Shown: one piece after another, positions 1 through 34,977 of the stretch
Layout of the letters: each line of letters opens with the position of its first letter
Position numbering within the stretch: the stretch's first letter is position 1
IMG/VR virus record: IMGVR_UViG_3300046780_000064
Coordinates: 1 to 34,977 of that record
Reading direction: 5' to 3' (one strand)
Source: a virus
DNA length: 34,977 nucleotides
The notes under the pieces: model-generated
Told to the model about the DNA's origin: nothing
What the model saw: only the letters and a program-made list of their open reading frames with translations
Database searches by the model: none
Position numbers and translations under genes: made by a program

Positions 1-77
1 GAGGCAATGCACAGGGTTGTGTAAAGGTCGATGGCTTGCTGCATGGCAGCGGCTTCTGCTCTCAGGGTGTCAATCAC
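1..77 (-). CDS. Partial leftward ORF, unknown
   Basis: Only the first 25 codons of a leftward gene are inside the window, and it runs off the left edge. It starts with GTG at 77-75 behind a good ribosome site (GGAGAAG, spacing about 4), and its start overlaps the stop of the gene at 70-240. The visible N-terminus (VIDTLRAEAAAMQQAIDLYT) is probably helical. It is the third gene of the leftward unit that begins at 557. Function is unknown, because too little is visible. Confidence 0.55.
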   Translation of the reverse strand, partial: MIDTLRAEAAAMQQAIDLYTTLCIA

Positions 78-240
78 GGGACTTCTCCTTGGCTATCTGA
101 AGCGCACGATCCTCAACCTGCCGGTTCGTGGGTTCCTCGTCATCCTCCGCGTACAGAGCGAGATAAGCCTCTTCCCAATAGCGGTCCAGCGCTGCGCTGA
201 TCGCGTCGTCGTCTTTGAAGGGTTCGTAGAGGATGCTCAC
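70..240 (-). CDS. Small acidic leftward protein, unknown
   Basis: Encodes 56 residues starting VSILYEPFKDDDAISAALDR. I chose the GTG at 240-238 because it overlaps the TGA stop of the upstream gene (GTGA), the usual coupling arrangement in this phage. The longer upstream extension, rich in Gly and Ser, is the tail of the preceding gene read in another frame. The protein is acidic and rich in Asp, Glu and Ala, with no cysteines and no membrane segment. It is the second gene of the short leftward early operon. I do not recognise the family. The position next to the divergent operator suggests early expression. Confidence 0.6.
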   Translation of the reverse strand: MSILYEPFKDDDAISAALDRYWEEAYLALYAEDDEEPTNRQVEDRALQIAKEKSRD

Positions 241-557
241 AGTTCCACCCCCGCTTTCTCCAAGGCTGCCTGACAAGCAACGAGCGCACCCATGTCTTCG
301 TTCGTCCTGTACTCGTGGGACTCAAGTATCGGCATGGCGCGCTTGATCGCAGCAACAAACGCCGCCTCTTGTTCCTCGTAACCCCTGATGACCTCGTGCT
401 GGGACTTGCACAGGGACTTGTAGGTGCGCAGTTTGTCGATGACCTCCTGGTCTGCCCACAACTCGCCGCTCTTTGAACGGGCCAGACTGCGAATACGATT
501 GGTGTATTCCTCAGTCTGCGGCACTTCGGCTGTTCGCGCTTCACCCAAGTTGCTCAT
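237..557 (-). CDS. Leftward early protein of 106 aa, unknown
   Basis: First gene of the leftward unit, starting at ATG 557-555 with GGAG eight bases upstream. The product is soluble, charged and mostly helical (KSQHEVIRGYEEQEAAFVAA in the middle), without recognisable motifs. Its N-terminus, GEARTAEVPQTEE, nearly repeats the N-terminus of the Lar-like gene at 33548-34078 (GEARKAEVSETEA), and the DNA behind it is also a near-repeat. This suggests an old partial duplication within one leftward operon. About 100 bases of untranslated leader separate it from the putative leftward promoter at the 686-706 operator. Function is unknown. Confidence 0.7.
   Translation of the reverse strand: MSNLGEARTAEVPQTEEYTNRIRSLARSKSGELWADQEVIDKLRTYKSLCKSQHEVIRGYEEQEAAFVAAIKRAMPILESHEYRTNEDMGALVACQAALEKAGVEL
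510..542. repeat. Near-repeat, left copy of the pair with 34007-34039
   Basis: This 33-base stretch matches 34007-34039 at every position except one 5-base block and one single base. The shared blocks are CTCAGTCT, ACTTCGGCT and TTCGCGCTTC. Both copies lie in leftward genes and encode the peptide EAR-x-AEV-x-x-TE near the N-terminus. The two genes are otherwise unrelated, so this looks like a duplicated gene start rather than a mobile repeat. Confidence 0.7.
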
Positions 558-685
558 GGTGTACTCCGTTAGTTAGAGGGGCGGATGGTCGGTGCTGATC
601 CCCGTCTCACCTCGATCCCTAGTAACCTGACCGTGGCCGCAGTCTTCATCCGCCTTGGAACACAGAGTAAAGTATCAACACGCGC

Positions 686-706
686 TTGTCAACAATTATT
701 TGACAA
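686..706. promoter_or_regulatory. Palindromic operator in the divergent early control region
   Basis: A perfect inverted repeat: TTGTCAA (686-692), a 7-base spacer, TTGACAA (700-706). It lies between the leftward gene starting at 557 and the rightward HTH gene starting at 735, where a lambda-type switch would have an operator. Each arm contains TTGACA, a consensus -35 box, one for each direction, so a protein bound here would cover both promoters. The HTH protein encoded next door is the obvious candidate ligand. That link is inference. Confidence 0.7.
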
Positions 707-728
707 CGCCTCGTAGATGTGCGTTAAT
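700..728 (+). promoter_or_regulatory. Candidate rightward early promoter
   Basis: Consensus -35 TTGACA (700-705), a 17-base spacer, and -10 GTTAAT (723-728, four of six matches). The predicted transcript start is near 735, which is the ATG of the HTH gene. That would make a leaderless message, as lambda cI is from its maintenance promoter. No Shine-Dalgarno sequence is visible before 735, which agrees. The leftward counterpart would use TTGACA at 692-687, with a weaker -10 near 669-664. Confidence 0.5.
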
Positions 729-734
729 TGCTTC

Positions 735-932
735 ATGGACACACTCAGCAAGGTACTACGCAAGGCGAACCATACTCAGGCCAGCCTGTCTCGGGAACTG
801 GGATTCACGTCCCAGCGGGTCAACAACTGGTTCAAGCGTGGCCGCATCCCGCCTGAATGGGCGCCCAGAGTCGCAAAGATTCTCGGCACAACCCCACAAG
901 TCTTGGCGCCAGAATTTCCGTGGCCCAAGTAA
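735..932 (+). CDS. Cro/YdaS-like helix-turn-helix regulator
   Basis: A 65-residue DNA-binding protein made almost entirely of one helix-turn-helix domain. The core reads QASLSRELGFTSQRVNNWF, followed by the RGRIPPEWAPRVAKILG helix typical of YdaS/Cro-like regulators (S-x-x-V-x-x-W followed by I-P-x-x). I start it at ATG 735 rather than 717, because the family begins just before the first helix and the promoter geometry puts the transcript start at 735. It is the first rightward gene beside the palindrome at 686-706 and probably binds it. A separate CI-like repressor with a cleavage domain is not visible in this window. Confidence 0.8.
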   Translation: MDTLSKVLRKANHTQASLSRELGFTSQRVNNWFKRGRIPPEWAPRVAKILGTTPQVLAPEFPWPK

Positions 933-958
933 TTACTAACCTACATGGAGGCCAAGGC

Positions 959-1288
959 ATGAACGCACAGCTTGATTTGTTCGCCCAAGCCCGCAGGCGC
1001 AGGGACGCAGGAATGGTTCTGGCAGCCGACGCAGAGCGCGAGGAGTGGAAGGACAGGGCTTACGCTGCCCTAGTCTCCGTGGCCCGCAGAAGCCGTCTGG
1101 TGCACGTTGACGACCTATTGAGCGAGTTCACGGAGGAACCCGACCACCCGAATGCCTGGGGTTCGGTCTGGATGCGGGCGGTGAGGTCAGGGGTGCTTCG
1201 TCATTCAGGCCATGTCAGGCCGTGCAAGTGCCATCCCCGCAAGAACGCGCACCAATACCCTATCTACGAATCCTTGGTGGCGCCATGA
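959..1288 (+). CDS. Conserved-type phage early protein, possible winged helix
   Basis: A 109-residue protein starting MNAQLDLFAQ at ATG 959, with GGAGG seven bases upstream. The layout (A-x-x-R-R-D-A-G at the start, a W-x-x-x-A helix, then HPNAWGSVWMRAVRSGVL and a basic, His/Cys-rich end finishing YESLV) resembles a group of about 110-residue phage proteins found beside replication genes. I take the middle for a small winged-helix-like fold. CKCHPRKNAH near the end could hold a metal, but only two cysteines are present. It is second in the early operon and its stop overlaps the next ATG. The exact role is unknown. Confidence 0.75.
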   Translation: MNAQLDLFAQARRRRDAGMVLAADAEREEWKDRAYAALVSVARRSRLVHVDDLLSEFTEEPDHPNAWGSVWMRAVRSGVLRHSGHVRPCKCHPRKNAHQYPIYESLVAP

Positions 1289-1584
1289 CCATCGATATAT
1301 TGCTTGAAAGTGATTACATGAGCGTTGACGTGCGGGCGTTGCAGAACGCAGCTAAACAGATGCGCTCAATGCTTTCGCAGGCTCAGGCTGCACTGAAAGA
1401 TTGTTCAGAAGACCTGAGGGCCGAGATCAATGCCCGTTACCCGGCTGCGCAACGCAAGTATCCGAGTATTGCAATGAAGCACTGGCTTGACATGGCGACC
1501 GTAGAATGTGCTGAGGTCGTCATTTCCGAGATTGAAGACCTGCTTACGCTGCCAACTTCTCCTGCTCCGGCAGAACAATCGTGA
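1285..1584 (+). CDS. Hypothetical early protein, 99 aa
   Basis: Begins at ATG 1285, overlapping the previous stop (ATGA), with GGTGG upstream. The sequence is mostly helical (NAAKQMRSMLSQAQAALKDC in the middle), with no membrane segment or clear motif. The C-terminal 41 bases overlap, tail to tail, a credible gene on the minus strand (1544-1720). Either the two coexist or this gene ends in sequence shared by overprinting. A later ATG at 1318 is a possible alternative start. Function is unknown. Confidence 0.6.
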   Translation: MTIDILLESDYMSVDVRALQNAAKQMRSMLSQAQAALKDCSEDLRAEINARYPAAQRKYPSIAMKHWLDMATVECAEVVISEIEDLLTLPTSPAPAEQS

Positions 1585-1720
1585 AGCACAGGTCATCGTC
1601 CGTCTCTTCACCCTGGACGAGTTCTAGCATGCCTTCGTGCTGGACGAGAATCAGGTACAACATGGCCGGTTCTGGGTTCACGGCGCGGAATGTAGACCGA
1701 ATTGGTACTGATTGCAACAC
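1544..1720 (-). CDS. Small minus-strand gene inside the rightward operon
   Basis: An open frame of 58 codons on the minus strand, from GTG 1720-1718 (directly after a TAG) to TAA at 1546-1544. The product has a natural composition: a short hydrophobic core (AMLYLILVQHEGMLELVQ), then an acidic EETDDDLCF and IVLPEQEKLAA. The plus-strand frame over the same bases (1581-1763) encodes a Ser/Arg-rich string that looks like an antisense shadow. The Shine-Dalgarno sequence is weak. GTG at about 1681 or the ATG at 1663 are other possible starts. It would be the only minus-strand gene in the 735-10192 stretch. Confidence 0.45.
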   Translation of the reverse strand: MLQSVPIRSTFRAVNPEPAMLYLILVQHEGMLELVQGEETDDDLCFTIVLPEQEKLAA

Positions 1721-1776
1721 CTATGCGTGTCGTGATACGGTAGCAACGCGTGTCTTACCGTGACGAGGAACTAAGA

Positions 1777-2406
1777 ATGGCCTTCGTAAAACTGGACTGT
1801 GGAATCCTGAATTCGACCCTCTGGTTCAATCGCGACCCACGGGAACTTTTCATCACCGCCCTGCTGATGGCAGAGCCGAAAGAGATTCTTGAGCCGATGC
1901 CGCAATTGCGCGCTGGTGGCAACACTATCGAGGAAACTGGCTTTGTGGTCCCTCCCGGCTGGTACGGCTTCGTCCATGCGTCAGGCCCCGGCATTGTCAG
2001 TCGCGCCATGATGGAGCAGGAGAGCGGACTTGCCGCACTAGCATTGCTTGGTGAACCCGATGCCGAATCCCGGTCGCATGAGTTCGATGGTCGCCGTTTA
2101 ATTCGTGTTAATGGTGGCTACATCGTATTGAATTATATCAAATATCGCGAGAAGGATGCCACTACCGCAGACCGCTCAAGGCGCTGGCGTGAACGGCAGA
2201 AGGCAAAAGACGTTGCGCAACGCGTGTCAGTGGTTACGTCACGCGTGATTCGACACCAAGCAGAAGCAGAAGCAGAAGTATATAAATCAAAAGCTTTAGC
2301 AAAAAGCCAAAAGAAACAGCCTGCCAAGCCCAAGCGTCTGAGCGCATCCGAACGAGAGAGTAACCAGAAAAGAATCGGTGAACTGCTGAACGGGATCGTC
2401 AAATGA
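1777..2406 (+). CDS. Putative phage replication initiator-like protein
   Basis: A 209-residue protein. ATG 1777 is chosen because of GAGGAA six bases upstream and because the family begins M-x-F-V-K-L-D-C-G-I-L. The N-terminal 150 residues carry the conserved run found in phage proteins at the replication-initiator position (STLW, REVFITALLMA-like, PPGWYG, GRRLIRVNGGY, VLNYIKYREKD) and end in an Arg-rich RSRRWRERQK. The C-terminal 60 residues are a low-complexity basic linker (AEAEAEVYKSK, KKQPAKPKR). The DNA under this linker contains tandem hexamers and an AT-rich run, as in the lambda O gene. The replication role rests on position and resemblance, not on a catalytic motif. Confidence 0.6.
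   Translation: MAFVKLDCGILNSTLWFNRDPRELFITALLMAEPKEILEPMPQLRAGGNTIEETGFVVPPGWYGFVHASGPGIVSRAMMEQESGLAALALLGEPDAESRSHEFDGRRLIRVNGGYIVLNYIKYREKDATTADRSRRWRERQKAKDVAQRVSVVTSRVIRHQAEAEAEVYKSKALAKSQKKQPAKPKRLSASERESNQKRIGELLNGIVK
2217..2325. other. Candidate replication origin inside the initiator-like gene
   Basis: Within the 3' third of the initiator-like gene there are two copies of ACGCGTG 21 bases apart (2220-2226 and 2241-2247), the second in a perfect palindrome TCACGCGTGA (2239-2248). Three tandem copies of AGCAGA/GCAGAA type hexamers follow at about 2259-2278, then a run of about 45 bases poor in G and C (about 2279-2322). The motif GCAACGCGTGTC at 2217-2228 recurs exactly at 1743-1754, just upstream of the gene, and GCGTGTC also occurs at 1725-1731. 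Repeats plus an AT-rich unwinding stretch inside the initiator gene is the lambdoid origin arrangement. No consensus DnaA box was seen. Confidence 0.4.
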
Positions 2407-2624
2407 TTAGCGAAGTCTGTCCATGTGGTGGAGAGGTTAAAGAGAGTACGTGGCTGATCGAGACTATCGTCGGTCTGAACAAGAACGGCATAGGCGGAAT
2501 GACTCTACCTGTGACGGTCTGGTGCTGGCGCTGTAATGCTTGCGGGCGAAACGAGTATGAGTACATCGACTCAACTCAGTTCAAAGTCCGCCGCCCAACA
2601 ACTTCTACGAGCGCATCATGCTAA
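2403..2624 (+). CDS. Small zinc-ribbon protein
   Basis: A 73-residue protein coupled by ATGA to the initiator-like gene. It has a C-x-C pair at the N-terminus (CPCGG) and a second C-x-x-C in CWRCNACGR about 35 residues later, separated by short hydrophobic strands. This is a zinc-ribbon layout. The C-terminus is Ser/Thr-rich and runs seven bases into the next gene. Such proteins in phage replication regions may bind DNA or other proteins, but the role here is unknown. Confidence 0.65.
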   Translation: MISEVCPCGGEVKESTWLIETIVGLNKNGIGGMTLPVTVWCWRCNACGRNEYEYIDSTQFKVRRPTTSTSASC

Positions 2625-2812
2625 TCCCCAACCGCTGTGTCCTGGTGTCTGAGAGCGAGAATCTTAGAAAGCAGGAGCTTTGTGAGAAGCGCGAACAGCT
2701 CACCAACTGGGAGGAAATATTCCTCTGGTCGGTCGGATGCACGCTGAACGCTGCGGGCAAGCTGTCGGACAAGCAGGTTGAAAGGCTGAACGAGATATGG
2801 AGGGCGGGATGA
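2618..2812 (+). CDS. Hypothetical small early protein, 64 aa
   Basis: Starts at ATG 2618, overlapping the previous gene by seven bases, and ends with an ATGA overlap into the next. The recognisable stretch is NWEEIFLWSVGCTLNAAGKL, followed by SDKQVERLNEIW, which looks like a short helical hairpin. I have the impression of similar small proteins in other phage replication regions, but I cannot name the family. No membrane segment or metal site is visible. Confidence 0.6.
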   Translation: MLIPNRCVLVSESENLRKQELCEKREQLTNWEEIFLWSVGCTLNAAGKLSDKQVERLNEIWRAG

Positions 2813-3006
2813 GAACCTACGCATGGCCAAGAAACAAAACCGGCAGGCTGGAGAAGACCACCCTGCTTGCCCAGTTCGACCACTACAAGGCTCGGTGTGC
2901 TGAACTGGAGGTTGAGAACGCAAACCTACGGGCATTCCTTGAAGCAGAACGACGGCTAAATAACACGCTGGAATCCAGACTTTTGCTCTACGGAGAAACG
3001 GCATGA
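2809..3006 (+). CDS. Small coiled-coil early protein, 65 aa
   Basis: ATG 2809 overlaps the upstream stop and is preceded by a strong purine-rich site (GGAGGGCGGG). Residues from about 20 onward form a clear heptad-type helix (LLAQFDHYKARCAELEVENA), continuing with L and E spaced as in a coiled coil. The N-terminus is basic (WPRNKTGR). It may be an accessory dimeric protein in the replication and recombination operon. Its function is unknown. Confidence 0.6.
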   Translation: MRTYAWPRNKTGRLEKTTLLAQFDHYKARCAELEVENANLRAFLEAERRLNNTLESRLLLYGETA

Positions 3007-3030
3007 CGACCGGCTGCGGAAGGGGATGAA

Positions 3031-3822
3031 GTGAAGACACCGGAACAGGTTATCGAGGAAGCCATGGAGTTCAAGCCCGTGGCGATCCGAGTCGGGTTCA
3101 GTGGTGGCAGAGACTCTCTCGCCGTGACGCACTGGATGATGGAGAACGTCGCCGGCTGTGAGGTCTTCCATGCCAATACGGGCATAGGGATAGAAGCTAC
3201 ACGGCAATACGTGCGGGATACGTGCAAGAAATTCCATTGGCCGCTGCATGAGATTCGGGCGAAGGAGGATTGCGGGCAGGACTATGACGAAATCGTCAAA
3301 CGGTACGGATTCCCCGGTGCTGGACAGCACGGCAAGATGTACATCCGCCTGAAGGAACGTCCCATTGATTACCTCATCAGGAACATCCCCAACAGAAAGC
3401 GAGGCCAAAAAGTTCTGCTCGCCATGGGGATTCGCCACGAAGAAAGCACGCGGAGGATGCGCTATGTCGGACAAGAAGTTACCCGAATCGGCTCAAAAGT
3501 CTGGTGCAATCCCATCTATTGGTGGAGTGCTGCCAAGCGGGATGCCTATAACCGATCCCACAATCTTCCCATCAATCCAGTATCTGAAACACTGGGCATG
3601 TCAGGTGAATGCCTCTGCGGAGCATTCGCGCATGAAGGCGAGAAATCTCTGGTCCGCGTTATATGTCCGAAGACCGCCGACAGGCTAGACAGGCTGGAAG
3701 TGGAGACGCTTGAACGGGGCTTTACATGGGGATGGGAAGGCAGTCCACCAGAAAACTTTACTCTGAATCAATCCGACTTCTTCATGCCCATGTGCGTCGG
3801 CTGCGAGAAGGTCCATGGCTGA
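3031..3822 (+). CDS. PP-loop ATPase, PAPS reductase-like family
   Basis: A 263-residue enzyme of the adenine nucleotide alpha-hydrolase superfamily. The PP-loop SGGRDS is at residues 24-29, followed by FHANTGIGIEATRQYVRDTC, the usual second strand and helix of phosphoadenylylsulfate reductase-like proteins. The C-terminal half has a cysteine set: GECLCGAF, VICPK and MCVGCEK, suitable for a metal or iron-sulfur site. It starts at GTG 3031 behind AGGGGATGAA. That site lies inside an 8-codon open frame (3003-3029) that may couple it to the previous gene. Related proteins in bacteria act in sulfate assimilation or DNA phosphorothioation. Being in a phage recombination operon makes nucleic-acid or nucleotide modification possible, but that is inference. 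Confidence 0.8.
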   Translation: MKTPEQVIEEAMEFKPVAIRVGFSGGRDSLAVTHWMMENVAGCEVFHANTGIGIEATRQYVRDTCKKFHWPLHEIRAKEDCGQDYDEIVKRYGFPGAGQHGKMYIRLKERPIDYLIRNIPNRKRGQKVLLAMGIRHEESTRRMRYVGQEVTRIGSKVWCNPIYWWSAAKRDAYNRSHNLPINPVSETLGMSGECLCGAFAHEGEKSLVRVICPKTADRLDRLEVETLERGFTWGWEGSPPENFTLNQSDFFMPMCVGCEKVHG

Positions 3823-4198
3823 CTGGCAGGAAAGTGGCGAGGAGCATTCAACCAACGCTCAGAGGCGGCTACTCAACGCAACCTGTAACGACCTGGCCCG
3901 CCAACTGCGCTGGCACGGCTGTTACTTACGGAAAGACGGATGGAGACACCTGATATCCGGGACGGTGCTGGGGTTTCAGAGCCTGCCAGCATGGGACTTC
4001 GGGGACGGTCGGCAGGGGATCATCATGCTGGGTGGTTCCAGCCTGGACCTGACCAAATCCCAATGCACCGATGCCATCACGCTGCTATTCCTTCTGGGCG
4101 ACGACCCCAGTACGCAGGGAATGGACTGCAAGCCGGTGAAGTGGTCGCCGCTAATAAAGGCGGCGAGGGGAATACGAGACAGTGAGGAGCAGATGTGA
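3815..4198 (+). CDS. ninB: NinB/Orf-like recombination protein
   Basis: A 127-residue protein overlapping the PP-loop gene by eight bases, with GAGAAGG upstream of ATG 3815. The sequence follows the NinB (lambda Orf) pattern: N-D-L-A-R-Q-L-R-W-H-G, then L-R-K-D-G-W-R-H-L, LGFQSLPAWDF, then LGGSSLDLTKSQCTDAI and LLGDDPS. In the lambda family this protein loads or assists recombinase in place of RecFOR and sits in the nin region, as here beside nuclease genes. The assignment is from remembered motif order, so the family is likely and biochemical activity is inferred. Confidence 0.72.
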   Translation: MADWQESGEEHSTNAQRRLLNATCNDLARQLRWHGCYLRKDGWRHLISGTVLGFQSLPAWDFGDGRQGIIMLGGSSLDLTKSQCTDAITLLFLLGDDPSTQGMDCKPVKWSPLIKAARGIRDSEEQM

Positions 4199-4530
4199 GA
4201 AGCGCAAACAGCCGACCAATCTCGAACGCTGAGTCAGAACATATTGCTAAGGTGAAGAAACTACGTTGCTCTTGGTGCTGGAGGGCTGGACCAAGCGAGG
4301 CCCATCACCCTTGGCAGGGGCTTCAGTTCTGCGTGGTGCCAGCCTGCCATGCCTGCCATTCCAACAAGGTCTGGCAATTGGGCGGACTTACCGAGATTCA
4401 GGCACTCGATCAATGCCTGTACTGGCTTGACTGCAAAGCGCGCGGGGAACTCGTCGTTTACGATCCTATGCTTTACAAACGCCAGAAGTCCACCCGCACC
4501 CCCACCAAGATCATCCCGAGGTCCGTATGA
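4195..4530 (+). CDS. HNH/Ref-like zinc-dependent nuclease
   Basis: Encodes 111 residues from GTG 4195, which overlaps the upstream TGA (GTGA). The motif set is C-x-x-C (CSWC), then EAHHPWQG, then CVVPACHACHSNKV: paired cysteines, a double histidine and a Cys/His cluster in the order of HNH nucleases of the Ref (RecA-dependent nuclease) type. In P1, Ref cuts RecA-bound D-loops. The neighbour here is a NinB-like recombination protein, which fits. The protein is shorter than P1 Ref and matches its catalytic half. The C-terminal 30 residues are basic. The exact subfamily is uncertain. Confidence 0.62.
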   Translation: MRSANSRPISNAESEHIAKVKKLRCSWCWRAGPSEAHHPWQGLQFCVVPACHACHSNKVWQLGGLTEIQALDQCLYWLDCKARGELVVYDPMLYKRQKSTRTPTKIIPRSV

Positions 4531-4715
4531 TTCAGGCAGCATGGCGACTTGTACCCTGTCCACTATGCAATGCACTTGCTGGAGAGCGATGCAAGGCCGC
4601 CTATAGCTGGGAGCGAGAGAGTAGCAGGTTGACCACAGCCCATGTCTCTCGCATCGCAGCAGGCAAGGCCAAGCGCAAGGGCCGGAACGTGAGCGGATCG
4701 AGGGCGAGGCGATGA
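4527..4715 (+). CDS. Short zinc-finger protein (CPxC type)
   Basis: A 62-residue protein coupled by ATGA at both ends. It shows CPLCNALAGERCKA followed by HVSR about 20 residues later. This is the compact C-P-x-C...G-x-x-C...H-x-x-R finger seen in many small phage and actinobacterial proteins, giving three Cys and one His as zinc ligands. The C-terminus is strongly basic (AGKAKRKGRN), which fits nucleic-acid binding. Its partner and role are unknown. Given the operon, it may assist the recombination proteins. Confidence 0.6.
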   Translation: MIQAAWRLVPCPLCNALAGERCKAAYSWERESSRLTTAHVSRIAAGKAKRKGRNVSGSRARR

Positions 4716-5020
4716 GCCGTGGATTTGTGCGCCGCCGCAAAGATGCCAACCACAGCCAGTTGCAGCGGTATCTGGAGGAATTGGGCGCCGGGGTACTGGA
4801 CTGCTCGCCCTACGGCACGCCCTTCGACCTCATCGTCTGCTGGCGCGGGATGGTGCATCTGGTGGAAATCAAGGATGGAAGCAAGCCTCCCAGCCGCAGG
4901 GAACTGACCGCCCCCGAGAAGGCCCTCCACGCGCTTGCCAAGGCGCACGGCTGCCGGGTGCATGAGGTACACAACGAAACCGACGCATTCGCCCTGCTGG
5001 GCGCTAGGAGAGCCGTATGA
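4712..5020 (+). CDS. PD-(D/E)XK / VRR-NUC-like endonuclease
   Basis: A 102-residue protein starting MSRGFVRRRKDANHSQLQRY. It carries a restriction-fold nuclease signature: PFDLIVCWRG (the Asp), then VHLVEIKDGSKPPSR (E-x-K). An N-terminal helix containing Gln precedes the site, and HEVHNETDAF ends the domain. The size fits stand-alone VRR-NUC or Holliday-junction-resolvase-like phage nucleases of about 100 residues. In a lambda-type recombination block this is the RusA/Rap position, so junction or flap cleavage is a sensible guess. The start overlaps the previous stop by four bases. Confidence 0.7.
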   Translation: MSRGFVRRRKDANHSQLQRYLEELGAGVLDCSPYGTPFDLIVCWRGMVHLVEIKDGSKPPSRRELTAPEKALHALAKAHGCRVHEVHNETDAFALLGARRAV

Positions 5021-5253
5021 CCGCAAGCGAGATTGCAATACTGGATGATTTGGCAAGACGCCTTGTGGTTCTGGAGAGACATATTCTGGGTCCACCGACC
5101 GCCCCAGAGCCGCGCAAGCCCCGCGAATGCTGGGGAGTTTACTGCGGTGACTTCTTGCGCCTCTTTGGCGGCAGGGATCAAGCCATCGCTAATTCCGCAA
5201 GAGTCTTCTCTGAGGATCAAATTGTTCATTTCCGCGAAGTCCTGCCGGATTGA
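5017..5253 (+). CDS. Hypothetical last gene of the early operon, 78 aa
   Basis: Coupled by ATGA to the nuclease gene. An N-terminal helix (EIAILDDLARRLVVLERHIL) is followed by a Pro-rich linker, then PRECWGVYCGDFLRLFGG and a final helix. I do not recognise it. It is the last coding frame before the terminator-like hairpin near 5311-5366, so it closes the early transcript. There is no membrane segment, and the two cysteines do not form a motif. Confidence 0.6.
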   Translation: MTASEIAILDDLARRLVVLERHILGPPTAPEPRKPRECWGVYCGDFLRLFGGRDQAIANSARVFSEDQIVHFREVLPD

Positions 5254-5310
5254 TTGGAACCCGCATACGTGCTAGTTTCCACAAGTATCCCACAGGGACC
5301 GTTTTCTATG

Positions 5311-5366
5311 GCCCAGCACGCCCCAGCACTCCCTCTGAGCTGGCTTCGGCGTCGCTGGGCTTTTTT
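5311..5366 (+). terminator. Likely intrinsic terminator of the early operon
   Basis: GCCCAGC at 5311-5317 can pair with GCTGGGC at 5354-5360, which is followed directly by TTTTTT (5361-5366). A nearer partner, CCCAGC at 5322-5327, competes for the same right arm. The loop is long (26-36 bases) but contains a GC-rich inner part. It sits 58 bases after the last early gene and 134 bases before the next start, where a stop of transcription is expected. Confidence 0.6.
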
Positions 5367-5430
5367 GTTTCCAATGAGCCGGGTAGACGCGGAAAAGGAA
5401 TGCCGACTGTGAAGTCCGCTGCCTCCACGT

Positions 5431-5461
5431 TTGACCACACTAAGCAGCAATCGCGTGATAC
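5431..5461 (+). promoter_or_regulatory. Weak candidate promoter before the 5500 gene
   Basis: TTGACC at 5431-5436 resembles a -35 box, but no good -10 follows at 16-18 bases (best is around 5455-5461, poor match). It lies between the terminator and the AGGAG site of the 5500 gene, where a late promoter would be needed. A phage activator could compensate. The rest of 5254-5499 holds the terminator and no supported gene. Confidence 0.2.
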
Positions 5462-5499
5462 CCCCTGTTTGCGCACCCGGCTCACCCATTAGGAGACTT

Positions 5500-6258
5500 A
5501 TGAAAATAGACATTCGTTACGTTCCGTGGGTCGGCATAATTGCCGCACTCTTGCTGGTATTCGCCGTCAAGCTGGCTTTTGGCGCCTCGGCCATCTACAT
5601 CAACACCGGAACCCCCTCTGCCTGTGTCCTGACGCCCAACACGTCCACCCTGCTGACGGTGGATGCTACCGGCAACGCGAACGCCACCGGGACGCTCACA
5701 GGCGCCTGCACGGGCACCACGCCACCCCCTGATCCTGGCGTCTGTGTTCCGGGCAGCCACGATGGTGACTTGGGCCAGATCGGCTACGCCCGCATGTGCG
5801 CGGGGAACATACGAAGCCTGAACGCGAACCTGCATCCGACGTGGAACAACACCTATGCCGGACTGATGTCAGGACCGTGGCCCGGTAATGCGGGACAGTT
5901 CGGGTTCGGGCTTCAGGTAACCCTGAACGCGATGGGTTTCGGGAGTTTCAAGTTCAACACCGGAGCCACAGCGGATGGTGTGAGTTTTAGTTCCAACACG
6001 AGTTACGGCATGCAGGCGTTGTTAAGCGTCAGCAAATCCCCCGGCGATTACTTCACCGGCAGCACCACGGTCTGCGGTTCCCCGAGTGCCAACCTGACGA
6101 TATCGAGCAAGACGGGCACGAGCGCGAACTGCAAGTTGCTCCTGAACACGGATTACTACCTGAACATCAGTTTCGCGGACTACTTCACGCCTCACGCCAC
6201 GACCTGCCCGCAGCCTACCTGCACCGCTGGCATGACCGTGTACAAGTATTCTAACTGA
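5500..6258 (+). CDS. Secreted or membrane-anchored protein, unknown
   Basis: A 252-residue protein from ATG 5500, with AGGAG at 5491-5495. The first 29 residues look like a signal peptide or anchor (basic start, then WVGIIAALLLVFAVKLAFGA). The mature part is Ser/Thr/Asn-rich with about nine cysteines, suggesting disulfides and an exported fold. The beginning (ACVLTPNTSTLLTVDATGNA) is beta-type. It overlaps nothing and is followed two bases later by the 6260 gene, with which it probably works. It is not a recognised phage structural family. Envelope exposure, superinfection exclusion or lysis-related roles are all possible. Confidence 0.65.
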   Translation: MKIDIRYVPWVGIIAALLLVFAVKLAFGASAIYINTGTPSACVLTPNTSTLLTVDATGNANATGTLTGACTGTTPPPDPGVCVPGSHDGDLGQIGYARMCAGNIRSLNANLHPTWNNTYAGLMSGPWPGNAGQFGFGLQVTLNAMGFGSFKFNTGATADGVSFSSNTSYGMQALLSVSKSPGDYFTGSTTVCGSPSANLTISSKTGTSANCKLLLNTDYYLNISFADYFTPHATTCPQPTCTAGMTVYKYSN

Positions 6259-6259
6259 C

Positions 6260-7219
6260 ATGACCCAGCCCAACGTCACTTACACCCGGACCTTCCCGGA
6301 CCTCAACGGTTCGACGGTCAAGACGAGCATTAACAACCGCTATCCCGAGTGCATCTACCAGGACGCAAACTCGGTCGATATCGTCTGGACAGACAATTAC
6401 CCGACGCCTCCGGGCGGGGGTGGTATCGGGGTGGGGTTCTTCAAGCACGTTGTCACGGCAAGAAACCACGGTGGCGTGTCTCTCTGGCATGACGTCGATC
6501 TACAGTCCGAACTCCAGACCGGGTTCAACCTGTCCCACACGCAAGTCACGCACTCCAAGCGCATCAATGGCGGGGTGGCAGACGCGCTGTGGTGGAACTC
6601 CTTTGGGCCGAACAGCAACTTTGCGACACAGCCGGATGCGGCGGGAATCGTCCACGAGTTCAAGCAGGGCTGGGTTCGCATTGGGGAAATCAATTACGGC
6701 AATGCGTGGGGGGATTTTGGGTTATTGGCAGACCGGGCGGGGCCGTCTAGAGTCGTCTGTGGGCTGGAGTTCGTGCCCGACTGGCTACCGGGAAGTGATG
6801 GGGATACCGCCTATCGGAAGTATCACGCAGCCTATGCCTATTCGGTCTGTAGTGGCGGTCCCGGCGCCCAAGGCAACGAGGCCAAGCACTGGATAGGCGC
6901 TCTGACATGCCTGAACAGCATCGTCGGCAAGAACGACCACAAGACCATGCTCCCCGGTGCCGCGACCGGCAATACCAGTGGCGGGGGCGGCTATGCCTAT
7001 CAAGTCAACGGCAGCCTGGACCCGGCGAACCCGATTGGCAAGGGGATGAACTTCACGCATGCAATGGATGTAGCGATAGATACACGCGAGGCTACTTTCA
7101 CTGACGGCGCAATTCTGATGAACGACGACCAGCCCATAAAACTCGGCAGCGTATGGTTGCGGGGGCACCAAGGGCATGTTCAGGTCAGCGCCGACAGCGT
7201 GAACTGGCGGAATCTGTGA
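6260..7219 (+). CDS. Large beta-rich protein of unknown function
   Basis: A 319-residue protein starting one base after the previous stop. The composition (Gly, Asn, Trp, Tyr, Thr) and stretches such as GVSLWHDVDLQSELQTGFNL and GWVRIGEINYGNAWGDFGLL suggest a beta-sheet carbohydrate-interacting or fibre-like protein. It has no signal peptide of its own and no collagen-type repeat. An Asp/His-containing catalytic motif could not be assigned. It lies with the signal-peptide gene in front of the lysis region, away from the fibre genes at 28740-33082. I do not recognise the family. Confidence 0.6.
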   Translation: MTQPNVTYTRTFPDLNGSTVKTSINNRYPECIYQDANSVDIVWTDNYPTPPGGGGIGVGFFKHVVTARNHGGVSLWHDVDLQSELQTGFNLSHTQVTHSKRINGGVADALWWNSFGPNSNFATQPDAAGIVHEFKQGWVRIGEINYGNAWGDFGLLADRAGPSRVVCGLEFVPDWLPGSDGDTAYRKYHAAYAYSVCSGGPGAQGNEAKHWIGALTCLNSIVGKNDHKTMLPGAATGNTSGGGGYAYQVNGSLDPANPIGKGMNFTHAMDVAIDTREATFTDGAILMNDDQPIKLGSVWLRGHQGHVQVSADSVNWRNL

Positions 7220-7506
7220 GCGATAGCGCGTTAGCCATCTGGGGGCTGGTCATCAGCATCATCGGGCTGGCGTGCGTGCTTTTTTTCAAGACCCCGAAAG
7301 AGCAAGGCAAGGAAATGGAGGAGCGGGTGGATCAGTTAGAGGACAGGCACCACGTCCTGAACGTGGGCTTTGTCGAGTTCCGGGCGACGGTGATTTCCGA
7401 GATGCACAACCTGACGGATGCGATAAATCGCCTCTCAGCGACACTAGATAGGGCAGGGATAACCACGGGGGAGCATCGTGCAGCCAGAACAAGACGTGGA
7501 GATTGA
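7216..7506 (+). CDS. Membrane-anchored coiled-coil protein, holin or spanin-like
   Basis: A 96-residue protein from GTG 7216, overlapping the previous stop (GTGA). One N-terminal membrane helix (about residues 6-24, LAIWGLVISIIGLACVLFF) is followed by a charged helical region (KEMEERVDQLEDRHHVL, then FVEFRATVISEM and INRLSATLDRAG). An N-terminal anchor with a periplasmic coiled coil is the shape of an inner-membrane spanin, and also of some accessory holins. It opens the lysis region. The last 29 bases overlap the next gene. Confidence 0.6.
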   Translation: MSDSALAIWGLVISIIGLACVLFFKTPKEQGKEMEERVDQLEDRHHVLNVGFVEFRATVISEMHNLTDAINRLSATLDRAGITTGEHRAARTRRGD

Positions 7507-7888
7507 AGACCCGCGCACGCAGAGGGAGCGCGAGACCGATATGATCTACGACCAGTTGCGCGATGTCGGCGCACTGGCAAGGGCGGTTCTGGAGGTTGTC
7601 GAGAAGCAGCAGAACGGGCCGGTACAGAAGGTCATTTACCGGCACGAGGGCATGGGCGCAGTTGGTATTGTTTGCGCAGCTACTTGCATACTTTGCATCA
7701 TAGGCGTGATTGTTCTAGGCATTTTCATCAACGGCCAGATGACGCGGACGAACATGGACATGCAGGAGGCGATTACGCGCTCGGAAGCGCGAGTGGACGG
7801 CAGGCTGCGCGACCTCGAGGCATGGCGCGGCGTGCATGCGACGAAGATTCAGAACCTTGAAAACCTACAGAAGGGAACCGGGAAATGA
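7478..7888 (+). CDS. Membrane protein with central TM helix and coiled coil
   Basis: A 136-residue protein from GTG 7478 with GGGGGAG just upstream. Layout: an acidic N-terminal helix, a strongly hydrophobic segment at about 60-84 (IVCAATCILCIIGVIVLGIF), then a helical C-terminus (RSEARVDGRLRDLEAWRG). A single central membrane helix with helical arms on both sides resembles phage lysis accessory proteins. It may pair with the 7216 product. Its stop overlaps the start of the cysteine-rich gene (ATGA). Confidence 0.6.
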   Translation: MQPEQDVEIEDPRTQRERETDMIYDQLRDVGALARAVLEVVEKQQNGPVQKVIYRHEGMGAVGIVCAATCILCIIGVIVLGIFINGQMTRTNMDMQEAITRSEARVDGRLRDLEAWRGVHATKIQNLENLQKGTGK

Positions 7889-8130
7889 GCGACGCAATCA
7901 AGGCGTGTCCATGTCACCATACGACGCCATGCCATGAGCGATGCACTTGCGTTAATGATTTCTCGTCAAGCGGGTGCTACCGCTGTTGCAGTTATGGCTC
8001 ACCAGATCAGCAAAGAGAAGCGGCAGAGCATCTCGCTAATATCATTGATGCGGCACCCCCGCATTCGGCATACAGGATGCCTGCGCCATTTGGCTCTTAC
8101 GGCAATCTACCTAAAACCACAGGATCATAA
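7885..8130 (+). CDS. Small cysteine/histidine-rich protein
   Basis: An 81-residue protein with a dense metal-binding-type head: CPCHHTTPCHERCTCV and SGCYRCCSYG, ten cysteines in the first 40 residues. Small phage proteins with this CPCH...PCH...CTCV pattern are known as hypothetical proteins. I recall no proven function. The C-terminal half (EAAEHLANIID) is helical. It is coupled by ATGA to the membrane gene upstream. A zinc-binding role is likely from the pattern, but its target is unknown. Confidence 0.65.
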   Translation: MSDAIKACPCHHTTPCHERCTCVNDFSSSGCYRCCSYGSPDQQREAAEHLANIIDAAPPHSAYRMPAPFGSYGNLPKTTGS

Positions 8131-8138
8131 AGGAGAAC

Positions 8139-8332
8139 GTGTCATCTCAGTCGTCATTATCGTCGGCGGTGGCGGCCACAACGCCATAACGAGGCTCGTG
8201 GTGCTGTATCCGCACATGACCTCGCAGCAGCAGGCGGACTCTGTGAACGCGATTCAATCGCTGATCGACTTCGCGAACCTGATGGAAGCCGAACTAAACG
8301 GCCATGGTCCGCCAACGCCGTTGCCACGGTGA
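8139..8332 (+). pseudogene. Possible frame-disrupted small gene
   Basis: A strong ribosome site (AAGGAGA, 8130-8136) leads to GTG 8139, but that frame stops after 16 codons at 8187-8189. The convincing protein sequence is in another frame: VIIVGGGGHNAITRLVVLYP, then MTSQQQADSVNAIQSLIDFA and a Pro-rich end, stopping at 8332. That frame has no ATG, GTG or TTG near the ribosome site. A one-base indel near 8145-8165 would join the two. Alternatively translation begins inside, at GTG about 8198 or ATG 8216. The stop at 8332 overlaps the next start, which supports translation of this frame. Confidence 0.4.
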
Positions 8333-8445
8333 GAAACCTCGTGTACGCCGCAGCATTCATTCCCATGTCATTCGGCGCAGGACTGTCGCTGTTCCTTCTG
8401 GTGTCGCTATGGCATGCCCTCAAACGTGAGAGGAGAACGATATGA
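8329..8445 (+). CDS. Tiny single-TM protein, 38 aa
   Basis: Starts at GTG 8329, overlapping the upstream TGA (GTGA), and ends in an ATGA overlap with the next start. Most of it is one hydrophobic helix (LVYAAAFIPMSFGAGLSLFL) ending in the basic tail HALKRERRTI. That positive end should stay in the cytoplasm. It is too short for a classical holin but fits a small membrane peptide of the lysis block. Function is unknown. Confidence 0.6.
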   Translation: MRNLVYAAAFIPMSFGAGLSLFLLVSLWHALKRERRTI

Positions 8446-8585
8446 CTACCGCAGCACTGTTCGCACTGATAGGCATCATCCTGATGGTGCTTGGCTCTAT
8501 TCCCATCCCCTCGCCGGTCAACCTGTGGCAGTTGGGCTGGGCCTTCATCTGCATGGCGTTCTTCTTCGGCACCGGCAGGGTATGA
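8442..8585 (+). CDS. Small two-helix membrane protein, holin candidate
   Basis: A 47-residue protein with two hydrophobic helices: residues about 3-19 (TAALFALIGIILMVLGS) and about 29-43 (WQLGWAFICMAFFFG), joined by a Pro-rich turn (PIPSPVN). It is coupled by ATGA at both ends. The hairpin layout and the position three genes before the endolysin make it one holin candidate. At 47 residues it is smaller than most known class II holins. The 9588 gene is the competing candidate. Confidence 0.6.
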   Translation: MTTAALFALIGIILMVLGSIPIPSPVNLWQLGWAFICMAFFFGTGRV

Positions 8586-8800
8586 GCCTAAAGGCTGTCG
8601 AAGCCCTCAAGCGTCCACCGCTGACAGACATACCGCAGCGGTTGCGGGTTCTGGCGGATGAGTTGCCTGCCGAGACTTCGGCTGTCATCGTCATCACCTA
8701 TCCTGACCGTGGGGCTTATCAGTTCGGGGACATGCTGACGATTGCGCAGGCGTGCGGAATGATGTCCCTTGCTATCCATGACTTGGCGGCAGGAGAATGA
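8582..8800 (+). CDS. Soluble protein of the lysis block, unknown
   Basis: A 72-residue soluble protein starting MSLKAVEALKRPPLTDIPQR at ATG 8582 (ATGA overlap). It alternates helix and strand (SAVIVITYPDRGAYQFGDML) and has no membrane segment, which is unusual between membrane-peptide genes. I do not recognise a family. The reading frame is open far upstream, but that part is antisense-like and the ATGA start is preferred. Confidence 0.55.
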   Translation: MSLKAVEALKRPPLTDIPQRLRVLADELPAETSAVIVITYPDRGAYQFGDMLTIAQACGMMSLAIHDLAAGE

Positions 8801-8901
8801 CCCTCTGCGCCGCCGTCATGTTGACTCTAGGCGGCATCGTCCTGTGGGCGTTGTGGTTTCTGTACTGGATGGGCGGCAAAGATGACTCGTCTGACGACTG
8901 A
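8797..8901 (+). CDS. Tiny membrane peptide, 34 aa
   Basis: ATG 8797 follows AGGAGA closely and overlaps the previous stop. The product is one hydrophobic helix (MLTLGGIVLWALWFLYWMGG) with an acidic tail, KDDSSDD. The acidic C-terminus suggests the opposite orientation to the 8329 peptide, with its basic tail. It overlaps the endolysin gene by 20 bases, so translation of the two is probably linked. It could regulate or accompany lysis. Function is unknown. Confidence 0.55.
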   Translation: MTLCAAVMLTLGGIVLWALWFLYWMGGKDDSSDD

Positions 8902-9370
8902 CCCCGGTATCGCAGCGTTTCTGGACATGCTTGCGTACAGCGAGATAGGCCCGGTCATGCTCGCCAATTCGGATGACGGCTACAACGTGCTGGTGGGCTC
9001 CACGCCTAACCACATGCTGACATTCCCCGACTACCATGCCCACCCGGACAAGCTAAACCATAGCCTCAACAGCACCGCCGCAGGCCGTTACCAGATCATC
9101 TGGCCGACTTGGAGAAGCCTTGTCCACATCCTGCATTTCACCGCGTTCACCCCGGAGAATCAGGACCGCGCCGCGATTCAACTGATCCGCGACTGCGGCT
9201 CGATTGAACGGCTGGAGGCAGGGGACGTGGAAGGCGCTATCTCCATGGCTGCGCCGATCTGGGCGAGCCTGCCCGGTTCCACGGCAGGACAGCACACGAA
9301 CAGCGGCATCGACTTACTGAACGCTTTCGCGGTCGCGAAGGCGAAATACACCCAAGGGAGCGTTGCATGA
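8882..9370 (+). CDS. Endolysin, lambda R-like muramidase
   Basis: A 162-residue cell-wall hydrolase of the lambda R (lytic transglycosylase) type. Key stretches are AFLDMLAYSEIG with the catalytic Glu at about residue 21, DDGYNVLVGS, FPDYHAHPD, TAAGRYQIIWPTW, and FTPENQDRAAIQLIRDCG. The length matches lambda R (158). There is no signal peptide or SAR helix, so it needs a holin to reach the wall. Several small membrane genes around it could supply that. It starts inside the preceding peptide gene and ends with an ATGA overlap to the lipoprotein gene. Confidence 0.88.
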   Translation: MTRLTTDPGIAAFLDMLAYSEIGPVMLANSDDGYNVLVGSTPNHMLTFPDYHAHPDKLNHSLNSTAAGRYQIIWPTWRSLVHILHFTAFTPENQDRAAIQLIRDCGSIERLEAGDVEGAISMAAPIWASLPGSTAGQHTNSGIDLLNAFAVAKAKYTQGSVA

Positions 9371-9591
9371 ACCTCATCATCAAGACCGTACTTCTGATAT
9401 GGCTGGCCCTCTGTTCGGGTTGTGCCACGCAGCAGATCGACACCGTGCTGAACAACATTGACCGCGATTGCGTGCGCCATTATGCGGGGCAGGCTGGCGG
9501 CATGGCTGCGGCGTTCTCGTTTACCATCGACTGCCAGCCTGGCGGGACTGTCACCACGACCACGGTCACGACACCGCAAAAGACGCCATGA
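9367..9591 (+). CDS. Small lipoprotein, outer-membrane spanin candidate
   Basis: A 74-residue protein with a type II signal: a hydrophobic stretch, then the lipobox LALCSGC with Cys near residue 19. The mature part is short (about 55 residues) and ends in a Thr-rich tail. Coming straight after the endolysin, it is at the usual place for an Rz1-like outer-membrane spanin. It lacks the Pro-rich body of lambda Rz1, and the inner-membrane partner would have to be 7216 or 7478. The lipoprotein call is good, the spanin call tentative. Confidence 0.65.
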   Translation: MNLIIKTVLLIWLALCSGCATQQIDTVLNNIDRDCVRHYAGQAGGMAAAFSFTIDCQPGGTVTTTTVTTPQKTP

Positions 9592-9779
9592 AACGTGACC
9601 CTCTGATAGCCTTCTATGCGATTATTCAGTTAATCGCCGCAGTGATGGTCGTTGTTGCCGTGGTGCTAGTCAATGCGCACGGGTTGATGTTCGCGTTGCC
9701 TCTGTTGGTACTGAGCGTGGTTGCATTTAGCGCAATAACTTATGGAAGTTATCTAATATTTGTGGAAATGCGCAGGTGA
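9588..9779 (+). CDS. Two-helix small membrane protein
   Basis: A 63-residue protein from ATG 9588 (ATGA overlap). Two membrane helices: about 7-28 (AFYAIIQLIAAVMVVVAVVL) and about 34-56 (MFALPLLVLSVVAFSAITYG), with basic residues at both ends (MKRD, EMRR), so both ends are likely cytoplasmic. This hairpin shape is that of a class II holin. It lies behind the endolysin and lipoprotein, so it could be a holin, an antiholin or an unrelated moron. Confidence 0.6.
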   Translation: MKRDPLIAFYAIIQLIAAVMVVVAVVLVNAHGLMFALPLLVLSVVAFSAITYGSYLIFVEMRR

Positions 9780-9907
9780 TATATTGGCTGCGCGAGCTAT
9801 TGCGCTGGCTGCGTGGCAAGGCGCATCATCGCGGGGATTTCACGGTACGGTTTTTCTTTGATTCTCCGTCGCCATTCCCTCAACTCAGACGCTTCATAGG
9901 AGGCATT

Positions 9908-10210
9908 ATGTCCGCATCACTCACAATCGACCTCAACACCGACACTGGCGGGCATGTGGCCTCGCTGGTCGCCTTGAACCTTGACGGCTCGCCAGCAACC
10001 GGCGTCACCGTGTCCTTCTCATCGGACAACCCCAGTGTCTGCGACGTGGACGCCACCAGCGGCGCACTGACCGTAGGGACGACCATCGGGACGGCGAACA
10101 TCAGCGGCACCGGAACCCGCAGTCGATTCGTGCATTCGGATTCCGGCGCGGTGACTGTGACGCAGGATGCCCAGACCGGCGACTTCGGCGTATCACTTGG
10201 TCTTGCGTAA
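9908..10210 (+). CDS. Ig-like (BIG2-type) domain protein
   Basis: A 100-residue protein from ATG 9908, which has AGGAGG four to five bases upstream. An in-frame GTG at 9776 would add 44 residues and is less likely. The sequence is one bacterial Ig-like domain: VASLVALNLDGSPATGVTVS, then FSSDNPSVCDVDATSGALTV and GTANISGTGT. Such domains decorate capsids or fibres, or bind glycans weakly. Its last 18 bases overlap, tail to tail, the minus-strand gene at 10193-10387. The 9780-9907 stretch otherwise holds nothing supported. Confidence 0.65.
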   Translation: MSASLTIDLNTDTGGHVASLVALNLDGSPATGVTVSFSSDNPSVCDVDATSGALTVGTTIGTANISGTGTRSRFVHSDSGAVTVTQDAQTGDFGVSLGLA

Positions 10211-10387
10211 TTCGCAATACATCGCGGCGTGCAGGATAGCGCCGGCAATCGTATTCTCGACCGTCCCGCCCTTGCGCTGGAGACTGCGCAGGACGGACAG
10301 GGTGGCTGGCGTGAACCAGATGGATAGGTACTTGTCCCCTGCGGCTGTGCGCCGCTTATAGCGCGTGGTAGAGGCGTATACGGTCAT
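10193..10387 (-). CDS. Putative ribbon-helix-helix regulator, 64 aa
   Basis: A 64-residue basic protein beginning MTVYASTTRYKRR. ATG 10387 overlaps the upstream stop (ATGA). The middle reads DKYLSIWFTPATLSVLRSLQ, then KGGTVENTIAGAILHAA: one beta strand, a helix, a Gly turn and a second helix, the order of Arc/CopG-type ribbon-helix-helix repressors. With a 20-base palindrome in front of its own operon, autoregulation is a natural model. Both the fold and the role are inferred. Confidence 0.55.
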   Translation of the reverse strand: MTVYASTTRYKRRTAAGDKYLSIWFTPATLSVLRSLQRKGGTVENTIAGAILHAAMYCELRKTK

Positions 10388-10650
10388 GGCGTCACCTGCT
10401 GCGAGCGAAGGGCGATGATGCGGTCGGCCAGCGCGATAACGTTGCGCTCGTAATATTGCGCCGTGTACAGCCATCCGCGAATGCGCACGCAGCGTCCGGC
10501 GCCGGCCGTGTGAGGTGCGACGTTGTCTAGGGTCACACAGCCTTGTCGGGCGAGCTCGGCGAGGTCTGCGCACAGCTCGGCAACCGTCTGCGAAGCGGGG
10601 GAAGTGGTCTGTGCCTCAGTGGTAACGTTAGTAAGCTGTTCGCGCTTCAT
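10384..10650 (-). CDS. Hypothetical leftward protein, 88 aa
   Basis: First gene of a two-gene leftward cassette that interrupts the late rightward genes. ATG 10650 has AAGGA upstream. The N-terminus is Thr/Ser/Gln-rich (TNVTTEAQTTSPASQTVAEL), then a helix LCADLAELARQGCVTLDN, then a mixed stretch (CVRIRGWLYTAQYYERN) and a helix ADRIIALRSQQ. I recognise no family. Coupling to the RHH-like gene suggests a toxin-antitoxin-like or regulator-partner pair, but no toxin motif is visible. Confidence 0.6.
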   Translation of the reverse strand: MKREQLTNVTTEAQTTSPASQTVAELCADLAELARQGCVTLDNVAPHTAGAGRCVRIRGWLYTAQYYERNVIALADRIIALRSQQVTP

Positions 10651-10710
10651 ACAAATCCTTGTTAGTTAGGATGGAGCAAGCACTACAATACGCCTATCCT
10701 ATAGCATTGC

Positions 10711-10730
10711 TATTAGACCTTAGTCTAATA
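10711..10730. promoter_or_regulatory. Second palindromic operator, upstream of the leftward cassette
   Basis: Perfect inverted repeat TATTAGAC (10711-10718), CTTA, GTCTAATA (10723-10730). It is 61 bases upstream of the leftward cassette start and 107 bases upstream of the rightward 10837 gene. Each strand carries TCTAAT, five of six matches to a -10 box, so binding here could affect transcription in both directions. The RHH-like protein at 10193-10387 is the best candidate ligand. Confidence 0.65.
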
Positions 10731-10749
10731 CGAACCTCGCACTAGCCTA

Positions 10750-10778
10750 TTGCGAACAGGCGCTGAATAGGGTAAAAG
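10750..10778 (+). promoter_or_regulatory. Candidate rightward promoter for structural genes
   Basis: TTGCGA (10750-10755, four of six), a 17-base spacer, TAAAAG (10773-10778, four of six). It lies 20 bases after the palindrome and about 50 bases before the first structural-type gene, whose ATG 10837 has GGGAG upstream. Moderate box scores mean it may need activation. Confidence 0.35.
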
Positions 10779-10836
10779 GCTTTAGCCTGCGAAGCATTGT
10801 GCAGCTGGCTGCTCAAAACTACCGGGAGACTTCGCA

Positions 10837-11259
10837 ATGGCTGTATTTGATGGCTTAAACTGGCTCGGTGTAGCCACTGGTATCAGCGCCAATGCGGCTG
10901 CTGACATCTTCGTCCCGATCCCATCCGGTTCCAAGCGCGTCCTGTTCGACAAGGTCGTCTTCACCAATCCTTCCGCAACGCTCGCCTCGGCTACGACCAC
11001 GGGCGGCGTCTATACCGCAGTAAGTGCAGGCGGATCGGCCATTGTCACTGCCGCTACCGGCACGCTGACCCCGCTTACCGCGGCGGCAAAGTACCTTGCA
11101 GGCACGATTGCCTCACCCGCCACGACTGACGCCCTCCTGCTCACACAGCAGACCAGTGGAGCAAATGCAGGTCTGACAGGCGTATTCGTCAATGTCGGCG
11201 GCACGCCCAATGTGGCTGCGACGTTCGATGTCTATATCGGCGGGCGTATCCTCGGATGA
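10837..11259 (+). CDS. Beta-rich decoration-like protein, paralogue A
   Basis: A 140-residue Ala/Thr/Gly-rich protein from ATG 10837, with GGGAG upstream. It is clearly paralogous to the 11556 product: both carry AADIF(V/I)-x-IP near the start, FTN-x-S, YTA-x-S-x-GG-x-AIVTAAT in the middle, and GGTP-x-VA-x-TFDVYIGG at the end. The composition suggests an all-beta structural protein such as a capsid decoration or fibre-associated subunit. There is no enzyme motif. It is the first gene after the second control region and just before the terminase genes. Confidence 0.65.
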   Translation: MAVFDGLNWLGVATGISANAAADIFVPIPSGSKRVLFDKVVFTNPSATLASATTTGGVYTAVSAGGSAIVTAATGTLTPLTAAAKYLAGTIASPATTDALLLTQQTSGANAGLTGVFVNVGGTPNVAATFDVYIGGRILG

Positions 11260-11555
11260 CACTGCGGCAACTCCAGGTAGGCGGCGGGGCAGTCACCACG
11301 TCCGCGCTATCGGTTCCCACCGCAGGCGGCGCAGCCACAATGGGGCGAATAGCCCTGAATGGCACCACCGAGGTTACGGTCAGTACCACGGCAGTGACGG
11401 CAAACTCCAATATCTTCATCACGGCGAATGTCATTGGTGGAACCCCGCTGGGCGTTGCCTACGTATCGAGCCGCAATGCCGGGACGAGTTTTGGCATCAA
11501 GGGTGCCGCAACAGACACCAGTACGGTTGCCTGGTTACTTGTGGAGCCTGCCTAA
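11256..11555 (+). CDS. Small beta-rich structural-type protein, 99 aa
   Basis: Coupled by ATGA to paralogue A. The sequence alternates short strands with Gly/Ala/Thr turns (MGRIALNGTTEVTVSTTAVT) and ends in the pattern GTSFGIKGAATDTSTVAWLL-VEPA. That ending is common at the C-termini of phage fibre-associated or depolymerase-like proteins, so a virion-surface role is likely. The whole protein is the length of a single domain. It is bracketed by the two paralogues, and the next gene starts at the base after its stop. Confidence 0.6.
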   Translation: MTLRQLQVGGGAVTTSALSVPTAGGAATMGRIALNGTTEVTVSTTAVTANSNIFITANVIGGTPLGVAYVSSRNAGTSFGIKGAATDTSTVAWLLVEPA

Positions 11556-11960
11556 ATGACGCCAGCCGGATTAGACCACCTCGCCTATGTCAAGGGCGTC
11601 CGATGCAACGTCGCGGCGGACATCTTCATCTCAATCCCCTGTGGGGATAACGGGGTGATCTTCCGCTACGCCACATTCACCAACTCCAGCACGAGCCTAG
11701 CCGCGACTACCACTGAAGCCGGCATTTACACGGCGGCATCCAAGGGCGGCACGGCTATTGTGACTGCGGCTACCGCGAATGTAACGCCCTTGGTCGCATC
11801 AACTGACATTGTTGACTACGCTTTCAGCCCCACGGCAGCCATTCGACTGAGCGCTCCGGCTGATGGATCGACCACGACCGGCGTCTACCTGAACATTGGC
11901 GGGACACCAACAGTGGCAGGAACCTTTGACGTTTACATAGGCGGCCATGTGCTGACTTGA
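11556..11960 (+). CDS. Beta-rich decoration-like protein, paralogue B
   Basis: A 134-residue homologue of the 10837 protein; by eye roughly half of the aligned residues are identical. The shared blocks are NVAADIFISIPCGD at the start, IYTAASKGGTAIVTAATANV in the middle, and GGTPTVAGTFDVYIGGHVLT at the end. The DNA has diverged at third positions, so the duplication is not recent. It begins one base after the previous stop and has no clear Shine-Dalgarno sequence, so translation probably depends on readthrough of ribosomes. Two copies may give two decoration subunits. Confidence 0.65.
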   Translation: MTPAGLDHLAYVKGVRCNVAADIFISIPCGDNGVIFRYATFTNSSTSLAATTTEAGIYTAASKGGTAIVTAATANVTPLVASTDIVDYAFSPTAAIRLSAPADGSTTTGVYLNIGGTPTVAGTFDVYIGGHVLT

Positions 11961-11961
11961 T

Positions 11962-12117
11962 ATGCCAAGCAAATCTGCAAAACAACATCGCTTCATGGAA
12001 GCCGTCGCGCACAATCCCAAGTTTGCCAAACAGGCTGGAGTACCCCAGAAGGTAGGCAAGGACTTCGCAGCGGCTGACAAAAGAAAATCCAGCGGAAAAT
12101 CAAAGAGTAAGTACTAA
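11962..12117 (+). CDS. Small basic phage protein, 51 aa
   Basis: Begins MPSKSAKQHRFMEAVAHNPK at ATG 11962 and ends in a Lys/Ser-rich tail. The pattern MPSKS-x-KQH-x-FM-x-A-x-x-x-N, then GVPQKVGKDF-x-AAD, is widespread among small phage proteins located next to terminase genes. It is basic and probably binds nucleic acid or a packaging component. The function is not established to my knowledge. The family call is from remembered pattern. Confidence 0.75.
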   Translation: MPSKSAKQHRFMEAVAHNPKFAKQAGVPQKVGKDFAAADKRKSSGKSKSKY

Positions 12118-12123
12118 AGTAAA

Positions 12124-12465
12124 ATGGGTGCGCCAATTGGAAGCAGAAACAGGGCGAAAGGGAAGGAATTTGAGCAGGCGCTTAGGCGTGCATTGGCTCA
12201 GCATTCCGACCGAGACGCGCTGACGAAGATAGCCAAGAAACTGGTTAAGGCAGCCTTGAGCGATGACGTTAACCTTGCAGCTATCACAATGGTTGCAGAC
12301 CGATTGGACGGAAAGCCAGCACAATCGCTCGATGTAACCAACCATGACCCAGACCGCAGCCCTGAAGACCTCACAGAAGCAGAACTCAACGAACGAATTG
12401 CTTCAGTTGAGAGACGACTTGCTGGAGAAGAGGTCCAGGCTGAAGGCCCGCAGCAGCTTAATTGA
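12124..12465 (+). CDS. Putative terminase small subunit-type protein
   Basis: A 113-residue protein beginning MGAPIGSRNRAKGKEFEQAL. After a Gly/Arg/Lys head comes a helical block (ALTKIAKKLVKAALSDDVNL, then AITMVADRLDGKPAQ) and an acidic helix at the end. This GxPxGSxN-basic-helix layout is usual for the small protein in front of phage large terminases, probably DNA-binding. The large-terminase frame begins 122 bases before this gene ends, an unusually long overlap. Family membership is likely; packaging-site recognition is inferred. Confidence 0.6.
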   Translation: MGAPIGSRNRAKGKEFEQALRRALAQHSDRDALTKIAKKLVKAALSDDVNLAAITMVADRLDGKPAQSLDVTNHDPDRSPEDLTEAELNERIASVERRLAGEEVQAEGPQQLN

Positions 12466-13837
12466 CTTTACCCGCTACACGACCTACGGCTGGTCCGATG
12501 GCCGCATCCACCGGGAAATTTGCAGTGCATTCGATGCCGTCATCCGCAAGGAGTTCGACAGGCTTATACTGTTGTGCCCGCCGCAGCACGGCAAATCCAA
12601 GATAGCCAGCGAGAGGTTTCCAGCTTATGCCATTGGACATGATCCGACTATGGAAGTTGTGTCCGCATCGGCTTCCTATGCCCTCGCAGAGAAGTTCGGT
12701 GGATCGGTTCGGAACTGCGTCCGAAGCCCCCAATACCAAAATCTGTTCCCCGGCGTTAACCTCCGTGAGGATTCAAGCGCTAAGGGAGAATGGGCGACAG
12801 ACAAAGGCGGTGGATACTTCGCGGTAGGCATTGGTGGCGATCTGTACGGTCATGGCGGGCATCTCGGAGTCATAGACGACCCCTTTGGCAGCTGGCAGGA
12901 CGCACAGTCTGAGAACGAACGCAGGCGTGTATGCGAGTGGTACACCGGCACGTTCTATAATCGCATAAGGCCCGGTGGGGCCATCGTCGTCATCCAGCAT
13001 AGGATGCACGAAGAAGACCTCGTCGGCTGGCTGATGGAGAACGAGAAGCGGGGTGCCGACCGCTGGAAGGTCATCAAGATACCTGCAGACCTCGATAACC
13101 CGCCCTGGGCAGAACGTTACGACCGCCCGGCGCTCGAGCGCATCAAGGCCAATACCTTCCCCCGTGAATGGTCTAGCCTCTACCTGCAAGACCCAACGCC
13201 TGACGACGGTAACTACTTCAAGCGCGCGGGGTTCAAGCGTTACACCCAAGCCCCACAAGCGCTGAACGTCTACATGTCCGGCGACTTCGCTGTGACTGAC
13301 GATGGCGGGGACTACACCGAACTGGCTGTCTGGGGCGTTGATCAGTTCGACAACGTCTACGCTCTAGGCTGGTGGCACGGGCAGAAGACCTCTGATGTCT
13401 GGGTGGACAGGCTTCTCGACTTGGTCGAGCAGTTCAAGCCACTGGCCTTCGTCGGGGAAGGCGGGCAGATCAGGCGGAGCGTGGAACCGTGGCTCGCCAA
13501 GCGCATGAGCCAGCGTAACGTGTTCGTGCCCGCCGTCTGGCTGCCATCAAGCGCTGAGAAGACCGCGATGGCGAGAACCTTCCAAGGCTTGTGCGAACTC
13601 GGACGGGTCTACTTCCCGCACACCGACTGGGCTGATCGAGTCATCGAGCAGTGCATTGCGTTTCCCGGTGGTCGGCGCGATGATGCGGTGGACGCCTGTT
13701 CGTTGTTTGGACGCCACATCGCACATACGTGGAAGGCCCAGACCGAGCCGGTGCCGAAACAGATTAACTGGGACGAACCGATGCGGATTGGCGATTTCAA
13801 GGACAAAGGCTGGCAGCGGGTGAATGACCGTGGCTGA
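12344..13837 (+). CDS. terL: Terminase large subunit
   Basis: A 497-residue DNA-packaging motor. The Walker A-like CPPQHGKS is at about 78-85. Walker B VIDDP is at about 176-180. The nuclease domain has MSGDFAVTDDGGDYT with Asp at about 314, GEGG with Glu at about 372, and RRDDAVDA with Asp at about 446-450. These fit ATPase-nuclease terminases of the Terminase_6 type. The ATG at 12344 gives a 122-base overlap with the small-subunit gene and lacks a good ribosome site. Later in-frame TTG codons (about 12398-12425) could be the true start without losing any motif. Confidence 0.93.
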   Translation: MTQTAALKTSQKQNSTNELLQLRDDLLEKRSRLKARSSLIDFTRYTTYGWSDGRIHREICSAFDAVIRKEFDRLILLCPPQHGKSKIASERFPAYAIGHDPTMEVVSASASYALAEKFGGSVRNCVRSPQYQNLFPGVNLREDSSAKGEWATDKGGGYFAVGIGGDLYGHGGHLGVIDDPFGSWQDAQSENERRRVCEWYTGTFYNRIRPGGAIVVIQHRMHEEDLVGWLMENEKRGADRWKVIKIPADLDNPPWAERYDRPALERIKANTFPREWSSLYLQDPTPDDGNYFKRAGFKRYTQAPQALNVYMSGDFAVTDDGGDYTELAVWGVDQFDNVYALGWWHGQKTSDVWVDRLLDLVEQFKPLAFVGEGGQIRRSVEPWLAKRMSQRNVFVPAVWLPSSAEKTAMARTFQGLCELGRVYFPHTDWADRVIEQCIAFPGGRRDDAVDACSLFGRHIAHTWKAQTEPVPKQINWDEPMRIGDFKDKGWQRVNDRG

Positions 13838-13937
13838 ACTGATCAAGAAATATCCGTGGCTTCTGAACTTCACCCGTCCGGTGCAGATTTACCATCAGGG
13901 CAAGTGGATAACCTTTGACCCGGTGAAGCATGTCTAG
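13824..13937 (+). CDS. Tiny protein between terminase and portal, 37 aa
   Basis: Starts MTVAELIKKYPWLLNFTRPV at ATG 13824, inside the terminase stop region, and runs eight bases into the portal gene. It has mixed helix and strand, with a hydrophobic-aromatic core (YPWLL, VQIYHQGKWITF). Short proteins between terminase and portal are common in such phages. The coupling at both ends favours real translation. The function is unknown. Confidence 0.55.
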   Translation: MTVAELIKKYPWLLNFTRPVQIYHQGKWITFDPVKHV

Positions 13938-16125
13938 CGCCTCCCGCAGGGACATGTGGCTCAAACGTCTTGCCGACGAGGACAAGGCGCATGGCGTCTG
14001 CCGCGACCGTGCTAGCATTGCCCAGACTGAATATTGCACCTACGACGCCCAAGCCAAGAAGCCGCTGTTTCCGGTCTTCAACACGACGGTCAAGCTGATT
14101 CACGGGAGAATCTATGGCTCGCCACCGAAACCTGACGTTCGCAAGCGCAATCCGTCTGGCCCACAGGCTCAGGTGGCTGGGGCTGGAGCGCCACCTCTAC
14201 TGGCCGGCATGGCAGCGCCGAATGGAGCGCTTGGAGCGTCGCAGGCTCAACCGGGAGTTTTGGGACCGAATGGTGCAAATCCACCCGGACAACCTATGGT
14301 TCAAGGCGGGTCAGCACTACCAATGGGACCGCCAGCAGTGGGTCAGCCTCAATTGGGACCGATGGGGGGACCGCTTAGCGCCCCGCCAATAACCGATGCC
14401 GGTGCCGATGACAACACCATCGCGATGTGCATCGAGCGTGCGCTGTCCTACACCATCGACACAACCCTCTTCGACCGCGACGCGCATCTGGTGGTCAATG
14501 ACTACTTGGTTGCTGGTTATGGGGTAGCCAAGGTCGAGATGGACTCGGAAATCGAGCAGATTCCGGTCCTGAACCCGATTACGCAGGAACCCGTGCTGGA
14601 CGAAGAAGGCCAGCCGATGCAGCAGGCTGTGATTGTCGAGCAGTGTGTCAATCTCAGGCACTTCAGCTGGAAGCAGTTTCGCTGGCACCCGTGCAAGGAT
14701 TGGAGGCAGTGTAACTGGGTGGCTTTCGAGCACTACATGACCAAGGACGACATCGAGGACCAGTTCCATGTGGAACTCGCCCAGAACACGGGGCAATCCT
14801 CGGGAACATCCTCGGGTGACAGCCTGAGCCGCAAGCCACCGCAGATGGCGAAGTATGAGGACACGTACACGGTCTATGAGATTTGGGACAAGGCCAAGAA
14901 AGAGCGGGTGTGGGTGAGTGAGTGCCATCCCAAAGAACTGGACCGCGAGGACGACCCGCTGGAACTGGACGGATTCTTCCCCTGCCCCGCGCCGATGATG
15001 GCGAACGTCTCGACCGAAGAACTGCTGCCGAACCCCGATTATTGGGACTACCAGGAGTTGGTGAAGCAGGCGAACGAACTGGCCGACCGCATCTACCAGA
15101 TCACCAAGCAAGTGAAGGATATCTCGTTCTACGATGCATCATTCGGTGACATCCTGAAGAAAGGGGTGCAGGACTACCCGGACGGTTCATTTGTTGCCGT
15201 AACGCAACTTCTGGCGCGCCTGCAAAAACAGGATGGCAAAGCCTCTGGCGATGCGATCATCTATCACCTGGAGATGGAAGAAAAGGTGATGGTGCTGCAG
15301 CAACTGATCCAGCAGATGGAATGGGTCAAATCCAGAATCTATGAGGTCAACGGTATTGCTGACATTCAACGCGGGATAAGCAACCCGAACGACACCGCAA
15401 CCGCCCAGAAGATCAAGAACGACTGGGCCGACATCAGGACAGGCCAGAGAGTGCAGACCGTCGCGCTGTTCTTCCGGGATGTTTTCCGGATCATGGCCCA
15501 GCTGATCTCGCAGAAGTTCCAGCCCGAACAGATCGAGGCGATGTCTGGGATTCAACTGAGTGACCTCCAACTCGCTACCATGCGCAGCGACTTGGCTACG
15601 TCCTATGCGGTCGATGTCGAGTCTGATAGCACGATGGTGCAGGACGATTCCGCTACTCAGGAACAGGTGATGCAGTTTACTCAAGCATGGACCGGCTACT
15701 GCACGGCCCTGCTCCCACTCGTGAAGCACGACATCATGCCTGCCGACCTCTTCAAGGAAGGGCTGATGCTGATCAAGGACGCCTATAAGTCTGGCCGTCA
15801 GCTGGAACAGACCATCAACGCCCTGCCGAGCACGCTGGTACAGTTGCAGGGTCTTCAGCAGCAGACCGCGCAGCAGGGCCAGCAGTTGCAGGAACTGCAG
15901 CAGCAGAACCAGAAGTTGCAGGAAGCTTTGCAGCAATCCGGCGCGCAGAAACTGCAGAACGAGACGGTCAAGACAGGCGCGGACGCTCAAAACAAGCAGG
16001 CGAACACCGAGAAACAGCAGGCTGAAGCGCATATTCTGGGTGCCGAAGCGGCGAAGAAAGAGGCCGAGGCGCATCAGACGCAGCGAGCGAATATCATCGA
16101 AGGATTGGCGACGGGAATACAATGA
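13930..16125 (+). CDS. Portal protein with low-complexity insertion
   Basis: A 731-residue protein at the portal position directly after terminase, the size of P22-type podovirus portals (725 in P22). The body alternates the usual portal helices (for example ELADRIYQITKQVKDISFYD and EEKVMVLQQLIQQMEWVKSR). The C-terminal about 100 residues are a Gln-rich coiled coil matching the barrel of P22-like portals. Residues about 75-155 are an unusual Pro/Gly/Ala/Met/Gln-rich stretch with no predicted fold, inserted between the N-terminal segment and ADDNTIAMCIERAL. Apart from this the order is normal. It ends in an ATGA overlap with the next small gene. Confidence 0.85.
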   Translation: MSSASRRDMWLKRLADEDKAHGVCRDRASIAQTEYCTYDAQAKKPLFPVFNTTVKLIHGRIYGSPPKPDVRKRNPSGPQAQVAGAGAPPLLAGMAAPNGALGASQAQPGVLGPNGANPPGQPMVQGGSALPMGPPAVGQPQLGPMGGPLSAPPITDAGADDNTIAMCIERALSYTIDTTLFDRDAHLVVNDYLVAGYGVAKVEMDSEIEQIPVLNPITQEPVLDEEGQPMQQAVIVEQCVNLRHFSWKQFRWHPCKDWRQCNWVAFEHYMTKDDIEDQFHVELAQNTGQSSGTSSGDSLSRKPPQMAKYEDTYTVYEIWDKAKKERVWVSECHPKELDREDDPLELDGFFPCPAPMMANVSTEELLPNPDYWDYQELVKQANELADRIYQITKQVKDISFYDASFGDILKKGVQDYPDGSFVAVTQLLARLQKQDGKASGDAIIYHLEMEEKVMVLQQLIQQMEWVKSRIYEVNGIADIQRGISNPNDTATAQKIKNDWADIRTGQRVQTVALFFRDVFRIMAQLISQKFQPEQIEAMSGIQLSDLQLATMRSDLATSYAVDVESDSTMVQDDSATQEQVMQFTQAWTGYCTALLPLVKHDIMPADLFKEGLMLIKDAYKSGRQLEQTINALPSTLVQLQGLQQQTAQQGQQLQELQQQNQKLQEALQQSGAQKLQNETVKTGADAQNKQANTEKQQAEAHILGAEAAKKEAEAHQTQRANIIEGLATGIQ

Positions 16126-16295
16126 CCGAATACATGCGCCAGCTATTCTTGCGGAATCCGGTGGAAACATTCCGGCGAATGGAGAAGATGCCGGAATTTA
16201 CCCCTCGGCAAAGGGCTGAGTTGAGAAGCCAGATTGAGTGCGAGAAGTTGAGGCATGAGGGCCGCAAGATACTGCGGCGTTGCATGGGGTTGTGA
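16122..16295 (+). CDS. Small basic helical protein, 57 aa
   Basis: ATG 16122 overlaps the portal stop. The product, MTEYMRQLFLRNPVETFRRM followed by charged helices (RQRAELRSQIECEKLRHEGR), is highly basic and helical, and might bind DNA or the portal barrel. The acetyltransferase gene overlaps its stop by GTGA. It is not recognised as a family. Confidence 0.6.
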   Translation: MTEYMRQLFLRNPVETFRRMEKMPEFTPRQRAELRSQIECEKLRHEGRKILRRCMGL

Positions 16296-16999
16296 TCGTT
16301 TACGGAGACCGCTTGCGGCCTTGGCTGGAGGCGAAGTTGGCAGAAAAGCTACCGGAAGGCGCGCAGTTTCTGGGGCGCATCAAGGACGGAAAGCCGGTAG
16401 CGGTGGTGGGATTCAGCAACTACACGGGAGAGGATGTTGATCTTTCGGTAGCGGCAGAACCGGGAGGCGGGACGCCGGGATTCTTAGGGCTAGTTTGGGC
16501 GTATGTATTTGGACAACTTCAGTGCGCACGTTGTACGGTCGAGATACGGGCGGATAATCCGAAGAGTATTCGACTGGTGGAACGGCTGGGTTTTGCGCAG
16601 GAAGGCAGGAAACGCAAGGCGAAACACGGGCAAGACTTACTGATATTCGGACTACTGAGAACAGACCATGACAGCCAAGACCCCCAAACCGCCGACACCC
16701 ATCGACCCGACGACGGTCATCAACGCGCAGAGCGCGGCAAACCGAATCGACAAAATTACGCCGTTCGGCTCGCAAACCTACGGTACGGGACCGAACGGGC
16801 AGCAGACGTTCACGACCAGTCTATCTCCGGGAATGCAGGGGCTGGTGGACCGCTCGATGCAGGTAGCGCAGACACCGCTTACACCATTAAGCCAAGCGCC
16901 GGGGCTGGGAAACCTGCAGAACCTGATTATGAACAAGGTCACGCAGCAGCAGATGCCGAGCCAGAAACCCTCACCTCAAGGCATGCAGCCGCCGAATAA
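16292..16999 (+). CDS. GNAT-like acetyltransferase with overlapping C-terminal frame
   Basis: A 235-residue frame starting at GTG 16292 (GTGA with the upstream stop). The first about 125 residues are a GNAT-like acetyltransferase: VAVVGFSNYTGEDVDLSVAA, then WAYVFGQLQCARCTVEIRA and NPKSIRLVERLGFAQEGRKR, ending DLLIFGLLRTD. This region normally ends the phage family. Here the frame stays open for 332 more bases over the start of the 16668 gene, giving a hydrophilic, Gly/Ala/Asp/His-rich tail that looks like a shadow of that gene. Either the stop codon was lost or the tail is a true overprint. The substrate is unknown. Confidence 0.65.
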   Translation: MIVYGDRLRPWLEAKLAEKLPEGAQFLGRIKDGKPVAVVGFSNYTGEDVDLSVAAEPGGGTPGFLGLVWAYVFGQLQCARCTVEIRADNPKSIRLVERLGFAQEGRKRKAKHGQDLLIFGLLRTDHDSQDPQTADTHRPDDGHQRAERGKPNRQNYAVRLANLRYGTERAADVHDQSISGNAGAGGPLDAGSADTAYTIKPSAGAGKPAEPDYEQGHAAADAEPETLTSRHAAAE

Positions 17000-17069
17000 C
17001 AGCCTGATGGGCCAGCCGGTCAATCCCGCATGGAATCAGGCCCTGAACAAGGTCTGGGGAGGCCAATAA
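16668..17069 (+). CDS. Pro/Gln/Thr-rich virion-like protein, 133 aa
   Basis: Begins MTAKTPKPPTPIDPTTVINA at ATG 16668. The N-terminal half, with DPTTVINAQSAANRIDKITP, resembles a short segment found in phage virion proteins. The rest is low-complexity Gln/Pro/Thr/Asn (MNKVTQQQMPSQKPSPQGM), and it ends in WNQALNKVWGGQ. The stop overlaps the next start (TAATG). It is a likely structural or ejection component from position and composition. There is no enzymatic motif. Confidence 0.65.
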   Translation: MTAKTPKPPTPIDPTTVINAQSAANRIDKITPFGSQTYGTGPNGQQTFTTSLSPGMQGLVDRSMQVAQTPLTPLSQAPGLGNLQNLIMNKVTQQQMPSQKPSPQGMQPPNNSLMGQPVNPAWNQALNKVWGGQ

Positions 17070-18295
17070 TGGCTACCGCAACACCCATTCCCGGTGGCGG
17101 CCTGACAGCAGGCCCGATGCCGGTCGTTCCTGGAGTCCAGCAACCCGCAGGACCAGCAGCCGGTGGCGTCGCCTCGGCATTCAACTACCTACCGGGCACG
17201 AATACACCCTTCCAGGCCGTAGCGCCGCCTCCGTATGCCTCGGGAGGCTTCCCCGATGCCGGCCATGTGACGATTTCGCCGGATATCCTGAACTCGATGG
17301 GCCAATATTCGGACGCGGCTTATCAGGCAGCGCAGCGAAACCTGGACCCGCAGTGGCAGCAGAAACAGGCATCCTTCGACCAGCAGATGGTGGGGCAGGG
17401 GATTCAGCCCGGCAGCCAAGCCTATAACGCGGCATTCGACAACTTCAGCCGTAGCCAGAATGATGCCTACGCCCAAGCACGCAATCAGGCGCTGACGCAA
17501 GGGTTACAGGCGCAAGGACAAGCCTTCGGGCAGGGCTATCAGAACTCCTCCCTGCAGAACGCTCTGGCGAACGCCCAAACAGCTGCAAATGCCTCGATGT
17601 ACGATGCCTCAATGAATGCCGGAGCGCAGACACAGTCGGCGATGCTGGGTGCGAATGCCTCAATGTTCAACAATAGCCAGAACAACCAGACCAATCAGCT
17701 GAATGACCTTCTGCAAGGCGGACTGGGCTATGGCAACCTCCAACTGAATCATCAGAACTCTGGGTTTAACAACTTGCTAAGCGCCATCAATGCTGGCAAC
17801 GCGCCGACGATGTACAACAACACATTGCCCGGTCAGCAGATGGCGAATATGTCCTCTCTGTTAGGCATGATCCCGAACGGCCAGCCGACGCCGGTTGATG
17901 TGACCGGGGCTTACGGACTCAACGCTGGCATGCAGAACAACGCCTATCAGGGCAACTTGGGACAGGCGAATGCCACGAACCAGACCGAAGGCCAGTTGGG
18001 TTCAGCGGCTTTGACGGCAGCCATGATGGCGATGATGATGTGCTCGCGGGAATTGAAAGACGACCAAGGCCCGGTAGAACCCGAAGCCGCATTGACTGCG
18101 ATCAGGTCACTGCCCCTGCATCGCTGGAACTATCATAACGACCCGCAGCCGCATATCGGAACATTTGCTGAGGACTTCAACGAAGCATTGAATCTGCCGA
18201 AGTCACAGGGCATCCAGATCATCGACCTTCTGGGCGCGGTTTTGGGGTCGATTCAGGCGCTGGATAAACGATTGGAGAAGTTGGAAGCGGCATGA
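17069..18295 (+). CDS. Virion protein with C-terminal S74 chaperone-like domain
   Basis: A 408-residue protein starting MATATPIPGGGLTAGPMPVV. The first about 320 residues are Gln/Asn/Ala/Gly-rich and helical (QAYNAAFDNFSRSQNDAYAQ, then NQALTQGLQAQGQAFGQGYQ). From residue 325 it carries a peptidase S74 intramolecular-chaperone-like domain: CSRELKDD, AIRSLPLHRWNY, HIGTFAEDFNEAL, GIQIIDLLGAVLGSIQAL, and a final leucine helix. In self-cleaving S74 domains a Ser occurs five residues before the catalytic Lys. Here that position is Cys (325) with Lys 330. The domain is usually found on tail spikes, so it is unusual in this pre-scaffold position. Confidence 0.72.
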   Translation: MATATPIPGGGLTAGPMPVVPGVQQPAGPAAGGVASAFNYLPGTNTPFQAVAPPPYASGGFPDAGHVTISPDILNSMGQYSDAAYQAAQRNLDPQWQQKQASFDQQMVGQGIQPGSQAYNAAFDNFSRSQNDAYAQARNQALTQGLQAQGQAFGQGYQNSSLQNALANAQTAANASMYDASMNAGAQTQSAMLGANASMFNNSQNNQTNQLNDLLQGGLGYGNLQLNHQNSGFNNLLSAINAGNAPTMYNNTLPGQQMANMSSLLGMIPNGQPTPVDVTGAYGLNAGMQNNAYQGNLGQANATNQTEGQLGSAALTAAMMAMMMCSRELKDDQGPVEPEAALTAIRSLPLHRWNYHNDPQPHIGTFAEDFNEALNLPKSQGIQIIDLLGAVLGSIQALDKRLEKLEAA

Positions 18296-18462
18296 AAAAG
18301 TCCGATCAGGTGATTCAGTATCGAAATACGCTGATTCATTACCTGGAACACAAGGTCAAGATTTGCGACTGGCACGGTGTCAGTGATGCGGCGAACGATT
18401 TGCGCGAGATTGAAGTTGAGTTGAGAATGATTTACGAACGGGAGAGAGAAAATGGCGTTTAA
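18292..18462 (+). CDS. Small helical protein of the DWHGVSDAANDLRE type
   Basis: A 56-residue charged protein coupled by ATGA to the S74 gene. The sequence (SDQVIQYRNTLIHYLEHKVK, then DWHGVSDAANDLREIEVEL) is all helix. The motif D-W-H-G-V-S-D-A-A-N-D-L-R is one I recognise from small conserved phage proteins. No function is known to me. Its stop runs 11 bases into the next gene, which starts in another frame. Confidence 0.65.
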   Translation: MKKSDQVIQYRNTLIHYLEHKVKICDWHGVSDAANDLREIEVELRMIYERERENGV

Positions 18463-18877
18463 CCCTTCCATGCCCTTCGGGCACCCGGGATTCGGTGGCT
18501 TGCCCTCCCGATGGTTCGGCGGCGGCAATCCGACGAGTGTTTCCCAGCAGAACTTCCCGACGAATGTTGGCGGGAACATGGGCATGCGCAGCAACCCCAA
18601 CGACATGATGATGGGGAATCGCTTCGGTGGTTTGGCTCAGAACCCAATGCCCCCGATGGGGATGGGCGGTATGCAGGCCCAGCCGCAGAATGTCTCGGCC
18701 ATGATGCAGCAGTTTGCCGGTCCACAAGGACAGTTCGGACAGCCCGCGATGGCCCCGCCGATGTCGCCTAGCCCAATGCCGCAAGGCATGCCGGGCGGAG
18801 CACAGATGCCGCAGCAGGCCCAAGGCAGTCCGCTGATGCAAGCCCTAATGCAAGCCCGCATGCAGCCGCTACGCTGA
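18452..18877 (+). CDS. Met/Pro/Gly/Gln-rich low-complexity protein
   Basis: A 141-residue protein starting MAFNPSMPFGHPGFGGLPSR. About a fifth of it is Met and most of the rest is Pro, Gly, Gln and Asn (MGMRSNPNDMMMGNRFGGLA, then repeated P-M-x-P-M). No fold is expected. Such Met/Gln-rich proteins accompany ejection or internal proteins of some podoviruses. It is coupled to the next gene by TGATG. Confidence 0.6.
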   Translation: MAFNPSMPFGHPGFGGLPSRWFGGGNPTSVSQQNFPTNVGGNMGMRSNPNDMMMGNRFGGLAQNPMPPMGMGGMQAQPQNVSAMMQQFAGPQGQFGQPAMAPPMSPSPMPQGMPGGAQMPQQAQGSPLMQALMQARMQPLR

Positions 18878-19152
18878 TGGACGACAACTCAACACCCGAC
18901 CATTCCCCGCTGCTGATGGCAATGATGCAGCAGATGGCGATGCAGAAGCCGCAGCAACAGGCTGGCGGCGCGTTGGGCGGCCTGTCTGGCCTCCTGAACA
19001 ATCCAATGGTGCTGGCCGCCATGAAGAAATACATGGGCGGCCAAGGAACTCCCGGCTATACGGGAACAGGCGCAGCGCCGAACCTGACCAGCACCCTGCC
19101 TGATCCCATGCAGCCATTCGCCAATATGCAGCCATTCCCCTACAGGCCTTAA
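18877..19152 (+). CDS. Met/Gln-rich small virion-like protein, 91 aa
   Basis: ATG 18877 overlaps the previous stop (TGATG). The N-terminus has a Met/Gln-rich helix (LLMAMMQQMAMQKPQQQAGG), then Gly-Leu-rich GALGGLSGLLNNPMVLAAMK, and a Pro-rich end. Composition and position link it to the preceding gene, as if the two were parts of one flexible virion component. It has no recognised domain. The next gene begins three bases later. Confidence 0.6.
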   Translation: MDDNSTPDHSPLLMAMMQQMAMQKPQQQAGGALGGLSGLLNNPMVLAAMKKYMGGQGTPGYTGTGAAPNLTSTLPDPMQPFANMQPFPYRP

Positions 19153-19155
19153 ATC

Positions 19156-20463
19156 ATGGCTACCGACCCGACCACCGGCCAAACCATCCTGACCCCGCGC
19201 TTCGACCAGCAGTATGCGGGCTTTCTGGACCCCACGCAGTTCGGGCAGATTGCTGCGGGACAGTCGCAGGCGGGATTGCTGAGCCAACTCGGTCAGCAGA
19301 TGCTGCAGGCGGGATACGTGCCGAACTCGGGACGTGGCGGTGCAATCGCGCAGATGATCCAGGCGCTGGCCGGCGGAATGATGCTGAAGAAGGCGCAGGA
19401 CCAGATTGCTGGTCTTTCGAGCCAGCAGGCAGAGGCTATGAACAAGGCTTATACCGCCAAACACGCGCAGGAACAGGCGGATTTGCAGGCTGCCGCTGAT
19501 CGATCAATCTACCAAAAGGGTGGAGAGAAAAAGGCAGAACTGGCAGCGGCAAGTTCACCCGAACAAACCGCAGCTGACGCGGCAAGGCTTGCTACGATGT
19601 CTGGGCCTGAAGCGGCTGCCGCTGGAGCAAAAGCAGCAGCAGAAGCCGCAGCTAAGTTGCCAGGAGAGAAGGAATTGGAACAGATGCGTACTGCGTCCGC
19701 TGCCAATGTGGCAAGTATTGGCGCAAGTGCAACCAAGGGCCGTGGATATCTTGTACCAGATGGTTCCGGCAATACGCATCTGATTATGCCCGCTCCCGGC
19801 GGTGGAGTTGTGGATGCTTATCAAACGACAACTCCCGGCGGTGGAAAACTGACTCCTGATGCAATCGCTTTGAATGAAGCCGATACGAAGACACTAGGAT
19901 CATTCGCAAAACGCCGCGCAGCATCACAGCAACTTGCGACAAATCTGACTTCATTCGTTGCCGCTTATACGGGGGCCGATCCGAAGGATTTGCAGGGGCT
20001 TTCTGCGGATGAATTAGCAAAACGAGTTGAGGCAGTACCGAAATCGCAAGCCATTGGACTGATCAATCCAATAGGCAACAGAGGGCTTGATACGATAGCC
20101 GGTGACATGGCTATCAATGCGGCTGGAACCAAGCAGGAAGCACCAACCGAAGAGGTTCTAAAGTCAGAAAAGCAACTGACTGTCAGTCGTTATAAGACTC
20201 CGCAAGAAAATGCTGACATCATTCGGAATCATGCGCGTGACATTGCTGAGATCAATAGCCTGATGGACCAGACAACGAAGCGCATTCAGGGACGCTCGAC
20301 GCCGGGACAGGGCCGTATTCCCGGAGCGCAGCCGGGACCAGTCAATCCTGCGCCGCTGGCAACTCCAGCAGGCGCTCAAGTAACAGCAGGAGGCACACCG
20401 CCCACGAAGGTCATCAATGGTGAAACTTTCGTCAACGTCAACGGACAATGGTTCCACCAATGA
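19156..20463 (+). CDS. Virion or ejection protein, 435 aa, helical
   Basis: Starts MATDPTTGQTILTPRFDQQY at ATG 19156. After a short N-terminal module the middle is a long Ala/Gln/Glu helix (for example AQEQADLQAAADRS, then PEAAAAGAKAAAEAAAKL). A mixed region follows (GRGYLVPDGSGNTHLIM) and a conserved-looking helical segment, SEKQLTVSRYKTPQENADII. The C-terminus (VINGETFVNVNGQWFHQ) is a short beta hairpin. The overall shape resembles internal or ejection proteins of podoviruses. The overlap with the next gene is ATGA. Confidence 0.65.
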   Translation: MATDPTTGQTILTPRFDQQYAGFLDPTQFGQIAAGQSQAGLLSQLGQQMLQAGYVPNSGRGGAIAQMIQALAGGMMLKKAQDQIAGLSSQQAEAMNKAYTAKHAQEQADLQAAADRSIYQKGGEKKAELAAASSPEQTAADAARLATMSGPEAAAAGAKAAAEAAAKLPGEKELEQMRTASAANVASIGASATKGRGYLVPDGSGNTHLIMPAPGGGVVDAYQTTTPGGGKLTPDAIALNEADTKTLGSFAKRRAASQQLATNLTSFVAAYTGADPKDLQGLSADELAKRVEAVPKSQAIGLINPIGNRGLDTIAGDMAINAAGTKQEAPTEEVLKSEKQLTVSRYKTPQENADIIRNHARDIAEINSLMDQTTKRIQGRSTPGQGRIPGAQPGPVNPAPLATPAGAQVTAGGTPPTKVINGETFVNVNGQWFHQ

Positions 20464-22646
20464 CCCCTGTCACAGACCCTGCTTTGCTAGCGCAGTTGAA
20501 TGGCGGATTGAAACCCGTCACCGATCCTGCATTGCTTGCTGCGCTCAATGGTGGTGGGCAGACTGACAGTTATAGCCCTGCTGAACCGACTTTCATGGGC
20601 AATTTACCGGCGGCTATCGGGCAGGGCATGACGGATGCGGCATTGGGTGTGCAGCAATTAGCGGCTAATGTGCCTATGTCTGCTCTGATCCCCGGATTCT
20701 CTGGTTCAGTCGATCCCGGCATGGCGGCAGAACTTAGCAAAGCCGCAAAGGAAAAAGCGAAGTTAGATGCGCCATTACTCGCGGCACCGGGCGGCACGAC
20801 GGGCAGCGCGTTGGGCAATATAGCAATGCTGGCCCCAGCCGGTGGCATTGAAGGCATCGGAACTGGTGTTGCACGTGCCGCAACATCCGGAGGTTTGCAG
20901 GGTCTTCTTGCTGGCCTGAGTCAACCTGTGACTGCTGACGATTACGCCGCTGAGAAGGCTAAGCAGGCAGGCACTGGCGCTGCCTTTGGCGGAGGCGTTG
21001 GCGGCGTCTTGAATATGCTAGGCAAGGGCGCGCAGGCATTGATGCCGCAGAATCTTGCCGGGTCCGTTATGAATTTCCTTGGCCGTGATAGCGGCTCAGC
21101 CGCTCATGCCGCAGAAGGCGAGGCACTGGCGCAGCGCACAGGCATAGACTTGCGGCCATCCGAAGTTACCGGCCAGCCACAGCAGGCGATGGCTGAGAAT
21201 CTTGCGCGCCAGTCCATCACAAGCCGCAATCTGGCCTTTCAGTCTGATCAGAAAGTTTCACAGCAATGGCTGGATCATATCAATCGGACACTCGACGGAA
21301 TTTCCTCGCAACCGGGCGATATGGCTACCGTGGGGCAGCGCGTCCAAGGCGCAGTCAAGAATGCCGTGGACGACCTGACAAAACGGCGAGACTTGCTCGC
21401 TAACCAGGAATACGGAGATATCCGAACGATCACGAAAGGTGCGGCAACCATCGAGCCGCAGAACACGAATCAACTCCTACAACAGATTGTTTCCGATTAT
21501 GGGAACGTGGGAACGCCATCGGCGGATGCTCTGGCGAACTTCGCTAAGAAGAATCTTGCCAATGTCGCGCCTATGGCAAAACTGACGCCTGCAGAGCAAG
21601 GCTTTCTGGATATGTTGCAGAAGGTCAATCCCGCGCAACAGCAGGCGATGCTGCAAAAGGTTGCCGCTGCTGATCCGCAACTAGCCGCGAACGTCCAGCA
21701 GGCAATGGGTGGCGTAGCGAACGCCACGGCTCCAGCGCAGGGCAATCTGGACAAATTGATGCAACTGCGCCAGTTCGCATCGAAGGTTGCCAGCGGACAG
21801 GCTAAGATCAGCGGCGATAACATAGACCGCCGGATTGGTGCGCAGATGCTGGAAAGCATCGGCTCAGACCTCGACGCGGCAAGCCAAAGCCTGCCGGGTG
21901 ACGTGGGCGCAATGCTCAAGCAGGCGAACAGTCATTTTGCCGAAGCATCAGGCAAGATCGAAGGCATTCAGAACAGCGCGCTAGGCAAACTCGTCGGGCC
22001 GGAATTTGTCGATGCGATCAATGGTGGCACATTCAACCAGATTCCCGGTGCGACAGTTGTTCAGAAAATCGCCTCGATGCAGCCCGAACAACTCGCCATG
22101 ACGAAGGGCATCTTGCAGAACGCCGACCCGGACGTATGGCAGTCCGTCAAACGCGCTTATTTCGAGGATGCGGTCCAGAAAGCGCAGCAAATGCCGCCAT
22201 CTCTTGGGGCCAGAACGGTTGCTGCTAATCCCGGAAAATTCCTCAACGAAATCGGCAATACGCCGGAAGATTCAGCACGGCTGGCTGCGATGCTTGACCC
22301 CGCCGAACATGCGCAGATTTCTGACGCGATGGATGCGGCACGGCGTCTGGCGGGAAGAATCGGCTACAACACGTCAGGGACAGCGCCTTGGTCGCAGGCT
22401 ATGGCGCTGCTGTCAACGCTGCCTCGGGCTATTGCTGGTGATCCTACGGCAGTCCCGCAAGCGGCGGCGCAGGTAATCATTCCCCGCTCGATTGCCAACA
22501 TCATGCTTAATTCCGATGGCCGTGCCGCAGTCCAGCAACTGTCCCGGCTCCCGCCCGGTTCCGCGAAGTTCCGTGAGATTGCGGCCAAACTCGCCGCCAT
22601 ATCGCAGGCACAGGACGTGAATCCACCAGCTCAGGGTAGCCAATAA
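20460..22646 (+). CDS. Large internal virion or ejection protein, 728 aa
   Basis: A 728-residue protein from ATG 20460 (ATGA). It opens with a 16-residue tandem repeat, PVTDPALLA-x-LNGG at residues 3-16 and 19-32. This is followed by hydrophobic Ala/Gly-rich segments with possible membrane-active helices (GIEGIGTGVARAATSGGLQG, then TGAAFGGGVGGVLNMLGKG). The rest is helical and Gln-rich (AQQQAMLQKVAAADPQLAAN). The size, Ala/Gly-rich hydrophobic front and helical body fit DNA-ejection proteins that form a conduit through the envelope. No lysozyme or transglycosylase motif was found. Confidence 0.65.
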   Translation: MTPVTDPALLAQLNGGLKPVTDPALLAALNGGGQTDSYSPAEPTFMGNLPAAIGQGMTDAALGVQQLAANVPMSALIPGFSGSVDPGMAAELSKAAKEKAKLDAPLLAAPGGTTGSALGNIAMLAPAGGIEGIGTGVARAATSGGLQGLLAGLSQPVTADDYAAEKAKQAGTGAAFGGGVGGVLNMLGKGAQALMPQNLAGSVMNFLGRDSGSAAHAAEGEALAQRTGIDLRPSEVTGQPQQAMAENLARQSITSRNLAFQSDQKVSQQWLDHINRTLDGISSQPGDMATVGQRVQGAVKNAVDDLTKRRDLLANQEYGDIRTITKGAATIEPQNTNQLLQQIVSDYGNVGTPSADALANFAKKNLANVAPMAKLTPAEQGFLDMLQKVNPAQQQAMLQKVAAADPQLAANVQQAMGGVANATAPAQGNLDKLMQLRQFASKVASGQAKISGDNIDRRIGAQMLESIGSDLDAASQSLPGDVGAMLKQANSHFAEASGKIEGIQNSALGKLVGPEFVDAINGGTFNQIPGATVVQKIASMQPEQLAMTKGILQNADPDVWQSVKRAYFEDAVQKAQQMPPSLGARTVAANPGKFLNEIGNTPEDSARLAAMLDPAEHAQISDAMDAARRLAGRIGYNTSGTAPWSQAMALLSTLPRAIAGDPTAVPQAAAQVIIPRSIANIMLNSDGRAAVQQLSRLPPGSAKFREIAAKLAAISQAQDVNPPAQGSQ

Positions 22647-22760
22647 TGCTATGACAAACAGGATAGGCACAATGGCAATCCAAGCCCCACGAACGGCGCA
22701 CACCCCGGCAACTAATCCGCCGTATAGCAGCGTGCGGTCAAGGACGTAACGTGCCCACAT
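22413..22760 (-). CDS. Possible antisense membrane-protein gene
   Basis: The 104-base gap between two plus genes (22647-22750) is covered on the minus strand by an ATG at 22760 with GGAAGG in front (short spacing). The first 50 residues form an ordinary membrane protein: WARYVLDRTLLYGGLVAGVC, then AWIAIVPILFVIALLATLSWW. The frame then continues without a stop for about 230 bases antisense to the 20460 gene, where the translation looks like a shadow. So either a small membrane gene has lost its stop, or the frame is accidental. Confidence 0.25.
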   Translation of the reverse strand: MWARYVLDRTLLYGGLVAGVCAVRGAWIAIVPILFVIALLATLSWWIHVLCLRYGGEFGRNLTELRGTGREPGQLLDCGTAIGIKHDVGNRAGNDYLRRRLRDCRRITSNSPRQR

Positions 22761-23116
22761 ACACCTTCCAATGCCCGACATGCGAGGTCCGCACCGAACG
22801 ATTCTTGCGCGTATCGGAACTCGATACAAGCATCCCCGAATGCTGCGGTGCAGCGATGCAATTCGTGCTCCAGCCCGTTTATGGGCATGTGAAGATGGAA
22901 TGCCACTACCAGTGCCCTGTCACCAAGCAGGGTGTGACGACGTGGAAGCAGCGAAAGGAACTGTTCGCCAAGCACAACCTGAGCGATGCCGCCAGCGACA
23001 TGACGGCGGAACAGGTGATTTCGAAGGCACAAAAGGCCAAGGCAGACAGCGAGGCATTAGCCCGCCAGATGCCCCATTTCAACGATTTACCCCCACTGGA
23101 GACGACCCGTGTCTGA
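22751..23116 (+). CDS. FmdB-like zinc-ribbon phage protein
   Basis: A 121-residue protein from GTG 22751 beginning MPTYTFQCPTCEVRTERFLR, with a second pair in ECCGAAMQF about 20 residues later. This is the zinc-ribbon head of the FmdB type (M-P-x-Y-x-x-x-C-x-x-C). Similar small proteins commonly precede the scaffold in phages and may help assembly. The C-terminus is helical and Lys/Ala-rich (AEQVISKAQKAKADSEALAR). No DNA-binding domain is visible. The stop overlaps the GTG of the scaffold gene. Confidence 0.65.
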   Translation: MPTYTFQCPTCEVRTERFLRVSELDTSIPECCGAAMQFVLQPVYGHVKMECHYQCPVTKQGVTTWKQRKELFAKHNLSDAASDMTAEQVISKAQKAKADSEALARQMPHFNDLPPLETTRV

Positions 23117-24173
23117 TTCCCTCGGTGAAGCCATCACTTCTGCCAGCGCAGAACTGACAGCAAAGCCCGAAAAAGCAACTCCTGCGCCAGCAACTGAGCG
23201 CGCATCCGCTGAAAAGACTGAACCAAGGGCCGAAACCGCGCCCGCAGCGGAGGATGACTGGCCGGAACGTCCGAAATGGGTGGATCAGTGGAAGAAGTCC
23301 CCACGGGAGAAGATGCGCGCCCTTGCCAAGCTGGAAGGCGCTGGCGACCTCCTGCCGGACGTTTTCAAGGAAATTGAGGATCGTTACGATTACAGCGGCA
23401 AGCAGCAAGCGGCTCTGGACCAACTCCAGAAACGCTGGACGCCCTACGCCCAAGTGCTGGAGCCTCTGGAACAACGCTTCAACCTGCAGGGGATCAATCC
23501 CCAGACAGGCTTGCAACAGATGGTCGCGGTAAGCGATTATCTGCGCAGTGACCCGGATCAGGCCTTGATGTGGCTGGCGCAGAATTTCAGCCCCCGCGAC
23601 GCCAAGGCGCTGATCCAGAACTTCGCGCAACAGTTCGGCGTAGACCTGAACGGCATTGTACAGAGCCAAGATTGGGTTGACCCGACGATTGATCGAAGGA
23701 TTAAACCACTGGAGGAACAGAACCGGCAGTTGATGGGTTATATCCAGTGGGAGCAACAGCAAAAGCAGCAAACGATACAGAGACATCTTGCAGGCGAAAT
23801 CCAGGCATTCGTTACCGCAGTAGACGAGTCAGGCAATCCGAAGCATCCGCACTATGCACAGCTTGAACCGATAATGACCAATATCGTCGCCAGCGGGGGA
23901 GCACTCCTGCCCGACGGTTCCCGGACATTTGAATTGGCGAAGTTATACGAGGTGGCGCAGTACCTGCACCCGGATGTTCGGGCGCAAGCCATCAAGAGCC
24001 AAGCGGCCCAAGCTGATCATCAGGCGGCGCAGGAAGCCTCTCGCCATACGGCGGCAGCGCAAGAAGCCATGAAAGCCAGTCGCAATGTCACCGGCAGCAA
24101 GACAGCCGGGTCACAAAAGCGCGCAGAAAGCATCGATGAAGCCATCGCTGCCGCTGCGAAATCACTGAGCTAA
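23109..24173 (+). CDS. Capsid scaffolding protein
   Basis: A 354-residue protein from GTG 23109, directly in front of the major capsid gene, as scaffold genes are. It has an acidic, Pro/Ala/Glu/Thr-rich disordered N-terminus (ATERASAEKTEPRAETAPAA). A helical Gln-rich middle follows (QQAALDQLQKRWTPYAQVLE, then QWEQQQKQQTIQRHLAGEIQ). The basic C-terminal helix (SQKRAESIDEAIAAAAKSL) fits the coat-binding helix of P22-type scaffolds. The identification rests on position and layout. Confidence 0.75.
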   Translation: MSDSLGEAITSASAELTAKPEKATPAPATERASAEKTEPRAETAPAAEDDWPERPKWVDQWKKSPREKMRALAKLEGAGDLLPDVFKEIEDRYDYSGKQQAALDQLQKRWTPYAQVLEPLEQRFNLQGINPQTGLQQMVAVSDYLRSDPDQALMWLAQNFSPRDAKALIQNFAQQFGVDLNGIVQSQDWVDPTIDRRIKPLEEQNRQLMGYIQWEQQQKQQTIQRHLAGEIQAFVTAVDESGNPKHPHYAQLEPIMTNIVASGGALLPDGSRTFELAKLYEVAQYLHPDVRAQAIKSQAAQADHQAAQEASRHTAAAQEAMKASRNVTGSKTAGSQKRAESIDEAIAAAAKSLS

Positions 24174-24189
24174 ATCATGGAGACATCTC

Positions 24190-25152
24190 ATGGCAGTACC
24201 CAATCTAGGCGACCTCGTCGTCTCGACCGCACGCCGCTGGATCGACAACCTTGCGGATAACGTCACGAACAACAATGCTCTTTTGATGCGCCTGAAGTCC
24301 AAGGGGCAGATCAAGAAGGGCAACGGTGGTCGTTCCATCGTGGAACCGCTCATCTACGGTTCCAACTCGTCCATTCAGTTTTATCAGGACTACGACGTAT
24401 TCACTCCACCCACGACCTCGCAGGCCGTGCTGGATGGCGCGGAGTTCCTGTGGAAGCAGCTGGGCGGCTTCATCTCGTGGACCGGCAAGGAAGAGCGGAT
24501 GAACACGGGCGAGTATGAGCGATTCGACATCGTGAAAACTCGTCTGAAGCAGATGCAGGCGAACCTCAACAACACGCTGTCCACGTCGCTCTTCTCGGAC
24601 GGCACGGCTGGCGCCGGCAAGGAACTGACGGGCCTGAAAGCCGCCATTCCCGACGACCCGACGGTTTCCGGCACGTATGGCGGTATCGACCAGGTTGCCA
24701 ACTCGTTCTGGCGCTCGAAGACCTCCGGCACGCTGGCGGCGGTCACGTCCACGAACGTGCAGGGCTTCCTGAACACGCAGTACATCGCCACCATCCGTCC
24801 GCCCGACCGTCCTGACCTGTTCGTCATGGACAGCGTCTGGTTCTCGGCGTACTGGGGTTCGTTGCAGGCCATCCAGCGCATCACTAATGATACGTTGGGT
24901 GAAGCGGGCTTCATGAACCTGAAGTACATGGACGCCGACTGCGTGTATGACCCGGCCACGCAGACCAAGCGTATGTACATGCTCGATACCGACTCGCTGT
25001 TCCTGCGGACGTCCTCGGACCGTTCGCTGGGCTTCGACGTCGGTGAACAGCGCACGATCCAGAACGCCGATTACAAGGTCGTTCCCATCTTCTTCATGGG
25101 CAACATCACCTGTAATCGTCGGGCATCCAATGCCATCTTGATTTCCGCGTAA
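24190..25152 (+). CDS. Major capsid protein
   Basis: A 320-residue protein from ATG 24190, with GGAGAC upstream. It has the typical coat-gene setting: after the scaffold, before a strong terminator, strongly biased synonymous codons. Segments include LVVSTARRWIDNLADNVTNN at the N-terminus, a charged E-rich turn (WTGKEERMNTGEYERFD), and AVTSTNVQGFLNTQYIATIR. The C-terminus ends in hydrophobic strands (DYKVVPIFFMGNITCNRRAS). I take it as an HK97-fold coat protein of the P22-like or phage-like family without a cleaved delta domain. The exact family is not resolved. Confidence 0.85.
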   Translation: MAVPNLGDLVVSTARRWIDNLADNVTNNNALLMRLKSKGQIKKGNGGRSIVEPLIYGSNSSIQFYQDYDVFTPPTTSQAVLDGAEFLWKQLGGFISWTGKEERMNTGEYERFDIVKTRLKQMQANLNNTLSTSLFSDGTAGAGKELTGLKAAIPDDPTVSGTYGGIDQVANSFWRSKTSGTLAAVTSTNVQGFLNTQYIATIRPPDRPDLFVMDSVWFSAYWGSLQAIQRITNDTLGEAGFMNLKYMDADCVYDPATQTKRMYMLDTDSLFLRTSSDRSLGFDVGEQRTIQNADYKVVPIFFMGNITCNRRASNAILISA

Positions 25153-25160
25153 GCTCTTAT

Positions 25161-25186
25161 GGGGCGGGGAAACTCGCCCCTTTTTT
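25161..25186 (+). terminator. Strong intrinsic terminator after the capsid gene
   Basis: GGGGCGGG (25161-25168), GAAA tetraloop (25169-25172), CTCGCCCC (25173-25180): an 8-base-pair stem with one G-T pair, followed by TTTTTT (25181-25186). It begins eight bases after the capsid stop. The ribosome site of the next gene (GGAGG) follows it directly. It probably lowers downstream tail-gene expression relative to the capsid. Confidence 0.88.
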
Positions 25187-25192
25187 GGAGGA

Positions 25193-25717
25193 ATGATGGA
25201 AGACACACTCAACCTGCCACGACTGAACGACTACCAGGAGCCGGAATACGAGCAATTGGCGAGGGAGCAATTCTTCGGCAAGCCAGCCCCGGTTTCCGCC
25301 CGTTTCTACATCGGCGCGGTGAAGGATGGGGAGGCTTCAAGAGAGGCAGGCGTGCCTGTCTACAAAGACACGCCGATGGTTCTGGTCAACGTGGTGGGTG
25401 AACGGGACTGCATGACCTCCATCGTGGACGATGCCCGGAAAGCACAGTTTCCCCGGGAATGGGCGTACTTTTCCAAGGCTGTTTTACAGCCACGGCCAAT
25501 CCCGTTGGAAGCGCTCCCGAAGATGACCCCCGCAGTCAAGGCGGCTTTCCACGAGCTGGATATCAAGAGTGTTCAGGCGCTTGCGCTGGCGGATTTGCCG
25601 GGATATCTGGCGCAGTGGAAGCCGTGGGCGTTGAAGGTTCTGAACATCCACGAATACGCCGACAAGCCCAAGCCGAAGGTGACGCTGGACGAACTGAGGG
25701 CAAGCCATGCTGTATGA
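25193..25717 (+). CDS. Conserved-type protein after the capsid, 174 aa
   Basis: ATG 25193 follows GGAGG directly after the terminator. Residues MMEDTLNLPRLNDYQEPEYE, then APVSARFYIGAVKDGEA and GVPVYKDTPMVLVNVVG, form the front. The C-terminus has a Pro/Lys linker (EYADKPKPKVTLDEL). Proteins of this kind are usually uncharacterised head-completion genes found between capsid and gp4-like adaptor. There is no enzyme motif. The last 11 bases overlap the next gene. Confidence 0.65.
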   Translation: MMEDTLNLPRLNDYQEPEYEQLAREQFFGKPAPVSARFYIGAVKDGEASREAGVPVYKDTPMVLVNVVGERDCMTSIVDDARKAQFPREWAYFSKAVLQPRPIPLEALPKMTPAVKAAFHELDIKSVQALALADLPGYLAQWKPWALKVLNIHEYADKPKPKVTLDELRASHAV

Positions 25718-25907
25718 AGAATCCAAACCCATGTCCACCGAGCGCGTACAAATCGACGGCGTTTGGTACGACAAGATTACGATTGACCGTGTCACAGTGA
25801 GATATGAAAAGGTTCCCGAGCAGCCCCCCGTAAAGGCCGACCACGCAACTCCACGCAGAGGCCGACCGCCGAAGGTGACCCATGACGACGCTGGCGCAGA
25901 ATCTTAA
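25707..25907 (+). CDS. Small protein with AT-hook-like motif, 66 aa
   Basis: ATG 25707 lies inside the end of the previous gene. It has a short beta front (TERVQIDGVWYDKITIDRVT) and an R-R-G-R-P-P-K stretch (HATPRRGRPPKVTHDD), which is an AT-hook core (RGRP flanked by basic residues). That motif can bind AT-rich DNA, though it is common by chance in short basic proteins. The gene overlaps its successor by 26 bases. Confidence 0.55.
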   Translation: MLYEESKPMSTERVQIDGVWYDKITIDRVTVRYEKVPEQPPVKADHATPRRGRPPKVTHDDAGAES

Positions 25908-26571
25908 CGCAGTCATGCAGGAGTGCGGGTTCCAAGCCCCGGACTCCTACATCGGCAACCCGGACCAGAACGCCGCGCAAATTGTTGCGTTGGCGCAAGT
26001 GGCCAATCTGGAGATTCAGGAACTTGGACTGCAACTCCTGCATAACACTTGGGCGCTGACGCTTACGAGCGCCACGACGTATGACTTGCCAACTGACTTC
26101 GTGGGATTTGTCCCGAATACCATGTACCAGCACGGCCGGTGGGACCAAGTTGATTTACCGACAACGCCGGATGTCTGGGCCATGCTGACCTCCATCGTCG
26201 GGATTGCTTCACTTCCCGTCAGGGCGAGAATCTACGGCAATGTCCTGCACATCATCAACCCTACATCCGGGGCTGTGATAAACGCGGAATATTTATCCAA
26301 TGGAACCATCCTGCCAGCGTCTGGATTTCCGCCCTATCAAAGCGCCTTCCTGACCGATAACGACAATTGGCGTCTGGATGACCGGCTGTTCCAGTTGGAA
26401 GTAAAATGGCGTTTTAAGCAGGAAAAGGGCCTGCCGGACTGGCAGGTAGCATTACAAGATGCGGCGAATCGCAGGAACACCGTCCGTGCGAGGGAAACCG
26501 GTAACTCGTCCATCGTGCCGAACCGTGAGACAGTCACGGGCCAGCCCTACGCGAACCTCTGGGTTGCCTGA
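25882..26571 (+). CDS. Head-tail adaptor, P22 gp4-like
   Basis: A 229-residue protein at the gp4 position (after coat, before the large tail protein). The N-terminal about 40 residues form a helix (AQIVALAQVANLEIQELGLQ), then LLHNTWALTLTSATTYDLP, a helical middle, and a C-terminal segment (EVKWRFKQEKGLPDWQVALQ, then DAANRRNTVR) typical of gp4-type adaptors that bind the portal. P22 gp4 is 166 residues, so this one is longer. The next gene overlaps by one base (TGATG). The portal-ring role is inferred from family and position. Confidence 0.62.
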   Translation: MTTLAQNLNAVMQECGFQAPDSYIGNPDQNAAQIVALAQVANLEIQELGLQLLHNTWALTLTSATTYDLPTDFVGFVPNTMYQHGRWDQVDLPTTPDVWAMLTSIVGIASLPVRARIYGNVLHIINPTSGAVINAEYLSNGTILPASGFPPYQSAFLTDNDNWRLDDRLFQLEVKWRFKQEKGLPDWQVALQDAANRRNTVRARETGNSSIVPNRETVTGQPYANLWVA

Positions 26572-28730
26572 TGGCCGTCACCTCAACCCCAGCCCCGTTG
26601 GGCGGATGGAACGCCAGAGACCCTCTGGACGCCATCCCGCCAACCGATGCCATTGAACTCATCAACTGGTTTCCCCAGCCGGGGGCACTATATGGGCGTG
26701 GAGGCAGCCTCACCAAGCTCACCGTAAGCGCCGGGCATCCGGTCGATAGCCTGATGCCCTATACCTCCACGACCGCTGTGGCCCTTCTGGCGGCGTGCAA
26801 TGGGAACATCTGGAACGTCACTGATTTGACCACTCCGGTCAGTCTGGCAAGTGGCTTTACCTCGGACCAGTGGCAGTACGCCCATTTCAACAACAACATG
26901 GTGATGCTGAACGGTGCCGATGGCCCGCAGGTTTATGACGGGACCACGGTCACGCCTTCGGCCATCTCATTACCGGGTGTGCCTGTTGTAACCCTCGCCG
27001 TGACCTCGGGAACCCTGACGCCAGGAACCTACGCCTACCGGGTCTGGGCGACCTACACGAACAGCCAAACTGCCCCCTCGACGGAGGTTTCCATTGTCGT
27101 CCCGGCGGCTCTCGCGACCCCGGTCATCACCAGCGTCACGGGGACCAATGCGGGTGATGGTCAGAGCAACCTAGGTCCGGGAACGTACTACTACCGGGTC
27201 GCAGCAAGGAACGGCAATGGCACGACCTTGGCCAGTACGGAGGTTTCCGGCACATGGGCCACGGGTTTCCGTCATGCCTCGATACTCTGGAGTCCGATTG
27301 CAGGAGCCACGAGTTACGACGTATACGGTCGTACCACGGGCGCCGAACTCTTCATCGCCAACACCACCAACGTCACCTATGACGACCTCGGGCACATCAC
27401 CCCCGCAGGAGCGTTGCCGGCAAGCAACACCACGACGGGCGGGGTGATTGTCACTTGGACGGCTTCACAGAACCCGCTGCTCTACTACGTGGGCGGAAGG
27501 ACGGTGGGCGGTGAGTTGATCATGACGCCGGGAGGTCTGGCTAATACGGTCCTGACCTTCACAGACACCGGCTCTGTCACCCCCTCGGGAGCCATCCCGA
27601 CTAGCGATAACACGGGCAAGAACCTCTTCGCGGTGACGAACTTCAAGGGAAGGGCGTTCTATATCGAGTACCGCCGGGCGGGGTTCTGGTATGCCGCTGC
27701 AGGAGCATTCCAAGGAAACCTGTCCTATTTTCCGCTGGAGTTCGTGTTCTATCGCGGTGGCTATGTGGTGATGATTACCACGTGGTCACGAGACAACGGA
27801 GACGGCGTCGATGACATGTGTGCGATTATTTCCAGCAATGGGGAGTGTCTGGTTTATCAGGGTACCGATCCTAGCAATATCCTCACTTGGTCGCTGGTGG
27901 GTCGTTTCTCTGTGGGCGTCCCGCTTTCGACGCGGAGTCACGGCAAGCTGGCGAGCGCGGAGATAGTTCTAACGACAGACGGTTTCCTGACGATGGACGA
28001 GGCGATAGTCAATCAGCGTTCTCAAGAACTGACCACGTTCGGCGGGAAAATAATCCGTGCGGCAAATTATGCCGCGACCCAATACAAGGCCAACTTCGGG
28101 TGGGAGTGCATTTACTACCCTCGGGGAAACATGTTCCTCGTTAACGTCCCGATTACCTCCGGCCAGTTCGAGCAATATGTCCAGAACACGAACACCGGAT
28201 CATGGTGCCGATTCACCGGATGGAATGCCCGAACGTTCGGCATCTTCAATGATCGGCTCTACTTCGGCACGAATGACGGCACGGTTCTGCTGGCAGATAC
28301 CAGTCCATCAGATACCCGTTTTGGGTTCAGTGACAATGGTGTAGCGGTTCTACACAATGCACAACAGGCATACCAGAAGTTCAACAGCCCCGGTATGCGG
28401 TCACAGTTGACCGCTGTGGAACTGGTCACGACGATGCAATACCCGTCCTACGCCAGCGTGAACATCCTGCAGGACTTCCATTCGGCGAACCTTCCGCCTG
28501 TCAGGACTCCGCTGGAGTACAACACGGGTCAATGGGATGTCTCGCCGTGGGACCAGGACCAATGGGCGGGACCGGATAACCTGAATCCGTCCAACCCCGA
28601 TGCGAAGTTGAACAAATACAGTACCTGTAGTTTCGGCGTCAATCACTCGCTGAGTTATCGCTACCAGAATGCGGTACAGCAATTGATCTGGTATTCCACC
28701 AATTTCATCTCGAAACAAGCGAACCAATAG
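26571..28730 (+). CDS. Large tail protein, P22 gp10-like with inserted beta domains
   Basis: A 719-residue protein following the gp4-like gene as gp10 does in P22 (472 residues), so it has about 250 extra residues. The N-terminus (APLGGWNARDPLDAIPPTDA) and C-terminus match the repeated blade pattern (DGTTVTPSAISLPGVPV, then FSDNGVAVLHNAQQAYQKF). Between about residues 130 and 340 there are inserted FN3/Ig-like units with recurring G-T-Y-x-Y-R-V (GTYAYRVWA, GTYYYRVAA) and S-Y-D-V-Y-G. Such inserts often bind host glycans. The tail-nozzle or DNA-stabilisation role follows from the gp10 position. Confidence 0.65.
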   Translation: MAVTSTPAPLGGWNARDPLDAIPPTDAIELINWFPQPGALYGRGGSLTKLTVSAGHPVDSLMPYTSTTAVALLAACNGNIWNVTDLTTPVSLASGFTSDQWQYAHFNNNMVMLNGADGPQVYDGTTVTPSAISLPGVPVVTLAVTSGTLTPGTYAYRVWATYTNSQTAPSTEVSIVVPAALATPVITSVTGTNAGDGQSNLGPGTYYYRVAARNGNGTTLASTEVSGTWATGFRHASILWSPIAGATSYDVYGRTTGAELFIANTTNVTYDDLGHITPAGALPASNTTTGGVIVTWTASQNPLLYYVGGRTVGGELIMTPGGLANTVLTFTDTGSVTPSGAIPTSDNTGKNLFAVTNFKGRAFYIEYRRAGFWYAAAGAFQGNLSYFPLEFVFYRGGYVVMITTWSRDNGDGVDDMCAIISSNGECLVYQGTDPSNILTWSLVGRFSVGVPLSTRSHGKLASAEIVLTTDGFLTMDEAIVNQRSQELTTFGGKIIRAANYAATQYKANFGWECIYYPRGNMFLVNVPITSGQFEQYVQNTNTGSWCRFTGWNARTFGIFNDRLYFGTNDGTVLLADTSPSDTRFGFSDNGVAVLHNAQQAYQKFNSPGMRSQLTAVELVTTMQYPSYASVNILQDFHSANLPPVRTPLEYNTGQWDVSPWDQDQWAGPDNLNPSNPDAKLNKYSTCSFGVNHSLSYRYQNAVQQLIWYSTNFISKQANQ

Positions 28731-28739
28731 GAGCATTTT

Positions 28740-29720
28740 ATGCCGTGGGCTGGTGGAGTATTTACGCAAACCAATGGCGTCTATACCGGGTCAACGATCT
28801 GGAATAACGACAAGACCGCCGGGACACTCATCACGGCGGCGCATCACGACACGCACGATTACGACATCGCGCAGGGCATCAATGCTTGTGTAGCAAAGGA
28901 TGGCAGCAACACGGTAACGCTGCTGCAACTGTCCGGCACGGTCAATGCGTCGAGCGGAATCATCAAGGTTGGGTCATTGGTTCTGGCTTCGACCTACGGC
29001 ACGAACAATGCCTTCTATGGCGGAGCGGGTAATTTCACGCTTACGGGGGCTTCTGACACTGCTTTAGGCAATGGCGCTTTTATTGCCGCGACCACAGCGG
29101 CATCGTCAACTGCAGTCGGAGCCAACGCTCTAGCGGCGTGTACTACGGGCGGATCAAATACTGCTGTCGGAGCAAGTTCTTTAGTTGCGCTCACGACAGG
29201 CGTCGATAATGTTGCTGTTGGCTATGCGGCGTTGTCAGCATTGACGACAGGTGACAATAATACGGCGGTTGGATGGGCAGCACTGCACCTTTGCACCAGC
29301 GGAACAATCAATAGTGCACTGGGGGAAAGCGCTCTTGCTAACTGCACAACGGGAGCCGTAAACACTGGAATTGGATTCAATGCTTTACCTGCGGTAACTA
29401 CAGGGTCCAACAATGTCGGCATAGGCCATAGCGCCGATGTCCCTGATGGAACGGGGAACGGTCAGTTATCCGTACAAAACGCGCTCTATGGAATTGCTAA
29501 CACGGGGACAAGCTCGACGCTTAGCACGGGCAATCTAGGCGTCTACGTCAAAGCCCCGACAGCACGCCTGCACCTGGTTGCCGGAACCGCTACGGCGGGT
29601 ACGGCGCCGCTTAAGTTGACCTCTGGGACAGTTCTTGCCTCGCCGGAAGATGGCGCGCTCGAATATGACGGTACGCATCTTTGGTTTACGCACGGCGTCA
29701 CGCGAGTGCAGATCGTCTAA
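28740..29720 (+). CDS. Fibre protein with left-handed beta-roll type repeats
   Basis: A 326-residue fibre protein from ATG 28740 (AGGAG overlaps the previous stop). The N-terminal domain (VFTQTNGVYTGSTIWNNDKT, then HHDTHDYDIAQGINACV) is that of phage fibre attachment. Residues about 120-230 contain about six to seven short repeats of consensus N-T-A-V-G-x-x-A-L-x-x-x-T-T-G, the beta-roll found in YadA-type head domains. Each turn presumably adds one coil to a trimeric fibre. The C-terminus (APTARLHLVAGTATAGTAPL) may be a capping or receptor-binding part. Confidence 0.75.
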   Translation: MPWAGGVFTQTNGVYTGSTIWNNDKTAGTLITAAHHDTHDYDIAQGINACVAKDGSNTVTLLQLSGTVNASSGIIKVGSLVLASTYGTNNAFYGGAGNFTLTGASDTALGNGAFIAATTAASSTAVGANALAACTTGGSNTAVGASSLVALTTGVDNVAVGYAALSALTTGDNNTAVGWAALHLCTSGTINSALGESALANCTTGAVNTGIGFNALPAVTTGSNNVGIGHSADVPDGTGNGQLSVQNALYGIANTGTSSTLSTGNLGVYVKAPTARLHLVAGTATAGTAPLKLTSGTVLASPEDGALEYDGTHLWFTHGVTRVQIV

Positions 29721-30629
29721 ATGGGCCGCGACCGGACACGAATTGAACGGCTGGAGCAGTTGAGCCAAACTGGTGGACCTGTCACAGACGTTACAGGAAC
29801 TGCTCCCATCGTTGTAACGACGCCAATCCCTGGCGTTCGCAATGTTTCCATTTCTGGCGCTGGCGCTGGCACCGTAACTTCTGTCAATGTAACCGGCAGT
29901 GATAGCAGTGTCGTTGTCACCGGATCGCCAATAACATCGTCCGGGACCATTAACCTTGCCGTTGGAATTGATCCATTGACGGCAAAAACAACTCCGGTCG
30001 CCGCCGATGAATTTATACTTGCAGATAGCGCTGCGAGTTTTGCGAACAAGAAGATCACTTATGCCAATCTGGTAGCGGCGGGTTCCGGCATGCTGCAATG
30101 GGCTGTCCATCAAGTCGCGCACGGGTTCGTCGTCGGCAATGTCGTGACCGAAGGCGCTTCGGCATGGGCCAAGTCAAATAATGGGACATCGACTCTAACT
30201 GCGGATGCCATCGTTGCCATTGTTGCCGGGGCAGATGACTTCACCCTGCAACAGTTTGGCTTGCTTACACTGACTACTGGGCAATGGGATGCCGTCTGCG
30301 GAACCACAGGAGGATTAACCCAGGGGCAGTATTACTGGGTAGATTCCACCGCAGGAAAGATGACAGCCACACAGCCTAGTGGCGCATCGAATTTCCAGCA
30401 AGTTGGCATAAAGGCACTTTCCACGACGCAGGCGGAAGTTTTATTGCCTAGCGATGCTTTGATAAATAATGGTGGCGGACTGACTACACAACAGGACGGC
30501 ACGAACGTCAGCACGACGGCGACGGCGCTAAATATCAGGGGTCCGTCCGTCATCACAGGGACTGGTGCGACCGCGACGCTGACGGTTGTCAGCCCAGACT
30601 TAGCTTCACTCGGCTCCGCAATGACCTAA
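29721..30629 (+). CDS. Second fibre protein, 302 aa
   Basis: ATG 29721 follows directly on the previous stop with no gap, so both fibres are probably translated together. The N-terminal segment (DRTRIERLEQLSQTGG) is helical, followed by a beta-rich Val/Thr/Ser-repeated body (GTAPIVVTTPIPGVRNVSIS, then VTSVNVTGSDSSVVVTG). A helical stretch ending AADEFILADSAASFANKK follows. The end is a Thr-rich shaft. No catalytic motif for a depolymerase was seen. Confidence 0.7.
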   Translation: MGRDRTRIERLEQLSQTGGPVTDVTGTAPIVVTTPIPGVRNVSISGAGAGTVTSVNVTGSDSSVVVTGSPITSSGTINLAVGIDPLTAKTTPVAADEFILADSAASFANKKITYANLVAAGSGMLQWAVHQVAHGFVVGNVVTEGASAWAKSNNGTSTLTADAIVAIVAGADDFTLQQFGLLTLTTGQWDAVCGTTGGLTQGQYYWVDSTAGKMTATQPSGASNFQQVGIKALSTTQAEVLLPSDALINNGGGLTTQQDGTNVSTTATALNIRGPSVITGTGATATLTVVSPDLASLGSAMT

Positions 30630-30639
30630 AGGAATACCC

Positions 30640-31065
30640 ATGCCCAATACCTTCACGCCCCCTTATCCGCAAACCATCAACAACGTGGCGGGGCAGATAT
30701 TGCCTGCGGACACGACGACCAAGAAGACCATCTACACCGCAGGGTCCAACGGCTCGATCCTGAAATCCCTGGGTGCGACAAGTACCGACACGTCCTCGCG
30801 TATCGTGATCTTCTACATCAATGTCGGCGGTGGCGGAACGGACGAGCCGATTGGCGCGGTGACGATAGCCATCACGGCAGGCACGGACGGCGTAACGGCG
30901 GCGCTGGATTGCCTGCGATCGGCATTGATGGCGTGGACGAGTTTCGATGCGTTCGGCAACAAGGTGCTTTACCTGAAGGCCAGCACGACGCTCAAGGTGG
31001 CTTGTACCACCACGGTCACGACGGCGAAGGAACTGGACTTCAACGGCGAAGTTCTGGAGTTCTGA
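30640..31065 (+). CDS. Beta-rich structural protein, 141 aa
   Basis: ATG 30640 follows AAAGGAA. The sequence is mostly short strands (ADTTTKKTIYTAGSNGSILK, then SSRIVIFYINVGGGGTDEPI). Size and composition are like the 10837 and 11556 proteins, with the same kind of repeated Thr/Ala/Gly strands. I cannot align it confidently as a paralogue, so that link is only a possibility. It is probably a fibre-associated or decoration subunit. Its stop overlaps the next start (TGATG). Confidence 0.6.
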   Translation: MPNTFTPPYPQTINNVAGQILPADTTTKKTIYTAGSNGSILKSLGATSTDTSSRIVIFYINVGGGGTDEPIGAVTIAITAGTDGVTAALDCLRSALMAWTSFDAFGNKVLYLKASTTLKVACTTTVTTAKELDFNGEVLEF

Positions 31066-31952
31066 TGTACGGCTCAATCCCGCCCGTACTGCCGCTGTCA
31101 GCCCGCTTTGCCCCTCCGGCAACCTACCCGCCGTTCTATGTCACGCTGACGACCGAGACACAGGTCTGGTACAACCGCTGCTTTTTTAATTCCGGTGTAC
31201 TGCCCTCTTATTCCGACACGATCCTCATCAACAACCTGAGCCTTGTGATGGCGGCGCAGAGTTATTCGTCGCACATCATCGTCCTGTATCCGTTCGTTGG
31301 GAGCCTGATCAAACATTCCATCGTTCCGTTGCGGGACTTAATCAGCGCGGGCATCCCAGACAACTACGCCTCCAACCTAGTTGATTCTGACTGCGGCACT
31401 AACAAAGGAGTGGCTTTCAACGGTTCAAATAAAGGCTTGAGAACTGGTGTTCATACCACGCAACTCGGAGCACTGGTATCCGGCGGAACACCACATGGCG
31501 GATTGGGCTGGTTTGAAAGGAACTTTGCAGGAGCTTCGCCGGGATTGACGACCGTTCCAATGGGCTTGAGAAGTCAGTCGAATACGAATCGATGGGTACT
31601 AGACTTGCGCAATACGAGCTATTTCTTCTCCTGGGGGCTTCCCGCAAACTTTGCCAACGTCGCTTCAGCGGCAAGCAACAAGCACTATTATGGAGAAGGC
31701 TCCAGCATTACACTGCGCACGCTCTACCAAGATGGTACATCCGTAGCGACCAATACGACTTCGGACGCACCTCCTATAAGTTTTTCCGACGCGGATATCT
31801 TTCTTGGCGGTGATTTTGAAGGAGCCGCTAATGCCTTCTACAAAGGCACCTGCGGCTGCGCCTATATTACCGATGGTGGACTAGGCAGCACCAATGCGGC
31901 GGCATTCCACACGCTGCTGACTACGTACATCATCACGGCGACGGGGCGGTAG
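31065..31952 (+). CDS. Fibre-associated protein, lectin-like
   Basis: A 295-residue protein; ATG 31065 overlaps the previous stop. The N-terminus is Pro-rich (YGSIPPVLPLSARFAPPATY, then PPFYVTLTTETQVWY). The body has many alternating strands with Asn/Gly turns and a likely lectin-type fold (SSITLRTLYQDGTSVATNTT, then SFSDADIFLGGDFEGAANAF). Concanavalin/LamG-like receptor-binding domains look like this, but the match is only to the general pattern. It is a candidate host-attachment component. Confidence 0.6.
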   Translation: MYGSIPPVLPLSARFAPPATYPPFYVTLTTETQVWYNRCFFNSGVLPSYSDTILINNLSLVMAAQSYSSHIIVLYPFVGSLIKHSIVPLRDLISAGIPDNYASNLVDSDCGTNKGVAFNGSNKGLRTGVHTTQLGALVSGGTPHGGLGWFERNFAGASPGLTTVPMGLRSQSNTNRWVLDLRNTSYFFSWGLPANFANVASAASNKHYYGEGSSITLRTLYQDGTSVATNTTSDAPPISFSDADIFLGGDFEGAANAFYKGTCGCAYITDGGLGSTNAAAFHTLLTTYIITATGR

Positions 31953-31954
31953 CA

Positions 31955-33082
31955 ATGAGCACATCACGTACTATTACTGCTGGAGCCGTTGGCGCTACGG
32001 GCGCGACAGGGGCTACTGGGGCAACTGGACCGACCGGAGCCACCGGCCCGACCAACCGCTACTACGGCACGGCATCCGGCACGAACACCTACACCGTCAC
32101 CACGACGCCGACACACACAGCGTATGCGGCGAACGACGTTCTCTACATCGCGTTCACCAACGCCAATACCAGTGCGGTAACGCTCAACGACAATTCTCTA
32201 GGGGCAAGGACAGTCAAGATTGATGGCGCGGCTTTGGTGGGAGGAGAAATCACTGCCGGATCAGTCCAGGTATTGCATGACAACGGAACAAGTCTTGACT
32301 TGATTGGTTCCACGGAAACCGCATTGCTGGATGCGCAATTCGGCAGTACCCGTGGGATGATTCTCTACAGAAATGCAACAGTCTGGACTGCGCTGGCTGC
32401 TGGTACGTCAGGACAGTTTTTGGAAACATTGGGATCATCCGCCAACCCTGTATGGGCAACGCCACCAAGGACTGTTGCCGGAACGGGCTGGTACGTATCG
32501 CCAGAAACGGTTCCACTTGCAGCGGCATTTACTCCATTCGGAGCAAATATAACCCTGACAGACAAGTCGGATCGCCTGCAAGTCAACTGGACGGCACAGT
32601 CAGGAAATCATCTTCAGGGAGGCGTGCAATCATCCATATCCACCCCCTACACAGTTGATCTTGGTATGACGCTAAACGGCGTTACCACGACAGGTTCGAC
32701 ATCGGTCCTTGGTGGTTTGTGCCTGAGCAATGGGACGGGTTTCCGGGCTTTCTATGCGGGCATATCGTCTGGCGCGCTGAATGTATTCGTGCAGGCATGG
32801 ACGAACTTGAACAGTGCTGGAGCGGCTGCGTTTACCTTGACAAACTGGACCGGAGGATCGGCCAACTTCTTCTTGCGGATAACGGATAATGGAACAACCA
32901 GAAGCTACCTGTTATCGACAGATGGAAAGACGTTCATTCTTGGGGCTAGCGAGCCGACTAACACCAGCATAACTCCTACGCAGTTTGGTATTTGTTTCGA
33001 GGGAGCCAACGTAACAACGCCAATGACGGCCAACATCTACCACTTCCTGGTGACTGCCAGCGTGCTAGGGGATGCGCCTTAG
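31955..33082 (+). CDS. Fibre protein with collagen-like repeat
   Basis: A 375-residue protein starting MSTSRTITAGAVGATGATGA. Residues about 12-33 are Gly-x-y triplets (G-A-T, G-P-T), a short collagen-like stalk with seven triplets. The remainder is beta-rich (TNTYTVTTTPTHTAYAANDV, then VKIDGAALVGGEITAGSVQV) and ends in a compact domain. It is the last rightward gene. Its stop codon TAG (33080-33082) shares bases with the stop of the leftward gene below, so the two operons meet with no space. Probably the distal part of a fibre. Confidence 0.75.
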   Translation: MSTSRTITAGAVGATGATGATGATGPTGATGPTNRYYGTASGTNTYTVTTTPTHTAYAANDVLYIAFTNANTSAVTLNDNSLGARTVKIDGAALVGGEITAGSVQVLHDNGTSLDLIGSTETALLDAQFGSTRGMILYRNATVWTALAAGTSGQFLETLGSSANPVWATPPRTVAGTGWYVSPETVPLAAAFTPFGANITLTDKSDRLQVNWTAQSGNHLQGGVQSSISTPYTVDLGMTLNGVTTTGSTSVLGGLCLSNGTGFRAFYAGISSGALNVFVQAWTNLNSAGAAAFTLTNWTGGSANFFLRITDNGTTRSYLLSTDGKTFILGASEPTNTSITPTQFGICFEGANVTTPMTANIYHFLVTASVLGDAP

Positions 33083-33555
33083 CCGGACTGCGCGCTGGCG
33101 AGGGCGTGTCTAGCTCGTTTTTGCGCCCATTGCCGGAACTGGTTGAGCCTATCGCCGCGCTCGAAGTCAATCCATCCCATCGGATCGACCGTTGCAATGT
33201 TGCTCAACTCGTCGCGCAGGCGATCCAGCGCAGCACCTTGCTCGGCGACGGTGGCGCGGAGGGTGTCCAGTTCGGCGAGCATTATTTCGCCGCCACGAAG
33301 AACCTGTATCAGACGTTCCTCTATGGGAGTCAACCGCTCGACTTCCGCGCGGAGGGATTCAGCGGCGGCATCTGCCATAGCGCGATCACGGCGCTCAAAC
33401 GCAAGTTCGTTGGTCAACCGCTCGACTTCCGCGAGAAGATTGAGAACCATGTACATTGCTTCGCCTTCACCATGATCCAAACCTTTGGCATAGATCATGG
33501 CTTCCACCGCCTCACGCGATGGAACAGGGGTTGTGTCAGTCATGGGGTTATTCAT
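33079..33555 (-). CDS. Coiled-coil leftward protein, 158 aa
   Basis: Last gene of the leftward operon. ATG 33555 (MNNPMTDTTPVPSREAVEAM) overlaps the previous stop; ATG 33543 is an alternative start. Most of it is coiled coil (LLAEVERLTNELAFERRDRA, then LRAEVERLTPIEERLIQV), with the peptide AEVERLT repeated exactly 28 residues (four heptads) apart, and a C-terminal conserved-looking WIDFERGDRLNQFRQWAQ. It may act as a multimeric scaffold or regulatory subunit. I do not recognise a family. Confidence 0.65.
   Translation of the reverse strand: MNNPMTDTTPVPSREAVEAMIYAKGLDHGEGEAMYMVLNLLAEVERLTNELAFERRDRAMADAAAESLRAEVERLTPIEERLIQVLRGGEIMLAELDTLRATVAEQGAALDRLRDELSNIATVDPMGWIDFERGDRLNQFRQWAQKRARHALASAQSG
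33329..33433. repeat. Direct repeat in the coiled-coil gene
   Basis: A 21-base exact repeat, GTCAACCGCTCGACTTCCGC followed by G, at 33329-33349 and 33413-33433, 84 bases apart. The spacing is exactly 28 codons, four heptads, so the duplicated unit preserves the coiled-coil register. It looks like an internal duplication of helix rather than a regulatory repeat. Confidence 0.8.
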
Positions 33556-34078
33556 CGTAGTGGGCCATTGCGCGGTCGTTTGCAGATGACGCCTCGTCAT
33601 CCTTCGGACTGGCATCCTGCGCACTGCCCGATTGGGCTGCGGATACAAATGCACGCAGGTCAGCAATGATATGGCCCATGCTCATTGAGGCATTGATGGA
33701 CAACGAACCTGATTTCATCAGTGCTGCATACCAATCCTGCAACGGCTTCAGCGGATCGTCAACCGGCTTGCTCTCCTGCGCACTGAGTTCGGCATACGAT
33801 GGCTTAGGTGCTGCCGCTACTCTATCCGCCCATTCGGAATCCGGTGGTTGCGGCTCACTGACTTCGGCGGCGCGGGTGTTCCAAACTCTGAGCCGAGTAG
33901 TACATCCGCAAACTTCGCAACCGGCAATTAGAACTGGCAACGAACCCGGCGCGCAGACCTGATCGGCAAATGCCTTCCCACCACAAAACGGACAAGGTTT
34001 CAGCGCCTCAGTCTCAGAGACTTCGGCTTTTCGCGCTTCTCCCTCATCTTTCGTGATGTGCGTGGTGTCGGTTGTCAT
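33548..34078 (-). CDS. Lar-like zinc protein
   Basis: A 176-residue protein from ATG 34078 (ATGA overlap; GGAAG upstream). The N-terminal half is a Lar-type zinc module: LKPCPFCGGKAFADQV, then IAGCEVCGCTTRLRVWNTR. In the family this is C-P-F-C-G followed by C-x-x-C-G and W-N-x-R. Lar proteins of phages modulate restriction systems, though most family members are uncharacterised. The C-terminal half is a separate acidic helical region with a Pro-rich linker. The leading peptide GEARKAEVSETE nearly repeats that of the 237-557 gene. Confidence 0.7.
   Translation of the reverse strand: MTTDTTHITKDEGEARKAEVSETEALKPCPFCGGKAFADQVCAPGSLPVLIAGCEVCGCTTRLRVWNTRAAEVSEPQPPDSEWADRVAAAPKPSYAELSAQESKPVDDPLKPLQDWYAALMKSGSLSINASMSMGHIIADLRAFVSAAQSGSAQDASPKDDEASSANDRAMAHYDE
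34007..34039. repeat. Near-repeat, right copy of the pair with 510-542
   Basis: See 510-542: the 33 bases share the blocks CTCAGTCT, ACTTCGGCT and TTCGCGCTTC at identical spacing. Both copies encode the EAR-x-AEV-x-x-TE N-terminal peptide on the minus strand, in the same reading frame relative to the start. This is good evidence that the leftward genes at the two window ends were once neighbours. Confidence 0.7.
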
Positions 34079-34395
34079 TTCCAACTTCCTTCGCAGTCTG
34101 GGTCAGCGCAGCCATCACCGTGCATGCAGCCTGCACGTTTCTTCTTTACCTTCATCAGCGCCAACAGTGGGGCGACGGCTGTCAAAGCGGCGTGCATACT
34201 CATTACGGTTGAAGGCCCACCCATGCGCCATGCCTCAAGCGCAGTCTCCAGAGCTTCCATCGTAATCCCCTTCTCCGCAGCTTCCTTGAGCGCGGCGTAT
34301 TCGCGCAACATGGCTTGAATGACAGCGATTTCTGCGAATGATGCAACCGATACTCTGGGGACCATCGCCCGCAGTTCTGCTGCCGTAAAGTTCAT
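34075..34395 (-). CDS. Hypothetical leftward protein, 106 aa
   Basis: ATG 34395 has GGAG upstream and overlaps the stop of the 24-residue membrane peptide. The N-terminus is MNFTAAELRAMVPRVSVASF, then a helical, Ala/Glu-rich body (IQAMLREYAALKEAAEKGIT, MEALETALEAWRMGG). The C-terminus holds a small Cys cluster (GCMHGDGCADPDCEG), which could hold zinc. The reading frame is open for 59 codons further upstream, but that part is the shadow of the exonuclease gene. Not recognised. Confidence 0.65.
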   Translation of the reverse strand: MNFTAAELRAMVPRVSVASFAEIAVIQAMLREYAALKEAAEKGITMEALETALEAWRMGGPSTVMSMHAALTAVAPLLALMKVKKKRAGCMHGDGCADPDCEGSWK

Positions 34396-34466
34396 ATCGT
34401 CCACTCCAGTATCAGTAGAAGCAAAGGCAAAGACCAGGACAGCAGGAGGATGGCTAGGCGGCGCAT
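34392..34466 (-). CDS. 24-residue membrane peptide
   Basis: A complete frame from ATG 34466 to TGA 34392, whose start lies inside the last codons of the exonuclease gene and whose stop overlaps the next ATG (ATGA). Product: MRRLAILLLSWSLPLLLLIL plus four residues, one membrane helix with a basic N-terminus. Such very small hydrophobic peptides are easily missed. Coupling at both ends supports real translation. The function is unknown. Confidence 0.5.
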   Translation of the reverse strand: MRRLAILLLSWSLPLLLLILEWTI

Positions 34467-34977
34467 GGCTGGATGTAGTCAGCAGGGTTATACCTCGATA
34501 GCCGTTTCCACAGTTCCAGAGCCGCTTCAAACACCGACCATCCATAAGCCACATCCTGCGCATCCCACACATGGCTGCATACCTTGCCTGGATGAGTCCT
34601 GCTGACGAAGATGTTGGCGCATTGGGTAAACTTGTGAGGCCAGCGTTTGTTCAAGAGAGGGTCGTCAGGATCGCTATCACTGGACATTTCTGCGTAACCA
34701 ACTAGTTCCAGCCCCACCTGATACGCCGCCAACTGGATGTTCTGGTCGTAATGCTGACGCTTTCCGTCAGTTAGATCGCCCGGCTTGGATTTGATGTCAA
34801 CAACGATGCCAGTTGAAGGGCTGTGTACATCACACTTACCGCCAAAGCCAAGAGGATGAGCAAACGATTTCTCACTGATCCAATCGGTCACGTCAGGGAA
34901 CAGTCTTGCCAGTTCCAGTTGAAAAGCGTGGGCATGCAGATAGTACGGATGGTCGCCATGCAGAGCGTATTCAAATG
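34454..34977 (-). CDS. RecB/Cas4-like PD-(D/E)XK exonuclease, partial
   Basis: The frame enters from beyond the right edge; the C-terminal about 174 residues are visible. Restriction-fold nuclease residues: GFGGKCDVHSPSTGIVVDIK gives the Asp and the D-x-K, and YDQNIQLAAYQVGL is the Q-x-x-x-Y motif of RecB-type nucleases. Later stretches (CANIFVSRTHPGKVCSHVWD, then FEAALELWKRLSRYNPADY) match phage RecB-like exonucleases used with an annealing protein in recombination. A GTG at 34891 is not the true start, because coding-like sequence continues upstream to the edge. The recombination partner lies outside the window. Confidence 0.82.
   Translation of the reverse strand, partial: FEYALHGDHPYYLHAHAFQLELARLFPDVTDWISEKSFAHPLGFGGKCDVHSPSTGIVVDIKSKPGDLTDGKRQHYDQNIQLAAYQVGLELVGYAEMSSDSDPDDPLLNKRWPHKFTQCANIFVSRTHPGKVCSHVWDAQDVAYGWSVFEAALELWKRLSRYNPADYIQPCAA

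Follow-up and report, generated by a model that had tools for sequence, protein, structure and literature searches.

Comparison of a 34,977-base stretch of DNA, a single uncultured virus record analysed over its whole length (the window), with other viral contigs revealed that a leftward cassette of two small genes and its own regulatory element are, judging from sequence conservation, real, and that the 34-bp block in front of the cassette is a real shared control element. On balance, the cassette is probably a moron-like accessory operon under a repressible promoter in this block, perhaps of the anti-defence type, with the 64-aa product of its last gene as a possible autorepressor. The features are as follows.

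736–932: Cro-like HTH gene, 65 aa, in the immunity-type region 650–932
10193–10387, minus strand: 64-aa gene, second and last gene of the cassette; possible RHH-like autorepressor, no family match
10384–10650, minus strand: orphan gene of 88 aa that opens the cassette
10635–10648, minus strand: GAAGCGCGAACAGC motif where the 88-aa gene begins, common to early genes
10661–10669, minus strand: CTAACTAAC motif in the leader of the 88-aa gene, repeated ahead of an early leftward gene (568–576)
10698–10727, minus strand: TAGACT-18-TATAGG, a putative weak promoter-like core whose −10 follows a TG; a position-weight scan placed it 242nd in the window
10701–10734, minus strand: conserved 34-bp block, ATAGCATTGCTATTAGACCTTAGTCTAATACGAA on the plus strand; putative leftward promoter-operator, identical in three carriers
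10701–10713, no strand: palindrome O1, ATAGCA-T-TGCTAT, read directly from the sequence and kept in the block
10711–10730, no strand: palindrome O2, TATTAGAC-CTTA-GTCTAATA, the palindrome described previously

The sequence-only reading had proposed that two small leftward genes interrupt the rightward late region, and both ORFs proved to be real: each is the sole stop-free frame across its own span, the two overlap by ATGA, and an AAGGA Shine-Dalgarno sequence lies 5–6 nt upstream of the ATG of the 88-aa gene (start codons were chosen by open frame and Shine-Dalgarno sequence). Scored with the phage's own codon usage, the 88-aa and 64-aa ORFs reached +11.4 and +15.3 bits, respectively, the best of the six frames, and all other frames over both ORFs were negative. 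The cassette is flanked by rightward genes on both sides, and the end assigned to it earlier, 10836, directly precedes the next rightward gene. The window contained no tRNA and no Rfam element.

The 20-base palindrome reported in front of these genes, TATTAGACCTTAGTCTAATA, was recovered exactly at 10711–10730, with 8-bp arms and a 4-nt spacer, as a single copy in the window. By itself it is weak evidence, not beyond chance: two inverted repeats of this kind were observed in the window vs 5.9 expected, and the chance probability of such a palindrome in the intergenic stretch is about 0.045 (about 4.5%). The palindrome becomes significant because the 34-bp block, which consists of O1 and the 20-mer O2 overlapping by 3 bp, plus CGAA, is kept exactly in other phages. 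A reading as an RNA hairpin was weak (z −1.8).

The palindrome arms were present in 43 of the viral contigs scanned, one of which (L208, the 35.6-kb contig G7) also codes for a relative of the 88-aa protein beside the palindrome. The block is identical at 34/34 positions in the window (10701–10734), G7 (1281–1314) and a third contig, G9 (281–314); G8 is a near-copy of G9, and the independent carriers number three only, all of them metagenomic contigs. Copies of a half block, GCATTGCTATTAGAC, in other contigs were rejected as signs of the block elsewhere and put down to chance, because none extends into the rest of the block; this consistent lack of continuation indicates that the 34-bp sequence common to the carriers is no chance match. 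A sample of 369 genomes from one class contained no copy of it and so yielded no host, and a search of sequenced phages gave no significant match to it.

Analysis of the spacing around the block revealed that the first leftward start codon, each with a Shine-Dalgarno sequence, lies +50, +49 and +47 nt from the block edge in the window, G7 and G9, respectively. The genes that begin there are unrelated (88 aa in the window, 62 aa with a CxxC pattern in G7, and a 39-aa membrane-like peptide in G9), and so are the leaders between them and the block. The rightward starts, in contrast, lie at +102 in the window, +211 in G7 and about +178 to +187 in G9. Constant leftward and variable rightward spacing suggests that leftward transcription starts from a promoter within the block and that the leader measures ~40–45 nt, and to judge from these comparisons the block is most likely a leftward promoter-operator, not a late-gene switch. 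An identical element before different orphan genes, in phages whose structural genes are unrelated or distant, would mark an accessory-gene hotspot.

A promoter is predicted at the two overlapping conserved palindromes, 50 nt upstream of the first cassette start codon. The −10-like boxes attributed earlier to the arms were present (TCTAAT on both strands, 5/6 matches to TATAAT), whereas no sigma-70 match accompanied them: a consensus scan of 9500–12500 found 0 sites vs 1.3 expected, and this lack of a good sigma-70 promoter counts against an accessory promoter-operator. Just the first three −10 bases of the promoter-like core TAGACT-18-TATAGG are kept between carriers. Given so weak a core, the leftward promoter may need help or be of another type.

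The leader and the beginning of the first cassette gene have counterparts in the early region. GTTAGTTA (minus strand TAACTAAC) occurs in leaders directly upstream of leftward start codons, and only on that strand, at two sites in the window (568–576 and 10661–10669), four in G7 and one in G9. The 14-bp GAAGCGCGAACAGC, with up to 2 mismatches, was found at positions 529, 2686, 4199, 10635 and 34026 of the window and at seven places in G7 (L271/L272), close to where early and cassette genes begin, in the sense orientation and often followed ~12 nt later by ACTGAGGC; since it is read in different frames, it is conserved as DNA or RNA, not as protein. The cassette shares the CTAACTAAC leader and GAAGCGCGAACAGC with early operons and is thus built from early-region parts. 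The notion of a second developmental switch at the cassette was not borne out: it is the Cro-like gene that has divergent, consensus-like TTGACA promoters and a TTGTCAA/TTGACAA repeat in front of it (~664–932), and this repeat is unlike the cassette block. The immunity-type region (650–932) shows 90% DNA identity to G7 despite different structural genes. The early region also contains a phosphoadenosine phosphosulfate reductase-like gene (3031–3822) and a Lar-like restriction-alleviation gene (33548–34084, minus strand).

Behind the block, G7 carries a run of four leftward genes, of 62, 78, 78 and 131 aa in this order; the second encodes the relative of the 88-aa protein, and the four probably form one operon, given their strand and spacing. 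The 131-aa protein matched phrog_25535 (1.5e-29) and an anti-restriction PHROG (0.0016), and some of its phage homologues carry antirestriction or ArdA-like annotations; searches of Pfam, NCBIfam and PDB gave no confirmation of a link to ArdA. Because this run holds both the relative of the 88-aa protein and the ArdA-like gene, an operon of the moron or anti-defence type is favoured. The 88-aa protein and its 78-aa relative have their N- and C-terminal ends in common and unrelated middles, a pattern resembling that of mosaic genes. This relative was the only homologue of the 88-aa protein found in Pfam, PHROGs, PADLOC, NCBIfam, PDB, phage and plasmid records and viral contigs, and the protein had no known anti-defence, acr, aca, toxin or antitoxin match in PADLOC, Pfam, PHROG or NCBIfam. 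That the two genes of the window are without known anti-defence relatives, the ArdA-like gene occurring in G7 and not in the window, weighs against the preferred reading.

In the mechanism that we propose, the accessory operon would be transcribed leftward from its own promoter in the 34-bp block, and a regulator bound to the two overlapping palindromes would cover the −35/−10 and shut the operon; its last gene (64 aa) would encode a possible autorepressor. Gene content would vary among phages, and its role would most likely be to counter host defences, as in acr-aca operons. We infer that the block is an active promoter, that it points leftward, that it is repressed and by which protein, and that the 88-aa protein acts against host defences.

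Several known systems resemble this arrangement. In acr-aca operons, the promoter carries one or two inverted repeats and is repressed (PMC9410906). Like these operons, the cassette consists of a small orphan gene and, behind it, a gene whose product may bind DNA, with inverted repeats in or beside the predicted promoter; unlike them, it has a weak putative promoter core in place of consensus −35/−10 boxes, neither of its proteins matched acr or aca in PADLOC, Pfam, PHROG or NCBIfam, and the helix-turn-helix type to which Aca families belong was not detectable in the 64-aa protein. In archaeal viruses, conserved upstream regulatory sequences mark anti-defence genes (PMC11065993), and here too one conserved regulatory sequence precedes different fast-evolving small genes in different viruses; however, the archaeal promoter machinery differs, and one of the three carriers here has a recognisable anti-defence gene. 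By analogy with these two systems, the best reading would be an accessory, possibly anti-defence operon under repression. The cassette also resembles phage morons and lysogenic conversion cassettes as an extra transcription unit among late genes that is missing in sister phages, although a scan found no terminator-like site at the cassette and no known conversion function was found. It is possible, but rather doubtful, that the block is a portable promoter-operator for swappable, fast-evolving anti-defence operons in unrelated phages and that the 64-aa protein represents a new Aca-like repressor class; if so, the block would serve as bait for new anti-defence genes. If the block works as proposed here, it would offer a DNA bait for anti-defence genes without recognisable sequence, together with a small new repressor candidate.

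The identification of the 64-aa protein as a ribbon-helix-helix repressor gained little from the searches. No hit was obtained in Pfam, NCBIfam (both up to E = 10), PHROGs, PADLOC or PDB sequences, and its score against an RHH profile was reached by 29/150 shuffles; the profile was built from six RHH cores, with the profile members themselves as positive controls. A single-sequence AlphaFold2 model predicted a strand-helix-helix arrangement (E20–25, H27–38, H48–60) at low confidence (pLDDT 58.6). In this predicted order of a strand and two helices, as in the palindrome with TAGA/TCTA, the case is similar to the Arc/Mnt/CopG repressors, but the protein has no detectable sequence relationship to them, and its profile score is within the shuffle range. 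Structure comparison gave no significant match; with the 64-aa monomer model, Foldseek placed a permuted Arc at rank 15 (E 3.2). RHH identity is therefore no more than a lead, and the 64-aa protein may act as autorepressor of the cassette. The search for the cassette in other phages recovered a relative of the 88-aa protein in G7 and no homologue of the 64-aa protein in phage and plasmid records or viral contigs. G7, G8 and G9 also yielded none; these contigs begin inside or soon beyond the cassette, so a homologue may have escaped detection. The lack of a homologue in them, tempered by this early end of the contigs, and the missing RHH homology count against the preferred operon reading. A full-length match in L128 was rejected, since it runs on the strand opposite a long rightward ORF and seems to reflect composition alone.

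Because the palindrome recurs, the 64-aa protein has a serious rival in a regulator of the host or one that is widely shared. The palindrome could quite possibly, if with somewhat less probability than the accessory operon, be bound by a host regulator or another phage protein, which would wire the cassette to host physiology or to a phage early regulator. L186/L205 also contain the exact 20-mer, followed by TATAAT; on one side of it lies a terminator-like hairpin and on the other a rightward structural-type gene whose position and size suggest a major-tail gene. This unrelated promoter-like context speaks for another regulator and against the accessory promoter-operator. Among 23 independent same-arm contexts, the spacers were far from random (ATTA 6, CTTA 2), and TATTAGACATTAGTCTAATA occurred in six further independent non-coding or short-ORF contexts, a recurrence that suggests a common regulator. 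The 90% DNA identity between the Cro regions of G7 and the window is consistent with the same view, but the repeat in the Cro region is unlike the block, and wherever the match extended past the 20-mer to all 34 bp, a leftward cassette was present. In L184–L226, several of the six unrelated viral contexts of TATTAGACATTAGTCTAATA adjoin terminator-like or promoter-like sequences.

Whether the element controls the cassette or the structural genes had been left undecided, and the comparison with sister phages favoured the cassette. In the closest structural relatives (L034/L170 and L169), lysis genes, the P140 gene (a homologue of window 10837–11259), TerS and TerL follow each other on one strand, and the lysis–P140 junction contains neither the cassette nor the block; the cassette is thus an extra unit that sister phages lack at the same locus, as in morons. 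The block was also absent from the structural sisters G005/G006 when its 22-bp core was searched with up to 3 mismatches. TerL identity is 31% between the window and G7 and undetectable between the window and G9, and G7 shares early and immunity-region patches with the window at 74–97% DNA identity. Since the carriers differ in structural genes and sisters without the cassette also lack the block, the block tracks leftward cassettes, not structural genes. A late promoter, or its operator, for the rightward structural genes, with the cassette incidental, is therefore improbable: the block does lie just left of rightward structural or terminase genes in 3/3 carriers, the best plus-strand promoter-like site of the region (TTGTTA-19-TACAAT) is at 10659–10689, and G7 and G9 are 96% identical over 41 bp right of the block, but structural sisters with the same downstream genes lack it and the rightward distance is not constant.

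That the two genes form a toxin-antitoxin pair with an RHH antitoxin is very unlikely. Two small overlapping genes with a palindrome upstream, and the predicted strand-helix-helix of the 64-aa protein, would suit such a pair; however, neither protein matched a toxin or antitoxin family, as a type II system would, and in G7 no 64-aa homologue follows the relative of the 88-aa protein, which belongs to a longer series of genes. Very unlikely, too, is a packaging (cos/pac) site or recombination joint in place of a transcription element, set low because the closer terminase relatives G005/G006 lack the block: it lies near terminase genes in all carriers, and the window and G7 share short patches at gene ends, as in mosaic joints, but the site is identical although the terminases are distant (window–G7) or undetected as related (window–G9), and such a reading would not account for the fixed distance to the leftward start codon.

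Right of the cassette, two tandem paralogous structural-type genes (10837–11259 and 11556–11960) are about 49% identical, and a 99-aa gene with a K1-lyase C-terminal domain lies between them. In the relatives L003 (633–3086) and L004 (162–2615), the terminase large-subunit gene is a single 817-codon ORF with a long intein-like insert.
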